The notes beneath the pieces were generated by a model, which did not search any database, was not told the DNA's origin, and was given only the letters and a program-made list of their open reading frames with translations. Of a DNA stretch of 64,000 nucleotides, positions 1 through 64,000 are shown in pieces. Source of the DNA: Spirochaetota bacterium. GTDB lineage: Bacteria > Spirochaetota > UBA4802 > UBA5368. How positions within the stretch are numbered: position 1 is the stretch's first letter; every line of letters begins with the position of its first letter. The stretch lies in contig SCSX01000018.1 in the NCBI GenBank assembly GCA_004297825.1, positions 1-64,000 on the forward strand, given 5' to 3'. Position numbers and translations under genes: made by a program.

Positions 1-44
1 ACTTTATATCGTATATCGAGTGACTTGACCTACGATAGTTTTCC

Positions 45-115
45 ATCCCGCAAGCATACTAAAGTCTTCGACTGAAGTCGAGGGTTTTACTCCCCGTATG
101 GGACAATAACCGGTA
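45..115. other. Possible IS200/IS605-type end remnant (two small hairpins)
   Basis: The 212 bases beyond rpoC hold no convincing gene. Within them a stem TCGACT/AGTCGA (68-73 and 76-81) is followed directly by a GGG...CCC stem (82-84 and 92-94) and by GGGACAATAA. This recalls the tandem-hairpin right ends of IS200/IS605 (TnpB) elements. No transposase or TnpB reading frame is visible in the window, so this is at most a remnant. It could equally be chance structure or part of the rpoC transcript end, although no T-tract follows. Confidence 0.2.
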
Positions 116-212
116 TTCTTTACAGGGGGAACCGCACACCGCTCTCCCCCGCCACTATACAGAATTAATGTAAAACTGAGAGCATAACTCTGAAATTTCC
201 AACGGTTTTTTG

Positions 213-3200
213 TCAAGAATTTTCTTGCTCTACGGGTATCTCCTGCCCTTCCACTTTTTCGGGTGCGATCCCCTCAAGGTCGCCTTCCTCATGCTGGTAC
301 ACGTCGACCTTCCGGTACTCCCGGACCCCGGTGCCTGCGGGGATGAGGTGGCCGATAATGACGTTTTCCTTGAGACCGCGCAGCTGGTCAACCTTGCCCT
401 TTATGGCGGCATCGGTGAGCACGCGCGTGGTTTCCTGGAAGGAAGCCGCGGAGATGAAGGACTCCGTATTGAGCGCCGCTTTCGTAATACCCATGAGCAC
501 CGGTATCGCGGTCGCGGGCTTCCCGCCCTCCTGCCCGACCCGGTCGTTTTCGTCGATGAAATCGAACTTGTCGACAATCTGTTCCACCACGAAGGTGGTG
601 TCGCCCGGATCCGTGATCTTGACCTTCCTGAGCATCTGGCGGACGATCACCTCGATGTGCTTATCGTTGATTGCCACGCCCTGCAGCCGATACACTCCCT
701 GGATTTCGTTCACCAGGAACTTCTGGAGCTCCCGGGGACCCTTGATCCGGAGGATATCGTGCGGGTCTATCGGACCATCGTCGATCTTTTCGCCCTTGTT
801 GATGAAGTCGCGGTCCTGGACCCGCAGGAACTTTGACGCCGGGATTGAGTATTCCTTCTGGGTAGTGTCCTCGGCGGAAATGATGATCTTGCGCTTGTTC
901 TTCGAGGTGTCGCCGATAGTTACCGTACCGTCGAGTTCGGAGAGCGTCGCCGAGTCTTTAGGCGTGCGCGCTTCGAAGAGCTCCGCAACCCTGGGCAGAC
1001 CGCCGGTGATGTCCTTTGTTTTCTCCACCTCGCGCGGGATCTTTGAAAGGATCGCCCCCGCCTTGACGGTATCGCCCTCTACGACCATGAGGTGCGCCCC
1101 CTTGGGAAGCAGGTACGTCGTCGGCTCACCCGATGAGGGGTAAATATCGATCCGGGGCTGCAGCTTTTCCGTCTTGTACTCTACGATGACCCTTTTCACG
1201 TTACCCGTCAGGTGGTCCATCTCCTCGCGGAGACTCTTGTTAAGCTCGATATCGACGAACTGGACCTTGCCGGCGCTTTCTGTGACGATCGGCTCGAGCC
1301 AGGGGTCGAACGATGCGAGCATCTCGTTCCGTTCGTAGAACTTCCCTTCCTTGGCATAGATTTCGGTGCCCACATTGATGGGAATCGAGTGCGGATCGCC
1401 AAGAACGTATATTTTCTTCTTGTCGTATTTCAGTATGCCCGAGGTCTTTGCGGTGTATTCTTCGCCCCCGCTTCCGCGCGCGACGGCGGTTCCCGCGTAA
1501 ATCTTGGAACCTTCCTGGAGCAGATTCTCGGTTTCTCCCTTAAGGTTCAGCTCGCCCACGACCCTCTGCACGACCATGTAGCCGCGCCGGACGGAGATCG
1601 TTTTCTTGTCTTCGGTCCGGATGGTGCGGAAAGTCAGATCTTTCACGAATACCGAATAGTTGAGCCTGATATCGCTCTCCTCTACCGAACGTGAGGCGAT
1701 CCCGCCTATATGGAATGTACGCATGGTCAACTGCGTGCCCGGCTGACCGATCGACTGTGCGGCGATGATGCCGACCGCTTCTCCAAGGTCCACGGGGCGG
1801 GCAGTCGCAAGATTGCGCCCGTAGCACTTGGAGCACACGCCATAGCGAGCCTCGCAGGTGAGTACCGAACGAATTTCTATCGTATCAATATTGAGATCAT
1901 CGACCACCTTCGCGATTTCCTCGGTGACGATTTCGTCTGCCTTGCAGATGATTTCCCCGGTCACGGGATTGATGAGATCGTAGAGGAGGGTGCGCCCAAG
2001 GGCGCGCGCGCCCAGGGACTCTATTATTTCATCGGCCTCTTTGATGGCCGTGACGTCGATGCCGATCGTCGTACCGCAATCCTCTCCCGTGATCACCACA
2101 TCCTGTGCGATGTCGACGAGACGCCTGGTAAGATAGCCCGCATCGGCGGTTTTAAGGGCCGTGTCTGCAAGGCCCTTGCGCGCCCCGTTTGTCGAGATGA
2201 AATATTCGAGTACAGTCAGTCCCTCGCGGAAATTTGCGCGAATGGGAACGTCGATAATCTCGCCGCTGGGTTTGGCCATGAGACCGCGCATACCGGCAAG
2301 CTGGCGTATCTGCTGCTTCGATCCGCGCGCCCCGGACTGCGCCATGATATAAATCGGGTTGAATCCGTTGCGGTCCTTCGCGAGCTCCTCGAACATCTTT
2401 TCGGCGATGATTTCGTTGGTACTGGTCCACACGTTGATAACGCGATTGTAGCGTTCCTCGTTCGTGATGAATCCCATGCGGAACTCGTTCTCGATTTCCT
2501 CGACCTTCTTGTCGGCGTCGAGTATAATGCCCTTTTTCTCGTTGGGCACGATGATGTCCGAGATACTGATCGTCGGGGCGAAATAGGTTGCGTAATGGTA
2601 CCCCATTTCCTTGACGTCATCCAGCACCTTCACCGTGTGCGTGGGACCGAATTTCCTGAATATATCGGAGATGATCCCCGACAGGCCCTTGTCGTTAATG
2701 GTCCGATTCACAAACGGGTATCCCTCGGGCATGACCTTCTGGAATGCGAGTCGTCCCGCGGTGGTATCCACCCATTCATTGTTCATCAGGAACTTGATTT
2801 GCGTCCGAACCTTTATCTGTCCGAAATCAACCGCGCGGAGGACCTCGTCTTCATCGTCGAAATACAACCCTTCGCCGGGCGCCCCCGGAAGCAACGAGGT
2901 CAGAAAATAAACCCCGAGAACGATATCCTGTGTGGGCGAAACCACCGGCTGTCCGTTTGCGGGTGAGAGCAGGTTGTTCGCCGAAAGCATGAGGGTCCAG
3001 CATTCAAGCTGCGCCTTCGGGGAGAGCGGAACGTGCACTGCCATCTGGTCGCCGTCGAAGTCTGCATTGTAGGCATGGCAGACCAGCGGGTGGAGGCGAA
3101 TGGCCTTCCCCTCGACCAGCACCGGTTCAAAGCCCTGAATGCCGAGCCTGTGCAGCGTGGGGGCACGGTTTAAGAGAACCGGGTGTTCCGAAATTACCTC

Positions 3201-4415
3201 TTCGAGTACTTCCCAAACCTCGGGCCTCTCGTTTTCCACCATCTTCTTGGCGGACTTGATGTTTTGCACATAGTCTTTATCGACGAGCCTTTTCATTATG
3301 AAAGGCTTGAAAAGCTCGATCGCCATTTTCTTGGGAAGGCCGCACTGGTACAGCTTGAGCTCGGGGCCGATGACAATTACGGATCGTCCCGAATAGTCGA
3401 CGCGTTTCCCGAGCAGGTTCTGGCGGAAGCGACCCTGCTTCCCCTTGAGCATATCGGAAAGAGACTTGAGCGGACGGTTGCCCTTCCCCTTGACCGCACG
3501 CTTGCGCCGGCTGTTGTCGAAGAGCGCGTCCACGGCTTCCTGGAGCATGCGCTTTTCGTTGCGCACGATAATTTCAGGCGCCCTGAGCATGAGGAGCCTC
3601 TTAAGCCGGTTATTGCGGTTTATCACCCTCCGGTAAAGGTCGTTCAGGTCGGAGGTGGCAAAGCGCCCGCCGTCCAGCTGAACCATGGGACGGAGCTCGG
3701 GCGGAATAACGGGGATCACGTCCAGTATCATCCAGTCGGGCTTGTTCCCCGAATCGCGGAATGCCTCGATGATCTCGAGCCGCTTGATGAGCTTCTTGTC
3801 GACCTTCGTTTCCTTGCCCTGTATCTCGGCGCGCAGGTTCTTGGATTCTTCGTCAAGATCGATCTTGACCAGCAGCTCCTTAATCGCCGAGGCGCCCATA
3901 TCGGCGACAAGCGTATCGCCGTATTTTTCGTAATAATAATTGAAGGTTTCTTCGTCGAGCGTGTCGCCGGATTTCAAATTTTCCGCGGCGGCCTCGCCCG
4001 GGTCAATCACCACGTATTTTTCATAATACAGCACCGATTTGAGCGCATTCACGGTCAGGTTGAGCAGGAGCCCCATCCGCGAAGGAACGGAGCGGTAATA
4101 CCAGATGTGGGCCACGGGGCACGAGAGCTCGATGTGGCCCCCGCGCTCCCGGCGGACCTTGTAATGGGTGACCTCAACCCCGCAGCGGTCGCAGACGACC
4201 CCCTTGTAGCGAATCGACTTGAATTTGCCGCAGTAACACTCCCATTCCTTGGTCGTTCCGAAAATCTTTTCGCAAAAGAGTCCGTCCCGTTCGGGTTTGA
4301 GAGTCCGGTAATTTATCGTCTCGGGCTTTTTAACCTCCCCGTATGACCATTCCCTGATCATGTCGGGCGATGCCAGCTTTATCTGAATCGAATTGAAATC
4401 GTTAAAATCCCTCAT
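213..4415 (-). CDS. rpoC: DNA-directed RNA polymerase subunit beta'
   Basis: Catalytic beta' subunit of RNA polymerase, 1400 aa from the chosen start. The N-terminal zinc ribbon (CYCGKF...CDRCG, about residues 60-80), the active-site Mg motif NADFDGDQM (about residue 450) and the second zinc cluster ([11 protein letters not shown]) are all intact. An in-frame start 37 codons upstream exists. ATG 4415 is preferred because it begins the conserved [17 protein letters not shown] segment, is preceded by an AGGGA-like site and leaves a 47-nt gap after rpoB. It is the last gene of the ribosomal protein/RNA polymerase operon. Confidence 0.97.
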
Positions 4416-4462
4416 ATAGTTCCCTTCACCAGGTGAATTTATTCGCGAGCGTGTTCCTTCCG

Positions 4463-7400
4463 TCAGATATTCTGCAAGGTGTCGATCTTGATCTTGCGTT
4501 TCGGCTTGGTGAATCCTTCGCTCCATTCCGATAGACTGATCTCGTTCGAGGCCTCGTCGAAAATCTTGACGTCGAGCGCTAGACCCCTGAGTTCCTGGAC
4601 GAGCACATTGAACGACTCTGGAATACCGGGAGATGTCGTGTTGATGCCCTTCACGATCGCTTCATAGATACGGGCACGGCCCAGCATGTCGTCCGACTTC
4701 ACCGTAAGCAGTTCCTGGAGCGTGTAGGCGGCACCGTACGCCTCGAGCGCCCAAACCTCCATTTCCCCGAGCCTCTGCCCTCCGAACTGCGCCTTCCCTC
4801 CGAGCGGTTGCTGGGTGACAAGCGAATACGGTCCGGTAGAACGCGCGTGTATCTTGTCATCCACCATGTGCGCGAGCTTGAGCATATAGATGTACCCGAC
4901 CATCACCTTGTTCTCAAAAGGCTGGCCCGTACGCCCGTCGAAGAGCTCGGATTTGGAGTCTTCCGGGAGTCCTGCCTTCTTGAGATACTCTTTTATATCC
5001 ACGGTCGTGGCGCCGTCAAAGATCGGTGTTTCCACGAGAAGGTCGAGTTCTTTCGCAGCCCATCCGAGTTCGGTCTCCAGTAACTGTCCCAGGTTCATTC
5101 GGGAAGGAACCGAGAGCGGGTTCAGTACGATATCAACCGGCGTTCCGTCGGGGAGGTACGGCATCTCGTATTCCGGAACGATGCGCGAGATGACACCCTT
5201 GTTCCCATGCCGGCCCGCCATTTTATCGCCGACCGATATCTTGCGCTTCGTAGAAATGTAAACCTTCACCAGTTCCTCAACGCCCGGGGCCAGTTCATCG
5301 CCGTTTTCCCTTGAAAAACGCTTCACGTCGAGCACGATGCCCTCGATGCCGTTAGGCACCCGTAATGACGTATCGCGCACCTCGCGCGCCTTTTCGCCGA
5401 AGATCGAGTGCAGCAGCTTATACTCCGGGGTGAGGTCCTGTTCGCCCTTGGGCGTTACCTTGCCGACGAGTATATCGTCGGGCTTGACATACGCGCCGAC
5501 GCGCACGATCCCGCCGCTGTCGAGGTCCCTGAATGCCTTCTCGCTCAGGTTGGGGATGTCCCTGGTAATTACTTCGCGACCGAGTTTGGTTTCACGGGCC
5601 TCGATCTCGAACTGTTCGACGTGCAGCGAGGTAAAGGTGTCATCCTTTACGAGCCGTTCCGATATCAGGATGGCGTCCTCGAAATTGTAACCCATCCAGG
5701 GCATGAACGCCGCCAGGATGTTTTTACCGAGCGCGAGCCGCGCATTTTCCGTCGCGGGCCCGTCAGCCAGGACGTCCCCCTGCTTGATCTTTTGCCCCAG
5801 CCGTACCATGGGGGTCTGGTTGAAGCATGTTCCCTGGTTTGTCCTCTTGAATTTAAGAAGGTCGTAGGTGTCGGTCTCCCCATTCGAGGCTTTCACCTTG
5901 ATCACCCTCGCATCCGCACTCACGACTTCGCCGCCGCGCTGCGCGATGAGAAGCACACCTGAATCGTATGCCGCCGCCGGCTCTATGCCCGTCCCCACCA
6001 GGGGACATTCGGTCACCATGAGCGGAACGGCCTGCCGCTGCATGTTGGATCCCATAAGCGCACGGTTCGCATCATCGTGTTCAAGGAACGGTATGAGGCA
6101 CGTCGAAACGGAGAATATCTGCGACGGACTTACGTCCATGTACTGAATTTCATTGGGTTTCTTATAGGGAAAGTTGCCCATATTCCGGCAGGGAATGAGG
6201 CTCTTGGTGAACACGCCATGGTCGTCAATCTCGGCGTTCGCCTGGGCGATAAAGTACTTATCTTCCTCGTCGGCGGTGAGGTATTCGATCTTGTCGGTAA
6301 CCTTGCCCTTTTCAACGACCTTGTACGGCGTTTCGAGAAATCCGTAGTCGTTGATTCGGGCGTACGTACTCATGGAAACGATAAGGCCGATGTTCGGCCC
6401 TTCCGGCGTTTCTATGGGACACATGCGGCCATAATGCGACGGGTGAACGTCGCGGACTTCGAAGCCCGCCCTTTCGCGCGAAAGACCGCCGGGTCCCAGG
6501 GCGTTGAGCCGCCTCTTGTGGGTAAGTTCCGCGAGCGGGTTCGTCTGGTCCATGAATTGCGAGAGCTGACTTGAACCGAAGAATTCGTTGATGACCGCGG
6601 TTATCGGCTTGATGCTGATCAGCGCCTGGGGAGTGACAAGGTCCAGGTCCTGTATGGTCATGCGCTCCTTGATCACGCGCTCCATCCTCTGGAACCCGAC
6701 CTTGATCTGGTTCATGATGAGCTCGCCCACGGAACGCACCCGGCGATTCCCCAGGTGGTCGATATCGTCCACGTAGTACCCTTCCGCCTCCGCAATGAGG
6801 TGGAGAAGATATTTTACCGTGGCGACGATGTCATCCTTGCTGAGCACCTCGGCGGTGACCGCCTTATTGTCGAAGCCGAACTTCTTGTTGATTTTATAGC
6901 GCCCGACCGAACCCAGGCTATAGGTCCTGGGATTAAAGAAGAGCCTGTTCAATTCCGCGCGTGCGTTGTCGATATTTGAAGGCTCACCGGGGCGCATAAT
7001 CTGGTGGATTTTGAGAATCGCCTCTTCGGCCGTATGACATTCGTCTTTCTCAAATGAATTGAACAGAAAAGCGTCGTCCTTGCTGTTCGGGAACTCGATC
7101 AACTCCACTTCCTTGACCTTCTCTTCCCTGAGCCTGTCAATAATATCGATGTTGATCCTTCCGCAGGCCTCGATGATGATCTCGCCCGTTTCGGAACTCA
7201 CGATATCCCGCGCGACCCTGCGGCCCGAAAGCGCATCGAAGGCCTCTTCGCTGTTGAGCTTCAGGGTCTTCGTGGTGTAGAACAACTTCACTATTTCGTC
7301 GTTTTTCTCATATCCCAGGGCCTTGATGAGCAGCGTTACCGAGAATTTTTTCTTCCTGTCGATACGGGCGATTACGTAGCCCTTGGTGTCCATTTCGAAC

Positions 7401-7909
7401 TCGAGCCAGGAACCGCGGTCGGGTATCACCCTCACGTTGTAAACGCGCTCGGCTTCCTCGTAGAAAAAGAATATGCCGGGAGATCTGTGCAACTGGTTAA
7501 CCACCACGCGCTCCGCGCCGTTTATGATAAAGGTTCCGCGGGGCGTCATGAGGGGAATGTCCCCCATGTACACAGTCTGTTCGCGTACCTCCATACTGTC
7601 CTTCTTGATAAGGCGGATCGTGGCCTTGAGGGGTGCCGCGAAGGTGGCGTCACGCTCCTTGCATTCAACCTCGGAATATTTTGGCGATCCTATCTCGTAT
7701 TCAAGAAATTCCAGCACGACGTCTTCGTGGGGGCTTTCGATGGGGAAAACCTCTTCAAAAACCGCATGAAGCCCATGATTTTTCCGTTTTCCCGGAGCGA
7801 TATTATCCTGTAAAAACCATTCGTATGATTTCAGCTGGATATCGATGAGATTTGGAAGCCCGGTTTTAGGGTTGATCTTGCCGAAATTCAGTATTTTCGC
7901 CTTTTGCAT
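4463..7909 (-). CDS. rpoB: DNA-directed RNA polymerase subunit beta
   Basis: Beta subunit of RNA polymerase, 1148 aa, complete, without the large lineage-specific insertions of some phyla. The rifampicin-binding region reads [15 protein letters not shown] followed by [12 protein letters not shown]. The residue equivalent to E. coli Ser531 is Asn469 (codon at 6503-6505), known from naturally rifampicin-resistant spirochaetes. The conserved [12 protein letters not shown] motif is present near the C-terminus. It is preceded by a 327-nt spacer that probably controls its expression separately from rplL, and followed after 47 nt by rpoC. Confidence 0.98.
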
Positions 7910-8099
7910 GGAAGGTTTATCCTTTCACTTTTTTTTGCTTACCCAATAAATACGCGTCCGGCGACTCAGCACCCGGAGTTACACTTAAACGCTTGCAGTT
8001 TCTGGTAAAGGGTGTATGGTACATGTACTATATTAAGAAAAACCGCTGCCCACGGTAGAAGAGTCAGATTACTCACCCCGGTTACTCTGAACAAGAGTA

Positions 8100-8127
8100 A
8101 TAATAACAATAAAAAGCCGAAATTCAA
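8100..8127 (-). promoter_or_regulatory. Candidate internal promoter for rpoBC
   Basis: On the minus strand, TTGAAT (8122-8127), a 16-nt spacer and TATTAT (8100-8105, five of six consensus bases) lie in the rplL-rpoB spacer, about 190 nt before the rpoB start. This would allow RNA polymerase subunits to be made independently of the ribosomal proteins. The region is AT-rich, so chance matches are possible. Confidence 0.33.
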
Positions 8128-8162
8128 ATTAAATAACGTCAAAAAATAATTATAGAGACGCC

Positions 8163-8195
8163 AATAGGTTTGATTGCCAGGCAATCAAACCTATT
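8163..8195 (-). promoter_or_regulatory. Perfect 16-bp inverted repeat between rplL and rpoB (attenuator or RNA-processing hairpin)
   Basis: Bases 8163-8178 and 8180-8195 are exact reverse complements around a single central base, giving a very stable RNA hairpin 42 nt after the rplL stop. No T-tract follows directly, so it is not a classic intrinsic terminator. In E. coli the rplL-rpoB spacer, of similar length, holds a partial terminator and an RNase III site. By analogy this hairpin may attenuate or process the rplJL-rpoBC transcript. Confidence 0.55.
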
Positions 8196-8236
8196 ATTGT
8201 CCCTACAGTAAAAGGCGGCTGATGCCGATGTCCGAT

Positions 8237-8614
8237 TTACTTGACTTCGACAGTCGCGCCGGCAGCGATAAGCTGCTCTTTGATCTTATTCGCATCTTCT
8301 TTGGAAACCTTTTCCTTAACCGCCTTACCGCCGGCTTCAACCAGGTCTTTGGCTTCCTTGAGACCGAGCGACGTGATTTCGCGGACAACCTTGATAACGT
8401 TGATCTTATTATCCCCGAATCCCGTAAGGATGACGTCAAATTCGGTTTGTTCTTCCACGGCCTCGGCAACCGCGCCGGCGACGGCGGCCACGGCGACGGG
8501 AGCAGCGGCGGATATTCCGAACTTCTCTTCCATCGCTTTAACCAGCTCTGCCGCTTCGATGAGCGTCAGGCTTCCAATCGCATCCAACAATTCTTGAACA
8601 GAAAGCTTTGCCAT
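8237..8614 (-). CDS. rplL: 50S ribosomal protein L7/L12
   Basis: Stalk protein L7/L12, 125 aa, which recruits translation factors to the ribosome. It shows the N-terminal dimerisation helix ([18 protein letters not shown]), an Ala/Val-rich hinge around residues 35-50 and the C-terminal factor-binding domain ending in [10 protein letters not shown]. Length is normal. It lies 158 nt downstream of rplJ; the spacer shows only a small TACGG/CCGTA hairpin near the rplL start. It is followed by the long rpoB leader. Confidence 0.97.
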
Positions 8615-8772
8615 TTGGTTACTCCTTATACTTAGTGAACTTTATCAAGTTAATACGGTGTATCCCGTAAAAACCTATAAGGGTAATTCAAGGCATTGTA
8701 ATCACATCCTTACGCAGAATTACTGCAGATTATGAAATCACAAACCCCTTAAATTACAAAAACAAGCCCGGA

Positions 8773-9291
8773 CTACAGGGCGTTTTTTTCTGCAACAGCG
8801 TTTATGCCCCTCGCCAGCGACGCCATGATCTGGTTCGTTCCAATGGCCACTTTCGAAGCAGGGCCGTTGAGGAGCGACATGATCTGCGAGAGAAGCACTT
8901 CTTTAGAAGGAAGATCGGCTATTGTGCGGACCTGCTCGCCGGTATAGATGACGTTATCCATCACACCGACGGAGAAGCTGAACTTCTCGATCTCCTTGTT
9001 GAAATCCTTTAATATCTTCGCGGCCTCACCCAGGTCGGTCTCGGTGAACACCACACCGACCGGACCCACCAAGTGCTTATCCATGTCGATCCCGATGGTA
9101 TCCTTGATGGCGCGTTTGAATAGATTATTTTTAACAACCTTATAATCGCAGCCTTTCGAGCGGAGCTTCCTGCGCAAATCGCTCAGGTCCTTCACCTTGA
9201 TGCCGGAATAATTGGTGAGGATGATGTTGCGCTTCTTTTTGAGCTTTTCCGACAGGCTCTGTACTTCGTCGATTTTATACTGTTTAACCAT
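8773..9291 (-). CDS. rplJ: 50S ribosomal protein L10
   Basis: L10, 172 aa, anchors L7/L12 dimers to the 50S subunit. The N-terminal rRNA-binding domain (VKQYKIDEVQSLSEKLKK, NYSGIKVKDLSDLR) and the C-terminal helix that carries L7/L12 are present. It starts only 5 nt after the rplA stop. There is therefore no room for the separate L10 leader found upstream of rplJ in many bacteria, and coupling to rplKA is implied. Confidence 0.96.
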   Translation of the reverse strand: MVKQYKIDEVQSLSEKLKKKRNIILTNYSGIKVKDLSDLRRKLRSKGCDYKVVKNNLFKRAIKDTIGIDMDKHLVGPVGVVFTETDLGEAAKILKDFNKEIEKFSFSVGVMDNVIYTGEQVRTIADLPSKEVLLSQIMSLLNGPASKVAIGTNQIMASLARGINAVAEKNAL

Positions 9292-9296
9292 TACCG

Positions 9297-9974
9297 TTAG
9301 ATCCCCTTGTGGTTGATCTTGATGCCGGGCCCCATGGTCGAGCTGAGAAACACCGACTTGATATAGTTTCCCTTCGCATCCGAGGGCTTGTCTTTCATTA
9401 CCTGGTTGAAGAATGTCTTCACATTTTCAACTATTGCGTTATTCTCGAACGATACCTTGCCCACGCCGACGTGCACCACTCCGCTTTTATCGGCCTTGTA
9501 TTCTATGCGGCCGCCCTTGAGCTCTTTGATGATGCCCTTGACGTCGTCCGTCACGGTTCCCGCCTTGGGTTTCGGCATAAGTCCCTTCTTGCCGAGAACC
9601 GGACCGAGCTTGCCTACTTCCTTCATCATATCGGGGGTGGCAACCACCGCCTGGAAATCTATCCAGCCGCCCTTGATTTTCTCAATGACATCCTCGGCAC
9701 CTACAAGGTCCGCGCCGGCGTCCCGCGCTTCCTTCTGCTTGTCGCCCTTGCATATCACAAGGACCTTGACCTGCTTGCCTGTACCATTGGGAAGCGATAC
9801 CGAACCGCGCACATTCTGGTAACTCTTGTGCACGATCTTCACCGAGACTTCGACGCTCTCGTCGAACTTGGCGAACTTGAGCTCCTTCATGAGCCCCACG
9901 GCCTCTTCTATGTTGTGCAGGACGTTCTTGTCTACTTTGGTTCTGGCGTCAGTGATTTTCTTTCCGCGATTCAT
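9297..9974 (-). CDS. rplA: 50S ribosomal protein L1
   Basis: L1 of the ribosomal L1 stalk, 225 aa, typical length. Recognisable blocks are SVSLPNGTGK, the GADLVGAEDVIEKIKGGW segment and the GPVLGKKGLMPKPKAGTV signature. It is 55 nt downstream of rplK. L1 often autoregulates rplKA by binding the leader; no obvious mimic of its rRNA site was identified here. Confidence 0.97.
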   Translation of the reverse strand: MNRGKKITDARTKVDKNVLHNIEEAVGLMKELKFAKFDESVEVSVKIVHKSYQNVRGSVSLPNGTGKQVKVLVICKGDKQKEARDAGADLVGAEDVIEKIKGGWIDFQAVVATPDMMKEVGKLGPVLGKKGLMPKPKAGTVTDDVKGIIKELKGGRIEYKADKSGVVHVGVGKVSFENNAIVENVKTFFNQVMKDKPSDAKGNYIKSVFLSSTMGPGIKINHKGI

Positions 9975-10029
9975 TGCTCTTCCTCATTGCATCCTTGATA
10001 ATAAACGACGAGGTTCCGATACGACCGGC

Positions 10030-10479
10030 CTACAACTCGACTTCGACTCCCATGGATTTTGCGGTCCCCGCGATAATCTTTACCGCCGCATCCAGGGTAT
10101 TGGCGTTCAGGTCGGGCATCTTAATCTTCGCAATCTCTTCGAGCTGCGGCCTCGTGATCTTGCCTACCTTGATTTTATTCGGCTCCTTTGATCCCTTTTC
10201 CAGTCCCATCGCCTTGCGAATGAGCACCGATGCGGGAGGAGTCTTTATTATGAATGTATAAGTCCTGTCCTCATACACCGAGATGACGACCGGGAGAATG
10301 GTGCCCTCCTGGTCCTTGGTCCTTTCGTTGAAGGCCTTGCAGAACTCCATGATATTAAGCCCGTGCTGCCCAAGGGCGGGACCGACCGGCGGAGCGGGGT
10401 TGGCCTTTCCGCCCGTGATCTGAAGCTTTATCATGGTAACGATTTTTTTCTTCTTCGCCGATTTTCCTTTTGGTGCCAT
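10030..10479 (-). CDS. rplK: 50S ribosomal protein L11
   Basis: L11 of the GTPase-associated centre, 149 aa. The proline-rich N-terminal signature [20 protein letters not shown] and the C-terminal rRNA-binding domain are clear. The N-terminus carries a short Lys-rich extension ([13 protein letters not shown]) before the usual start of homology. It lies 68 nt after nusG in the same operon. Confidence 0.97.
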
Positions 10480-10547
10480 GAGAATTACCCTGTCTCGCTA
10501 ATATAGTTCGCTATGCGTGACGCACGAAACGCCTTCGCATGATACTG

Positions 10548-11090
10548 TCAGATTTTACCCACCTGGAGGAAGTCGAGCTCAACCGGCGTACCGCGGCCGA
10601 ATATTTCAACCTTCACCCGCAGCCTGCCCTTTTCCGGGTATACTTCTTCAATCACCCCACTGAAGTTGTTGAAGGGGCCGTCTATTACTTTCACGTGTTC
10701 TCCCACGGCAAAATCCATTACCACGGAGACTTTTTCCTTCGCCCTTTGCTCGCCCATCTGGTCGAAAAGAGCTTCAACCTCTCCCTTTTGCAAAGGTCTT
10801 GGACGGTTCGTGCCGAATGCGCCCACGAAATTGGTCACACCGGTCGTGTTCTTCACCGCGAGCCAGGTTTCGTCATCGAGTTCCATTTCGATCAACACGT
10901 ACCCGGGGAAGAACTTCTTCGATTTCAGGCGCTTCTTGCCGTCCTTTATCTCCGGCACCTCGACAGTCGGTACTTTTACCTGAAATACCTTTTCCTGGAG
11001 GTGCAGATTCTGTACTTTCTTTTCCAGGGCCAGTTTGACCTTATTTTCATGCCCCGAATAAGTATGGATTACATACCACTCCTTCGCCAT
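10548..11090 (-). CDS. nusG: Transcription termination/antitermination protein NusG
   Basis: NusG, 180 aa, binds RNA polymerase and couples it to Rho or the ribosome. The NGN domain begins with AKEWYVIHTYSGHENKV and contains FFPGYVLIEMELDD. The C-terminal KOW domain contains VKVIDGPFNNFSGVIEEVYPEKGRLRV. Its start is one base after the secE stop, indicating translational coupling. No lineage-specific insert domain is seen between NGN and KOW. Confidence 0.97.
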   Translation of the reverse strand: MAKEWYVIHTYSGHENKVKLALEKKVQNLHLQEKVFQVKVPTVEVPEIKDGKKRLKSKKFFPGYVLIEMELDDETWLAVKNTTGVTNFVGAFGTNRPRPLQKGEVEALFDQMGEQRAKEKVSVVMDFAVGEHVKVIDGPFNNFSGVIEEVYPEKGRLRVKVEIFGRGTPVELDFLQVGKI

Positions 11091-11091
11091 A

Positions 11092-11283
11092 TCAGCTAAT
11101 CACCAGCTTGATTATCTGCATGAGCGCGGAATCAACCAGCCAGAGGAATATAGAGACCACGACCACCGATACGATAACCACCATCGTAAAGCTCGTGACT
11201 TCATCCCTGTCCGGCCAGGTTACCTTTTTAAGCTCCTCGCGGGCTTCTTTTATATATCCAATTATCTTCTTAATCACGCTCAC
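11092..11283 (-). CDS. secE: Preprotein translocase subunit SecE
   Basis: Short single-membrane-span SecE, 63 aa. The amphipathic helix with the conserved EELKKVTWPDRDEV segment is followed by one hydrophobic helix (about residues 33-58). It stabilises SecY in the inner membrane. It sits between rpmG and nusG, the standard bacterial order. Confidence 0.95.
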   Translation of the reverse strand: MSVIKKIIGYIKEAREELKKVTWPDRDEVTSFTMVVIVSVVVVSIFLWLVDSALMQIIKLVIS

Positions 11284-11308
11284 ACCCTGCCTGTACGTAG
11301 TGGTACGC

Positions 11309-11461
11309 CTACGCCTTGGTCTCCTTGTGGGGAGTATGGCGATTGCAGAACTTGCAGTATTTCTTTATCTCAAGCTTGCCAGCCTGGTTCTTCTTGTTCT
11401 TGGTGACCGCGTAATTACGGTTTTTGCATTCCTTGCAGGAGAGTAAGATAATGTCGCGCAT
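11309..11461 (-). CDS. rpmG: 50S ribosomal protein L33 (zinc-binding form)
   Basis: L33, 50 aa from ATG 11461. A longer in-frame reading to 11524 would add an unrelated 21-residue stretch. Two CxxC pairs ([10 protein letters not shown] near the N-terminus and [10 protein letters not shown] near the C-terminus) show the zinc-binding C+ type. It is the first protein gene after tRNA-Thr in the operon; 143 nt separate the two. Confidence 0.95.
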
Positions 11462-11604
11462 AAAGACCCTACCCAGAAAATAAAGTATGAGCACACTAAA
11501 TGATGCTCTTTCCGCGTCAAGCAATTAATAGAACTACGCCTTTTCTCTGTGCGAGAAAAACCGAGGACCGATGCAGCGAAGATGCATCACGTTGTACATA
11601 CAAG

Positions 11605-11677
11605 AGCCCACGACCAGAATCGAACTGGTGACCTTTTGCTTACCATGCAAATGCTCTACCGACTGAGCTACGTGGGC
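11605..11677 (-). tRNA. tRNA-Thr (anticodon GGT)
   Basis: A 73-nt cloverleaf on the minus strand. It has a GCCCACG/CGTGGGC acceptor stem, a D arm with GCTCAGTCGGTAGAGC, an anticodon stem TTTGC/GCAAA with loop ATGGTAA (anticodon GGT), and a T arm ACCAG-TTCGATT-CTGGT. CCA is not encoded. A thr-GGT tRNA upstream of tuf-secE-nusG is common in bacteria; here tuf is absent and rpmG follows. Confidence 0.95.
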
Positions 11678-11690
11678 ACAGTGGCGATGT

Positions 11691-11719
11691 AGTATCGAAA
11701 TCGACCCTCTTTTTGTCAA
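11691..11719 (-). promoter_or_regulatory. Sigma-70-type promoter for tRNA-Thr/rpmG-secE-nusG operon
   Basis: On the minus strand a perfect TTGACA (11714-11719), a 17-nt spacer and GATACT (11691-11696) place initiation about 7 nt before the tRNA 5' end. No other clear promoter was noticed between here and rplL, so it may drive the whole ribosomal protein cluster. Confidence 0.62.
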
Positions 11720-11777
11720 CAAAATATTTTCACACTATAGATCAGGTTGATGATTTTTTATGGGACATAATGTCAAA

Positions 11778-11826
11778 CCCTGCGCGCAGACAGCCGGCAA
11801 AGAGTGCCGGCTGTCTGCGCGCAGGG
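11778..11826. terminator. Perfect 22-bp hairpin downstream of rlpA
   Basis: Bases 11778-11799 and 11805-11826 are exact reverse complements with a 5-nt loop (AAGAG), centred on a GCGCGC core. It begins 10 nt after the rlpA stop. Downstream on the minus strand only TTTGACATT follows, a weak U-tract. It may end rlpA transcription, protect the 3' end, or be a palindromic repeat unit. Confidence 0.5.
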
Positions 11827-11836
11827 GGAACGGGGA

Positions 11837-12757
11837 TTATTCCTTGTTTTCTATGATATACGAGGAGATATCACTCCCGCTTAATTTCTTCTTGAAAGCG
11901 GTCGCATCAGATTTCGAGTGTATGCCTTCGATCCGGACCTTGAAATATTCCTTCTCCTTGATGAGGATCACCGGCCTGTCCACCATCGATTCTATTTTTA
12001 CCTTAAGATCCTGCGCCTTTTTCTGGGAATAGAACGCCCCGGCCTGGATGCTGTATCGGCCCTCGCTGTCGTTTTTCGTGCCGTTGCGGCCGCCCTTGTC
12101 CGCGCCGTCGCTTTTGAGATCTCCGCTTACCGGCTCGACTTCGTCGCCTTCACGAACGGCGGTTTTCTGGTCGCCTTCCTGCTTCACAAGGTTGATTCCC
12201 ACCATAACCTCGCCCGTGGAAACCATGTCCAGCTGCTTGGCGGCGCCGAACGAAAGATCGAGAATCCGGTCCTTTTTGTATGGTCCGCGGTCATTGACCT
12301 TCACCTGCACAGATTTGCCCGTATCGAGATTTTTAACGGTTATAAGACTCCCGAAGGGCAGGGTTTTATGTGCTGCCGTGAGTCCGTTCATATCGAATTT
12401 TTCCCCGGATGCGGTCATTTTACCGTTGAACTCCCTCCCATACCAGGACGCCATGCCGGTCTGGTAGAATTGTTCTTTCCTGGGGGTATCGGCGGTGCCG
12501 CTCACCATGATTTCATCGGTCTGTCCCTTCGCCTCGGTTTTTTTACCGGCATGTTTCGCCCGGGGATCGACCATTTCGTTCTCGGGTTCATCGGGGTAGG
12601 TATATACGTATTCATCGCCGTTTACCGGCGCTTCCTTCTTTTTAATTGCAGTTGAACTATCCTTGGTCAGGGACTTCCCGGGCGCACACGCCGTGAGCAG
12701 CATAAACATGAGAAGTATCGCGATTATTATTATAACGGCACGGACCACATGTTTCAT
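11837..12757 (-). CDS. rlpA: RlpA family septal ring lytic transglycosylase with SPOR domain
   Basis: Outer-membrane lipoprotein, 306 aa. The signal peptide ends in a lipobox (LLTAC, Cys near residue 24), followed by a charged linker. The double-psi beta-barrel (about residues 102-195) has the conserved MASWYGREFNGKMTASGE, LTAAHKTLPFGS and VNDRGPY motifs, so the catalytic His and Asp are present. A C-terminal SPOR domain (about 230-306) targets denuded septal peptidoglycan. The start is backed by GGAGG 7 nt upstream. Monocistronic, divergent from the DegT-like gene. Confidence 0.9.
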   Translation of the reverse strand: MKHVVRAVIIIIAILLMFMLLTACAPGKSLTKDSSTAIKKKEAPVNGDEYVYTYPDEPENEMVDPRAKHAGKKTEAKGQTDEIMVSGTADTPRKEQFYQTGMASWYGREFNGKMTASGEKFDMNGLTAAHKTLPFGSLITVKNLDTGKSVQVKVNDRGPYKKDRILDLSFGAAKQLDMVSTGEVMVGINLVKQEGDQKTAVREGDEVEPVSGDLKSDGADKGGRNGTKNDSEGRYSIQAGAFYSQKKAQDLKVKIESMVDRPVILIKEKEYFKVRIEGIHSKSDATAFKKKLSGSDISSYIIENKE

Positions 12758-12887
12758 CGATAAACCTCCAGACTCCAGTTCTAGGTGGATTATCGGTAAC
12801 TTTCGGTGAATGCCTTACTATATAAATAGTAGTTTTCGGGGTCAGATTCGCTATCAGGCGCGGATCGCGCACGCTGGCAAAAGGTTC

Positions 12888-12915
12888 TTGACCTTCGTAC
12901 TTGCTGTACCATAGT
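12888..12915 (+). promoter_or_regulatory. Weak candidate promoter for the DegT-like/queD pair
   Basis: TTGACC (12888-12893), 16-nt spacer and CATAGT (12910-12915) on the plus strand, 43 nt before the preferred start at 12958. The -10 matches only four bases. The intergenic region between rlpA and this gene is 200 nt and must hold both divergent promoters. A small TACTAT/ATAGTA palindrome (near 12816-12832) lies on the rlpA side. Confidence 0.25.
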
Positions 12916-12957
12916 GGCGCGATATTTCCCCCTATAAAAGGTCACGAGGTCGCACAG

Positions 12958-13992
12958 ATGAGCATAGTTTCATGCAAGCCCACGATCACCCGAAAGGAGC
13001 TCGAGAGCGTTCTCGACTGCCTTATCAGCGAAAAACTCGAATCCGGCGACATTATCAAGAGTTTCGAGTCGCAGGTATCCGAACTCACCGGGCTCAAGTA
13101 CGCTCTCGCGACCAATTCGCTCACCTCGGCATATCACCTCGCATTTATTGCACTCGATCTTAAGCCGGGTGACGAGGTCTTGCTGCCGTCCTACTTCGAC
13201 CCCGCACCGCTCAACGCCCTGCGTCTCATGGGGGCCCTGCCCGTGCTGGTGGATATCGACGAGAATGCCCTGATTCCGTCTGTCGGGCAGGTCAGGGAAA
13301 AAATTACCACGGCGACGAAGGCCCTGGTTCTGGGCCATACCTTTGGCTTCATGGTACCCATGGCGGAATACCGGGAACTGGGCGTACCCCTAATAGAGGA
13401 TATTTCGCATGTAATCGGGGCGGAATACGAGGAGAAGTCCGCGGGCCAGGACGGTTTGATCACCATCGCCTCGTTCGCACCCTCCATGATGATTACCACT
13501 GGCAACGGCGGGGTCGTGCTCACCAACAACTCAAGGCATTTTTCCTCGATGCGCGACTCAAGGTCATCTTCCGGACCGATCCCTTCTTTCGATTACACCA
13601 TGACCGATTTCCAGGGCGCGATGGGCGTTTCCCAGTTATCCCGGCTCCAGGACTTTATCAGGCGCAGGAGGGATATCGCGAGGGTTTACCATGAGGTCTT
13701 GAAAAATACGCCGCACCGCACGATTTACGCATTCAGCGACGGTTTCGTATACCAATCCTTTCCGATCCTGTTTGACGCCAGCGCCGAAAAGACGGAAAAA
13801 TTCTGGAAGAAAAGCGGCATCGAGGTGATTCATCCCTGTGCGGTCCCGTTGCATCAGCATCTGGGCTTGAGAGGAATGGATTACCCGAATAGCGACAGGA
13901 TGTCTAAAAAACTCTATGCCCTTCCCGTCTATCCGACCTTATCCAAGAAGGAAATCGAGAAAATTGCGAAGACCCTCGCTAAGTTTATCTAA
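12958..13992 (+). CDS. DegT/DnrJ/EryC1/StrS aminotransferase-fold protein lacking the PLP lysine
   Basis: 344 aa, fold-type I PLP enzyme of the sugar-aminotransferase (DegT) family by the motifs ALATNSLTSAYHLAF, GDEVLLPSYFD and LIEDISHVIGAEY. The usual active-site segment SFxxxKxxxxGEGG reads SFAPSMMITTGNGG. The Schiff-base Lys is Met177 and the following Glu is Asn. It is therefore unlikely to be a normal transaminase. It may be a pseudo-enzyme, a partner subunit, or act like ColD-type relatives that use another residue. The start at 12958 has GAGG upstream; an in-frame TTG at 12901 is less likely. queD follows after 34 nt. Confidence 0.8.
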   Translation: MSIVSCKPTITRKELESVLDCLISEKLESGDIIKSFESQVSELTGLKYALATNSLTSAYHLAFIALDLKPGDEVLLPSYFDPAPLNALRLMGALPVLVDIDENALIPSVGQVREKITTATKALVLGHTFGFMVPMAEYRELGVPLIEDISHVIGAEYEEKSAGQDGLITIASFAPSMMITTGNGGVVLTNNSRHFSSMRDSRSSSGPIPSFDYTMTDFQGAMGVSQLSRLQDFIRRRRDIARVYHEVLKNTPHRTIYAFSDGFVYQSFPILFDASAEKTEKFWKKSGIEVIHPCAVPLHQHLGLRGMDYPNSDRMSKKLYALPVYPTLSKKEIEKIAKTLAKFI

Positions 13993-14026
13993 ACAGGGGA
14001 CTTCGAGCACCCCATGAGGGAACCAA

Positions 14027-14407
14027 ATGTATATTCTCACTGTTGAAGACAGTTTTGCCTCGGCCCACCAGCTGAACGGATATAAGGGCAAATGTGAAAA
14101 CCTGCACGGACACAACTGGCGCGTCGTAGTGAGCGTTCGGGGACGTACGCTCAATAAAACGGGTCTTCTCATCGATTTTCACGACCTCAAGGCGTTGCTA
14201 AAACCGATTATCGCCGAGCTCGATCATAAAAATCTGAACGAATTGCCTTTTTTCAGGGATAAGAATCCCAGTTCTGAAAATATTGCCGCTCACATAGCCC
14301 TTCTCCTGGGGGACAAGCTTTCAGGGTTTGGAGCCATGGCAGAGCTTGAATCCGTGGTTGTCTGGGAATCCGACACCTCGCGCTGCACCTATATTCCTGA
14401 GCGGTAA
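14027..14407 (+). CDS. queD: 6-carboxy-5,6,7,8-tetrahydropterin synthase (QueD/PTPS family)
   Basis: 126 aa, the usual size. It converts dihydroneopterin triphosphate to 6-carboxytetrahydropterin in queuosine/7-deazaguanine synthesis. The zinc ligands (SAHQL and HGH), the catalytic Cys in KCENLHGHNW, the Asp-His pair in LDHKNLNELP and the C-terminal Glu (VVWESDTSRC) are all present, so it looks active. No queC, queE or queF lies nearby. Its only operon partner is the DegT-like protein, which suggests a pterin-related role for the pair. Confidence 0.88.
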   Translation: MYILTVEDSFASAHQLNGYKGKCENLHGHNWRVVVSVRGRTLNKTGLLIDFHDLKALLKPIIAELDHKNLNELPFFRDKNPSSENIAAHIALLLGDKLSGFGAMAELESVVVWESDTSRCTYIPER

Positions 14408-14482
14408 AAGAGATGAACATATTTGATTTATATGTTCACTTATACTGTTACAAACTGCCGAAAAGCCAAAAATATTTCAACT

Positions 14483-14511
14483 TTGAAAAAATAATTGCTT
14501 GAATTTTTTAT
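14483..14511 (+). promoter_or_regulatory. Promoter of the small lipoprotein gene
   Basis: TTGAAA (14483-14488), 17-nt spacer and TTTTAT (14506-14511) in an AT-rich stretch 50 nt before the ATG at 14561. With the terminator at 14761 this defines a monocistronic transcript of about 270 nt. Confidence 0.4.
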
Positions 14512-14560
14512 GTTTAAAAATCACTATCCATCCAAAATTTATTAGGAGAGTTTAAAGAAT

Positions 14561-14737
14561 ATGAAAAAGAATATTCTCGTACTGCTTTTCGCCATGATCC
14601 TGGCAGTCAGCTTCAGCTTCGTAGGTTGCGACAAGGCTCCCAAGGCCCCCGAAGAGAAGAAGATGGAAGACAAGAAAGTTGACGACAAGAAGGTTGACGA
14701 CAAGAAAGAAGCCGCAAAGGCTCCCGAGAAGAAGTAA
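14561..14737 (+). CDS. Small Lys/Asp/Glu-rich lipoprotein
   Basis: 58 aa. A Lys-Lys N-terminus and hydrophobic helix lead to a lipobox (SFVGC, Cys23). The mature 36 residues are almost wholly charged, with a tandem repeat of the unit KVDDK. A GGAGAG site lies about 10 nt upstream. It has its own promoter and a very strong terminator, which suggests abundant expression, like the small periplasmic or Lpp-like lipoproteins. No enzymatic domain can fit. The nucleotide repeat GACAAGAA-GTTGAC makes slippage variants possible. Confidence 0.75.
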   Translation: MKKNILVLLFAMILAVSFSFVGCDKAPKAPEEKKMEDKKVDDKKVDDKKEAAKAPEKK

Positions 14738-14760
14738 GTAAATTACTCTTCAATTTGTCC

Positions 14761-14798
14761 AAAAAGAGGATATTCAATGAATATCCTCTTTTTGTTTT
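14761..14798 (+). terminator. Intrinsic terminator of the small lipoprotein gene
   Basis: A perfect 15-bp stem (14761-14775 with 14779-14793), a 3-nt loop AAT and a run of T on the plus strand, 23 nt after the stop codon. The A-tract at its 5' side could also allow function on the other strand, but no minus-strand gene ends here. Confidence 0.88.
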
Positions 14799-14864
14799 GC
14801 CATAGTATCCTGCCCGGAGTACATTTTCCATATCGACTGAAATTTCCAGAGAGACGGTTTATCC

Positions 14865-15251
14865 ATGTCCGAAAATACGGTTTCGTCGGAACCAGTTAAA
14901 GAACCGCTCAATCCCGACCGGAATGCAGTGGCCAGGGAGGCGCGTGCGCTCCTGGAACAGGAAAACATAAATGCGGCGGTCCGGGACTTCAAGGCGGATT
15001 CCGAGGAAAAAAAACTGGCCCTTGAATTTATAAACGGGCACATGCAATTCATGCGGGAAACCGTGGAGAACGACCGTAAAAACGGCTTGCTCAGGAAAGA
15101 TCTGGAAATAAGGGACCTTGTCTCCCATATCAACATGATGCTGAAACACAGGGATGAGGGGCTGTTCTTTACGCTCGTAAAGATGAGCCCCGTGCACTAC
15201 AAGGCGGTCAACAAGGACTTGGTCCAGGTGGCGAATAAAAAAGAGGAATGA
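14865..15251 (+). CDS. Hypothetical protein, helical and charged
   Basis: 128 aa, soluble and predicted mostly alpha-helical, with many Glu, Lys and Arg residues (AREARALLEQENINAAVRDF, ETVENDRKNGLLRKDLEIRDL). No signal peptide, membrane span or catalytic motif was recognised. It lies after the lipoprotein terminator with its own start and a weak GAGA site. It converges on the GH57 gene, with only 3 nt between the two stops. Function unknown. Confidence 0.65.
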   Translation: MSENTVSSEPVKEPLNPDRNAVAREARALLEQENINAAVRDFKADSEEKKLALEFINGHMQFMRETVENDRKNGLLRKDLEIRDLVSHINMMLKHRDEGLFFTLVKMSPVHYKAVNKDLVQVANKKEE

Positions 15252-15254
15252 ACG

Positions 15255-17339
15255 TTACTCGATACGAACCTTAAGCTCGAACGTATCGGTCTGGCCGCGT
15301 AACGCATGCAGAAAAACAAGCGAGCTCCCCTGGTAGTTCTTCTCGAACCCTCGATCGGATTGTGACACCGTGAATATGGGATACCTCGCCAGTGCAGGGT
15401 CCCCGGTGGAGGTCAGCGTTACGACTAATTTGGAGTATCGATCCACCATGCGAAATTCGCGACAGGCATCGTTGAATCCTATGGCGTCAAGGTACGAGTC
15501 TTCCCTGGGAACGCCGGGCAATTCGTAATACCGGTCCTCGTCATGTCCGCCAAGCAGGTTGATATTCAGCTCTACCCCGAAGACCAGCCCCTCTCCCCCG
15601 GTGATCGCGTATCGGACCCTTACCTCGGGCTCATGATCATTGAAAAAGTAACTTTTCCGGATTTCAGGCGATTTTGAAAAACAATGCGCCCGGGCCCGCA
15701 ATGAAATGTCCGCCCCGGCTTCGCCCCTGGGTCTGTCTTCCTCGTAACGTTCGTTTCCCATGTCATGGACCGGGGATTGGCGCAGCATAAGGTTTTCCGC
15801 GTCCGGCATCGATCCGAACAGCAGGTCCTTGAATGAATAACGCCGCGAATTATCGTACACAAGGTAGCGCTTGAGGCCTTTTTCTTTAACCGTCACCGTG
15901 TCATGTATCGATTTGACCGCTTCGCCGTTTTTACCGGGCTCATCCTCATTAAGGTTTTTCAAATCCTCATGGTAGGCCTCGTAGCGCCGCGGGATCGTGT
16001 CGAAAATATTGAATTTTTCTCCGTAAACGCCGAACTCGGACATGCAGCCGCCCCGCCGGGGAACGACAATCGCGGAAAAATCGGGCATACGAAAGAGGAG
16101 CTGCGCATCCCCCTCGTTCCAGAAATCCTTTTCGATCAGGCTTTTCCCCGGACCCCGGTACCGGGCCAGGAGCGCCTCGGCGCCTAGAAGATGGACGTAG
16201 AGCGCGTGACGCAGGTTGGTGAGGTATATTCCCCCGAACAGGCCGTGCCAGTAGGCGCAGTTGCATTCGCTCATGTAGAGCTCGCGCTTTGCCTCGTCCA
16301 CGGTGTTCCCGTCCTTTTCAAGATCGGCGATCTCCTGGCTCAGCAGAAGTGTACGCTTGTTGAGCGCGTTCGATTCGGGGTACTTGATGAGAAAATTGTT
16401 CCAGATGCCCCCTTTCAGGAAGGGATAAAAATCGGGCTCCCTGCCGGAATCCTTGATTTCCTTGTGTATCCGCACCATTTTCGCCGCGACCCTCGAGGGC
16501 AGCGCCCATTCGGAAAGTTCGAAGTAACTGCCCTGGGTGAGGTACACGCGGCCCCGGGGCGGCCGGGCGGCGATGTATTCGGAAGGCAGGGTCATCGTGA
16601 TCCAGTCTTCTTTCAGCACGGCTTCTATGAAATTTACCAGCCAGTTCTGTCCAAACACCCAGTCGAACGTCCCGGGCCACATCCCGAACTTTTCCCCGTC
16701 GTCGCCGTACACGAACGCGCATTCGCCCAGCCGCTCCGTCTTTTCGCGGAAGTAGGCGATCGTCTCGTGCGGCATGTGGAACGGGATCGAATAGCGCAGG
16801 TACTTGTCGATGGGGAATACCCGCAGGGAGTGGTCGAGCCGCTCGGTCAGGAAGTACCCGTATAGATCCTCTTCCTCGATGCCCGCGTATCGGAAATGGT
16901 TGTCGTCGAGAATCGTGTAATCGAGGCCGAACCCGGACACGAGCCGCGGGATCTCCGGGTCCCATACGCGCTCTGCGGTCCAGAAGCCTTTGGGCCTGAC
17001 GTTGAAACGGGACGCGCAATACTCCTGCATCAAGCCTATCTGACCCCTGATGTCGCGCTCGCTTATGATCGAAAATATCGGCTCGTAAAACCCGCCGCCG
17101 ATTATTTCCACCTGGCCTCGTGCGACCATCCGTTTAAGGGTCTCGATATAGTCCGGATTATGCGATTCTATCCATTCCAGGAGCGGTCCGGAATGATGCA
17201 CCGCGAACCGGAACCCCGGGTATTTTTCGAGGACCTGGAGGGTCTTGTGGTAGCAGTCCTTGTATCCCCACTCGAGCACATGATCGAAATTGCCCACCGG
17301 CTGGTGATCGTGCAGGCAGAATATAAAATGGCACTTCAT
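15255..17339 (-). CDS. GH57 4-alpha-glucanotransferase/alpha-amylase
   Basis: 694 aa, intracellular (no signal peptide), GH57 family. The N-terminal catalytic barrel has HDHQPVGNFD, GGGFYEPI, the nucleophile region GFWTAERVWD (Glu123) and the acid/base region YGDDGEKFGMWP (Asp214). These are the same residue numbers as in the Thermococcus litoralis 4-alpha-glucanotransferase. The C-terminal part resembles the beta-sandwich domains of that enzyme. It probably remodels glycogen or maltodextrin. It lies 60 nt after glgC in an operon with a response regulator. Confidence 0.9.
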   Translation of the reverse strand: MKCHFIFCLHDHQPVGNFDHVLEWGYKDCYHKTLQVLEKYPGFRFAVHHSGPLLEWIESHNPDYIETLKRMVARGQVEIIGGGFYEPIFSIISERDIRGQIGLMQEYCASRFNVRPKGFWTAERVWDPEIPRLVSGFGLDYTILDDNHFRYAGIEEEDLYGYFLTERLDHSLRVFPIDKYLRYSIPFHMPHETIAYFREKTERLGECAFVYGDDGEKFGMWPGTFDWVFGQNWLVNFIEAVLKEDWITMTLPSEYIAARPPRGRVYLTQGSYFELSEWALPSRVAAKMVRIHKEIKDSGREPDFYPFLKGGIWNNFLIKYPESNALNKRTLLLSQEIADLEKDGNTVDEAKRELYMSECNCAYWHGLFGGIYLTNLRHALYVHLLGAEALLARYRGPGKSLIEKDFWNEGDAQLLFRMPDFSAIVVPRRGGCMSEFGVYGEKFNIFDTIPRRYEAYHEDLKNLNEDEPGKNGEAVKSIHDTVTVKEKGLKRYLVYDNSRRYSFKDLLFGSMPDAENLMLRQSPVHDMGNERYEEDRPRGEAGADISLRARAHCFSKSPEIRKSYFFNDHEPEVRVRYAITGGEGLVFGVELNINLLGGHDEDRYYELPGVPREDSYLDAIGFNDACREFRMVDRYSKLVVTLTSTGDPALARYPIFTVSQSDRGFEKNYQGSSLVFLHALRGQTDTFELKVRIE

Positions 17340-17399
17340 TGCAATTTTCTCCCGAATAAAAAAGACAGGTCGCCCTGCCCGGTCTGTTTACGCACGTGC

Positions 17400-18617
17400 T
17401 TAAAACACGTAGCGCTTGGGTACCACGACGATCCCCTCTGAGGTCACGGTGAACCGCGTACGGTCTTTTTCAAGGTCATACCCCACGGTCTCCCCTTCCG
17501 GGACGTTTACGTATTTGTCGATGATCGCGTTCCTGATCTTGCAGTGACGCCCGACATTGACCCCGTGCATGAGAATGCAGTCCTGAATCTCGGAATAGCT
17601 GTTTACTTTAACCCCGGGAGACACTACGGATCGATACACCCGTGCGCCGCTCAGGATGGCGCCGTTCGAAACTATTGAGTTGATCGCAAGCCCCGTTCGT
17701 TCGCCTTCTTCGAATACCATTTTTGCCGGCGGGGACTGCTCCATGTAGGTCCTGATCGACCAGCCGTGGTCATAAAGATTCAATACCGGCGAAACCGCGA
17801 TCAGGTCCATGTTCGCCTCGAAAAAAGACTTAACGGTCCCGATGTCCCGCCAGTAGGCGCGCTCCCCCTCGTAACCCACGTAATCGTAGGCGTAGACGCG
17901 TTCGTACGGGTATATCCTGGGTATGATATTTTTCCCGAAATCGTTTTCGCCTTCACGCTTGTGATCTTCCGAAAGATAGCGCACAAGTTTCTCGGTCTTG
18001 AAAATATATATCCCCATGGAAACGAACGCGCTTTCGCCCTTCCCGGGGATCGGCCTGGGGTCGCGAGGTTTCTCCTGGAAACCGATAAGCCTGTTCGATT
18101 GGTCAACCTCCAGCACCCCGAACCGGTCGGCCTCGCCCAGGGGCGTCTCGACCGCGGCGATCGTCATGTCGGCGTCGTTTTCGATATGGTACTTCAACAT
18201 CTTCCGGTAATCCATCTTGTATACGTGATCACCGGAGAGTATCAGCACATAGTCGGGCTTTTCCTGCTCGATTATGTAGATGTTCTGAAAGATCGCATCC
18301 GCGGTTCCGCGGTACCAGTTGTTGTCGATGCGCTGCTGGGGGGGAACCACGTCGATGAAGTATCCCATGTCGCGTATGAACAGGTTCCAGGCGTTCTTGA
18401 TATGCCGGTCAAGCGATAGGGACTTGTACTGGGTAAGGACAATGATTTTTTTCAGGTCGGAATTGAGGCAATTCGACAGGGAAAAATCGATAATCCGGTA
18501 GATTCCCCCGAACGGGACCGCGGGCTTGGAACGGTCCTTGGTAAGCGGATGCAGTCTCTCGCCCTGTCCCCCCGAGAGCAGGAACACCAGCGTTTTTTTC
18601 AGGAAATCGACGTCCAT
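17400..18617 (-). CDS. glgC: Glucose-1-phosphate adenylyltransferase
   Basis: 405 aa, makes ADP-glucose from glucose-1-phosphate and ATP for glycogen synthesis. It shows the pyrophosphorylase motif LLSGGQGERLHPLT, SKPAVPFGG, the WYRGTADAIFQN loop and the C-terminal left-handed beta-helix (VNSYSEIQDCILMHGVNVG). Its ATG overlaps the stop of the upstream response regulator by one base (TAATG), so the two are translationally coupled. The product feeds the downstream GH57 step. Confidence 0.95.
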   Translation of the reverse strand: MDVDFLKKTLVFLLSGGQGERLHPLTKDRSKPAVPFGGIYRIIDFSLSNCLNSDLKKIIVLTQYKSLSLDRHIKNAWNLFIRDMGYFIDVVPPQQRIDNNWYRGTADAIFQNIYIIEQEKPDYVLILSGDHVYKMDYRKMLKYHIENDADMTIAAVETPLGEADRFGVLEVDQSNRLIGFQEKPRDPRPIPGKGESAFVSMGIYIFKTEKLVRYLSEDHKREGENDFGKNIIPRIYPYERVYAYDYVGYEGERAYWRDIGTVKSFFEANMDLIAVSPVLNLYDHGWSIRTYMEQSPPAKMVFEEGERTGLAINSIVSNGAILSGARVYRSVVSPGVKVNSYSEIQDCILMHGVNVGRHCKIRNAIIDKYVNVPEGETVGYDLEKDRTRFTVTSEGIVVVPKRYVF

Positions 18618-18979
18618 TATCTGGATCTGCTGGAGAGGATCTCCTTAATCTTATTCTTGAGCTCGTCCAGATTGGATGACTTCGTAATATAGGCGTCGGC
18701 GGTCCAGGTCATGAAATTGCTTTTATAATTCGAATAGGCCGTGTAGATGATGATCGGAATCTTCTTGTCGCGGGAGAGTATTTTCCCGAGCGCTTCGATG
18801 CCATCCATTTCGGGCATCCTGATGTCGAGGACGACGAGGTCGTATTTGTTGTTTTTAACCTTCTCGACGGCTTCCTTTCCGTTCGCCGCCTGTTCCACCT
18901 CGTACCCGTCGTCCTGGAGCTCCATGGCATAGAGCTCCCGCTGATGCTGTTCATCCTCGACGATCAGTATCCTGCTCAT
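18617..18979 (-). CDS. Single-domain response regulator (CheY-like)
   Basis: 120 aa from ATG 18979, which has GGAGGG 6 nt upstream. A longer reading to 19024 would begin at or before the predicted transcription start. The receiver domain is complete: VEDE acidic pair, phospho-acceptor Asp in VVLDIRMPEMDG, Thr in YTAYS and Lys in ITKSSNLDEL. There is no output domain. It is overlapped by glgC and likely acts by protein interaction. No cognate histidine kinase is adjacent. Confidence 0.9.
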   Translation of the reverse strand: MSRILIVEDEQHQRELYAMELQDDGYEVEQAANGKEAVEKVKNNKYDLVVLDIRMPEMDGIEALGKILSRDKKIPIIIYTAYSNYKSNFMTWTADAYITKSSNLDELKNKIKEILSSRSR

Positions 18980-19028
18980 TACACCCTCCGGGGTTAGTGG
19001 AATTTCCGCAGAACGACCCTGCATTTAA

Positions 19029-19057
19029 AGTGTAACATCAGGGATTAGGGATTTCAA
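19029..19057 (-). promoter_or_regulatory. Promoter of the response regulator-glgC-GH57 operon
   Basis: On the minus strand TTGAAA (19052-19057), 17-nt spacer and TACACT (19029-19034), about 50 nt before the ATG at 18979, in the gap after alaS. Both hexamers match four or five consensus bases. Confidence 0.5.
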
Positions 19058-19079
19058 TAAAATTTTCCCGGGGAGTCCA

Positions 19080-21713
19080 CTATTGTCCGCCGAGCATCGA
19101 TTGCGCGGTTTTCAGCGCTTCTTCGAGCGCCCGTGCGATACCCTTCGCGTCCTTGCCCCCCGCCTGGGCCATGTCCTTCCGGCCGCCGCCGCCCCCGCCT
19201 ATGTGGGGCGACGCTTTTTTGATGATCGCGCCGCTGTCTACGCCCTTCCCCACCGCGGGTGGGGTCGCGGCGCAGAGAAGCATGGGCTTCCCGTTGGATT
19301 CGCTGCCCAGGCAGACGACGGAATCGCGGCATTTCACGCGAATCGCGTCCGCGAGCGCGCGCAGCTCTTCGACACCGGCGCCGGCTACCTGGTGGGCGAT
19401 GATTTTGGTCCCGGACACCTCGATCGCGCGGGCAATTATCCCGTCCATGTCCGCGGTGATGTTTTTCGTCCTGGTCTTTTCCAGCTCCTTTTCCAGCCCG
19501 CGCACGCGTTCCTGCAGATCGCTCACCCTCCTCAGAACTTCGCTTTCCGTGGCGTTGAGAGCGCCCATGATGGAGGATACGATGGCGCCGTTCGCCTTCA
19601 TCCGTTCGAGCACGCCCTTGAGGGTGATCGCCTCGATCCGGCGCATCCCCGCCCCCGGCGACGCTTCCCGCATGATCTTGAATGCACCGATCTTCCCGGT
19701 GTTGTCCATGTGTGTTCCGCCGCACAGCTCCATGCTGAAACCGGGCACGCTCACCACCCGCACCTTGTCCTCGTACTTCTCGTCGAACACGGCCATGGCG
19801 CCCAGCTTGACCGCTTCATCGAGATCACGGACCTGGGTGTTCACGGGAATCGCGCGCCAGATTACGTCGTTCACGAGGTCTTCGATCTGCATAAGTTCAT
19901 CCTCGGCGAGGGCCTTGAAATGGGTAAAATCGAACCGCAGCCTTTCCGGCTCCACGAGCGAACCCGTCTGGTGCACGTGATCGCCCAATACCCTGCGCAG
20001 TGAAGCCTGTAACAAATGAGTGGCGGTATGATTCGCCCGTATCAGGTTCCTGCGCACGATATCGATTTCGGCGGTGACCTCGTCGCCCGCGGACAGCGCG
20101 CCCTCCACGAGCTCGCCTACGTGTATCATTGTCTTGTTGAGCTTTCTGGTGTCATCGACGCGGAAGACGGCGCCTTTTTCCGAGCTGATGAGTCCCTGGT
20201 CGCCCACCTGGCCGCCCGATTCCCCGTAAAAGGGCGTCTCGGGCAGCACGATGAAGCCTTTTTCCCCGGCGAGGAGGCTTTTTACCAACTTCGCTTCCGA
20301 ACCCATCACCGATATCTTCGCCCGCACCGAGTTTTGCTCGTACCCGCGGAATGCCGTATCCCCTGCTTCTTTCGAAGCGGATTCGAACAGTCGTTCGATT
20401 CCCAAATCCCCGGCCTTCCAGCTCTGCTTTCCCCGCTGCCGCTGCTTATCCATCTCCGCATCGAAGCCCGGGATATCGACCGCGAGCCCGTTTTCGCCCG
20501 CGATTTCGTTCGTCATCTCGAGGGGGAAGCCGAAGGTATCGTATAGAATGAACGCATCTTTGCCCGGGAGCGTTTTTTCTCCGCGTCCCTGCAGCGACTT
20601 CATTCCTTCTTCGAGCCGGTCCATCCCGTTTTCAAGGGTTTCCAGGAAGCGCACCTCCTCTCCCTGGAGCACGCGGCTTACGTTGTCGAGGCTTTTCAAA
20701 AGCTCGGGATACTGTACCCCGTAGATGTCGACCACCGGTTTCACCATCCTGTGAATGAAGGGGTCCGATATACCCAGCTGCCGGCCGAAGCGCAGGGCCC
20801 TGCGAAGAATGCGTCGAAGGACGTACCCCCGTCCGTCGTTCGACGGGTACGCGCCGTCGGACATCGCAAAGGTGAGCGCCCTCGCGTGTTCCACCAGGAC
20901 GTTCACCGGGGAGATGTTTTTCCCTTCGTAGCTTACGCCGCTCTCCCGGCAGACGAAATTCACGAGCTGCATGAGCTCATCGGTGCTGAAGATGGTCTCC
21001 ACGTTCTGGATGAGGGTCGCGAGGCGCTCCAGGCCCATCCCGGTATCGATACCCGTCTGCGGCAGCGGCGAAAGCGCCCCGTTGGTATCCTGGTAGAACT
21101 GGTTGAACACGAGGTTCCAGAATTCAAGGAACCGGTCGCACTCGCATCCGGGTTTGCATTCAGCATCCCCGCAGCCGTAGGAGGGACCGCGGTCCAGATA
21201 AAGCTCGGAACACGGGCCGCATGCGCCCGAATCGCCCGCCGGTCCCCAGAAATTGTCCTTTTTACCCAGGCGTACGATCTTTTCCCCCGGGACGCCGATA
21301 TGCTTATTCCACAGTTCGACCGCCTCGTCGTCCTTTTCGTACACGGACACCCATATGGCGTCTTTTGGAAAGCCGATCACCCGCGTAGAATAATCCCAGG
21401 CGTACTCGATGGCCTCTTTTTTAAAATAATCGCCGAATGAAAAATTCCCGAGCATTTCGAAGAAGGTGCAATGCCGGGCGGTCTTGCCGACATTTTCGAG
21501 GTCGCTCGTGCGGAGACATTTCTGCACCGTGGCCGCCCTGGTATAGTCGAGCGTTACCGTACCCGCGAACATGGGCTTGAACTGGACCATACCCGCCGTC
21601 GTGAACAGGAGCGTGGGATCGTCGCGCGGGATGAGCGCGCTCGAGGGAACAATCCTGTGCCCGCGCTCTTTGAAAAAATCCAGGAACGACTCCCTCAGTT
21701 CATTGACCTTCAT
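19080..21713 (-). CDS. alaS: Alanine--tRNA ligase
   Basis: 877 aa, full-length class II synthetase. The aminoacylation core starts RESFLDFFKERGH and contains motif-2 region VQKCLRTSDLENVGKT. The editing domain has the zinc site RANHTATHLLQ (about residue 563) with ELCGGTHMDNTG (about residue 663). The C-terminal oligomerisation/DHHA1-type part ends in the Gly-rich IGGGGGGRKDMAQAGG. A Cys cluster (CGDAECKPGCEC) inserted in the catalytic half is typical of several bacterial AlaRS. Its first 14 nt overlap recX. Confidence 0.97.
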   Translation of the reverse strand: MKVNELRESFLDFFKERGHRIVPSSALIPRDDPTLLFTTAGMVQFKPMFAGTVTLDYTRAATVQKCLRTSDLENVGKTARHCTFFEMLGNFSFGDYFKKEAIEYAWDYSTRVIGFPKDAIWVSVYEKDDEAVELWNKHIGVPGEKIVRLGKKDNFWGPAGDSGACGPCSELYLDRGPSYGCGDAECKPGCECDRFLEFWNLVFNQFYQDTNGALSPLPQTGIDTGMGLERLATLIQNVETIFSTDELMQLVNFVCRESGVSYEGKNISPVNVLVEHARALTFAMSDGAYPSNDGRGYVLRRILRRALRFGRQLGISDPFIHRMVKPVVDIYGVQYPELLKSLDNVSRVLQGEEVRFLETLENGMDRLEEGMKSLQGRGEKTLPGKDAFILYDTFGFPLEMTNEIAGENGLAVDIPGFDAEMDKQRQRGKQSWKAGDLGIERLFESASKEAGDTAFRGYEQNSVRAKISVMGSEAKLVKSLLAGEKGFIVLPETPFYGESGGQVGDQGLISSEKGAVFRVDDTRKLNKTMIHVGELVEGALSAGDEVTAEIDIVRRNLIRANHTATHLLQASLRRVLGDHVHQTGSLVEPERLRFDFTHFKALAEDELMQIEDLVNDVIWRAIPVNTQVRDLDEAVKLGAMAVFDEKYEDKVRVVSVPGFSMELCGGTHMDNTGKIGAFKIMREASPGAGMRRIEAITLKGVLERMKANGAIVSSIMGALNATESEVLRRVSDLQERVRGLEKELEKTRTKNITADMDGIIARAIEVSGTKIIAHQVAGAGVEELRALADAIRVKCRDSVVCLGSESNGKPMLLCAATPPAVGKGVDSGAIIKKASPHIGGGGGGRKDMAQAGGKDAKGIARALEEALKTAQSMLGGQ

Positions 21714-22362
21714 CGTGGATCTCCTCTTCCGATTCGTCTGAAATCAGCCCTTCCCGCCGCAGGCGGTCGATGGCCGCTCGCACCTCGCGGGCGTCGAACC
21801 CGCGACGGTTCAGGAAGTATGCCAGTTTCCCAAGCCTGTTTCGTTTTCCGGCCAGCCGCGCCAGGCGGCTGCGCGCGCACGCATACACCATCTCGGGGTC
21901 GCTTGTATCGGCGCCGGATTCTGCAAGCGCCTTCGTCGCGGTGCCGCGATCTATTCCCTTGCGTGCGAGCTCGGCTGCGAGAAGGTTTTTCCCCATCGCC
22001 TTCCGGCTCTTGCGCGCCCGGATATACTGCATTGCGCACTCAAAATCGTCCAGGTATCCCGCGTCCTTGAGGGAAGCCGTTACCCCGGTCACCATCTCGC
22101 GCGGGAAACCCTTTCCCTGGAGATACGTTTCCATCTCGCGGACGCTCCGGGCCCTCAGGGCCAGGCGATCGAGCGCCTTGCGCCTGCACCGGTGGCGCTC
22201 CGCCCCCTCCTTTAGCTTTTCGAAGGATGACGGGTCAATGCTTTTTCCGCTCGCGAGTCCATATATTTTCACGAAGTCAGGGGGGACGAGCAGCTTCTCG
22301 CCCGTGGAAAATTCGGCGTATATGGATTCGCCTTTAGTCCGTATGCTGATGACTTCGATCAT
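21700..22362 (-). CDS. recX: RecX family regulator of RecA
   Basis: 220 aa, built of tandem three-helix RecX repeats (RKALDRLALRARSVREMETYL, YIRARKSRKAMGKNLLAAEL, RLGKLAYFLNRRGFDAREV). RecX caps and disassembles RecA filaments. recX often lies with recA; here it overlaps alaS by 14 nt and recA is not in the window. Its start lies only 9 nt after the T-tract of the rpsI terminator, with no clear ribosome-binding site, so expression may depend on read-through or on an internal start. Confidence 0.85.
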   Translation of the reverse strand: MIEVISIRTKGESIYAEFSTGEKLLVPPDFVKIYGLASGKSIDPSSFEKLKEGAERHRCRRKALDRLALRARSVREMETYLQGKGFPREMVTGVTASLKDAGYLDDFECAMQYIRARKSRKAMGKNLLAAELARKGIDRGTATKALAESGADTSDPEMVYACARSRLARLAGKRNRLGKLAYFLNRRGFDAREVRAAIDRLRREGLISDESEEEIHDEGQ

Positions 22363-22370
22363 GCCCGTGT

Positions 22371-22407
22371 AAATAAAAAGAGGATGCCCCGTAAAAAGGA
22401 CACCCTC
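22371..22407 (-). terminator. Intrinsic terminator of rplM-rpsI
   Basis: On the minus strand a 10-bp stem (GAGGGTGTCC with GGGCATCCTC, two G-U pairs), an 8-nt A/T-rich loop and the tail TTTTTATTT, about 30 nt after the rpsI stop and directly before recX. Confidence 0.75.
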
Positions 22408-22436
22408 CCGTGTATGCGTAATGTACGACGCACGTC

Positions 22437-22829
22437 CTAGCGTTTGGAGAACTGGAATCTCTTGCGCGCCTTTTTCCGTCCGTACTTCTTGCGCTCCACC
22501 TCGCGCGAGTCGCGGCTCATGAATCCCGCGTCACGCAGCGGCTTGCGGTGCTTCTCGTCGACCTTCACCAAGCAGCGTGCGATTCCAAGCTTCACCGCGC
22601 CGGCCTGGCCGGACCATCCGCCGCCGTCCACCTGGGCTTCGATATCGAACGTTCCCACCGACCCCAGGAGTTCGAGCGGCTGGCGCACGATAAGCTCGAG
22701 GGTCTTCCTGCGAAAATAGTTGGAAATGGGCTGGTGGTTGATCTTGATTACGCCCGAACCGGGCTTGAGATACACGCGCGCGACGGAGGATTTCCTTCTG
22801 CCAGTAGCGTATAATTTCTCGGCTGCCAT
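22437..22829 (-). CDS. rpsI: 30S ribosomal protein S9
   Basis: S9, 130 aa. It has the conserved ATGRRKSSVARVYL start, GGGWSGQAGAVKLGIARCL and the basic C-terminal tail KKARKRFQFSKR whose last Arg reaches the decoding P site. It lies 25 nt after rplM, the universal rplM-rpsI pair. Confidence 0.97.
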   Translation of the reverse strand: MAAEKLYATGRRKSSVARVYLKPGSGVIKINHQPISNYFRRKTLELIVRQPLELLGSVGTFDIEAQVDGGGWSGQAGAVKLGIARCLVKVDEKHRKPLRDAGFMSRDSREVERKKYGRKKARKRFQFSKR

Positions 22830-22854
22830 ATATAGTGCTCCTTATACGAGATGT

Positions 22855-23298
22855 CTATTTGAGTTCCAGAACCTCGGGCATCTGCGCCGCATGGGGGTGC
22901 CCTGTGCCCGCGTATACTTTCAGGTTCTTGAATAACTTCCTGCCCAGCTTACCTTTCGGAAGCATTCCCTTGATCGCGTGCTCCACGACGAATTCGGGCT
23001 TCTCTTTTAGAATTTTCTGGATATTGGTGAATTTCTTTCCGCCCGGGTACTGGCTGTGCGAAAAGTACTCATTGTCCTGCGCCTTCGCGCCCGTGAGCCT
23101 GATCTTGTCGGCATTTATCACGATCACGTTATCGCCCATGTCCAGGTGCGGGGTGTATGTGGGCTTGTGCTTCCCCCGGATGATTATGGCGATCTCGGTG
23201 GCCATTCTGCCCAGGATCTTGCCCTCGGCGTCGACAATGAACCACTTCTTCTGGATTTCCGCTTCTTTCATCGAGTATGTTTTATGTAGCTTGCTCAT
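22855..23298 (-). CDS. rplM: 50S ribosomal protein L13
   Basis: L13, 147 aa from ATG 23298 (GAGGA upstream). An in-frame extension of 36 codons runs back into the promoter region and is rejected. Motifs: KKWFIVDAEGKILGRMA, RGKHKPTYTPHLDMGD and MLPKGKLGRKLFKNLKVYAG. It is the first gene of the rplM-rpsI unit, with a leader of about 100 nt that could hold an L13 control site, although no structure was identified. Confidence 0.97.
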   Translation of the reverse strand: MSKLHKTYSMKEAEIQKKWFIVDAEGKILGRMATEIAIIIRGKHKPTYTPHLDMGDNVIVINADKIRLTGAKAQDNEYFSHSQYPGGKKFTNIQKILKEKPEFVVEHAIKGMLPKGKLGRKLFKNLKVYAGTGHPHAAQMPEVLELK

Positions 23299-23405
23299 CG
23301 GATTCCTCATTGCATACGAATTGCGCTTCGTTACCGTACTGTCCCTGTCTGGAGATCGTTCGATAAAGGAATAACTGCCGATTGGGGTCAAACAGTCAGA
23401 GCGCA

Positions 23406-23434
23406 ACGCTAGTATTGGTGCGTATTTTTGTCAA
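23406..23434 (-). promoter_or_regulatory. Promoter of rplM-rpsI
   Basis: On the minus strand a perfect TTGACA (23429-23434), 17-nt spacer and a poor -10 TAGCGT (23406-23411). It lies just downstream of the stop of the SGNH-MBOAT gene, in the 153-nt gap before rplM. Confidence 0.42.
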
Positions 23435-23451
23435 TAAAAAATATGATTAAT

Positions 23452-26322
23452 TCAGAACTTGAAGTAGATGAAGGGCATCACCTGGGCGGTCGCGATATTA
23501 TATACGAATACCGCGATTCCCGCCGCGCACATCCCCTGGAGGGCCGGGTGACTTCCTATCCAGTAGGCGCGTAATTTGTCCTTCCAGCTCAACGGGGTGT
23601 AATGCACCGCGAAAAACAGCGCGATGACGGCCAGCAGGGTTAATGACAGATTCGCCGCCTGCAGGGAACCCTGGGCGATGTTCCGAACCATGATCAGGGT
23701 CGCATCCCAGGTGCTTGGGCGGAAAAGCAGCCAGCCCGCGGCCAGTATTTGAATAGCGACGAATATCCTGAAGGCCCTCTTGACCGGGTTTGCGATCTCC
23801 TTCTCGTTCAGCTTGAACCTGCGCTCCAGGACCAGGAAAAGGCCCATGTACACTCCCCAGAAAAAATAATTCATGTTCGCGCCGTGCCAGAGACCGCATA
23901 TGCTCATCACGAAAAGGAGATTAAGGTAAACGTGGCGCCTGTTCCCCCCCAGGCCGAAATACAGGTAGTCCCTGAACCAGGTTCCCAGTGAAATATGCCA
24001 GCGTTTCCAGAAATCGGTGATCGAAATGCATTGCAGGGGGCGATTGAAATTCAGCGTGAGGTTGTACCCCAGGAGCATCGCGCTTCCCACCGCCATATCG
24101 GTATAACCGGAAAAATCGCCATATATCTGTACCGTATACGCATAGAGCGCGGTTACGGTCTCGAGCGACGAAAACATCTGGGGGCTGGTGAAAACACGGT
24201 CGACAAGGTTCACCGCGAGCCAGTCAGCGCCGGTTTTCTTAATAAGCCCGGTCATGATGAGGAAGAGCGCCGCGAGAACCTTTTCTTTGTCCACGGCGAA
24301 ATGCCTCAGCTTTTCACTAAGCGAGGGCAGGAACTCCTTCGCCCTTACAATGGGACCCGCGAGGAGCTGCGGAAAGAAACTGACATACATCATGAACGGC
24401 AGAAACCGGGACTCCGGTTTCATGTGCCCCCGCCAGACGTCAATCGTGTAGGACAATCTCTGGAAGGTATAGAACGAGATTCCCACCGGGAGCGCCACTT
24501 TAAGAAGGGGAAGATCTATCCTGTGCGCGCCGGCGCTCAGGACATCGCTTATGAGCGTAGAAAAAAAATCGAAATACTTGAAGATAAACAGCACCCCCAG
24601 GTTCGCGAGAAGCGAAAGCACGACGTACTGGGATCCCCTTCGCCCGCGCAGTTGGGCATTTTCGATTCCCAGGGCGAGAAAATAATCGAGGGCGGAAATC
24701 CCGAGAAGGAACACGATGGGCCATACCTGCCATGAAAGGTAGAACATGCATGACGCCGCGAGAATGAACGCGACCCGGAACCGGGGAAGCCGCGACAACA
24801 GCCCCGCGATCACGAGCACCACCGCCATGAAATAGACGAAGGATTTCGAATTGAACATAATGGGCTCGCGCTTTTCCTCCCGTATGAGCGCGGTTCCGGT
24901 GGCCTTCACGTCGCCCGCCCTGCCGGTGGAGGACTTGTACGCGTTCATGAGCATGGGGTAAAACCCCTCCGCGAGGTTTTCGCCCCCCTTGACGGTGAAG
25001 TGCGTGTGATCGCTTATGGCGAGCCCCGTCTTCACCATCTCGAACATCTGTCCTTCGCCGCCCAGGTGTTCGTAGGGGTTGAAAAAGGCCATGCCGAGCT
25101 CTTTCGCCATCTCGCGCTGCATGCGGATGATCTCGTGCACCTCGACCAGCGCGAGCGCCTTCCCGTGCCAGGTGTTGATCGCCTCGATGGGTCCGATAAG
25201 CATGAAGTCCGCGTCGGGATAGATGCCCTTGATCCTCGAGAGCCACCTGGTCGTCTGCGCCTTGTAGAGCTCCGCCGAGAACTGCTTGTTTTGCTGGAGC
25301 TCGATGGCTTCGTTCATTCCCCACTGGAAAATGATGAGGTCCGGCGCGAGCGCCTTGATCGAGGGCTCCAGATTCTTTTCGGGGATCATGTTCAGCCAGG
25401 ACATGAACGTTCCCATGCGGCATACGGTGTTGTACACCAGGCCCTGCGCCGTCTCCAGGTTCACCGCGTCAACCCAGGGAAGCCGCGCATCGGCCCCCGA
25501 AAAATCGATATTCACTCCCTTTGAGGGCGGAATATTGAAATTGACCACGCCCGTTTCGTCCGGCTTCAGGGAAATTTTCCAGTTGAGTTTTTCCTCGCCG
25601 CTCTGCCCCGCGGGCACGCACGCGATGTTCGCCCGGTACTCGGCGCTCTCCGCGCCGTCGTTCATGGGCGCGCGAAGGAAAATCTGGAGGCGCTCGAGCG
25701 GCGTCCCCCCGTCGGGGATCGCGTAGCGGATCGTCGCGTAGGGATTTGTCGGAAGCGCGCTCTCACCGGTAAACCCCAGGCAGGGATTTACGCCCGGGTC
25801 CAGGAGGGGGACCAGATCCTTGCGGAATCCCTGGAGGAGATCCTTCAAATAAAACTCCGATTTGTTAGTGCTGTTTACATAGTCCTTAATGTCGGTGTGC
25901 CGCGTGTAGATGATCGGTACGACGCCGCGCCCCCCGTCGCCGAAGTCCTTTTGGAAGCGCCGTTTCAGCCCCAGGGTGAAGATATCGCCCCAGATGATCG
26001 AATCGCCGTAGTGGAGAATCCGGACCTTCTTCCTGTCCTTCTTCTCGAGCTCGTACAGTTTTTTGAAAAAGCGCGCAAGCCTCTCGTGGCCCTTGCCGTC
26101 GTCGAAGACGGGAAGCTTTTCGATGGCCGGTTTCGGATCGTCCGCTGTTTTATCGGATTCCGCGGGCTGCGCCGCGAGGGAGAGGAGCGCCGCGGGCACG
26201 TAATCCCTGAATGCGGGGAAATAACTCACGCCGTAGCGCGCGCACACGGTTTCCTGGGCGAGCGCGAGGAGCGCGAGGGAGCCGGCACACGCGAGTATTA
26301 AAATAAAAATATGACGTTTCAT
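23452..26322 (-). CDS. SGNH hydrolase-MBOAT O-acyltransferase fusion
   Basis: 956 aa from ATG 26322 (AAAGG upstream; GTG 26331 also in frame). After an N-terminal signal/anchor comes a periplasmic SGNH domain: block I ILHYGDSIIWGD near residue 107, QWGMNEA as the Asn block and SDHTHFTVKGGENLAEG carrying the Asp/His. The C-terminal half, about residues 500-956, is a multi-span MBOAT domain like AlgI/DltB: KRWHISLGTWFRDYLYFGLGG and LWHGANMNYFFWG with the catalytic His. It likely transfers acyl groups across the membrane to an exported polysaccharide. Alginate-type systems usually encode these as separate proteins. Confidence 0.88.
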   Translation of the reverse strand: MKRHIFILILACAGSLALLALAQETVCARYGVSYFPAFRDYVPAALLSLAAQPAESDKTADDPKPAIEKLPVFDDGKGHERLARFFKKLYELEKKDRKKVRILHYGDSIIWGDIFTLGLKRRFQKDFGDGGRGVVPIIYTRHTDIKDYVNSTNKSEFYLKDLLQGFRKDLVPLLDPGVNPCLGFTGESALPTNPYATIRYAIPDGGTPLERLQIFLRAPMNDGAESAEYRANIACVPAGQSGEEKLNWKISLKPDETGVVNFNIPPSKGVNIDFSGADARLPWVDAVNLETAQGLVYNTVCRMGTFMSWLNMIPEKNLEPSIKALAPDLIIFQWGMNEAIELQQNKQFSAELYKAQTTRWLSRIKGIYPDADFMLIGPIEAINTWHGKALALVEVHEIIRMQREMAKELGMAFFNPYEHLGGEGQMFEMVKTGLAISDHTHFTVKGGENLAEGFYPMLMNAYKSSTGRAGDVKATGTALIREEKREPIMFNSKSFVYFMAVVLVIAGLLSRLPRFRVAFILAASCMFYLSWQVWPIVFLLGISALDYFLALGIENAQLRGRRGSQYVVLSLLANLGVLFIFKYFDFFSTLISDVLSAGAHRIDLPLLKVALPVGISFYTFQRLSYTIDVWRGHMKPESRFLPFMMYVSFFPQLLAGPIVRAKEFLPSLSEKLRHFAVDKEKVLAALFLIMTGLIKKTGADWLAVNLVDRVFTSPQMFSSLETVTALYAYTVQIYGDFSGYTDMAVGSAMLLGYNLTLNFNRPLQCISITDFWKRWHISLGTWFRDYLYFGLGGNRRHVYLNLLFVMSICGLWHGANMNYFFWGVYMGLFLVLERRFKLNEKEIANPVKRAFRIFVAIQILAAGWLLFRPSTWDATLIMVRNIAQGSLQAANLSLTLLAVIALFFAVHYTPLSWKDKLRAYWIGSHPALQGMCAAGIAVFVYNIATAQVMPFIYFKF

Positions 26323-26362
26323 GGGATGCACCTTTTATAATCCGCGGTGAGTTTTGCAAGTT

Positions 26363-27079
26363 CTATTTTTCGTCAAGGAGCCTTTTCATCGCCGGTTCCA
26401 TGGATTCGGCCCAGATGTCGTAGCCTTTCCTGGAAAGATGCAGGAAGTCGGGCATGATGTCGCGCGAGAGCGTGCCCCCCTCGCCCGTGATTAAGTTCCG
26501 CCCGATGTCCAGGAAGAACACCCGCCGGCCGTCGTCCAGGAGGGAGAGCATTCGATTCGTTTCGAAGATCTTGGTCCGATACACCGACATGTCTTCATCG
26601 CACGGGAAGATGCCGAGCACGAGCACCTTCGCCGCCGGAAATTTCATCTTCAATTTTTCCACGACCGCGGTAACCCCCTCCGCGATCTCGAGTGAGGTAT
26701 TATACCTTCTGTTATTGGCACCGATAAGCAGGACGGCGAGACGGGGCGAGAGGTGGGAGATGTTGCCGTTGTCCAGCCGCCACAACACGTGCTGCGTCCG
26801 GTCGCCGATAATACCCAGGTTCAGGGCGCTGCGCGGCGCGTAGTAGCGCTCCCAGGCCTTCTTGCCGGCCGTCTCCCATCCCTGCGTGAGCGAGTCGCCC
26901 ACGAAGACCACGTCGAAATTTGCCCACCGGGCGCGATCGTTTTGCGTCGTGAACCTTTTCTTCCACCATTCCTCGCCCCGTTGCGCGGGGCGGACGGCGG
27001 AATAATCGGGCGTGGCGGCGCAGGCATACACGAAAAGCAGCGTCGCCGTCAGCAGGCGGATATTCCGGATTTTTCGCAA
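26363..27079 (-). CDS. SGNH/GDSL hydrolase lipoprotein
   Basis: 238 aa, TTG start with AGGAG 7 nt upstream. The signal peptide ends in a lipobox-like VYAC (Cys20). The SGNH blocks are FVGDSLTQGW (Ser), a Gly in NLGIIGDRTQHVLWRLDNG, LIGANNRRYNT (Asn) and DFLHLSRKGYDIWAE (Asp/His). It resembles platelet-activating-factor acetylhydrolase beta-type esterases. It sits 40 nt upstream of the SGNH-MBOAT gene, same strand, so it probably acts on the same acylated envelope polymer. Confidence 0.85.
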   Translation of the reverse strand: MRKIRNIRLLTATLLFVYACAATPDYSAVRPAQRGEEWWKKRFTTQNDRARWANFDVVFVGDSLTQGWETAGKKAWERYYAPRSALNLGIIGDRTQHVLWRLDNGNISHLSPRLAVLLIGANNRRYNTSLEIAEGVTAVVEKLKMKFPAAKVLVLGIFPCDEDMSVYRTKIFETNRMLSLLDDGRRVFFLDIGRNLITGEGGTLSRDIMPDFLHLSRKGYDIWAESMEPAMKRLLDEK

Positions 27080-27271
27080 GGGACCGCTCCTGGAAATCGG
27101 GATAATGCTTATTGATCCGGAATCTTCTATACCGGGACAACCGGCCGGGTCAAGTTCATTTCCGGGTTCACACCGTTCCAGTTTTAATTATTCGCGGCAA
27201 TTTTCCTTCCGATTTGCCCTCATTGCCACCCGACGGCCGGGCTGCATGCGCCTGCGGACAAAATGATAACA

Positions 27272-27367
27272 GACTTGTTGCATAACTCCATTTTTTACGG
27301 GGTAAAAGGGGTGAAGCCCCCCGCACGGGTTCCCTGCGAGCGCGAGACGGCAGCTTCGCAACAAGTC
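27272..27367. repeat. 96-bp element with 10-bp terminal inverted repeats (copy 1)
   Basis: It is bounded by GACTTGTTGC (27272-27281) and GCAACAAGTC (27358-27367), a perfect inverted repeat. The interior holds small GC hairpins (GGGGTGAAGCCCC type). The 33 nt at its right end recur with three mismatches, in opposite orientation, at 63968-64000. The element sits in the 398-nt gap between the SGNH lipoprotein and the CQLGCF gene; apart from this and the promoter at 27417 nothing else was seen there. It encodes no protein and looks like a miniature non-autonomous or intergenic repeat. Confidence 0.7.
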
Positions 27368-27416
27368 CAAAGTTTAATGAAAATATGCAAATTTTGCCTG
27401 AACAGCAAATAAAGAA

Positions 27417-27444
27417 TTGATAAAAACATCGTTACTGATATAAT
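27417..27444 (+). promoter_or_regulatory. Promoter of the 55-aa CQLGCF protein gene
   Basis: TTGATA (27417-27422), 16-nt spacer and a perfect TATAAT (27439-27444), about 34 nt before the ATG. It starts 50 nt after the end of the inverted-repeat element. Confidence 0.6.
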
Positions 27445-27477
27445 TTCATGGTTACGCTACGATAAACGGAGTTGCCG

Positions 27478-27645
27478 ATGGACAATCTGGTCGAAGAAAT
27501 CAACAAGAAGGTGAAGGACGGTAAGATTCCCTGTAAAGAAGCGCTCGCCATAGCCGAGCGGCTCGATATAGCGCCCGCCCAGGTGGGAAAAAAGCTCAAC
27601 GAATTAAAGATAAAGATTCAGGGCTGCCAGCTCGGCTGCTTTTAA
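27478..27645 (+). CDS. Small conserved-looking protein with CQLGCF C-terminus
   Basis: 55 aa. Two or three helices (NLVEEINKKVKDG, CKEALAIAERLDIAPAQVGKKLNEL) resemble a small helix-turn-helix. The protein ends in IKIQGCQLGCF, and a third Cys occurs in KIPCKE. The Cys pattern suggests metal binding or disulfide switching. I believe similar short proteins with this ending exist in anaerobes, but I cannot verify that. Good GGAG site, strong promoter, and 22 nt before the M20 peptidase. Function unknown. Confidence 0.75.
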   Translation: MDNLVEEINKKVKDGKIPCKEALAIAERLDIAPAQVGKKLNELKIKIQGCQLGCF

Positions 27646-27667
27646 TCCGCATTCCAGGGGGACCCAC

Positions 27668-29128
27668 ATGAAAAAGATCGCGCTTGGCGCGCTTGCGGTA
27701 TTCATAGTACTGCTGGCCGTTCTCTTCATTCGCATGAGCCTTTTCACCTCGAAACAGATCAATGCAGAACCCGCGCCCGCCGTGAAGCTGGACATTAAAA
27801 AGGCGCTCCAGAATTTTTCCCGCGCCATCCAGTTTAAAACCATTTCATTCCAGGACCAATCAAAGGTCGATCGCAATGAGTTTCTCGGGCTGCATCGCTT
27901 CATCCAGGAGGCGTTTCCCGGGGTGCACGCTAAACTGAAAAAGGAAACCGTGAATGACCTGACCCTGCTCTACACCTGGAAGGGAAGCGACGAATCCCTG
28001 AAGCCGGCGCTTCTCATGTCGCACCTCGACGTGGTACCCGTCGAGCCGGGAACCGAATCAAGCTGGACCCAGCCCCCCTTTTCCGGGAAAAACGCCGACG
28101 GCTTCATCTGGGGACGCGGGACTCAGGACATCAAGGTAGGGGTGATGGGCATCCTCGAGGCCGTCGAATACCTCGTCGGGAAGGGGTTCAAACCGAAACG
28201 CACCGTCTACCTCGCCTTCTCGCATGACGAGGAAGTGGGCGGCGCGAACGGGAACAAGAAAATCGCCGAGCTCCTCGCGTCGCGCGGCATCAAGCTCGAG
28301 TTCGTGCTCGATGAAGGCGGGACCATCACCCAGGATATCGTGAAGGGGATCGACAAGAAGGTCGCGCTCCTTGGTATCGCGGAAAAGGGCTACCTGACCC
28401 TGGAGCTCACCGTGACCGCCGAGGGCGGCCACTCGTCCATGCCGCCCAGGGAGACGGCGGTGGGTATTCTCAGCAAGGCCATCGCGAAGATCCAGGACAA
28501 TCCCTTCCCTGAAAAGATCGACGGCCCGGTAAAACTCATGTTCGAGACCCTGGGACCGGAGATGCCGTTCGGCAACAGGATCGCACTTTCGAACCTCTGG
28601 CTCCTGGGTGGCATGGTGAAATCACAGCTCTCGAAATCCGCATCCATGGCTGCCTCCCTGCACACGACCATCGCCCCGACAATGCTCCAGGGCAGCGTCA
28701 AGGAAAACGTGCTGCCCTCGAAGGCGGTGGGGGTGATAAACTTCCGGATCATTACGGGCGACACGGTCGAAAGCGTTACCGAATACGTGAAAAAGACCAT
28801 CGATGATCCCCGGGTGCAGATCAAGGCATTTCAGACCGACAACCCGTCCAGGATATCCGACGTCGAATCCGGAAGCTACAAGAATATCCAGAAGACAATC
28901 CGCCAGCTGTTCCCGGATACGATCGTAAGCCCCTACCTGGTGCTCGGGGCGACGGATTCCAGGCATTACGCGAACGTGACGGAAAGTATTTTCCGGTTTG
29001 GACCAACGATCACCAAACCGGACGACCTGCCCCGCATACACGGGACCAACGAGCGCATGAGCACGGAAAATTACGAACAGTGCATCAGGTTTTACATCCA
29101 GCTTATCCAAAACGCGGACGCGAAGTAG
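27668..29128 (+). CDS. M20 family metallopeptidase (PM20D1-like)
   Basis: 486 aa with an N-terminal membrane anchor (about residues 5-24), so the catalytic domain is periplasmic. Metal ligands and catalytic residues are visible: SHLDVVP, GRGTQDIK (first Asp of the usual GxxDDK kept), SHDEEVGG (Glu-Glu) and the late His in LGATDSRHYAN. A dimerisation insert with GGHSSMPP lies between. The long form with an anchor resembles PM20D1/carboxypeptidase S relatives that act on N-acyl amino acids or dipeptides. Substrate not determinable. Confidence 0.88.
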   Translation: MKKIALGALAVFIVLLAVLFIRMSLFTSKQINAEPAPAVKLDIKKALQNFSRAIQFKTISFQDQSKVDRNEFLGLHRFIQEAFPGVHAKLKKETVNDLTLLYTWKGSDESLKPALLMSHLDVVPVEPGTESSWTQPPFSGKNADGFIWGRGTQDIKVGVMGILEAVEYLVGKGFKPKRTVYLAFSHDEEVGGANGNKKIAELLASRGIKLEFVLDEGGTITQDIVKGIDKKVALLGIAEKGYLTLELTVTAEGGHSSMPPRETAVGILSKAIAKIQDNPFPEKIDGPVKLMFETLGPEMPFGNRIALSNLWLLGGMVKSQLSKSASMAASLHTTIAPTMLQGSVKENVLPSKAVGVINFRIITGDTVESVTEYVKKTIDDPRVQIKAFQTDNPSRISDVESGSYKNIQKTIRQLFPDTIVSPYLVLGATDSRHYANVTESIFRFGPTITKPDDLPRIHGTNERMSTENYEQCIRFYIQLIQNADAK

Positions 29129-29159
29129 ACTTTTCGACCGTACCCGCTACAGGCGCGGC

Positions 29160-29531
29160 ATGAAGCAGAATACAATGAAAGAACGCGTGCGGGCTCTCGA
29201 CATGGAGGCCCGCACGCTTTTTTATGCGCTGCGCCATCCGCGCACGCCATGGTATGCGAAAGCGCTCGCCTTTATCGTCGCGGCCTATGCCCTCTCCCCC
29301 ATCGATCTCATTCCCGATTTCATCCCGGTCCTGGGGCTTCTTGACGATATCATCCTCCTGCCGCTTGGCATAGCTGCGTCGCGCGCGCTCATCCCACCCG
29401 GGATTATGGAGGAATGCCGCGAAATGGCGCGTTCATCCGCCTCACCCCGCACCATGCGCTCCGGGATTCTCATTGTCCTCGCGGCCTGGGCACTTTGCAT
29501 CGGCCTTGTTTTAATTCTATTTGTCCGATAA
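29160..29531 (+). CDS. YkvA/DUF1232 family membrane protein
   Basis: 123 aa. The DUF1232 core YALSPIDLIPDFIPVLGLLDD is unmistakable, with hydrophobic segments on each side and a C-terminal membrane helix (about residues 100-121). Members are small inner-membrane proteins of unknown function. It follows the M20 gene after 31 nt in the same direction. Confidence 0.85.
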   Translation: MKQNTMKERVRALDMEARTLFYALRHPRTPWYAKALAFIVAAYALSPIDLIPDFIPVLGLLDDIILLPLGIAASRALIPPGIMEECREMARSSASPRTMRSGILIVLAAWALCIGLVLILFVR

Positions 29532-29659
29532 TGCCGGCAGGCCGCTGCTGAATAATTCTTGCAAATGGCCACCCGGAGAATAAAAATGATTGACTCAGGG
29601 TGTTCGGGCGGGATTTAAGAGTAGGATCAGACCGGAGCATCCGTATTCCCGAGGTAGAC

Positions 29660-30457
29660 ATGGCTTCCAATCACGCGCAAACTTCCAGGGCAGCCCTGAT
29701 GGCGCTCGCAATGCTCGTATGTATCCCCTCATGCCGGGGAAAGTCCGGCACGCAGCCCGCCGCCGGCGAGCAGGTGCTGCAGTACGGCATTGTCATCAGC
29801 GACGACGCGAATCTGCGCATCGATCCCCTCCTCTACTCGACGCGCATCGCCCTTCTCAACAAAGGCGACAGGGTGGAGATAATTGAACAGACGAAGGACA
29901 AGTCCACCGCCGGAAAGCTGAGCGACTACTGGTACAAGGTTAAAATGGGAAAGGGCATCACCGGCTGGCTCTTTGGCGGCAATATCAAGACCTTCAAGCT
30001 CGCGCAGGCCGAATCGATCGACAGCTACGTGACCGCCATTTACAAGGACGAGGAAAAAAAATACCGCAAGGTGCTCTCCGGGAAGTGGTGGAGCGTGGAC
30101 ATTCGGGACGACTATACCAATCACGCGCTTGAGCTTTATGAAGATGGAAAATACAAATCGTACCTGCGCGGCCAGAAGGAAATCGAGGGAGACTATTCCT
30201 TCAATTATATGGAAAACGAACTCCTTTTTTCAGAGGGTACCTCGTTCGGGAAGAACGTGAAGTATTCCAAGAAGGGGACCGTGTATCGTCTCGAAACCAA
30301 GGTCGACGGATGGAACCTGAGGTTCAAGAAGATCGTGGACGATATCGAGGCAGAAAAGGCCGAAAAAGACAAAGAGAAGGAAAAAGAGAAAAAGGCCGGT
30401 AAAGAGGCCGCGAAGGCGCCCGTTGACAGTGGAAAACAACCAGATAAGAATCAATAA
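29660..30457 (+). CDS. SH3-domain lipoprotein
   Basis: 265 aa from ATG 29660 (GAGG upstream); an in-frame start at 29600 lacks a signal. The signal peptide ends in a lipobox (CIPSC). A bacterial SH3 domain (about residues 30-100, with NLRIDPLLYSTRIALLNKGD and GITGWLFGGNIK) suggests peptidoglycan binding. A beta-rich middle follows (LELYEDGKYKSYLRGQKE). The last 45 residues are a Lys/Glu-rich tail. Its 3' end overlaps the pseudouridine synthase gene by 35 nt. Confidence 0.8.
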   Translation: MASNHAQTSRAALMALAMLVCIPSCRGKSGTQPAAGEQVLQYGIVISDDANLRIDPLLYSTRIALLNKGDRVEIIEQTKDKSTAGKLSDYWYKVKMGKGITGWLFGGNIKTFKLAQAESIDSYVTAIYKDEEKKYRKVLSGKWWSVDIRDDYTNHALELYEDGKYKSYLRGQKEIEGDYSFNYMENELLFSEGTSFGKNVKYSKKGTVYRLETKVDGWNLRFKKIVDDIEAEKAEKDKEKEKEKKAGKEAAKAPVDSGKQPDKNQ

Positions 30458-31181
30458 ATACCTCGCGGCCTGCGGTCTCGGCTCGCGCCGCAAGGTCGAA
30501 AATCTTGTTCTTGAGGGCAAGGTTCGCGTGAACGACACCGTCATCACGGACCTCTCTCACAGGGTGGACCCGGACGTCGACAAGGTGACCATCAACCGAA
30601 CCCGGGTGACCATGATTGGCACATTCTATTACCTCGTGCTCAACAAGCCCAAGGGATATCTCACCACCGCCGAAGACGTCGAAGGGCGGGCCATCGTGTT
30701 CAACCTCATCCCAGACCGATTCAGGCATGCCGGGGTTTTCCCGGTGGGCAGGCTCGATAAGGACACGGAGGGCCTGCTCCTCCTCACCAACGACGGCGAT
30801 GTCGCCTACACCCTCACCCACCCCAAGTTCGGCGTAGAGAAAGAATACATCGTCAATCTTGACAGGCCCCTCGATTCCCGGGACCGGGAACGCCTTGAAA
30901 AAGGCATCTTCCTGTACGGGAAGAGGACCAACAGGGCGAGCATATCCCCCGTCGGGCCGGTGGGCGACGCGGTCAGGATCACCATCAATGAAGGCAAAAA
31001 GCGCCAGATTCGCATCATGTTCACCTCGTTCGGATACAAGGTCAAAAAGCTCGCACGGGTCCGATTCGGCCCCATCAGCCTTGGAAGGCTCCACTCAGGG
31101 GAGTACCGGCTTCTCAAGCCCGGAGAAATACGTCTGCTCCGCCAGCTCCTCGCTCCCCGTCCGAAAACCGATTTTTCCTAA
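30423..31181 (+). CDS. RsuA/RluB-family rRNA pseudouridine synthase
   Basis: 252 aa. An N-terminal S4 RNA-binding domain (INKYLAACGLGSRRKVENLV) precedes the synthase core with FPVGRLDKDTEGLLLLTNDG (catalytic Asp), THPKFGVEKEY and INEGKKRQIRIMF. It isomerises uridine in rRNA (16S U516 or 23S U2605 type; which one cannot be told). The start is uncertain: TTG 30423 with AAGG upstream, or GTG 30429. The overlap with the SH3 lipoprotein gene implies translational coupling. Confidence 0.9.
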   Translation: MTVENNQIRINKYLAACGLGSRRKVENLVLEGKVRVNDTVITDLSHRVDPDVDKVTINRTRVTMIGTFYYLVLNKPKGYLTTAEDVEGRAIVFNLIPDRFRHAGVFPVGRLDKDTEGLLLLTNDGDVAYTLTHPKFGVEKEYIVNLDRPLDSRDRERLEKGIFLYGKRTNRASISPVGPVGDAVRITINEGKKRQIRIMFTSFGYKVKKLARVRFGPISLGRLHSGEYRLLKPGEIRLLRQLLAPRPKTDFS

Positions 31182-31301
31182 TCGTATCCCCCCGCACGGT
31201 CGAAAATAAAACATAGTTATGCTGCGGGGCGGCGTTCGCCCCGGCAGCCGGAGAGCGTCAGGCGCGCGCGCCTGTATATTCACAGGGGAACTGACAAACC
31301 T

Positions 31302-31895
31302 ATGCAAAACATGGATTTCCACACCAGGCGTCCCGCAAAGAATTTTCCCATGCAACTCGATATACAGGACCCCGAGTATTTCACGCGCCTCTCCAATACC
31401 CATCACCGGGAGCAGGATTGCAACCGCAAGCGCGCCAGCCGGATGATGTCGTTCATCATCGCGCTGTGCATCATCTCCTTTACCGCGGGGCTGATCATCG
31501 GCATCAAGTTCACCTCGGGCTCCAGGAACGAGATAGTAGACGAGCACACGAAAAAAATGATGACCGATATCGGAAGCAGGATGTCGTCTTTTATCAGCGA
31601 GGACGCCTCGGCCGAAACCAGCCAGGAGCATTCCAAGGGGAAAAATGTATTCCCGCGGGACGAGTATCCCTACGCCGTGCGCCTGGGAGGCGATCTCGAC
31701 AAATCGAAATCGCAGGAGATCGCCACATTCCTGAGCGGCAAGGGCCATACCGTGATCCTGGCAAAGAACAACCAGAGCTATCGCCTCTACATTGGCCCCT
31801 TCAAGGAAAAAAAAGAAGCTGAAATATCCTTGAAAAAAATAAGCGCATATCCGAATAAGGACTGGTTCGATAACGCCACAATAGTCAAGCGATGA
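31302..31895 (+). CDS. Membrane protein with C-terminal SPOR-like domain
   Basis: 197 aa. A cytoplasmic N-terminus of about 48 residues is followed by one membrane helix (FIIALCIISFTAGLIIG), a linker and a C-terminal SPOR-like fold (YAVRLGGDLDKSKSQEIATF, YRLYIGPFKEKKEAE). The topology is like FtsN/DedD, so a role at the division site is possible. The upstream 120 nt show no clear promoter. It ends one base before argA. Confidence 0.75.
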   Translation: MQNMDFHTRRPAKNFPMQLDIQDPEYFTRLSNTHHREQDCNRKRASRMMSFIIALCIISFTAGLIIGIKFTSGSRNEIVDEHTKKMMTDIGSRMSSFISEDASAETSQEHSKGKNVFPRDEYPYAVRLGGDLDKSKSQEIATFLSGKGHTVILAKNNQSYRLYIGPFKEKKEAEISLKKISAYPNKDWFDNATIVKR

Positions 31896-31896
31896 T

Positions 31897-32379
31897 ATGC
31901 CCGTAACCGTACGTCCCGCCAGCCCTTCCGATATCAACGATATCCTGGTACTGTTGCGTCCCTATGCAAAGGAAGGACTCATACTGAAGCGAACCCGTGA
32001 GGAAATTGCACGCGAAATCAGGACTTTCCTTGTCGCTGAAAGCGGGGGCGCAATCGCGGGAACGATTTCCTACCACAATTACGGCCCCCGGCTCAAGGAA
32101 ATCCGCTCGCTGGCCGTACGGAAGGAGCTCTCAGGCGGCGGCATCGGATCAAGCCTCGTGCGCCACCTCAACGAGCGCCTGGAGGCGGGCGGCGTTCATA
32201 TAAAAGTATTCGTGCTGACCTACTCACCCGATTTTTTCCGTAAGCTTGGATTTGTCGAGGTGCCCAAGGAATCCCTTCCCGAAAAAATCTGGAAAGACTG
32301 CGACCATTGCTCTCACCGCGAGGAGTGCGGGGAAACAGCCCTGGAATATCACCATGTACAGGAAGTCGGAGCCCAATGA
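31897..32379 (+). CDS. argA: GNAT acetyltransferase, short ArgA-type (N-acetylglutamate synthase)
   Basis: 160 aa, single GNAT domain. The acetyl-CoA loop reads LAVRKELSGGGIGSSLV and the C-terminal region YSPDFFRKLGFVEV. The tail PEKIWKDCDHCSHREEC, with its Cys pattern, is characteristic of short stand-alone N-acetylglutamate synthases (as in actinobacteria and others) that start arginine synthesis. No other arg gene is near. It overlaps the PilZ gene by 4 nt (ATGA). Confidence 0.75.
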   Translation: MPVTVRPASPSDINDILVLLRPYAKEGLILKRTREEIAREIRTFLVAESGGAIAGTISYHNYGPRLKEIRSLAVRKELSGGGIGSSLVRHLNERLEAGGVHIKVFVLTYSPDFFRKLGFVEVPKESLPEKIWKDCDHCSHREECGETALEYHHVQEVGAQ

Positions 32380-32792
32380 GAAAGTCGATAGACAAGAGAA
32401 ATACGGGAAGGATCAGGATTCCCAACAGTTTCATTGAATACAAGGTCAAAGGCAGCGAAACGCCCTTCAAGGTGGAAATAGTCAACATCTCCTCGGGGGG
32501 ATTATGCTTTCTCAGGAACTCGATTCTCACAAAAAACGATGTCCTGCTGATCAAGTTTCCGTTTAAAAACGCGAAAGTAATTCTCGAGGCGCAGGTACTT
32601 CGCCTGGACGGCCGCGAGGTAGGCGTGAAATTCCTGAATTCAGAGGAAGAGATCGGGCGATTCGTGGAAGCGTTCAATTACGAATATCCTTCACTTTCCA
32701 GGGAAGCGAAAGGAAAGGGCCAGCCCTTGTTGTTCACGAAGCCGTCACGCGATGATGACGATGACCCCGATAGCGCACTCGATATTGATTAA
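32376..32792 (+). CDS. PilZ domain protein
   Basis: 138 aa from ATG 32376, which overlaps the argA stop; a longer in-frame reading lies inside argA and is rejected. The PilZ core has the N-terminal Arg-rich RNTGRIRIP, the EIVNISSGGLCF motif (N/DxSxxG) and AQVLRLDGREVGVKFLN. It probably binds c-di-GMP, though the first motif (normally RxxxR) is only loosely matched. It has an acidic C-terminal tail (DDDDDPDSALDID). No GGDEF or EAL protein is nearby. Confidence 0.85.
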   Translation: MRKSIDKRNTGRIRIPNSFIEYKVKGSETPFKVEIVNISSGGLCFLRNSILTKNDVLLIKFPFKNAKVILEAQVLRLDGREVGVKFLNSEEEIGRFVEAFNYEYPSLSREAKGKGQPLLFTKPSRDDDDDPDSALDID

Positions 32793-33703
32793 TCCGCGCC
32801 GTTAACCGTAGAAAATCCTTTCAGGATTTCCCGGAACTTTGCAGTTTGTGCCTGGAATTTTTGCGCCGGTGAAATGATGCGCAGGCAGATTACCTTCCTG
32901 CCCGCGAGGTATATGGCCTCGAAACCCCCGTAGGGAGCCTTCGCATCGGAAAACTCGTACTCAATGGCCTGCTCATCGAAACGATGCCTGGTCCGGATGA
33001 ACGTATCGGCACCCAGGGTTTTACGCCAATGGTCCTCCGCCCTGGCCACGGAGACGGCCCGTTCAGGGAATTTCTCCACATCAAGCGCGACGAGCGCATC
33101 GCTCGCACTCTCCTCTGCGGCTGCCGGGGAACCGGTTTCAAGGATCACGCTGAATGAAAGCCCGTGATAGCCAGATTGGCCCGTTTTCCGCTCGCTCGAT
33201 TTAAGGATGGCCACCCTGCCTCGGATATCAAACCTGTATCCGTACTTATCATTGATAACGGATTCGATCCCGTCCGCCTTAATGTGAAACAGGGATGCCT
33301 GCGCGTTAAGGGAATCGAACCGATCGCCTTCGCTTTTTACAAACGCGTTTACGAGTGCCGACGCGCCCTCGCGGGCCTTCCGCACGCGCTCATCCTTCTC
33401 GGGAAGCGCGAGTATGGATTTTAGAACCGTCAGGCCCTCCCTCTTGTAGTGGTTCCTGATGAGTTCGGCGCCCTGGTGGAGGTAAAAACTCGCGTTATCG
33501 GCCGATACCCTGATAAATCCGGGCCGGGGATCGCCATCGCAATATATCCTGCCATTACGATCCATGAACATCGTATTGCCGTCGCGGTCACGAACGGTCA
33601 CCCAATCCGGCATCTGGGAGGAAATGGGAGCGCTCCAGAACATGAACAGGATGGCGACCAGGATTGGCCCGACCGGAGCGGTAATAGCGCTGGGATTTCG
33701 CAT
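32789..33703 (-). CDS. Secreted hypothetical protein
   Basis: 304 aa with an N-terminal signal peptide (hydrophobic residues 10-25, likely cleaved near ISSQMPD). The mature part begins VTVRDRDGNTMFMDRNGRIY, which suggests a beta-hairpin, then a helical stretch and a beta-rich C-terminal half. No family recognised. Convergent with the PilZ gene (4-nt overlap). GGGAGGG lies about 13 nt before the start. Confidence 0.7.
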   Translation of the reverse strand: MRNPSAITAPVGPILVAILFMFWSAPISSQMPDWVTVRDRDGNTMFMDRNGRIYCDGDPRPGFIRVSADNASFYLHQGAELIRNHYKREGLTVLKSILALPEKDERVRKAREGASALVNAFVKSEGDRFDSLNAQASLFHIKADGIESVINDKYGYRFDIRGRVAILKSSERKTGQSGYHGLSFSVILETGSPAAAEESASDALVALDVEKFPERAVSVARAEDHWRKTLGADTFIRTRHRFDEQAIEYEFSDAKAPYGGFEAIYLAGRKVICLRIISPAQKFQAQTAKFREILKGFSTVNGAD

Positions 33704-33845
33704 GTTTTTATGTCCCTCCCGTACAGGGACGACAGGGCGCCCCTCGAGGGAATTTTACTGTGACCATGATTTTTGAATATTACAAATTAAACAGTAAAAA
33801 ATTTTGGTAGTGATGAATAAAAAAATTTTTTCTCGCCAAATTTAT

Positions 33846-33853
33846 GCTATAAT
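33846..33853 (+). promoter_or_regulatory. Extended -10 promoter of the Fis-like gene
   Basis: TGC-TATAAT (33846-33853), a perfect extended -10 element, lies 34 nt before the ATG at 33887, downstream of A/T tracts that could act as an UP element. No good -35 is seen at the expected distance, which extended -10 promoters do not require. Confidence 0.6.
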
Positions 33854-33886
33854 TTAAACTATATTCCAGTACCGAGAGGCGTAGCC

Positions 33887-34111
33887 ATGAAAAAGCAAAA
33901 AGAAAGCTCTGCACCCGTCGTCAAGAAAAGAAAAGGAGCGGAATTGACCAACGGTTATGAAACCCTGCAGCAGGTGCTGGATAAGGTCGAATGCGCACAC
34001 ATCGCGAAAACCCTGGAATTCACGGATTGGAACCTGCAAAAATCGAGCAGGCTCCTGGATATTGCCAGGAACACCCTCAAGACAAAGATTAAAAAGTACC
34101 GTCTGGATTGA
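33887..34111 (+). CDS. Fis/NtrC-type helix-turn-helix mini protein
   Basis: 74 aa. A basic N-terminus (KKQKESSAPVVKKRKGAEL) is followed by a Fis-type HTH like the C-terminal domain of NtrC regulators: VECAHIAKTLEFTDWNLQKS then SRLLDIARNTLKTKIKKYRL. With no sensor or AAA+ domain it could be a nucleoid-type or regulatory DNA-binding protein. AGAGG lies upstream. It converges on the STAS/HATPase operon, whose last stop is 21 nt away. Confidence 0.8.
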   Translation: MKKQKESSAPVVKKRKGAELTNGYETLQQVLDKVECAHIAKTLEFTDWNLQKSSRLLDIARNTLKTKIKKYRLD

Positions 34112-34131
34112 ATCCCCCTCTGCCCGGGTTT

Positions 34132-35169
34132 TCAGAATATCGCCAATAACAGCAGGACCGTAAATAGTATCAGGCCGGCCAGCAACGCGACGTAAAGGGA
34201 AAGCTTGTTGGAAGAATCATCGGCTTCTTCTTCGGCGCGCAGGGTGTCTACCTCGATCCGGACATTTTCTTCTTCAATGATCTTGGCGAGGACATTCTTC
34301 GCGATATAGGCATACAAAATCGTTCCGGCGTTTTCATCGGGAATTTTAGCCTTGAGTCTTCCTTTTATCGGAAGGATATCGCCTTCCTCCGTTACCGCTT
34401 TGAGAACCTCCGCCACGCGCATCGAAATTTCATCCTTGTTCAGGAGCTGGACCTTGAACGTTTCCCCGGGCTTCAGGGATTGAATGCTCTTACCCCTGGC
34501 AGGAGAAATTATAACCTTTCCCTCGACGATATAATCGGCCTGGGATTCGATCTCGTGGAATTTGCCTTTCGCGGTCTCCGCTCCGGGCGATATTTGTTCC
34601 GGAGAAATCCCGTCCGTCTGTTCCAACGGAATTCCCTCCAGTTCTATTGCAAGCGAACTGGTTTTTTCGAGTTCGACCTGGCATTCCACGTCGCCTGTCC
34701 CGAAAAACTTGACGAGTATTTCCGTAATCGCGGAGGTAACGCCCTCCAGGTCTCCCGATTCGATGCCCGGGTAAAGATTATAGCCGTCCATGGAGTTCAT
34801 CAGGTGGTTTGATAACTCGTATGATCCCGCGGCGCCATCCCCTTCCCTTTTCGCTATCTCCGCAAATTCGGTATAGTAATGTTTCCAATGATCGAAAATA
34901 CGGGCCTTCTCGATTCCCGTTCGGGACCCGACAACCAGATCATTGATATTCATCAGATATTTTCCCGGTATGTTTACAAATATGATGAAAATCCCGAATT
35001 TGTTCGCAGAAATCACCGAAAACTTCCCTTTCACTGCGACCGCGTCGTTATTTTGTCCCGCAACCATCTGACGGGCTTTCTCGATATCTCCGCCGGTATA
35101 TTTCGCCGCAATATTGACCATGCGGGCCTGTTCGCTCAGTGAACCATACTGCGTTTTTTCCGGGGACAT
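34132..35169 (-). CDS. C-tail-anchored hypothetical protein of the STAS/HATPase operon
   Basis: 345 aa. The last residues form one membrane helix (LYVALLAGLILFTVLLLLAIF) at the very C-terminus, so the bulk is cytoplasmic. The N-terminal helical hairpin (MVNIAAKYTGGDIEKARQMV) is UBA-like in pattern. Two mixed alpha/beta regions follow (about 45-160 and 215-310). No catalytic motif recognised. It starts 9 nt after the 172-aa gene with AGGTG before ATG and is the last gene of the module, perhaps its membrane-located effector or platform. Confidence 0.7.
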   Translation of the reverse strand: MSPEKTQYGSLSEQARMVNIAAKYTGGDIEKARQMVAGQNNDAVAVKGKFSVISANKFGIFIIFVNIPGKYLMNINDLVVGSRTGIEKARIFDHWKHYYTEFAEIAKREGDGAAGSYELSNHLMNSMDGYNLYPGIESGDLEGVTSAITEILVKFFGTGDVECQVELEKTSSLAIELEGIPLEQTDGISPEQISPGAETAKGKFHEIESQADYIVEGKVIISPARGKSIQSLKPGETFKVQLLNKDEISMRVAEVLKAVTEEGDILPIKGRLKAKIPDENAGTILYAYIAKNVLAKIIEEENVRIEVDTLRAEEEADDSSNKLSLYVALLAGLILFTVLLLLAIF

Positions 35170-35178
35170 CCAGGCACC

Positions 35179-35697
35179 TCATGAATTATCGACAAGACAT
35201 TTTTCGAGTATCTCGTACTTCTTCTGCGGCGGCATGCTGATTATCTTTTTAATTCCCTGTACCACTTCGGGCAGGAATTTGAGCGAAGTTTCAAGCAGGA
35301 AAAATCCGTCCTTATCGAGGTTGTTGACGAATGCCACTTTATTTGAGGGGAGTTTCATTCCCAGCATGGGACCCATGAAGCGCACGAGATGTTCCGGCAG
35401 CAGGAATTTCACCGAAAGTTTGCCTACCCCGATTGACAGCCTGCGCAGGGGCTTGAAATTTTTATACTTCTCATCCGACATGAGCGACCACCGCTTCGGG
35501 TTGTCGGTGATAATGAGCATCACCTGGTCGTCTTTTTCGGACATGTAGATATTAAGATACGTGTTGAAAGACTTATACGAGGAGAGGAGTCCGAAAAGGC
35601 TTTCATCTTCTGTCCGGGACAACTCCGCCCCTTTTTTATACGGGTTTTTCATGGCTGTTGGTGTACGCCTGTATCGGGTTCCCGACGGGTCAATCAT
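35179..35697 (-). CDS. Hypothetical protein in the STAS/HATPase operon
   Basis: 172 aa, cytoplasmic, alpha/beta pattern, no recognised family. Its ATG overlaps the TGA of the STAS-like gene (ATGA), a sign of coupling and tight stoichiometry. That overlap is why the first Met is chosen over the internal one at 35652. Distinctive stretches are SEKDDQVMLIITDNPKRW and LLPEHLVRFMGPMLGMKLP. It could be the third component of a switching complex; this is inference from context only. Confidence 0.65.
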   Translation of the reverse strand: MIDPSGTRYRRTPTAMKNPYKKGAELSRTEDESLFGLLSSYKSFNTYLNIYMSEKDDQVMLIITDNPKRWSLMSDEKYKNFKPLRRLSIGVGKLSVKFLLPEHLVRFMGPMLGMKLPSNKVAFVNNLDKDGFFLLETSLKFLPEVVQGIKKIISMPPQKKYEILEKCLVDNS

Positions 35698-36254
35698 AGC
35701 GCCGTATAGCGGAAATTGCCATCATCTTTTTCCCGCCGAATTACACGGAGAGAATAAAGCGAATCGGCGAGAGCGGATGCCTCTTCTTCCGATTTCCCCA
35801 CATAACCGGCGATATCGCCGATTTTCGCCGTCCGGTTGACATGCAGGTAATCCACGATATCCCGCTCGACGGCGGCCAGGGCGCCCAAAAAGACCGAATT
35901 GTTCCCGGTCACCCTGTCCGTAATCACCACCACGCGCTCGTTATTGAACCGGCGGTAGGATGAGAATACCGATTCACAGTTAACCTCGACGGCATCGGAG
36001 AAATTCTGGATCTTTATGAAATAGACAGGATCTGCGGTGCGCGCTTCCAGGATAAGCCTGAGCAGGAATTCATCGATGAACGATGAATCCACGACCTTGA
36101 CACCGCCGAAGTCCAGGGCGACGACCTCCTCATTGTGCAGCACGGATAGCATCTTTCGGACTTTTTCATACATTTTTCGTCCCACCGGCCGGGTAATCAG
36201 GTCCGGAAGCGGGAGCTTCAGGTCCAGCGCTATTTTTTTCATGACACATTGCAT
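35694..36254 (-). CDS. STAS-like (DUF4325-type) protein with C-terminal winged-helix-like segment
   Basis: 186 aa. Residues about 40-80 match the STAS-like/DUF4325 pattern EEVVALDFGGVKVVDSSFID. The C-terminal 55 residues (VNRTAKIGDIAGYVGKSEEEASALADSL) look like a winged helix. A good GGAGG site precedes ATG 36254. Such proteins are often encoded beside histidine-kinase-like ATPases, as here (18 nt after the HATPase stop), which resembles anti-sigma/anti-anti-sigma partner switching. Confidence 0.72.
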   Translation of the reverse strand: MQCVMKKIALDLKLPLPDLITRPVGRKMYEKVRKMLSVLHNEEVVALDFGGVKVVDSSFIDEFLLRLILEARTADPVYFIKIQNFSDAVEVNCESVFSSYRRFNNERVVVITDRVTGNNSVFLGALAAVERDIVDYLHVNRTAKIGDIAGYVGKSEEEASALADSLYSLRVIRREKDDGNFRYTAL

Positions 36255-36272
36255 CCGTGCATTCCTCCTCTC

Positions 36273-37169
36273 CTACCCGAAAAGACTGATCGAAATCTGC
36301 GTACCCGGAAAATGCGTCAAATCGTTTCTCAGGAAAACCTGGGGGGGGCCGCTGCGCTTTTTATTGTACATGACCGCGACAGAACCGTGATCCGACCTCA
36401 TGAATATGCCCCCCCTGAGCTTTTCAACGATGTCGTTGACCTGGCACAGCCCGTAACCGAACTTGCGCTTGCTCGAAATCGGCGTGGTGAGCGCCATTTC
36501 TATCAGCCTCGCGTTCGACTCACCTGAAATATCCGGCCGGGAGGCAAAACTGGCGGGGATTCCGATCCCCGAGTCCGAAATGACCAGCCGCAGCACGTGC
36601 TCTCCCCCCGCGGAATATGTCTGCAACGCGCAATATCCTGAATCAAGGCTGTGCTCGAAAATATTCTGGCATACCTCTGAAATCACCGTCACGAAATAAT
36701 CAACGGTCGATTCTGACACCCAGTACTTGAGTATATGCTCTGCCCTTTTCCTGAAGAGGCCTATAACGGCGGAGATGGCGGCGATGCTTTCGCGCTCGCG
36801 GTGGGATATTTCCGTTATCTCCACGACGCGATTGCTGAACGCGCTTCTCTTGAGCTGCCGTCCCTCCTCAAGCCGTTGAGAAACATCGAAATATCCCCAC
36901 TTGAAAAAATCCATCCTTGACAGGTACTGGTGGATTGCCAGCGGAATCGCCGTCAATGACAGCCGGTGTCCGGTATTCCGTAAATAGGTTCTTCCAAGAA
37001 GCAGCAGTCCCAGCATCGAATACGGCTCGATGAAATCTATGCGCGACAGATCAAGTACAGAAACACCCCTGGCATAGATCGGATCCTGCGCCTTGATTAT
37101 TTCCTCGAACGCATACGCGTCCCTGCACCGATTGGGGAGAACCAGGGCCTCATTCATTGCACCATACAC
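36273..37169 (-). CDS. STAS-like/HATPase_c fusion protein (anti-sigma-type kinase)
   Basis: 298 aa. An N-terminal STAS-like part (ARGVSVLDLSRIDFIEPYS, about residues 33-110) is fused to a GHKL ATPase domain. The ATPase has an N-box ISEVCQNIFEHSLDSG, G1 VISDSGIGIP and G2 GYGLCQVNDIVEKLRGG. No phospho-acceptor His or receiver was seen, so it resembles SpoIIAB/RsbW or the STAS-HATPase pairs rather than a two-component kinase. The start is GTG 37169 or ATG 37157, with a weak site. First gene of a four-gene operon. Confidence 0.82.
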   Translation of the reverse strand: MYGAMNEALVLPNRCRDAYAFEEIIKAQDPIYARGVSVLDLSRIDFIEPYSMLGLLLLGRTYLRNTGHRLSLTAIPLAIHQYLSRMDFFKWGYFDVSQRLEEGRQLKRSAFSNRVVEITEISHRERESIAAISAVIGLFRKRAEHILKYWVSESTVDYFVTVISEVCQNIFEHSLDSGYCALQTYSAGGEHVLRLVISDSGIGIPASFASRPDISGESNARLIEMALTTPISSKRKFGYGLCQVNDIVEKLRGGIFMRSDHGSVAVMYNKKRSGPPQVFLRNDLTHFPGTQISISLFG

Positions 37170-37235
37170 ACGACTACCCGATGGTCAGATATTAAAAGAA
37201 TTGCGTACTATTATTTTCGGCCTGCGATGGAGAAA

Positions 37236-37357
37236 AAACCTTGAAAAAAAGCGCAAGGTTTCGACAACTGGTCCCAGTTGTCTTCCTTTTTTGCGAACCT
37301 CCAAATATTATTCTCTCGTTCAAGGGGGGGATTTTTAGTCCCCCCCTCTTTTTTATT
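37236..37357. other. Three tandem hairpins (terminator cluster / possible small RNA)
   Basis: Hairpin A: AAACCTTG/CAAGGTTT (37236-37243, 37254-37261), followed on the minus strand by T6, so it may end the 47-aa gene. Hairpin B: GACAACTGG/CCAGTTGTC (37263-37271, 37274-37282), followed on the plus strand by TTCCTTTTTT. Hairpin C: a G7/C7 stem (37324-37346) followed on the plus strand by CTTTTTTATT. B and C are plus-strand terminators although no plus-strand gene ends here, which suggests an unannotated RNA starting near 37180. Confidence 0.5.
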
Positions 37358-37376
37358 GGGGATAAACAGTCGGCAT

Positions 37377-37520
37377 TCAGTAAAAGCCCTGGTACTCGTT
37401 GCGGGAAATCCGATATTTCTTTCTGTAATACTTTACTATCGTGGGCTTTATCATCAGGTAATTCGCGATTATTTTGTCGGGCCAGCCATATTCGAGAAGT
37501 TTGATGATAGATTTCCTCAT
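37377..37520 (-). CDS. Small HTH-like protein, 47 aa
   Basis: The ATG at 37520 is preceded by a strong GGGAGGAA site 5 nt away, which argues for real translation. The peptide is basic and helical (KSIIKLLEYGWPDKIIANYL, then PTIVKYYRKKYRISRNEY), with a pattern like a helix-turn-helix of resolvase or sigma-like type. It is followed by hairpin A. The 240 nt upstream to bactofilin are very AT-rich and hold several TATAAT-like boxes but nothing else recognised. Confidence 0.55.
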   Translation of the reverse strand: MRKSIIKLLEYGWPDKIIANYLMIKPTIVKYYRKKYRISRNEYQGFY

Positions 37521-37760
37521 ATTTCCTCCCTGAAATGTATTCGATTCCTCCGTCAGGATTATTAATTCACACCTGTCGTAATTATCAATCATTTTTTATT
37601 AATTATTCGAAACTGACCATATAATTATATATGCATAAGTATTATTGTATAAAAAGCTGGATTTCAAGGCAGGGGGAATTTTATCCTTGTCAAAACCGCC
37701 CATCCTGTGTAGCCTTTCCCTACATCCAAGGCCCGGTCGGGCCGTGAATTCCAGGGGACT

Positions 37761-38126
37761 ATGGCACGAGCAACGCGACAAATCGAGGATAACCTCGTCA
37801 ACAGCATAATTGGAGAGGGATCGGAATTCAAGGGTGAATTCATGATCAATGGACTTCTGCGCATCGACGGCAGGTTTAAGGGAACGCTGGAAACCGACGG
37901 CAAGGTTCTTATCGGCCAGAACGGCGAGGCGACCACGGATATCAAGGCCAGGGTGGTGGTGATCGGGGGCACGGTAAGGGGAAACATTTTCGCGTCCGAG
38001 AGGGTCATTATGCTTTCGACGGGACGAATGCATGGAAATGTAATCACACCCAGCCTCGTGATGGAAGACGGGGTGATTTTCGACGGAAATTGCATAATCA
38101 ATAAAGCCCAGGAGGTTCGATCGTAA
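37761..38126 (+). CDS. Bactofilin
   Basis: 121 aa, polymer-forming cytoskeletal protein. The beta-helix core of regular short repeats runs from about residue 20 to 110 (INGLLRIDGRFKGTLETDGK, IGGTVRGNIFASERVIM, LVMEDGVIFDGNC). It acts in cell shape or in placing envelope enzymes. AGGGG lies before the ATG. It is followed after 26 nt by a DUF327/YaaR gene. Confidence 0.92.
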   Translation: MARATRQIEDNLVNSIIGEGSEFKGEFMINGLLRIDGRFKGTLETDGKVLIGQNGEATTDIKARVVVIGGTVRGNIFASERVIMLSTGRMHGNVITPSLVMEDGVIFDGNCIINKAQEVRS

Positions 38127-38152
38127 GAAGCCGCGCACGATCGACGGACTAA

Positions 38153-38605
38153 ATGGGGATAATAGAAAAAACCCTGAGTGACCTCAACCGTGAAGAGAAG
38201 CTTAAAATAAAGGGCAAAAAGCGCGCCCATGCGGGGCGCGCGACCTCGGGGGCGTTCGCCCACGCTCTCGACTCGTCTCTCAGCTTCGAGTTCCAGGGGA
38301 GCATAGACGAACTGATGGAAGATCTCCGGGATCAGGAAAAAAAATTCCTGGACAGCCAGACCAGTTACGAGCTTCAGCGTTACAAGGCGCTTGTGCAAAA
38401 AATATTAAAATCGATACTTGAAGACGGTTTTAAAACCACCACGCTGAAACGCCCTCGCAGAAATAAAGCGGATTTCACCGTGATCGAAAAGATCAACGTC
38501 CGGCTGCTGGAGATGACCGGCGCAATAACGCGCGGGAACAAGGCATTCAACCTGCTCAAGTCAATCGAGGAAATACGCGGCCTGCTGCTGGACCTCGCCT
38601 ACTAG
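38153..38605 (+). CDS. YaaR/DUF327 family protein
   Basis: 150 aa, helical. The family pattern is clear in the second half: YELQRYKALVQKILKSILED, FTVIEKINVRLLEMTGAI and the ending IEEIRGLLLDLAY. The N-terminal 45 residues are basic and probably disordered. Function unknown. It is paired with bactofilin here and ends convergent with pth, a 4-nt overlap. Confidence 0.82.
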   Translation: MGIIEKTLSDLNREEKLKIKGKKRAHAGRATSGAFAHALDSSLSFEFQGSIDELMEDLRDQEKKFLDSQTSYELQRYKALVQKILKSILEDGFKTTTLKRPRRNKADFTVIEKINVRLLEMTGAITRGNKAFNLLKSIEEIRGLLLDLAY

Positions 38606-39216
38606 CGTCGAATGCGAAGTTTGCGTATTTTCCTCTTCTCGACTTTAGGCGCCCCCCCGGGGTTGTACTTATTCTGAACCTCTTCGATACTCGTGGTGAT
38701 GAGCATCTTCACCACCTTTTCAGCCTTGTTCAGCACATCGATGAGGATAAGGTTTTCCTCGTCCGTAAAATCTTGAAGAAGATATTCCTCCATGGTGACG
38801 CCCTTCGGAGGAGTGCCGATCCCCACCCTGATTTTCGCGAACTTATCGGATTTAAGCGCCTTGGCTATGGAATGTACGCCGGGATGCGTGAGCGCGGAAT
38901 ACAGGTAATCGATCCTGAGTTCGCCGATTGAAAGCGCGGAGTCTTCCACGATACACATGATGTCCGCCACGCTGATCCTCAAGAAAGACGCAATGTACAG
39001 GACCGATTCGCCCGTGAGATTCACAAAGGTCTGCGGTTTCAGCAGCACCACATCGGCATCGCGTATCTTGCCGCGTCCAATGAGCGATTTTTTCTTCTTG
39101 ATCTTTACTTCTATATTCTCATTGTTGCCTATAATATCGATAACCTTGAAGCCGATATTCTGGCGGTTATTCAAGAATCGCTCGCCCGGATTCCCGAAAC
39201 CAACTATTAGTTTCAA
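38602..39216 (-). CDS. pth: Peptidyl-tRNA hydrolase homologue with altered active site
   Basis: 204 aa, Pth family by LIVGFGNPG, LKPQTFVNLTGESV and position after rplY. Pth frees tRNA from stalled peptidyl-tRNA. Key differences: the catalytic His20 of E. coli (TRHN) is Gln19 (NRQN). The HDE region reads VEDSAL, and the GGHGGHNGL loop reads LTHPGVHSI, so Asn114 is His. The C-terminus is basic (KVEKRKIRKLRIRR). It is either a degenerate or repurposed Pth, or an enzyme using different residues. It lies 38 nt after rplY. Confidence 0.8.
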   Translation of the reverse strand: MKLIVGFGNPGERFLNNRQNIGFKVIDIIGNNENIEVKIKKKKSLIGRGKIRDADVVLLKPQTFVNLTGESVLYIASFLRISVADIMCIVEDSALSIGELRIDYLYSALTHPGVHSIAKALKSDKFAKIRVGIGTPPKGVTMEEYLLQDFTDEENLILIDVLNKAEKVVKMLITTSIEEVQNKYNPGGAPKVEKRKIRKLRIRR

Positions 39217-39254
39217 ATACTTCTACCCCTTGTACGGATGATGGCCGGGAAGCA

Positions 39255-39887
39255 TCACTCCTCGGCCTTTTCCTTCGGTTCGGCGGCAACCGCTTCTTCA
39301 ACTGCGGCTTCTGCCGGCACTTCTTCCTTCACAGCCTTGGGCACGAGCACCGTGACGACCGCCCGGTCACCGTCTGCGAGGAATTTCATCGACCCGGTAA
39401 CAGGGAGGTCCCTGACATGAATAGAGTGCGCGAGATCGAGGTCGGTTACATCTATTTCGATTTTTTCCGGGAGTTCCGTGGGCAGACACTCGATTTCGAG
39501 CTCCCTTTCGAGAACTTCCATTATGCCGCCCAGGCGCTCGCCCTTTGAGGTACCCTTGATGATCACGGGCACCACCGTGTGCAGTTTCTCGCCGGTCGTC
39601 ACCTTGTAGAAATCAAGATGCAGCACCCTGCCGCTCACCGGATCCAGCTGGTAATCCTTTATGATCACATTTTGTCCGGGGGTCCCTTCGAAGTCCATGT
39701 TTATAAGTACGCTTTCCGGTACCTGCCCGCGGAAAAGCCTTGAGAATTCATGCTCGGAAACCTGCAAGGCTTCTGCTTTCCCGTGGGAATACATCACCGC
39801 CGGTATATATCCTTTGCTCCTGATCCTGTTACACTCGTTTTTCCCGGTTGCGGTCCTGGATTGTGCTTTGAGATTGTGTGTTTTCAT
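39255..39887 (-). CDS. rplY: 50S ribosomal protein L25/general stress protein Ctc
   Basis: 210 aa, the long CTC form. The N-terminal 5S rRNA-binding domain (KNECNRIRSKGYIPAVMYSHG) is followed by the TL5-type beta domain (LEIECLPTELPEKIEIDVTDLD) and an Ala/Glu-rich tail. It lies 58 nt after prs, as in the Bacillus prs-ctc-pth order. Confidence 0.94.
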   Translation of the reverse strand: MKTHNLKAQSRTATGKNECNRIRSKGYIPAVMYSHGKAEALQVSEHEFSRLFRGQVPESVLINMDFEGTPGQNVIIKDYQLDPVSGRVLHLDFYKVTTGEKLHTVVPVIIKGTSKGERLGGIMEVLERELEIECLPTELPEKIEIDVTDLDLAHSIHVRDLPVTGSMKFLADGDRAVVTVLVPKAVKEEVPAEAAVEEAVAAEPKEKAEE

Positions 39888-39945
39888 GGTTGCCTCACAT
39901 CCGTGCTGGTTATTATGCCGTTCACTGTCAGCATTTGATCATTCA

Positions 39946-40884
39946 CTATATGAACAGGGAACTCACCGATTCCCCGTTATGAATCCTTCGTATCGCTTCC
40001 CCGAACAGCGGGGCTATTGAGAGTACCGTCATGTTGTCCATACGCTTGTTCCCAAGGATGGGGATAGTATTGGTGACGACAATCTCCTTGAAACCCGCGT
40101 TTTTCAACTTTACCGGCGCGTCCGCCGAAAGCACCGCATGGGTCGACGCGCAATAAATATCCTTCGCGCCGCTGTCCTTCAAGGCGTGAGCAGCCTCGGA
40201 GATAGATCCTGCCGTATCGATCATATCGTCCACGATGATGCAATTTTTGCCCTTCACGTCGCCAATCACATTCATAACCTCGCAGACGTTGGCTTCGGGT
40301 CTGCGCTTGTCTATAATCGCGAGGCTGGCCTTTAATCTCTTCGCTATGAATCGCGCCCTTACCACCCCCCCCGTGTCCGGGGAGACAACGACCCGGTTGT
40401 CAATTTCAAGGGAATTTAAATAATCGATCACGATCGGGGACGCCATGAGATTGTCCACGGGTATATCGAAAAAACCCTGAATCTGGTCCGAATGGAGCTC
40501 CATGGTTAAAATGCGCTTCACATTCGTGGCCTGGAGGATGTTCGCCACGACCTTCGCGGATATGGGAACCCTGGGCTCCACCTTCCTGTCCTGCCGCGCA
40601 TATCCAAAATAGGGTATTACGGCGGTAATGCGCTTCGCCGATGCGCGGAAGGCCGCATCAATGAGCAACAGCAGCTCCATGAGATGATCGTTCGCCGGAT
40701 TACTCGTCCCCTGAACAATGAAAAGGTCGACCTCGCGGATGTTTTCCCCGATCTTGACCGATATTTCACCGTCCCTGAACTTCTTGAGCTCCACCTCGGC
40801 GAGCTTAATACCGAGGTAACTTGCGATTTCCTCGGCGAGTTGCGTATTGGACGATCCGGATATTATTTTCATGGATCCTGTCAT
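39946..40884 (-). CDS. prs: Ribose-phosphate pyrophosphokinase
   Basis: 312 aa, makes PRPP from ribose-5-phosphate and ATP for nucleotide, His and Trp synthesis. Motifs: the flexible loop YFGYARQDRKVEPR, the PRPP-binding site NCIIVDDMIDTAGS and the ribose-5-phosphate loop. Length and class I features are standard. Only 4 nt separate it from the upstream uridylyltransferase gene. Confidence 0.97.
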   Translation of the reverse strand: MTGSMKIISGSSNTQLAEEIASYLGIKLAEVELKKFRDGEISVKIGENIREVDLFIVQGTSNPANDHLMELLLLIDAAFRASAKRITAVIPYFGYARQDRKVEPRVPISAKVVANILQATNVKRILTMELHSDQIQGFFDIPVDNLMASPIVIDYLNSLEIDNRVVVSPDTGGVVRARFIAKRLKASLAIIDKRRPEANVCEVMNVIGDVKGKNCIIVDDMIDTAGSISEAAHALKDSGAKDIYCASTHAVLSADAPVKLKNAGFKEIVVTNTIPILGNKRMDNMTVLSIAPLFGEAIRRIHNGESVSSLFI

Positions 40885-40888
40885 GGTT

Positions 40889-41632
40889 CTATTTTATTTC
40901 CGCGCCTTTCCTGGACTCGATACGAGCCTCGAGCACTTTGAGATCCTCGGTAGAATTAATACCGCTTCCCTCGATTGGATCCGCCAGCATCATGGCCCTC
41001 GTCTTGAATCCAGACGATCGTATATAATTAAACACGTCAGGCAGGTAATACTCACCCTGCGCATTGTTCGTGGTTATTGTCTTTAGTCCCGGAAAAAGAA
41101 ACTCGGAATGGAATACATACGTTCCCGTGTTCACCTCGCGTATCCGTTTCTCCTCTTCCCCGGCGTCCTTTTCCTCGACAATCCTGACCAGCGTGCCGTC
41201 CGGTTCCTTTAGAATCCGCCCGTACCCGAAGGGATCGGGCGGTGTCATTGAAAGCACGCATGCCTTCACGCCAGGCTCTCGCGCGGCGATTACCATCTCA
41301 CGCACGGTCTTCGGGCTTATCAGGGGAACGTCGCCGCACGCGATCACGACCAGGCCCCGGTAATCCGCGAGAAGGGGTTCGGCCTGCATAACCGCGTGCC
41401 CCGTCCCCTTCTGTTCATGCTGCCACACGACGCGCACCCCTTCACCCGCGGCGCGCGCCACTTCATCGCCGCGGTAGCCCACCACGGTGATGATATCGTC
41501 TATCCCCGCCTCCCTCAAACTGCGTATTACGTGGACGAGCAGGGGAATTCCGCCCAAGGGATGAAGCACCTTGGGAAGGTCCGATTTCATGCGGACCCCT
41601 TTGCCCGCAGCCAGAATTACCGCCTTTGTCAT
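40889..41632 (-). CDS. glmU: GlmU-type UDP-N-acetylglucosamine pyrophosphorylase, uridylyltransferase domain only
   Basis: 247 aa. The nucleotidyltransferase signature AVILAAGKGVRMKSDLPKVL is followed by QHEQKGTGHAVMQA, ACGDVPLI, EEKDAGEEEKRIREVNTGTY and NNAQGEYYLPDV, all as in GlmU. The C-terminal acetyltransferase beta-helix (about 200 aa) is absent, so acetylation of glucosamine-1-phosphate must be done elsewhere. It sits where Bacillus has full-length glmU, before prs. Confidence 0.85.
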   Translation of the reverse strand: MTKAVILAAGKGVRMKSDLPKVLHPLGGIPLLVHVIRSLREAGIDDIITVVGYRGDEVARAAGEGVRVVWQHEQKGTGHAVMQAEPLLADYRGLVVIACGDVPLISPKTVREMVIAAREPGVKACVLSMTPPDPFGYGRILKEPDGTLVRIVEEKDAGEEEKRIREVNTGTYVFHSEFLFPGLKTITTNNAQGEYYLPDVFNYIRSSGFKTRAMMLADPIEGSGINSTEDLKVLEARIESRKGAEIK

Positions 41633-41659
41633 GGATACGGCCCAGTTCCTTGTAACGTG

Positions 41660-41731
41660 CTGAGGCGCAAGGATTCGAACCTTGGGATGCCGGGACCAAA
41701 ACCCGGTGCCTTACCGCTTGGCTACGCCTCA
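41660..41731 (-). tRNA. tRNA-Gln (anticodon TTG)
   Basis: A 72-nt cloverleaf. It has a TGAGGCG/CGCCTCA acceptor stem, D arm GCCAAGCGGTAAGGC, anticodon stem CCGGG/CCCGG with loop TTTTGGT (anticodon TTG), T arm CAAGG-TTCGAAT-CCTTG and discriminator G. CCA is not fully encoded. It lies between ispE and the uridylyltransferase gene and is probably cut from their common transcript. Confidence 0.95.
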
Positions 41732-41767
41732 AAGTAAAAAAATAATAGTATAAAAAGTGCATACTGT

Positions 41768-42670
41768 CTACATAAAATCGCAGGTATGGGCCCACGCGCC
41801 CCGTGATCGCACCGCATCCGCCGATTCCGCTGCCCGCTCGCGGGAGGTAAATAAACCAAAGACCGCCGAACCCGAACCGGTCATCGCCGCATGGACCGCG
41901 CCTCCGTGCAATAGTGCGGACTTTAGCTCCCCGATCGTTGGGTTGTCCCTGACTACAAGCGGCTCGAAATCGTTTTGCAGTAAATCGAAATTATCAATTT
42001 CAAGGTCCTGCCGGCACAGTCTCGCAAGCTCGTTGCGCTTCCGTTCAATATAACCCGGGGTTCTCATTGATTCCGTGGTCCGCCCAAGCCCCCGGTATGC
42101 CGCGGCTGTATTCACATGGGTTCCGTCGAAACCGATTACGACCGCGAAGCCTAGGTTGCACTTGACCGGGCTTATCCGTTCTCCGATTCCCTCACAGAAC
42201 GCGGCGCCCCCAGTCATGCAGAAGGGTATATCGGCACCCAGGCCGGCCCCAAGCCCGAGGAGCTCTTCCGTGGAAAACGCGCGATACAAGTCGTTTAAAG
42301 CGGTAAACACCGCCGCAGCGTCGCTGCTTCCTCCCCCCAGACCTGCTCCTGCCGGGATATTCTTTTCGATCTCGACCTCGATCCCCCCGGACAGTCCGGC
42401 CCTTTCACAATAGATTCGGGCGGCCCTGGTTATCAGATTGTCCCCCGCCGGTGTTTTTTCGATTACCCGGGCGAACGATCCGCCTGTAACCCTCAGCCCG
42501 ACTTCGAGCGAAACCGGTGAACGCCAGTACAGATTGCATCTCAGTTTTAAAAGATCGCTTAATCCCACCCTGGTCATCAGGCTGAAAATATTGTGGTATC
42601 CGTCAGGACGCCTGTTGAGCACCTCGAGATGCAGATTAATCTTCGCGTGGGCTCGTGTTTCGATTTCCAA
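41768..42670 (-). CDS. ispE: 4-diphosphocytidyl-2-C-methyl-D-erythritol kinase
   Basis: 300 aa, GHMP kinase of the MEP isoprenoid pathway. It phosphorylates CDP-ME. N-terminal THAKINLHLEVLNRRPDGYH, the ATP loop PAGAGLGGGSSDAAAV (near residue 105) and the C-terminal MTGSGSAVFGLF are all present. First gene of the ispE-tRNA-glmU-prs-rplY-pth unit, an order shared in part with Firmicutes. Confidence 0.95.
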   Translation of the reverse strand: MEIETRAHAKINLHLEVLNRRPDGYHNIFSLMTRVGLSDLLKLRCNLYWRSPVSLEVGLRVTGGSFARVIEKTPAGDNLITRAARIYCERAGLSGGIEVEIEKNIPAGAGLGGGSSDAAAVFTALNDLYRAFSTEELLGLGAGLGADIPFCMTGGAAFCEGIGERISPVKCNLGFAVVIGFDGTHVNTAAAYRGLGRTTESMRTPGYIERKRNELARLCRQDLEIDNFDLLQNDFEPLVVRDNPTIGELKSALLHGGAVHAAMTGSGSAVFGLFTSRERAAESADAVRSRGAWAHTCDFM

Positions 42671-42703
42671 GGGTTTGGGAGCACCTGGTAAAAGTAGGTG
42701 GCA

Positions 42704-42732
42704 AAGGTAGTATAGCCGGGTATTTGTGTCAA
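42704..42732 (-). promoter_or_regulatory. Promoter of the ispE operon
   Basis: On the minus strand a perfect TTGACA (42727-42732), 17-nt spacer and a poor -10 TACCTT (42704-42709); a TATACT lies closer but too near. It is 34 nt before the ispE start. Confidence 0.4.
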
Positions 42733-42808
42733 GTTTTTTATTGCCATCACTTAGCCCCGCTATGCGTACACTACCCGTGCGGATTTGGGGAAAGCGGCTA
42801 TATTTGGC

Positions 42809-42836
42809 TTGAAATAAAAGAAGACCGGCCTACACT
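42809..42836 (+). promoter_or_regulatory. Candidate promoter of the SpoIIE-like gene
   Basis: TTGAAA (42809-42814), 16-nt spacer and TACACT (42831-42836) on the plus strand, about 95 nt before the GTG start at 42931. Both hexamers are the same as in the glgC operon promoter. Confidence 0.3.
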
Positions 42837-42930
42837 TATCAGGCCCGCGGGACTCGAAAAGAACACCCCGCCGGGTAAAAGCGCGTTTCGAGAAGCAGCA
42901 CCATAATTAAGATCCGCGGAGAATCGGCTC

Positions 42931-45102
42931 GTGAACTTAACTTACCTGGAAGTGAGCGCCTGTGCGGCGGCAATCGCCACCGCCCTGTATGTATTCATCA
43001 TCAATATATTCTTCAGAAGAAACCGCTACGCGGAGAATTACCTGGTGAGCGCTATGGCGTTCATTTCGCTGCCCATGTTCGGAATCATGGCCTACCTCCT
43101 TCTCGATCCGCAATGGCCTTATGCCACCGATGCGGCTCGGGTCTATTTCGCCCTTGTCGCGCTTCAAAGCCATCTGTACATGCACTACGCACAGGTAGTT
43201 CCCCGATGGGAAAAGCGATCACCCCTATGGCTGATGCTCACGACCGCCCTGCCGGGAAGCGCACTCTTCGTGATCACCGCGGCGACACCCTACACGATCC
43301 TTGCCGCGCTCTATTCAGACGGGTCCTGGACTTTCGTCTTCGGCGAGTACTATGCGGCGTACATTGCGGTTTTCTCTTTCAACCTGCTCATTTGTACCGT
43401 TATTATAAACTACAAGCACCGCGTGCTCGAAAACGATTCGTTCCGGATCCAGTTGTTTTTCAGGTCCCTGGGGGAAAACATAGGGGCCGCGATCTCCGTA
43501 GGCGGATTTATTGTGCTTCCCTACTTTTTCGCGATCCACCGATACCAGGCGATTGCGCTCGCTACGGGCGGCATTATACTGCTGGTTATAAGTAACTATG
43601 CGATTTCGGAAGAACGCCTCCTGGACTTCAAGAAATTTTATTTCAGGGTATTGTACCGAATTGTGGTGTTTCTTGTCCTTTTTGTCCCGGCGTATTTCCT
43701 TATAGCCCTGGGATTCGATTCCTCGCAGGAGTCGCAGGGCGTTCCTGCGGTGGCGACGGCGTTTGCGATATTCATCTACTTTTTCCTGTTCTATCGATTC
43801 GGCGCCCCGATGATCGAACAGTTCGCGCGGTTCCGGTATATTCAGTTCGAAAGAAACGTGAACGAATTCTTCCAGGGGATCAGCAGCGTATCCGATACGA
43901 AGGATCAGGCCGGTTACTGGGATATGTTTTTCGGCAGCACCATCGACGCGCTGCACACGCGGTTCGGGATCGAAAACGCGGCATTTTTCATGCACAGGAC
44001 AAGGGATCAGAGTTATCTTTTTAACTACGGATTCGGGGATGAGATCGGCCTGAGGGCGATCGATGAAAACAGCGACCTGGTGCGCTGTATGGATTCTTTC
44101 CCGGGGCTGCTCGAGAAATCGCTGCTTTTTACCGACGATCGCCTCTCGGGATACCGGTCGGCGCTGCGCACATTCTTTAACGAGAATAATATCCAGGTGG
44201 CGCTTCCCTTCTATAATATCGAGAAACAGATTATCGGAATACTGATGCTGGGCTCGCTTGCCGGCAGGAAACCGTATTCAATGGACCTCCTGGGCGTGCT
44301 CGATCTCTACCGCATCCATTTCGAGGTATCCCTGGCAAATTCAATTTTTCTCGAGGACATCAAGGAATCCAAAATTGCCGAGCACGACCGTCTCGTGATC
44401 CAGAGCGCAAAGGCGAAGATCATGCCCAAGTCCATGCAGCAGATAGAGGGACTGCGCATGAGTTCGCTGTTCCTCAACAACTCCGATTTCAGTACCGACT
44501 TTTTTGATTCCACGATCGTGAAACAGGACAAGGTCGGCCTTTTCATGGGGACGACCGCGAACGCCGGCATTCATTCCCTCACCGTCGCGCTGCAGCTTTT
44601 CAGCGTCCTGCACGCGCACGCGGGCGCGAATGAATCTCCCGAAAAAATAATGAACCTTTTAAACTGGGTAGTCACCACCTCGCGCTTCTCCGACACGTAC
44701 GCGCCCTGCTATTACATGATCTACAACGCAAGTTCCAGGATGCTGAGCTTCTCGAACGCCGCGATGAAACCGCTTACGCTTTTCGACTACGAGCATGAAA
44801 CCTATACCGAGCTCGACACCAAGGGAATTCCCATAGGGCTCGATCGTAATTTCATCTACGAATCCAAGACCATGCATGTTTCCCCCGGTTCAACGGGGAT
44901 CATCCATACGCCGGGCCTGGAAAGCCTGCTGGATGCGCAGGGGACGTCGTATTCCGCCGGCAGGATCAAGGATATCGTCCGTCTCAACAAGAACGATTCG
45001 CCGGCGGTCCTTGTCCGCAAGGTGCTCGCCGACATCAAGCAGTTTATCGCGGGCGCCGCTCAATCCCAGGACGCGAGCCTGGTAATCTTCAGGGCCGAGT
45101 AA
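42931..45102 (+). CDS. 7TM-GAF-like sensor with degenerate SpoIIE/PP2C phosphatase domain
   Basis: 723 aa, GTG start (GGAG 11 nt upstream). About eight membrane helices occupy residues 1-300, then a GAF-like segment (about 310-470), a short coiled region and a C-terminal domain with the SpoIIE/RsbU order. Its metal-binding motifs are altered. The usual GDYYD reads TDFFD (Asp523), GDVSGKG reads GTTANAG (Thr541), and YTDG reads HTPG (Pro661). It may be a pseudophosphatase that binds a partner, perhaps in the STAS switching pathway encoded 6 kb away. It is followed by a DHH gene after 30 nt. Confidence 0.75.
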   Translation: MNLTYLEVSACAAAIATALYVFIINIFFRRNRYAENYLVSAMAFISLPMFGIMAYLLLDPQWPYATDAARVYFALVALQSHLYMHYAQVVPRWEKRSPLWLMLTTALPGSALFVITAATPYTILAALYSDGSWTFVFGEYYAAYIAVFSFNLLICTVIINYKHRVLENDSFRIQLFFRSLGENIGAAISVGGFIVLPYFFAIHRYQAIALATGGIILLVISNYAISEERLLDFKKFYFRVLYRIVVFLVLFVPAYFLIALGFDSSQESQGVPAVATAFAIFIYFFLFYRFGAPMIEQFARFRYIQFERNVNEFFQGISSVSDTKDQAGYWDMFFGSTIDALHTRFGIENAAFFMHRTRDQSYLFNYGFGDEIGLRAIDENSDLVRCMDSFPGLLEKSLLFTDDRLSGYRSALRTFFNENNIQVALPFYNIEKQIIGILMLGSLAGRKPYSMDLLGVLDLYRIHFEVSLANSIFLEDIKESKIAEHDRLVIQSAKAKIMPKSMQQIEGLRMSSLFLNNSDFSTDFFDSTIVKQDKVGLFMGTTANAGIHSLTVALQLFSVLHAHAGANESPEKIMNLLNWVVTTSRFSDTYAPCYYMIYNASSRMLSFSNAAMKPLTLFDYEHETYTELDTKGIPIGLDRNFIYESKTMHVSPGSTGIIHTPGLESLLDAQGTSYSAGRIKDIVRLNKNDSPAVLVRKVLADIKQFIAGAAQSQDASLVIFRAE

Positions 45103-45132
45103 AGGAGCTGGTCCGTCCCGCACGTCAATGCC

Positions 45133-46233
45133 ATGAATATCGTTGAAACATCCGAGGGCCTGCTGGCGGCGCTCGCCCGACACCGCACCCTCCTCATCGT
45201 CATAAAGGGCTCTCCGGATCCCGACGTGATCGCCTCGTCCTTCGCACTCAAGCACCTCGCCGCGTTCGCGGGGGTCAAGGCGCAGATATTCGCATTTTCT
45301 AAAATTTCCCTCCCGCAAAACAGCGCGATCGTCGAAACGCTCGATATCCCGATTCTCTTTGGGCGGCCCGACCATCCCCCGGAGGGTTTTGACGCGTACG
45401 CGGTGCTCGATCACCAGTCGGCCGCGGTGGAAAAGCTTTCCGGCCGGATACCATGCGCCATCCACATCGATCATCACGAAAAAATGGACGACACGGTCGA
45501 AGCGGAGTTTACCCTTATATCGGCGAGCGCCGGGTCGGTAAGCACAATTATGGCGCTTGTGCTCAAGGCGAGGGATATCGGACTTTCGCCGGAGGAACGA
45601 ACGAGATTGGCAACGGCCCTCTACCTGGGTATTCTTACCGATACGGACAATTTCCGGCACGCCGGAACACTCGAGAGCGAGGCGCTCGAATACCTGACGC
45701 CGCTTACAAACAGGCAGGTCATCGCGCGGATCGCCAATTCCCCGCTCTCGGACCAGACGCTTCGCCTGATAGAAAAGGCCTTCCTGGAAAAGGGAATGTA
45801 CAGGGACTGGCTCTACGCGGGACTCGGTTTTATCGACGAATCAATAAGGGACAGTATCGCGATAGTAGCCGATTTCGTCCTCCAGCAGGAGCGCGCCGAG
45901 ACGGTCATCATCTTCGCCGCGATCGACAGGAAAAACGGCCTCACCCTTGACGCGTCGTTCCGGACGAGAAACCCCAACCTGGACCTGGACATGATCATCA
46001 AGAAAATAACCCCCAACGGCGGCGGCCGCATGTACAAGGGGGCGTTCCAGATAAACCTGGACTATTTCCGCTATTGCGAGAATCGGGAGGCGCTTTGGCT
46101 TGTGCTCAGTGACGCGACCAGGGAGGCGCTCCACCGAAGCAGGGACGACATGCATTTCGCTGAATTGAAGGGATTCTACAAGCGGATACGGAGGCGGCTC
46201 CACAGGCTCTTCACGGGCAGTGAGGGCGAATAG
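45133..46233 (+). CDS. DHH/DHHA1 phosphoesterase (NrnA-like)
   Basis: 366 aa. DHH motifs: SPDPDVIAS (motif I without its usual His), AVLDHQ (II), HIDHHEKMDD (III) and ILTDTDNFRHAGT (IV). The C-terminal DHHA1 domain has PNGGGRMYKGA in place of GGGH, so the substrate-binding His is Arg. Relatives degrade nanoRNA, pAp or cyclic dinucleotides. The substitutions make the substrate uncertain. It follows the SpoIIE-like gene and converges on the SprA-like gene with 8 nt between. Confidence 0.82.
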   Translation: MNIVETSEGLLAALARHRTLLIVIKGSPDPDVIASSFALKHLAAFAGVKAQIFAFSKISLPQNSAIVETLDIPILFGRPDHPPEGFDAYAVLDHQSAAVEKLSGRIPCAIHIDHHEKMDDTVEAEFTLISASAGSVSTIMALVLKARDIGLSPEERTRLATALYLGILTDTDNFRHAGTLESEALEYLTPLTNRQVIARIANSPLSDQTLRLIEKAFLEKGMYRDWLYAGLGFIDESIRDSIAIVADFVLQQERAETVIIFAAIDRKNGLTLDASFRTRNPNLDLDMIIKKITPNGGGRMYKGAFQINLDYFRYCENREALWLVLSDATREALHRSRDDMHFAELKGFYKRIRRRLHRLFTGSEGE

Positions 46234-46241
46234 TTTCCACC

Positions 46242-49200
46242 CTAGAAAACGAGCGAAAAATTCATCCCCAGTTCGTAGGACATGATTTCCCGGTAAACAT
46301 TGCCCGTCTCCCGATTCCGGAATTTTTCGAGGGCCCATCTTCCCACCAGCCCCCCCTGGACATTTTTATGAAGATCGAGTGTGAGCTTTCCCGTCACCAG
46401 GTGCTGGTCGTAAGGCTCGGGCGATACGGTCCGGATGTAATCATACCGGTTCAGGAGCATCGAGTACTCTATTGAAAAAATCGGGAACCCGGTGAGGGTG
46501 TAAAAAGCGGAAAAGTACTCGTGAATCCAGTGCACGTCGGTTTCGAAAATTGCGGAGAACCGGTATCCCCGGTCTATTTCCCGGAAATAGGGATTTTTCT
46601 GCATGTTATCAAGGTAAACATCGTCCCTGGGGTCGTTCCCGCCGCCCTGGTCGATATATTCCTCCCGCTGCCGGTTTCGCAGATCCACGCCGGCCTTGAG
46701 CCCGAGACTTGCCCTGTCGCGCTTGAACACGATTCCCAGCTCAGGGGTATGCACGTCTTCCCGGACGTTGGAAGTAATGATCATGTTCCTGCTGTAATCA
46801 TACCCCAGGCTCAGGGTAACGGCATGGAACGGGATCCCCGGGAGATTGGGCCGGAAAAACCAGAAGCTGAAAAAACGCATGAGGTCGAAGCTCAGGTCCG
46901 CGTTCGAGGTGAAGGTTATCACCTGCTGGGGAACACCCTCCACCGCCTGGCGCTCGCTCACCTGGTTGAGGCCCGACGCCAGGGCCAGCGTCCATCTCTG
47001 GAAATTGAGCGTCGAATTCAGGGAAAAGTTATCGATAAGCCTCAGTCCGTTATCATAATCCTGGGCGCTCTCCCCGTCCGAGAAGGTGAGGGGGTTGTTG
47101 AACCGCGCGTATGTAAAATCGCGGCCCCGCGCGTAGTTTCCCCTTCCCGTCATGAAATACCAGGGGGGATATTTCGCCATGTTGAATGCCTCGCCCGCGA
47201 TTCCGTCAAAGGTCCTGTTGATGCCGTAACGCTCCGAGAAGGACGACGCCCCCTCACCCTCGTAGGGAATACCTTCCTCCCGAAACTGCAGCGAACGCGT
47301 GTAGCCGAAATTCATGGAGCTGATAAAATCGAGATTTTTTGAAGCGCTGAAATCGAACGGCAGGTTCCACGCGCTGGACACGAAGCTGCGCGCGTCCTTG
47401 TCCCTGCGGTAGCGCCCCGAGAGCAGCCTCTCGTTGTCGTCGTAGTCCCGGAACTGGTTTTCAAAATATACCATCTCGCCTTTCCAGGAGGGCGATACGG
47501 CCCCGATACCCTTGAGTCCCAGGTTCAATGCGCCCTTCTTGTTTCGCTCGACGAAACGGTAGTCGGAGCCGTATAAGAAGGGAATGTGAAAATCGCCCTC
47601 CATGTCTCCCTGGACGCCTGTGTCCGTGTACGAGGAACGGCCCCGGATATCGACGATCTCCTGCGAATACACGGTGATCGCCGGCTGCACGTAGACGTGT
47701 GAGCCCTGGTAATCCGCCGTGAGCTCCGCGCTCGATGATTGGCGCTTTTCCCGCTCGCTTACGGGTACGGACTGGTTTAGAATGTTTTTCGGGAGCGTGG
47801 GAGAGCCCCGCGTGACGCTTTCCTGCTTGAAGGAGGTATCGACGAGCAGCGAGGCAAGGAGCTTTCCCCCCAGGAAATCGTCCAGGTTCTCGCGTACGAT
47901 GACCACGGGATTCTGCACATCCTCCTCGCTATCCTCGCGGAAGATGTCGGCGGAAAGGTAATCGCTGTGGGAATTTCTGTACCGATCGTTCTTGTAGACG
48001 AGCTTCACGCCCGGAACCGCCGTTGCGGAGGGTGCGAAATCGGACTCGATGCTTAAGCTGGATCTGCCGGATTTCCCCCGCTTCTGGACCGATACGTTTT
48101 CGTTCTGCGAATCGGTCCGGGAGTCTTCCGTGATATAGTCGAGCCGCGCGCTCCAGGCCGGCAGGATCTTTACCGACGAGAATATCTCCCGGTAGCGCTC
48201 CATGACGTCCGACTGGGTCTTCCCCACCGAGCTGAATTGCGCGCCGTGTCCCTTCTCGATCACTTTTATCTCGAGGTCCGAGAGTATCGGAACCCCCGCC
48301 GCCGTTTTGAAAAGCGGCCTCTTCCCCCTTATTTCGCCCTCGTACCAGTAGGCGCTGTCCACCAGCGTTTCGGCGTCCCCGGAGTAAATATCGTTGACCC
48401 AGATTTTTCCGGCGCCCCCGGTGCTTCCGCTATCAATGATTATCTCCATATAACTGACGCGTTTCAGGTCGGGATGCCCGGTGGCCGAAATCCGGTCGAT
48501 TCCATTTGCACCGCTTTTGAGGTTGAGTTTCACTTCCCGCCAGATGTCCGGAAAATCGGGAATGAATTCATATGCGTAATAATCATTCTCCGAAGAACCT
48601 ACACGCACGCCGATTTTATAAGGCAGCGTCGACCTGCAGTTCAGCCAGAGTGAAAGGGTTTTATAAAACCGCAAATCCATTTCCTTGGCGAACTTGCGCG
48701 ATACGGAACCGGTAAAGGTTCCCGGGAGGTTGTAATCGATCTGCATCGCGGTTTCCTGCTCGATCTCGAGCTCGCGGTTCGTTTTTTCTCCGTGAAGCTC
48801 CTGGTACACATCGCTTTTTTTCGAAAGGAAGGAATTGGACCGATACTCCGGGTCGTTTATCGAATCGACCATGGTGACGCTGAACCTGTCCGGGTCCTCA
48901 TCTGAAGTCCCATTAATTTTAATATTGCGCCATCGCGACGACACGAAGCGCATGCTGTCGATGTAGATCCTTCCCGCATTGGGCGCGCTCCCCGCCAGGA
49001 AAAGCCTGATCGACCTGACCTGCTTCAGCAGGGAAATGTTGTCGGTGAACGCGGTAGAGCTCCTTTCGATGTAGAGTCGCGCCATCTGCCATGCGGTGTC
49101 GCCGGGTGCGACGGTTATAGGCGTCGCGGAGGCGCCCTTCAGGATCGCGCCCTGGAGCCGGACGATGCTTTCGGCGGCGTCCAGCGTCCCGTTCCCGTTC

Positions 49201-51950
49201 AGGTCCTCGGAGTTGAGTATCCCGTCGCCGCGGGTCGAATCGGACAGCCCCGGTCCGGAGCCTATCACGGTATCGGTGCCCCCGGAGGGGTTGAACCGGT
49301 ATCCCCGGTCCTCGGTCTGGCTGCGGGTCGGGTCGTAGTCGAGGAAACCGTTCGCGTTAAGGTCTTCCGTGTCCAGGGAGCCGTCGCCGTCTGCATCCTC
49401 GTTTATCGAACCCAGGTCCAGGAAAAGGTTTACGGGGCTTTCGAGCGCCTCCGCCCCGGAACCGGCACGGTACCATATCTCGACGTACTGGAGCCCGGAA
49501 AAATCCACCGCGTCCGACGACAGGTTGCGCGTAACGATGGGAACGGTGGTTCCCGAAGAGCCCAGGTCAAAATCGAGCACCAGGGATCGCTGCGTCTCCG
49601 CCTTCTGGATGGAATCGGCTACGTGCCCGGTCGCCACGTTGTAGGGACCCGGCTTGACGGAATACGGGATCGTATACGGCGTAAAGCCCGTCCCCTGCAG
49701 GCGGTCGGGGCTCGATGGCTCGCGGTAGAATTTGTACAGTAAAAGCCCCCTCAGGTTCTGTGCCAGGGGATTAGGCATGGACGAGAGTATCCAGTCCTTC
49801 TCGGAGAGTGAGATCGACACCACCTCGTCCGCGGATTCCATGTCGTCTATGAGTCCCTTCCCGAAGGTGTTCACGTTCCGGTAGCTGCGGGCGTACTCGG
49901 CGTACGCCTTTACGTCCACGGGCGACGAATCGACGTGCACGCCGGGGAACAGGTTCACGAGCTCCTTCATGCGTTGTTCGCTCAGGAAGAGCGACATGTC
50001 GCCCTCGAGCACCAGGGTCTGCGTGGGCTCTGACCCCACCACCGGGATAACCCCGCCGCCCGCCGAGCGCGTAAAGAGCATGGTCCCCCCCACCAACAGG
50101 TCGCGCGAGAGACGGTAGTCGGCCCGCGCCCCGCCCACGAAGGACTGCGCCTCCGCCGCGAACGGGAGAAACTCGTACCTGATCTCGATCGCGGTCTCCG
50201 GCGAGATGACGGGGTTGTTCTGGTTCACGAAGGCGAAATACCCGGACGTGAGGTCCAGCGTGTAGAGGGAGGCGGGAATCTCGCGCCCGTCCACCTTGAC
50301 GCGTACGCTGTCCGGGATGATGTTGAAGTGCTTCAGCTGGAAGCTCCTGGCCTCCCGGTAATAGTCGACCCGCATCCTGAACGCGGACACATCCGCGATA
50401 TTGGATGCCTGTATCTCGCTATAGATCGCGGCCGCGACCGAAAGCGAAAGCCCGCTCCTGAACGGCTCCCTGAGCGAGAAGCCTATTATGCCCCTCGTGT
50501 AATCGACGGTATAGCTTCCAAGATCGCCCGTTTCCGTTTTCGTGAGGAGCCGCGTGCGCTCGAAAAACTTCAGGCTGAAATTATTTTGGAGAAGCTGCTG
50601 CTCCCCGACGTGATAAAACGAGCGCACCTCGTAGATGTCCAGGTTCATCACGCCGTCGCCGTTTTTATCGCCGTCGGACAATCCGTTCCTGTCCGCGTCT
50701 TCGTCTATCGAATAGCCGTACTTGATGAATACGAATATTTTTCCGGGAAACTGCGCGTCGCTGCGCTTCGCGGGATCCGACGACGAGGTGCTCCCTCCGT
50801 TCAGCGTGTAGACCGCGAATATCCGCGCGCCTGCGGGCACTGTTTTCAGGAACGTGACAAGCCCTGTCGCGAAATTGATCGTGTAGTCCGCGCCGGAGAC
50901 CATCTTCGTGTACTTCCCGTCGTCGATCGCGAGGGTGATCGCGTTCAGGTTGTTGAGCGGGTTCTGGTCGTCCACGTAGAGCTCGAAGCCCTGGGCGTCG
51001 ATATTTACCTGGTACGGCGTGAAGCTCGCCGGCGCGGAGGTGAAGGTCCGCGTGACATATGGGGCCCCCGGCGGCGCGCTCAGGTTGTCGTAGCGCTTGA
51101 AGGCCTCGATCTGGAAATAGGTGTTCCTGATATACTGGTATTCGGCGAGCGTGAGGTTTCCGGACGCGGAATTTCCGCGAAAATACTCGACCTCGGTTTC
51201 CCCCCGGGTGACGCTCCCGAAGGCCTTCACCGTGAGATTCCCCTTGCGCACGGTGGTATCGATCCCCAGTCCGCTCGTGGAGGTCTCGTCGTAAACGGCG
51301 TACTTGGAATTGTTGAGCTTGATGCTGATATCGCCGGCGTTGATCTCGCGGATGACCTCGTCGTCGCGCACCGCCTTGTACTGCATGCGATACTGGTTCT
51401 CGTTGTTCTGGCGCCTGCTGTCGTGATCGATATAAACCGTGAGCCGGTCGCCCACGCGGCCTTCCATGTGAAGCTGCATCTCGCTCTCCACCGTGGTGCC
51501 CGACTGGATCACGCGCGAAACGGGCTCGTCGGTGTCGAAGAGCTTGTATTTCCGGCTCGTGAACGCCGACTTCCCGCGGAGCAGGTTCCATTTCGCCGCG
51601 CCGTACGAATTGATGTCCACGTCATCGCGCTCCTCAAGGACCAGCCTTCCCTCGTCCATGCTCTCGTAGAGGAGCGTGTATTTGGGCTCTATGATGTAGC
51701 GATGCCAGTCTCCCGCGTGATAGGCGAGGGGCGCGTTGGGGTCGACCGGGAAGAGGGAATCGATACCGCCCTTTCCCCCCTCTTGAATGACGGGGGGAAC
51801 CGGCCGGCCCGTGCGCTCCTCCAGGTAGGTGCGGAGCATGTCGGTAAATGCGCGCCCTTTCCCGTTTTCCTGGGAAAGCGCATAGGTGAGCGCGGAGAGG
51901 GTCCCCGCCAGGATGCCGAGTTTCGCAAGAAGGGGCAGTCGCTGTATCAT
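46242..51950 (-). CDS. Giant SprA-like outer-membrane beta-barrel protein
   Basis: 1902 aa with a signal peptide (LAKLGILAGTLSALTYALS). It is beta-rich throughout, with SprA-type landmarks: GDISIKLNNSKYAVYDETST near 210, an IDDMESADEVVSISLSEKDW block near 700 (SprA has VDDFEG...W), and a C-terminal half of amphipathic strands ending in Phe (GMNFSLVF). Asp/Gly/Asn-rich calcium-type loops occur near 420, 855 and 910. In Bacteroidota SprA is the type 9 secretion pore of about 2400 aa. No other T9SS gene lies in the window, and function here is inferred. Confidence 0.72.
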   Translation of the reverse strand: MIQRLPLLAKLGILAGTLSALTYALSQENGKGRAFTDMLRTYLEERTGRPVPPVIQEGGKGGIDSLFPVDPNAPLAYHAGDWHRYIIEPKYTLLYESMDEGRLVLEERDDVDINSYGAAKWNLLRGKSAFTSRKYKLFDTDEPVSRVIQSGTTVESEMQLHMEGRVGDRLTVYIDHDSRRQNNENQYRMQYKAVRDDEVIREINAGDISIKLNNSKYAVYDETSTSGLGIDTTVRKGNLTVKAFGSVTRGETEVEYFRGNSASGNLTLAEYQYIRNTYFQIEAFKRYDNLSAPPGAPYVTRTFTSAPASFTPYQVNIDAQGFELYVDDQNPLNNLNAITLAIDDGKYTKMVSGADYTINFATGLVTFLKTVPAGARIFAVYTLNGGSTSSSDPAKRSDAQFPGKIFVFIKYGYSIDEDADRNGLSDGDKNGDGVMNLDIYEVRSFYHVGEQQLLQNNFSLKFFERTRLLTKTETGDLGSYTVDYTRGIIGFSLREPFRSGLSLSVAAAIYSEIQASNIADVSAFRMRVDYYREARSFQLKHFNIIPDSVRVKVDGREIPASLYTLDLTSGYFAFVNQNNPVISPETAIEIRYEFLPFAAEAQSFVGGARADYRLSRDLLVGGTMLFTRSAGGGVIPVVGSEPTQTLVLEGDMSLFLSEQRMKELVNLFPGVHVDSSPVDVKAYAEYARSYRNVNTFGKGLIDDMESADEVVSISLSEKDWILSSMPNPLAQNLRGLLLYKFYREPSSPDRLQGTGFTPYTIPYSVKPGPYNVATGHVADSIQKAETQRSLVLDFDLGSSGTTVPIVTRNLSSDAVDFSGLQYVEIWYRAGSGAEALESPVNLFLDLGSINEDADGDGSLDTEDLNANGFLDYDPTRSQTEDRGYRFNPSGGTDTVIGSGPGLSDSTRGDGILNSEDLNGNGTLDAAESIVRLQGAILKGASATPITVAPGDTAWQMARLYIERSSTAFTDNISLLKQVRSIRLFLAGSAPNAGRIYIDSMRFVSSRWRNIKINGTSDEDPDRFSVTMVDSINDPEYRSNSFLSKKSDVYQELHGEKTNRELEIEQETAMQIDYNLPGTFTGSVSRKFAKEMDLRFYKTLSLWLNCRSTLPYKIGVRVGSSENDYYAYEFIPDFPDIWREVKLNLKSGANGIDRISATGHPDLKRVSYMEIIIDSGSTGGAGKIWVNDIYSGDAETLVDSAYWYEGEIRGKRPLFKTAAGVPILSDLEIKVIEKGHGAQFSSVGKTQSDVMERYREIFSSVKILPAWSARLDYITEDSRTDSQNENVSVQKRGKSGRSSLSIESDFAPSATAVPGVKLVYKNDRYRNSHSDYLSADIFREDSEEDVQNPVVIVRENLDDFLGGKLLASLLVDTSFKQESVTRGSPTLPKNILNQSVPVSEREKRQSSSAELTADYQGSHVYVQPAITVYSQEIVDIRGRSSYTDTGVQGDMEGDFHIPFLYGSDYRFVERNKKGALNLGLKGIGAVSPSWKGEMVYFENQFRDYDDNERLLSGRYRRDKDARSFVSSAWNLPFDFSASKNLDFISSMNFGYTRSLQFREEGIPYEGEGASSFSERYGINRTFDGIAGEAFNMAKYPPWYFMTGRGNYARGRDFTYARFNNPLTFSDGESAQDYDNGLRLIDNFSLNSTLNFQRWTLALASGLNQVSERQAVEGVPQQVITFTSNADLSFDLMRFFSFWFFRPNLPGIPFHAVTLSLGYDYSRNMIITSNVREDVHTPELGIVFKRDRASLGLKAGVDLRNRQREEYIDQGGGNDPRDDVYLDNMQKNPYFREIDRGYRFSAIFETDVHWIHEYFSAFYTLTGFPIFSIEYSMLLNRYDYIRTVSPEPYDQHLVTGKLTLDLHKNVQGGLVGRWALEKFRNRETGNVYREIMSYELGMNFSLVF

Positions 51951-52017
51951 ACCTCAGGGGATGGGGAGCGGATCTCTTTTTATATTCGCGGCACCGCCGC
52001 GGAGGCCGCGCGCGTCG

Positions 52018-53016
52018 TTACCAGATCCTGCTCATATAGGGATACGGGTTGATCGCGACGTTGCCGAGCTTGATCTCGTAGTGGCAATGGTTACCCGTCG
52101 CGGATCCCGTCTGGCCCACGTAGGCGATATGCTGTCCCTTCTGGACATGGTCCCCCTGGTTCACCACGAGGCGCGAACAGTGCCCGTAAATCGTCTCGAA
52201 GCCGTACTTGTGCTTGATCCTCACCGTGTTGCCGTACCCGCCCATCCATCCCGCGGTCTCGACGGTTCCGGGCGCGGTGGCGTGGATCTCGGTGCTGTCG
52301 GGCGCGGCGATATCGATCCCCGAATGGAAGTCGCGCCCCATCCCGAACGGGGACCTGCGCCAGCCGAAGAGCGAGGTGACGTTTCCCATGTTGGGCACGA
52401 TGGAAGGCGTATCGTTCACCACCTTACTGCGCACGTCCACGAAATTCTTGATGGTCTTGATGGTATTCGTGGAGCAGATTATGTTTTTCTGAATTTCCCG
52501 CAGGGTGAATATCTCGTCGGGCATGATTCCCGCGACGCTCTTCTTGTCGGATACCGCGCGCGGATCGAACTTGTCGAGCTTCCAGATATTGTCCGTCTTC
52601 ACGTTCTCTCCCGCCGCGAGCAGGTACAGCTCCTCGATATCGGGTTTCATGTCGTCCACCACGTCCGAAATCGCGACGGTGAGCTTTTCGAATTTCAATA
52701 GATGGGAGCGTATGTCCTTGTAGTTCATCAACAGGCGCTGCTCCTCGCTGCGGGAGCTCGCGTTCTTGATTATGGCGTACGCGGAGGTCACGAGCACCAC
52801 GCTGAAAAGCGCGATGAAAAAGAGCACGGTGAACTTGGATATCTGGAAGTTGAATATCTTCTTCTCGTTGTGGGGGATGAACATAACCGTGATCTTCTCG
52901 TGCCCCTTCTCCTGGAAGCCGTCCCACCATTTCGTGAATCGCTTCATGTATATGTAGTAGCTCTCGGAGAAGCGCATCCGGAACTTGTTCTGGTACTGTT
53001 TTATCTTGAACTTCAT
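52018..53016 (-). CDS. M23 family metallopeptidase (membrane-anchored)
   Basis: 332 aa from ATG 53016 (AAGGGA upstream; a 14-codon longer reading is less likely). A cytoplasmic basic segment of about 60 residues leads to one membrane helix (FTVLFFIALFSVVLVTSAYAI), a periplasmic helical linker and a C-terminal LytM/M23 domain. The zinc ligands are HSGIDIAAP and GNHCHYEI, with VGQTGSATG before them, so it appears active. It hydrolyses peptidoglycan cross-links or regulates an amidase. Located 67 nt upstream of the SprA-like gene, same strand. Confidence 0.9.
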   Translation of the reverse strand: MKFKIKQYQNKFRMRFSESYYIYMKRFTKWWDGFQEKGHEKITVMFIPHNEKKIFNFQISKFTVLFFIALFSVVLVTSAYAIIKNASSRSEEQRLLMNYKDIRSHLLKFEKLTVAISDVVDDMKPDIEELYLLAAGENVKTDNIWKLDKFDPRAVSDKKSVAGIMPDEIFTLREIQKNIICSTNTIKTIKNFVDVRSKVVNDTPSIVPNMGNVTSLFGWRRSPFGMGRDFHSGIDIAAPDSTEIHATAPGTVETAGWMGGYGNTVRIKHKYGFETIYGHCSRLVVNQGDHVQKGQHIAYVGQTGSATGNHCHYEIKLGNVAINPYPYMSRIW

Positions 53017-53160
53017 CGGTATCCCTTTTTTGAGCGCGAAATCGGCCAAAAACTGCACAATTTCAGATATTTAGATTATCGAAAATTTCAATTTATCGCG
53101 CAAGCATTTTTTACTATTAATCGCTTGCGCTCGCCGGGCGCCGCCGGTACACAGTCTCTC

Positions 53161-53790
53161 ATGACCGGCGACCTGCACACCCTGCTCATGAGCCGCATCG
53201 ACGAGGCTTTCGAGCGTTTCGATTCGTATTATCCCATCCTCGCGCATACCGTGTACGCGCCCCTCGAGGGCCTGCTCCGCGAGGCGGCCCCTCGGGTGCG
53301 CTGCGGAAAGGGGTGCGACTTCTGTTGCAGCCGCATCGTGGTCGCGTCGCGCATAGAGGCGCTGGGACTCATCGATTATATGCTGGGCTATGCCTCCCGC
53401 AGCGTGGACGACCTACGCGCCCTGGTAAGCCCCCACGCCGCGGCGCTCAAGCAGTTCCTGAACGAGCGGGCGGAAGCGGACGACCGCGACGCGACGTGGT
53501 TCTCGCGCGGCACGCCCTGCCCCTTTCTCGTTGACGGCGCCTGCTCCGTATACGAGGCGCGGCCCCTTTCCTGCAGGGCGTATCATTCCACCGACGAGCC
53601 GGAAAAATGCAGGGAGGCCGTGCGCACCGTGGGACAGGTTCAGATGCTCAAAGACGCCGAGGCCCTCTTCCAGGTGATCGTATCCAGGGTAGCCGGGCGC
53701 GTCGACCCGGTACTGGCGACCGACGGGCTTCTCACGATCATGCTCGACGACGCACTCCAGGAAGACAATTTCAAAAAAGATACTCCATAG
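53161..53790 (+). CDS. YkgJ-family zinc/iron-chelating protein
   Basis: 209 aa from ATG 53161. The start is uncertain, no good ribosome-binding site was seen, and a much longer in-frame reading runs antisense into the M23 gene and is rejected. The Cys clusters are CGKGCDFCCSR and CPFLVDGACSVYEARPLSC, typical of CxxxCxxCC proteins (YkgJ/UPF0153). It probably binds Zn or an Fe-S cluster. It ends convergent with radA, a 20-nt overlap. Confidence 0.8.
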   Translation: MTGDLHTLLMSRIDEAFERFDSYYPILAHTVYAPLEGLLREAAPRVRCGKGCDFCCSRIVVASRIEALGLIDYMLGYASRSVDDLRALVSPHAAALKQFLNERAEADDRDATWFSRGTPCPFLVDGACSVYEARPLSCRAYHSTDEPEKCREAVRTVGQVQMLKDAEALFQVIVSRVAGRVDPVLATDGLLTIMLDDALQEDNFKKDTP

Positions 53791-55114
53791 CCTCGGCGAT
53801 ATTCGCCACGCCGATAGCCTCGCCCGCAAATCCCGCCGCCTTCGTCTCCAGGCTGTCCTTCTTCGAAAGCACGAGCGTCTTGAACCCCGAACGCGCGAAT
53901 TCCTGGATGCGCCGGTGGCATTGCGGGACGGGCCGCACCTCGCCCGAAAGCGCGATTTCTCCCGCAAACCCCGTGTGCGCGGGTATGGGGCGCTCCCGGA
54001 GGCTCGATGCGATAGCCATGGCCACCGCGAGGTCCGATGCCGTCTCGGTAATGGAGAAGCCCCCCGCCACGTTCACGAACACGTCGCAGGTCCCCAGCTT
54101 GAGCATCCCGTGCTTTTCGAGCACCGCGGCGATCAGGATAAGCCTGTTCAGGTCGAAGCCGTCCGCCATGCGACGGGGGTTCGAGAAGTTGGTGAAGGTG
54201 ACGAGCGACTGCACCTCGAAGAGGATGATGCGGCTTCCCTCGAGCGAGGCCGATACGGCGCTCCCCGCGGCGTGCGAGGAAAAGGGGGAGAGGAAAAGCG
54301 AGTTCTTGTCGCGGATCTCCTGCAGCCCTTTTTCCGTCATCCGGAAGAGCCCTATCTCGTTCACCGAGCCGAACCTGTTTTTGAACGCGCGCAGGATTCG
54401 ATAGTCGCGCGAGAAGTCCCCCTCGAAATAAAGCACCGTGTCCACGAGATGCTCGAGCATCTTGGGGCCCGCGATCGCGCCGTCCTTGGTGATGTGGCCT
54501 ATAAGTATGATGGGGATGTCCGTGCGCTTCGCGAGCTCAACCAGCCGGGCCGTCGATTCGCGGATCTGCCCCACGGAGCCGCGGTAGCCGGGAAGCTCCG
54601 CGAGCGAGAGCGTCTGGACCGAGTCGATGACCACGAGCTCGGGTTTTTCCGCCTCGACGACGGCCTGGATCTCCTCCACCGTCGTGCTCGAGGACACCCG
54701 GACCTTTTCCGCGGGGACGGCGAGCCTCACCGCGCGCTGGCGGATCTGCAGGGGGGATTCCTCCCCGGAAAAATAGATGGAGCGCAGGGAGCACGCGATC
54801 TGGAGCGCGAGGGTGGACTTCCCTATCCCCGGGTCGCCGCCGATGAGTATCACGGAACCCGGGACTATGCCACCCCCGGTCACCAGATCGAATTCCGCGA
54901 TCCCGCCGGTGACCCGGCAAGGCGCCTCGCTGGACTCGTCGGCAAGGGGGTGCAGCACCGCCTTGCGCGCTGCGCGGGAATGAACGGGCTCCGCCGCAGC
55001 GATCGTGTTCCACGAGCCGCAGGCGTCGCATCGTCCCGCCCACTTGGGGTGCTCGGCCCCGCACGAGGTGCAGACGAAGCGCGCGTGTTTCTTGTCGGCC
55101 GCCTTGGCCGTCAT
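53771..55114 (-). CDS. radA: DNA repair protein RadA
   Basis: 447 aa. The N-terminal zinc finger (FVCTSCGAEHPKWAGRCDAC), RecA-like core with Walker A GGDPGIGKSTLA near residue 95, the RadA-specific KNRFGSVNEIG and the C-terminal Lon-like domain (GGFSITETASDLAVAMAIAS) are all present. It drives branch migration in recombination. Its start overlaps the MCE gene stop (ATGA). Confidence 0.96.
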   Translation of the reverse strand: MTAKAADKKHARFVCTSCGAEHPKWAGRCDACGSWNTIAAAEPVHSRAARKAVLHPLADESSEAPCRVTGGIAEFDLVTGGGIVPGSVILIGGDPGIGKSTLALQIACSLRSIYFSGEESPLQIRQRAVRLAVPAEKVRVSSSTTVEEIQAVVEAEKPELVVIDSVQTLSLAELPGYRGSVGQIRESTARLVELAKRTDIPIILIGHITKDGAIAGPKMLEHLVDTVLYFEGDFSRDYRILRAFKNRFGSVNEIGLFRMTEKGLQEIRDKNSLFLSPFSSHAAGSAVSASLEGSRIILFEVQSLVTFTNFSNPRRMADGFDLNRLILIAAVLEKHGMLKLGTCDVFVNVAGGFSITETASDLAVAMAIASSLRERPIPAHTGFAGEIALSGEVRPVPQCHRRIQEFARSGFKTLVLSKKDSLETKAAGFAGEAIGVANIAEAMEYLF

Positions 55115-55986
55115 TGCTTCGTTCTATAGAAGAGCTTGGAGGGATCCTGCTTGAGCGAATAGAAGAGGTCGCGCGCGTAGACGGACGCGTCGCGCAGGTT
55201 GTTGTAGACTTCCTCGTCGGTAAGAAGCTTACCCAGGGTGCCGCGGCCGCTCTCTATCCTGAATATGACCTTGTTGAGCTCGGCGGCGACCTCCGAGAGG
55301 TTTCGCATCGTTATGGAGACCTCTTCCTTGTTCTTCTCGGAAATCTGCGCGAGGTTGCGCGAGAGCAGGTTAAGCTGCTCGATGAGTATCTTGGTGTCCA
55401 TGGCCATGGTTTCGATCATCACCCGGGCGGTGGACACGGACTGCTTCACGTCGTAGCGGTTCTCGTCGACCATCTTGTTTAAATTGGCGACGAACCTGTT
55501 CGAGTTCTGGAAAATCTCGGCAAGGATCTCGCCGCCGCTCTTGTCCTGCATGAAGCCCTGGAAGGTGAGCATCATCTGGTCGAAGCTGGGCGGGTCGATG
55601 CCGTACACCTTGTCCCCGTCGCCCAGGAAATCCTCGACGTCCAGGGAAGGGGGGACGAACACGTTAATATATTTTTCGCCGATAATCCCCGTCGTGAAGA
55701 TCGCGAACTTGGTGCTCTTTATGAGCTTGAACTTCCGGTCGATCCACACCGTGACCTCGGTCTTCTCCGACGACTGGCTGATCTCCTCTACCTGCCCTAT
55801 CCGGATGCCCCCCGCGATCTTCACCGGCGCGGAGATGCGCAGGTCGTTCAGAAATCCAAAGTAGACCTTAAGGCGGTATCCGCTCTGGGCCACGTTTATC
55901 TTTGCCAGTATGCCCACGAGGAGCAGGAAGATGGTGAAGCTCACCGTGACCATAAGGCCCACCCGCGCTTCGTTACTGAGTTTCAT
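55111..55986 (-). CDS. MlaD/MCE family protein
   Basis: 291 aa. An N-terminal membrane helix (residues 8-28, VGLMVTVSFTIFLLLVGIL) is followed by one MCE domain (about 36-115: YFGFLNDLRISAPVKIAGGIRIGQV) and a long helical C-terminal region (about 150-280). This is the substrate-binding component of MCE lipid transporters between the two membranes. The partner permease and ATPase (mlaE, mlaF) are not adjacent on the upstream side. Coupled to radA by a 4-nt overlap. Confidence 0.9.
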   Translation of the reverse strand: MKLSNEARVGLMVTVSFTIFLLLVGILAKINVAQSGYRLKVYFGFLNDLRISAPVKIAGGIRIGQVEEISQSSEKTEVTVWIDRKFKLIKSTKFAIFTTGIIGEKYINVFVPPSLDVEDFLGDGDKVYGIDPPSFDQMMLTFQGFMQDKSGGEILAEIFQNSNRFVANLNKMVDENRYDVKQSVSTARVMIETMAMDTKILIEQLNLLSRNLAQISEKNKEEVSITMRNLSEVAAELNKVIFRIESGRGTLGKLLTDEEVYNNLRDASVYARDLFYSLKQDPSKLFYRTKQ

Positions 55987-56178
55987 GCGTCACCTCCAGG
56001 GTCCGTGTCTGACTATACATATCGCGGCGGGGCTGTAAATTAATTTTTCTGGGCGGCATCCGTCTTCCGGAAGCGCCTGGCGGGGCATGCCGGCGTATCG
56101 GCCCCCCTCCCCTTTATAAATCCCGGTGTAGTGGATACGTTTCGTCCAACCGTAATCGAATTATTTTTTTTCAACTGG

Positions 56179-56207
56179 TTGATTTCAAAACGTGGTCTGG
56201 GTACTAT
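56179..56207 (+). promoter_or_regulatory. Promoter of the copper ATPase gene
   Basis: TTGATT (56179-56184), 17-nt spacer and TACTAT (56202-56207) on the plus strand. Initiation near 56214 excludes an in-frame start at 56192 and supports ATG 56228. No clear CueR- or CsoR-type operator was recognised in the 241-nt divergent region with the MCE gene. Confidence 0.45.
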
Positions 56208-56227
56208 CTTCTCACCGAGGTGCTGCA

Positions 56228-58453
56228 ATGAACAGGCAATCCGAGATCGATCTGAAAATTGGGGGAATGAGCTGCGTGATGTGCGCGCGCACGGTCGAGA
56301 ACGCGCTCACGGGGCTGGACGGTGTGGAAACCGCCGAGGTTAACCATGCGACCGGTTCGGCGCGGGTAAAATTCGCACGCGACCCGCTGGGACTCGACAT
56401 CATGCGCAAGGCCATCCACGAGGCCGGTTACGAGGTGCTGGGTTCCGCGGATGAGGATTCGTCCGGCGCCGAGGACGCGTGGCGGGAGCGCGATCTCCGG
56501 GGAAAGAGGAACCGGTTCATCGCCGGCATCGCCGGCGGTTTCGTGCTGATGGGGCTCATGTACCTCCCGGAGCTGTTCCCCGTGCCCCTGCACCTTGCGC
56601 TCCTCGCGCTCTCGCTCCCGCTCTTCGTCTACACCGCCGCCCCGATTTTTCTCGCGGCCTGGCGGGCGCTGCGGAACAGGAACCTTTCAATGGACGTGAT
56701 GTACGCGATGGGGATCGGGACCGCGTACGGCGCGAGCATCCTGGGCGCGCTGGGCGTGCTGCCGCATCATTTCATGTTCTACGAGACGGCCGTGATGCTC
56801 GCGGGCTTCCTCATGCTGGGGCGCTACCTGGAGAGCCGCGCGCGCGGGCGCACGTCGGATACCATCAGGAAGCTCATCGCGCTCAATCCCGAGACCGCCC
56901 TCCTCGAATCGGACGGCGCCGAACGGGAAATTCCGCTGGGCGAGGTGCGTATCGGCGACATCCTCGTGGTGAAGCCCGGGGCGAGGGTCCCGGCCGACGG
57001 GACCGTGATGGGCGGAGAAAGCTTCGTGAACGAATCCATGCTCACCGGGGAGCCCGTTCCCGTCCGCAAGGCGGAAGGAAGCCGCGTAACGGGCGGCACG
57101 CTCAACACCAACGGCGTGCTCCGCGTGCGCGCGGAACGGGTAGGGGAGGAAACCGTGCTCGCGCAGATCGTCCGGCTGGTCAGGCACGCCCAGGGATCGC
57201 GTCCCCCGGTCCAGCGTATTGCCGACAGCGTGGTGGGCTGGTTCATCCCGGTCATACTCACGGTCGCCGTGCTCGCGTTCGCCTCCTGGTATTTCCTCGC
57301 CGGGGAATCGCTCCTCTTCTCGTTCACCGCGTTCGTGAGCATCCTGGTCATCGCGTGCCCCTGCGCGCTGGGCCTGGCCACCCCCACCGCGGTGACGGTA
57401 GGGATAGGACGCGCCGCGGAGCTCGGTATCCTGGTACGCGACGGCGAAACCCTTGAAAAGGCGTCCGGAACGACCGACGTTCTCTTCGACAAGACCGGTA
57501 CGTTGACCCAGGGGCATCCCTCGATTGTAGAGACGCTTCCCTTCGGGACGGATGAGGCCGACCTGCTCGCCTGCGCCGCGGCCGCGGAAAAAAACTCCGA
57601 GCATCCGCTGGCCGGCGCCGTCATGCGGCACGTTCAGTCGCGCGGAATAGCCGTTCCGCCGGTGGATTCGTTCGGCGCGGTCGCGGGTCAGGGCGTCCGT
57701 GCGGTTCTTGACGGACAGGCGATTCTGGCCGGCTCGCCCGCGTATATCGAGCGGGAGGGCATCGTGCTTCCCGGCGCCGCCCGGGAAGCGGTTGTCCGAA
57801 TGGAAGACCGGGGCGCCACCGTGATCGCGGTCGCACACGGGGGCCGTGTCCTGGGCCTCCTGGGCGTGGCGGATCGCATACGGGAAAGCGCCGCCCCGGC
57901 AGTGCGCGCGCTTAAAGAGATGAACATATCGGTGCACATGATAACCGGCGATAACGAGCGGACAGCCATGGCCGTGGCCCGGGAAACCGGGATAGAGACG
58001 ATCATCGCGGGGGTGCTTCCGGGAGACAAGGCGGCGGAGGTGGAACGGCTCCGGGGGGCGGGCAGGAGCACCGCGTTCGCGGGGGACGGCATCAACGACG
58101 CCCCGGCGCTCGCCTCCGCCGGCGTAGGGATCGCGCTTTCCGGCGGCACCGATATCGCGGTCGAGAGCGGGGACATCGTCCTCATGAAAAACGACCTGCG
58201 CGACGTGCCCGCCGCGCTCGAACTGGGCCGGGCGGTCATGGCGCGCATACGGGTCAACATCTTCTGGGCCTTCGCCTACAACATGCTTCTCGTCCCGGTC
58301 GCCGCCGGGGCGCTCCATCCCTTGTTCGGGATATCGTTCCGCCCGGAGCTCGCGGGCCTCGCGATGGCGATGAGCTCGGTCACGGTGGTGAGCATGTCGC
58401 TGCTCTTGAAGCGCTTCGTTCCCAATGTGTACGGGAAGGGACGCGCTACCTGA
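56228..58453 (+). CDS. copA: Copper-exporting P1B-type ATPase
   Basis: 741 aa from ATG 56228 (GAGG upstream). One N-terminal HMA domain has GMSCVMCARTVE (Cys16, Cys19). Then come eight expected membrane helices, the phosphatase motif LTGEP, the membrane metal site ACPCALGLATPTAV, phosphorylation motif FDKTGTLTQG, the SEHPLA motif (nucleotide-binding His) and AGDGINDAPALA. The CPC motif marks Cu(I) specificity. It exports copper from the cytoplasm. Its 3' end overlaps the MFS gene by 8 nt, convergent. Confidence 0.94.
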   Translation: MNRQSEIDLKIGGMSCVMCARTVENALTGLDGVETAEVNHATGSARVKFARDPLGLDIMRKAIHEAGYEVLGSADEDSSGAEDAWRERDLRGKRNRFIAGIAGGFVLMGLMYLPELFPVPLHLALLALSLPLFVYTAAPIFLAAWRALRNRNLSMDVMYAMGIGTAYGASILGALGVLPHHFMFYETAVMLAGFLMLGRYLESRARGRTSDTIRKLIALNPETALLESDGAEREIPLGEVRIGDILVVKPGARVPADGTVMGGESFVNESMLTGEPVPVRKAEGSRVTGGTLNTNGVLRVRAERVGEETVLAQIVRLVRHAQGSRPPVQRIADSVVGWFIPVILTVAVLAFASWYFLAGESLLFSFTAFVSILVIACPCALGLATPTAVTVGIGRAAELGILVRDGETLEKASGTTDVLFDKTGTLTQGHPSIVETLPFGTDEADLLACAAAAEKNSEHPLAGAVMRHVQSRGIAVPPVDSFGAVAGQGVRAVLDGQAILAGSPAYIEREGIVLPGAAREAVVRMEDRGATVIAVAHGGRVLGLLGVADRIRESAAPAVRALKEMNISVHMITGDNERTAMAVARETGIETIIAGVLPGDKAAEVERLRGAGRSTAFAGDGINDAPALASAGVGIALSGGTDIAVESGDIVLMKNDLRDVPAALELGRAVMARIRVNIFWAFAYNMLLVPVAAGALHPLFGISFRPELAGLAMAMSSVTVVSMSLLLKRFVPNVYGKGRAT

Positions 58454-59822
58454 TCTTCCCGCGCGCGAGCGAGGCGTAAATTCCCGCCCCGCACATGACG
58501 GCGAAGATGCCGAAGGCGAGCTTCATTGATTGTAGGAACTGGGGGTGGTTTTCGGGGCCGATCTTCGCGTGTCCCACGAAAAGCGCGAAGATGAGCATCG
58601 CGATCCCCATGCTGAGCATCTGCCCCACCAGGCGCATCGTCCCTATGGTGCCGGAGGCGACACCGTACTGCCTGCTCTCCACGGAGCTCATCACGGCGTT
58701 CGTATTGGGGGACGAGAAGAAGGCGAACCCGAACCCGAGCACAACCAGGCACGCGATAATGAACCAGAGCGGCGTGTCCTCGCGCACGAACGTGAGGAGT
58801 CCCAGCCCTGCCGTCGTGAGCGCCATTCCTATCGACGACACCACCCTGGGCTCGATCCTGTCCGAAAGCCTCCCGGCGAACGGGGAGAAGAGCGCCATGA
58901 TGACGGGCTGGGCGACGAGCACGATCCCCGCCTCCCTTGGACCCATTCCCTTGATATACTGGAGATAGAGCGAGAGGAGAAATCCCACCGCGAAGGTCGC
59001 GCAGTAGTTGATGAGCGCCGCGAGGTTCGACATGGCAAACGCGGTGTTTTTCCAGAACAGATCCAGGTGCAGCACGGGGAATTTCACGCGTTTCTCCCAG
59101 ATCACGAACACGACCAGGAGCGCGAATCCCGCCGCAGTAAGCCCCGCTGCGCCGGGGGCGGGAAGCCTCGAAAATCCGTACATCATGAATATGAGACCCA
59201 GCACGTAAAGAACGGAGCCGGCCGCGTCGAACCTCTCTCCCTTCGATTCCGCCCACTCGGCGGGGAGGTACCGGTAGACCATGAGAATCACCGCGAGGCC
59301 CATGGGCACCATCACGAGGAAAATTGAGTGCCAGCCTGCGTAATGCGCGAGCAGCCCCCCGAGAAAGGGCCCCATCGAAAGCCCCAGGTACACCGCCGCC
59401 ACGCTCACGCCGATCACCCTTCCGCGCTCTTTAGGGGGAAACACCGAGGTGAGAATGGCGAGCGCGTTCCCGAAGACCATCGCGCTTCCCAGTCCCTGCA
59501 GGGCCCTGAAAAGGATGAGCGAGGCAGCGTTCCAGGCGAAGACCGCCCCAAGCGCCGATGCCGTGTAGAGCCACATCCCGATCGTGAATATTTTTTTTCG
59601 GCCGTAGATATCGGCGATCCGCCCGAAGGGGACCAGGAAGGCGGCCGCCGCGAGCAGGAAGGACGAGGCCACCCAGCCCAGGTCCATCGCGTCCATCCCG
59701 AACTGCTCGCCGATCATGGGCAGCGCGATATTCACCGCGGCGCTTATGAAGGGCGTGATGAACGACACCATGGTCGCCATGATGAGAACGGGAAATTTTT
59801 TTACCTGCGTGCCGGTGTTCAT
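58446..59822 (-). CDS. MFS transporter, DHA2 (EmrB/QacA) type
   Basis: 458 aa, about 14 hydrophobic helices. The motif-A loop appears as FGRIADIYGRKKIFTIGMWL, and QGLGSAMVFGNALAILTSVF matches the family's motif in helix 4-5. It is probably a proton-driven drug exporter. No TetR or MarR regulator is adjacent and no EmrA-type adaptor is encoded beside it. Confidence 0.87.
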   Translation of the reverse strand: MNTGTQVKKFPVLIMATMVSFITPFISAAVNIALPMIGEQFGMDAMDLGWVASSFLLAAAAFLVPFGRIADIYGRKKIFTIGMWLYTASALGAVFAWNAASLILFRALQGLGSAMVFGNALAILTSVFPPKERGRVIGVSVAAVYLGLSMGPFLGGLLAHYAGWHSIFLVMVPMGLAVILMVYRYLPAEWAESKGERFDAAGSVLYVLGLIFMMYGFSRLPAPGAAGLTAAGFALLVVFVIWEKRVKFPVLHLDLFWKNTAFAMSNLAALINYCATFAVGFLLSLYLQYIKGMGPREAGIVLVAQPVIMALFSPFAGRLSDRIEPRVVSSIGMALTTAGLGLLTFVREDTPLWFIIACLVVLGFGFAFFSSPNTNAVMSSVESRQYGVASGTIGTMRLVGQMLSMGIAMLIFALFVGHAKIGPENHPQFLQSMKLAFGIFAVMCGAGIYASLARGKIR

Positions 59823-59931
59823 GCCCCCGTCCCCTGAATATTCTTTACGGCTTTTAGGGCGCCGATACGCCGTCCCCGGGCCGGGCGAAACGCCTGCCGG
59901 ACCATGCCGGAAAACCCGTACCGGGAAACGC

Positions 59932-60360
59932 TCAGCCGCCTATATCGAACCATTCCCGTATGAAGTGCTCCAGCTTTTCGTCGATCACCGCGCCCGCCCT
60001 TCCGGCGCACATCCCTACCCGCAGCGAGATGCGGCTGCCGTCGTCCCAGGGCCACCAGGCCGCGTAGAGCAGCGTATGCACCCCGTCGTCGCTCGCGAAT
60101 ACCACCTGCCCGGGTCGAATGTCGAGCCGCGAGCGAACCAGGTCGTGCACCATGGCCGAGGCCTTTTCGATCGTCGTCACGTCCCATTTCCCCATGAAAC
60201 GCCCGATCACCTGGGCGCAGATACGCTCGTGGTCCTTCGCATCAAACACGAGGAGCGCGGTCCGGAAGCGCTCGTCCCACGCCCAGGCGTACCCGGCGGG
60301 CGTCTCCCGGGCGATGCTCGTGCATATCTGCTTCAGCGCTTCAAGGCCGTGTGAGCTCAT
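59932..60360 (-). CDS. Hypothetical cytoplasmic protein
   Basis: 142 aa from ATG 60360 (GGAG upstream; a 13-codon extension is possible but unlikely). Alpha/beta composition, Trp-rich (YAWAWDERFRTALLVF, YAAWWPWDDGSRISLRVG), no signal peptide or recognised motif. It lies 109 nt upstream of the MFS gene on the same strand and could be co-transcribed with it. Unknown function. Confidence 0.65.
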   Translation of the reverse strand: MSSHGLEALKQICTSIARETPAGYAWAWDERFRTALLVFDAKDHERICAQVIGRFMGKWDVTTIEKASAMVHDLVRSRLDIRPGQVVFASDDGVHTLLYAAWWPWDDGSRISLRVGMCAGRAGAVIDEKLEHFIREWFDIGG

Positions 60361-60405
60361 TGAAGGAATTCTCCCCGCGGCATCCCCCCGGGTCAACAAT
60401 AATGC

Positions 60406-60435
60406 AAAAGCCGCGGCATGGCCGCGGCTTTTTTT
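60406..60435 (-). terminator. Bidirectional intrinsic terminator after the lipase gene
   Basis: Stem GCCGCGGC/GCCGCGGC (60410-60417 and 60421-60428) with a 3-nt loop. T4 follows on the minus strand and T8 on the plus strand. It lies 27 nt after the lipase stop and 46 nt before the next minus-strand gene. Confidence 0.8.
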
Positions 60436-60454
60436 GCGTGTATGTCTTTTTTTC

Positions 60455-61339
60455 TCAGTATCCTTTTTCCTGGAGCTCGCTCACGACGTCCACGTAGAAA
60501 TCCGGGGCGCTAAAGCCGGGCGTAAAGCCCAGGAACTGGTCGACCTGGTGCAGGTGATTGACCCCCGCGCACCACCACGCCCCCGACAGCGTTCCCCTGA
60601 AGTTTCCCCATTTCGCGGAATTGATGGAAACCAGCCCGTCGTTATCCCCTTCGTAGCCCAGCATGATGAGCCATGTCGCCGCGAGGAGCTCGCCGGCGAG
60701 GATGTTTTTAATCTTGGAAGCCCAGCTCTGGTAGTAGACGCCGGGCACGTTCGGGGTGTTGGGATTGAATACGTTTATCATGTTCGCGCGCACCATGTCG
60801 CGCCCGTTCTGGGCGGCATCGCCGTTCTTGTCGCCGAACAGGATCGTGTACACCAGGTCGAGCGTCCCTCCCACGAAGGGCTCGAAGGCGTCCGGAATGG
60901 CCCCCATGATGAGATCCGCGACGGCGCTGCCGCGATGCGGCCCGCCCATGCTCGTATAGCTCGCAACCTTGGATGAAAGTCCCAGGTTCGTGATTGCGTA
61001 CCGCGAATAGATGGCGCCGTGGCTGTGGCCGATAACGTTCACCTTGGAGGCGCCGGAGGCGGCCAGGAAATAGAGCACGTTGGCCTTGAACTGGGCGCCC
61101 TTGTTCGCCGTGGAATCCATGCCGTTCACGTTGGAGATATAGACCTCCGCGCCTTCGTCGCGCAGGGCGTCGGGTATGTTCCACCAGTAGTCGACTATCC
61201 TCACGATTTCCGACTGCGTTCCCATGCCGTGGGCGAGGACGATGGGATACTTCGTCGCGCAGGGCGATGAGTCTCCGCCGGCAAACGCGGCCGCCGGGAT
61301 TACGGCTAAAAGAACAAGCATCAATGACTTTCTAAGCAT
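60455..61339 (-). CDS. Secreted triacylglycerol lipase (alpha/beta hydrolase)
   Basis: 294 aa with a cleavable signal peptide (LMLVLLAVIPAAAFA). The lipase fold has the oxyanion region VLAHGMGT, nucleophile GHSHG (Ser near residue 106), acid region EGDNDGLVSINSAKWG and catalytic His in GVNHLHQVDQF. This matches family I (Pseudomonas LipA-like) lipases, which have a calcium site near the last His. No foldase gene (lif) is adjacent. Monocistronic, ending at the terminator at 60406. Confidence 0.9.
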   Translation of the reverse strand: MLRKSLMLVLLAVIPAAAFAGGDSSPCATKYPIVLAHGMGTQSEIVRIVDYWWNIPDALRDEGAEVYISNVNGMDSTANKGAQFKANVLYFLAASGASKVNVIGHSHGAIYSRYAITNLGLSSKVASYTSMGGPHRGSAVADLIMGAIPDAFEPFVGGTLDLVYTILFGDKNGDAAQNGRDMVRANMINVFNPNTPNVPGVYYQSWASKIKNILAGELLAATWLIMLGYEGDNDGLVSINSAKWGNFRGTLSGAWWCAGVNHLHQVDQFLGFTPGFSAPDFYVDVVSELQEKGY

Positions 61340-61457
61340 TCAAACCCTCCGGCTGTTTCTATTTATTGAACTAAGTTAAACATAGAACAAGGGTTCATTT
61401 TAGTCAATAAAAATCCGCCTGGACGGTTTAAAAAATTACGAAGTTAATATTAACATT

Positions 61458-62462
61458 TTAAACGTGCATCGTCACCCCATGCCCGGGATCGTCGGTGAGT
61501 ATCTCGAACGCGGCCCGGTTCGCGGTCTCCATTCTAATGGGCCTCTTTCCGGGCAGGGTGAGCGTGAGGGCGCACGAGGCGATTTTGCAGTTGAGGCAGA
61601 ATTTGCTCCCCCCGGGCGGATTGCGATACGTGAGCCCCACGAAATTTTTCGGGTCCGATACCAGCTCGCCCCCAATGCGCGCCTGCCTGTTTTCCGAGAA
61701 AAATTTCCAGTGGAAATTGCCAAAACTGCCCCGCGCCCTGAGCGCCTGGCGGATGGTATTGAGCCCATAATCCACGCCGTCGTGCCGCAGGGAGATCATG
61801 GTCAGATAGGGCGTCCACAGCGGTCCGATCTTCACCCTTCCGGTCCCGATCTCCAGGAAGCTCGCGGGCGCGTTGTCGAATCTCGCGACCTGTCCCCAGG
61901 CATAGTCGTCGGTATGCCTGCTTCCCCAGTTGTGATTCTGGCTCCCGGTCCATGCATCCACGCGGTGCACGGTCCCGTCCACGGTGAGATTTCCGGAAAA
62001 AGCGGCGAGCGGCAGACCCACCAGGCTCTTTGCACGGGGAAAGCCCTTCGCATAGAGCGCCGGGGCGAACAGGTAGAGCGGGGGCTCGTTTCCTTTATAG
62101 GCGAGGTCCCAGGCCACCGTGTGTCCCCGGTGATGCGCGGTTCCCTTCAACCTTCCGGTTTCCAGAAAGGCGCCCCCTATCCGCACCCCCAGGGTATCGG
62201 GGGAAAATGCACACTTAACTGCCGGGAGTTCCTCCCTGACCGAGACATGCCTCCCCGTCGCTCCGTCGAACCAGGTCGCCCAGAGCTCTCCGATCGCGCT
62301 GCCGGGTTCGCCCTTCGGCACGAATATGGTATACCTTATCCAGAAGGCCTGCGCCTTGACGGGATGGTTCGCGCGCAGGAAGAAGCTTTCGTAATGGCCG
62401 GTTTTCATGCCCTCACGGTATCGTGAAAAATTATAATTTGCTGCAAGCGGATGAGTTTTCAT
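61458..62462 (-). CDS. CrtC/lipocalin-like carotenoid or lipid hydratase homologue
   Basis: 334 aa, no signal peptide, beta-rich. The motif GSQNHNWGSRHTDDYAWGQ resembles the HDHNWG region of CrtC-type hydroxyneurosporene synthases and related two-domain lipocalin-like proteins. Other features are a paired-Trp FWIRYTIFVPKGEPG start and a late CxxC (FCLNCKIASC). Good AGGAG site before ATG 62462. No carotenoid gene is nearby, so the substrate is open. It lies upstream of and in line with the lipase gene, 118 nt apart. Confidence 0.68.
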   Translation of the reverse strand: MKTHPLAANYNFSRYREGMKTGHYESFFLRANHPVKAQAFWIRYTIFVPKGEPGSAIGELWATWFDGATGRHVSVREELPAVKCAFSPDTLGVRIGGAFLETGRLKGTAHHRGHTVAWDLAYKGNEPPLYLFAPALYAKGFPRAKSLVGLPLAAFSGNLTVDGTVHRVDAWTGSQNHNWGSRHTDDYAWGQVARFDNAPASFLEIGTGRVKIGPLWTPYLTMISLRHDGVDYGLNTIRQALRARGSFGNFHWKFFSENRQARIGGELVSDPKNFVGLTYRNPPGGSKFCLNCKIASCALTLTLPGKRPIRMETANRAAFEILTDDPGHGVTMHV

Positions 62463-62545
62463 GGGGATTGCTCCTGGTAACGTATACTATTAGTCCCAAA
62501 GGCAATTACGCAAGGAGATATTCTTTTCAAAATATCCGAATCTTC

Positions 62546-62574
62546 TTGACTAATATAGACTACGATTCTATGTT
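62546..62574 (+). promoter_or_regulatory. Promoter of the START-domain gene
   Basis: TTGACT (62546-62551), 17-nt spacer and TATGTT (62569-62574) on the plus strand, 117 nt before the ATG at 62691, in the divergent region with the CrtC-like gene. Confidence 0.5.
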
Positions 62575-62690
62575 AGCACATTCGGCAAGCACATAGTCGA
62601 AATGCCGATCGCCACTATACACCAGCTCGAAAAAGTATTGCAGCAGTCGAAGGGTCAGATAATAACGAGTACACTTGGAGGAGAACAGGA

Positions 62691-63350
62691 ATGAAAAGAA
62701 CGGCACTCATCACACTAACAATACTACTCGCCGGAATTTCCCCCCGGCCCTCCGGGGCGGACGCGGATTGGAAAACCGTCATCAACGAAGAGGGCATTAC
62801 CGTCGAAACGCGCAGCGTCGCCGGGTCCGACATCGACGAGTTCCGCGCGACGGCTGTAATCGAGAAGCCCATCGAGGTTGTCGGCGAACTCCTTGCCGAC
62901 GTCCCGAACCAGATAAACTGGATAAAGGACTGCGTCGAGGTAAAGATCGTCAGCCAGGAGAACGAGCAGAACCTGGTCCAGTACTACGTGATTAAAACGC
63001 CGTGGCCGCTCAATTACCGGGACGTGATCTTCATAACGAAGACGAAGGTGGACTGGCAGGCGGGCTACGTGGACGTGACCAGCATCGCGACGGCGGAGCC
63101 CCTGGTGCCGGTGCGCGACGGCTGCCTGCGCATCACGAACTCCGAGCAGCACTGGATTTTCCAGCGAATCGCGCCCGATCGCACGATGGTCGTGTTCACG
63201 AACACGACGAACCCGGGAGGCGCCATCCCCGCGTTCGTGGCGAACGCGTTCAGCAAGGACATGCCCTTCCATACCCTGCGGAACATGCGCGCCGCCGCGG
63301 AAAACCCGGTCTTTTACGAACGGGCGAAAGCGAAGTACAATATAAAATAG
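62691..63350 (+). CDS. Secreted START-domain lipid-binding protein
   Basis: 219 aa with a signal peptide (MKRTALITLTILLAGISPRPSGA). The whole mature part is a START/SRPBCC fold: WKTVINEEGITVETRSVAGS, ATAVIEKPIEVVGELLADV, YYVIKTPWPLNYRDVIF and a C-terminal helix. It binds a hydrophobic ligand in the periplasm or outside. GGAGG and AGGA sites precede the ATG. It is divergent from the CrtC-like gene and close to a lipase, suggesting a lipid-related locus. Confidence 0.87.
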   Translation: MKRTALITLTILLAGISPRPSGADADWKTVINEEGITVETRSVAGSDIDEFRATAVIEKPIEVVGELLADVPNQINWIKDCVEVKIVSQENEQNLVQYYVIKTPWPLNYRDVIFITKTKVDWQAGYVDVTSIATAEPLVPVRDGCLRITNSEQHWIFQRIAPDRTMVVFTNTTNPGGAIPAFVANAFSKDMPFHTLRNMRAAAENPVFYERAKAKYNIK

Positions 63351-63474
63351 TTATTCGTGAGTACCGGTGTTCATTAATTCAGAGCTTTTCTGGGGATTCT
63401 GGCTCTGGTGCAGTATCTCGGGGTACGGAATTCGGAAAATTAATACGGTATAACAATTATTCCATTCCAGGCTA

Positions 63475-63693
63475 TTATTCAAATTCGCTACGGGATACTC
63501 CTGACTGGCGAATAATCGAATGCAATGTCCCAATACGAATCTCCGAGTGATTGGGAACAGGAACCGTAATTGTGGTTTCGGGGAGCTTTTTTTGCATTAT
63601 CACATGTGATCCTCGCTGGCGAATCATTAGAAACCCATGGCGGGACAGGATCGCGCATACCTCCATACCTGATAGAACCCGTAACCTACCCAA
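63475..63693 (-). CDS. hicA: HicA-type mRNA interferase toxin
   Basis: 72 aa from TTG 63693 (TTG 63705 or ATG 63666 also in frame). The single dsRBD-like fold shows GRLRVLSGMEV, FLMIRQRGSHVIMQKK with the catalytic His of the GSH motif, and VPVPNHSEIRIGTLHSII. HicA cleaves mRNA when free of HicB. It overlaps the hicB stop by 8 nt and is second in the operon, the reverse of the classical hicAB order. Confidence 0.85.
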   Translation of the reverse strand: MGRLRVLSGMEVCAILSRHGFLMIRQRGSHVIMQKKLPETTITVPVPNHSEIRIGTLHSIIRQSGVSRSEFE

Positions 63694-63910
63694 TCGCGAT
63701 CTCAACCCGTGTTATATATATTTCCTCGTGATAGCGCTGTGCAACCTCTTCGCTGGAGGCAGTTTCAAAAAACAGTTCCAATGCTTCTTGAAGATTTAAC
63801 CGCGCATCCTCGATTGTATTCCCCTGGCTGGCTATATCTAACTCAGGGCACAATGAAACATATCCGTCACCCTCGCGCTCGATGATTGCAGTTAATTGTT
63901 TTGTCATCAT
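63686..63910 (-). CDS. hicB: HicB-type antitoxin
   Basis: 74 aa from ATG 63910 (GGGAG upstream; a longer in-frame start at 63922 is less likely). The partial RNase H-like HicB fold reads AIIEREGDGYVSLCPELDIA, SQGNTIEDARLNLQEALELF. It is the short form without a C-terminal HTH; a second DNA-binding domain is not seen, so autoregulation may be weak or indirect. It precedes and overlaps hicA. The upstream region runs into the truncated inverted-repeat element at 63968. Confidence 0.88.
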   Translation of the reverse strand: MMTKQLTAIIEREGDGYVSLCPELDIASQGNTIEDARLNLQEALELFFETASSEEVAQRYHEEIYITRVEIAIG

Positions 63911-63967
63911 TACATCTCCCACTATGATATCCGTTCCCTTATTGAATCAGAAGAATTGATCTCATTA

Positions 63968-64000
63968 GACTTGTTGCGGAACTGCCGTCTCGCGCTCGCG
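63968..64000. repeat. Terminal-inverted-repeat element, truncated copy 2
   Basis: It starts with GACTTGTTGC (63968-63977), and the 33 nt to the window edge match the reverse complement of the right end of the 27272-27367 element with three mismatches. The remainder lies outside the window. It sits 58 nt upstream of hicB, in the opposite orientation to copy 1. Confidence 0.65.

Follow-up and report, generated by a model that had tools for sequence, protein, structure and literature searches.

A lysine-less DegT-fold protein of Spirochaetota, a frequent neighbour of QueD and candidate PLP-independent pseudo-aminotransferase

The DegT-QueD locus

The window, i.e., the whole stretch of 64,000 nucleotides of spirochaete DNA analysed here, carries a gene for a DegT-fold protein without its catalytic lysine, followed on the same strand by a gene for a QueD-type pterin enzyme. 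The features relevant to the argument are as follows.

12958..13992, + strand: DegT-fold protein of 344 aa, Schiff-base Lys missing (Pfam PF01041)
13120..13122, + strand: codon of Leu55, which replaces Gly in the SGT phosphate loop (88-row comparison)
13399..13401, + strand: codon of Asp148, an Asp in 71 of 71 lysine-less rows
13486..13488, + strand: codon of Met177, at the position of the PLP Schiff-base Lys (alignment to 3bn1)
13504..13506, + strand: codon of Asn183, which replaces the Glu of TTGEGG, giving TTGNGG (alignment to 3bn1)
13591..13593, + strand: codon of Asp212, which replaces the phosphate-contacting Asn (88-row comparison)
14027..14407, + strand: QueD / PTPS-I/III hybrid-type enzyme, 34 bp past the DegT stop codon (over the TIGR03367 cut-off)
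14093..14113, + strand: CENLHGH motif, which unites CxxxHGH of QueD and ExxHGH of PTPS-III (motif definitions in PMC5041015)

The Pfam profile DegT_DnrJ_EryC1 (PF01041) matches the product of the first gene over its full length (residues 9-340, E 5.6e-62), with 210.5 bits against a gathering score of 19.8 bits; the NCBIfam family closest to it is PseC (E 5.6e-53), but it scores under all NCBIfam equivalog cut-offs. A preliminary description of this DNA had placed Met at the Schiff-base Lys and Asn at the neighbouring Glu, and both assignments are borne out by an alignment with a perosamine synthase of known structure, 3bn1: because its motif SFFGNKIITTGEGG falls on SFAPSMMITTGNGG of the window protein, the catalytic Lys corresponds to Met177 and the Glu of GEGG to Asn183. 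The remaining fold motifs had been regarded as conserved, which is true of most of them, but the Gly and Asn of the PLP phosphate site are also lost (Leu55 and Asp212). We take the roles of these residues from the structures of ArnB and PseC: the SGT-loop Gly binds the PLP phosphate, the Asn replaced by Asp212 contacts the PLP phosphate of the partner subunit, and the Asp at position 148 is, in active relatives, the partner of the PLP ring nitrogen. Compared with the DegT/DnrJ/EryC1/StrS sugar aminotransferases (PseC, ArnB, perosamine synthase), the window protein has the full-length fold, the Asp for the ring nitrogen (Asp148), His299, TTGxG and PLH, but neither the Schiff-base Lys nor the SGT Gly and phosphate Asn.

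The second gene encodes an intact enzyme, which scores 98.6 bits against TIGR03367 (cut-off 89.25) and has all the active-site residues H14, C23, H27, H29 and D66-H67. Its earlier designation as a complete 6-carboxytetrahydropterin synthase holds in this sense, but the motif calls for a qualification: CxxxHGH denotes QueD and ExxHGH the folate enzyme PTPS-III, whereas CExxHGH hybrids serve both pathways (PMC5041015). Among the 46 genomes of the order (G000-G045, the window belonging to G000), every DegT-adjacent QueD carries CExxHGH. FolB was not found in 43 of the 46, including the genome of the window, and is present only in G013, G025 and G037; FolK is almost universal. Two genomes (G009 and G018) have no real QueC and keep the DegT-QueD pair, and two others (G014 and G026) encode, beside the kept pair, a second QueD near QueC with the pure QueD motif CAYLHGH. 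Given the CExxHGH motif, the absence of FolB, the QueC-less genomes and the second QueD, the QueD of the pair probably works in folate synthesis, and may or may not work in queuosine synthesis as well. It looks more like the folate/queuosine hybrid enzyme PTPS-I/III (COG0720, PMC5041015) than like a plain QueD, although most genomes of the order keep QueC, such that both roles are possible and the hybrid activity is a predicted one.

Conservation in the order and a single loss in the phylum

The protein search covered 59 relatives and was complemented by fetched loci. An orthologue of the DegT gene is present in 44 of the 46 order genomes (53-79% identity, aligned from the same start Met), and none of the 44 has Lys at the Schiff-base position, which is mostly Met and otherwise Asp, Gly, Ser or Cys. 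The dN/dS ratio is 0.03-0.09 in nine close pairs, synonymous sites being saturated in a tenth; by this measure, the gene is under strong purifying selection, as had been surmised. A sequencing error, a local mutation or a pseudogene is ruled out by the 44 orthologues together with these ratios. In the order, the gene is located near ribosomal protein genes, RlpA and QueD. Most of these genomes are fragmented and metagenome-assembled in appearance, and single absences may represent gaps; G016 (94% complete), with FolK and QueC present and without the DegT orthologue, QueD, FolE and FolE2, may be such a case. Two further open reading frames of the window have no Pfam match: one of 128 aa (14865-15251, + strand), found downstream of the DegT-QueD pair in several order genomes, and one of 1902 aa (46242-51950, - strand).

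When 393 spirochaete genomes were searched with a profile built from the order orthologues, 142 of them had a match at E<=1e-60. In a tree of 88 homologues from Spirochaetota, a single change separates Lys or Arg at the Schiff-base position from all other residues, as it does in an earlier 71-row tree; the 71 lysine-less rows of the larger tree form one clade, with moderate support at its base (SH-aLRT 86), and the remaining 17 rows have Lys or Arg. The family labels require 32 changes for 33 groups, i.e., the minimum, and the tree therefore fits vertical inheritance. Lys is kept in families f9, f14, f16 and f25 and in one row of f15 (L131). Arg occupies the position in the Brachyspira-like f15 (name inferred) and in f44, where the SGT loop and the phosphate Asn are kept (L126-L132, L139, L157). 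In f24 (Treponemataceae, name inferred), f13, f35, f43, f50 and f12, diverged members immediately precede an NAD kinase gene, a link confirmed by profile. The same arrangement with a lysine-less DegT was seen at loci L161-L190, in treponeme-like and other families, including G096, a treponeme-like genome of 1.1 Mb in a single contig that holds the lysine-less DegT without QueD.

Other parts of the cofactor site changed along the same division. The SGT-loop Gly is found in 16 of the 17 Lys/Arg rows versus 1 of the 71 lysine-less rows, and the phosphate Asn in 13 of 17 versus 1 of 71, whereas Asp148 is shared by 16 of 17 and 71 of 71. The first 54 lysine-less rows show no variation at Thr180, Gly184 and Pro323; His299 is present in 49, and Asp occupies the Asp212 position in 43. 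Judging from these counts, the cofactor site was lost along with the Lys, and other parts of the pocket remained constrained. Together with the tree, the alignments indicate that the Lys and much of the cofactor pocket were lost once, deep in spirochaete evolution.

Genomic neighbours and possible partners

The sugar-related genes found near DegT in some lineages are the best present hint on its role, albeit a weak one. They suggest a possible, if doubtful, function as part of a glycan pathway specific to spirochaetes, for the surface or the flagella (nonulosonate-like, with SpsF/PseG-type and spiro-SPASM proteins), in which a descendant of a PseC/SpsC-like aminotransferase would bind a sugar nucleotide or catalyse a non-PLP step. 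The best NCBIfam match, to PseC, is in line with such an origin. Next to the DegT operon of f21, and divergent from it, are a spiro-SPASM gene (TIGR04321) and an SpsF-PseG fusion; three f34 loci have SpsF and SpsG-like genes no more than 5 kb from DegT, and f13 has one SpsF/PseG-like match ~6 kb off; a mannose-6-phosphate isomerase gene adjoins DegT in f34, a heptose GmhB/HldE-like one in f22 and a GlgC/GlmU-like one in f10. However, the order of the window has ribosomal protein genes, RlpA and QueD instead, and in other lineages it is rho, NAD kinase-recN or CheW that stands beside DegT (recN and NAD kinase of f10 and f21 were recognised by eye from start sequences).

Close to DegT, the intervals L134:6671-10569, L135:282-4376 and L120:126-2949 contain the spiro-SPASM radical SAM gene (the TIGR04321 test was on L134) and genes resembling SpsF/PseG. 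A CheW-like gene lies directly upstream of DegT in f21 and f8 (L134:6064-6531 and L137:4475-4942; the Pfam match is that of L137, and L134 belongs to the same cluster).

The proximity to QueD had previously been read as possibly pointing to a new pterin or deazapurine modification step. That DegT and QueD jointly process an intermediate, whether a pterin or a 7-deazaguanine, is, in our view, unlikely, even though the adjacency is not trivial. QueD adjoins DegT in 32 of the 44 order genomes that hold DegT, and the arrangement recurs in the distant families f18, f27 and f44, amid genes that are otherwise not shared and, in f18 and f44, with only 2 bp between the two; this recurrence exceeds what indifference predicts. 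Within the order, the pairing tracks the use of FolE2, which is present in 31 genomes and mutually exclusive with FolE, present in 11: QueD stands next to DegT in each of the 31 with FolE2 (at a distance of 3.2 kb in G008), and the 10 genomes with QueD elsewhere all have FolE (Fisher test 9e-10, with genomes treated as independent and kinship ignored). The pair is also kept in G009 and G018 without QueC, and in G014 and G026 despite the second, pure QueD. Nevertheless, in the 10 FolE genomes with a replaced QueD, DegT is still at its locus, and DegT is present where QueD was not found, namely, in f15, the f10 genomes and G096. Because DegT survives both the QueD swap and the lack of QueD, its functional dependence on QueD is unlikely, and strict coupling of the two, as an obligate pterin or deazapurine step would entail, is ruled out. 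Moreover, the CExxHGH motif and the absence of FolB explain the retention of this QueD through folate synthesis. On this genomic evidence, QueD is a frequent neighbour of DegT, not a necessary partner.

The QueDs located elsewhere form one clade (96/85), which includes one unreliable long row from G047, and in G011, G015 and G020 this other QueD adjoins FolE. Across G000-G045, the QueD copy and its location switch together with the type of GTP cyclohydrolase. We also considered that DegT might fill a missing GTP cyclohydrolase step, given that FolE (PF01227) is absent wherever the order has the pair, but FolE2 is present there.

A candidate cofactor-free DegT protein

Loss of the Lys does not by itself mean loss of the cofactor. 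In the PMP-dependent 3-dehydrases ColD and RfbH/E1, which have the DegT fold, His replaces Lys. The window protein could, by analogy with ColD and CDP-sugar 3-dehydrases, be a PMP- or PLP-dependent lysine-less enzyme, considering that Asp148 is invariant, that the TTGxG and PLH motifs are kept and that His does occur at the position in 8 of the first 54 lysine-less rows. We nonetheless regard this as quite improbable: the His is confined to some f11 and f22 rows, Met, Asp, Gly, Ser, Thr, Asn, Glu and Cys also occur at this position, the window protein has Met, almost every row lacks the Gly and Asn of the phosphate site, and no sugar cluster surrounds the window gene. The two subunits of a DegT dimer share their active sites, and most genomes hold at least one other DegT gene, but a dead subunit paired with an active paralogue, comparable to SPTLC1 in serine palmitoyltransferase in being a PLP fold without Lys under selection, is very improbable. 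Evidence against such a partner being obligate is that no other DegT was found at E<=1e-10 in G009 (97% complete), G018 (89%) and G030 (71%), which hold this one alone.

We cautiously favour the reading that the protein is an ancient PLP-independent pseudo-aminotransferase of Spirochaetota, vertically inherited, with a pocket that binds another ligand. PLP chemistry would have been given up once, early in the phylum, and the DegT-fold protein kept since. It would still form the usual dimer, and an amine or guanidine-like group would be a better match than a phosphate for Asp148 and the newly acquired Asp212; the protein may then work as a cofactor-free binding or regulatory protein. Asp148, Thr180, Gly184 and, mostly, His299 are retained in the sequences. 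The lost phosphate contacts may still be compatible with weak or rearranged binding of PLP or PMP; an AlphaFold model (eight sequences) had a pLDDT of 47.6, too low for inspection of the pocket. In the order of the window, DegT is probably co-transcribed with the PTPS-I/III-type pterin enzyme, and the DegT-QueD pair would be an old gene arrangement, lost upon a swap of the pterin module, and not a requirement. Of the two possibilities raised in the preliminary description, the regulatory pseudo-enzyme survives as a candidate, and the pterin step is not supported. Its statement that no system of this kind had been described agrees with our literature searches, which yielded nothing on this DegT family, TP0440 or spiro-SPASM.

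More tentatively, a single conversion may have left the whole phylum with a DegT fold that works without a cofactor, has a new pocket chemistry and fills a core cellular role, kept even in the minimal treponeme-like genome. If so, we know of no earlier description of a DegT lineage whose function requires neither PLP nor PMP. Similarity-based annotation probably calls these genes sugar aminotransferases; if they perform no PLP chemistry, a protein conserved in spirochaetes, among them pathogens, would bear the wrong name and its true function would have escaped study. A single loss, with present-day representatives of the Lys, Arg and lysine-less forms, would make this family a good case for the repurposing of a PLP fold.
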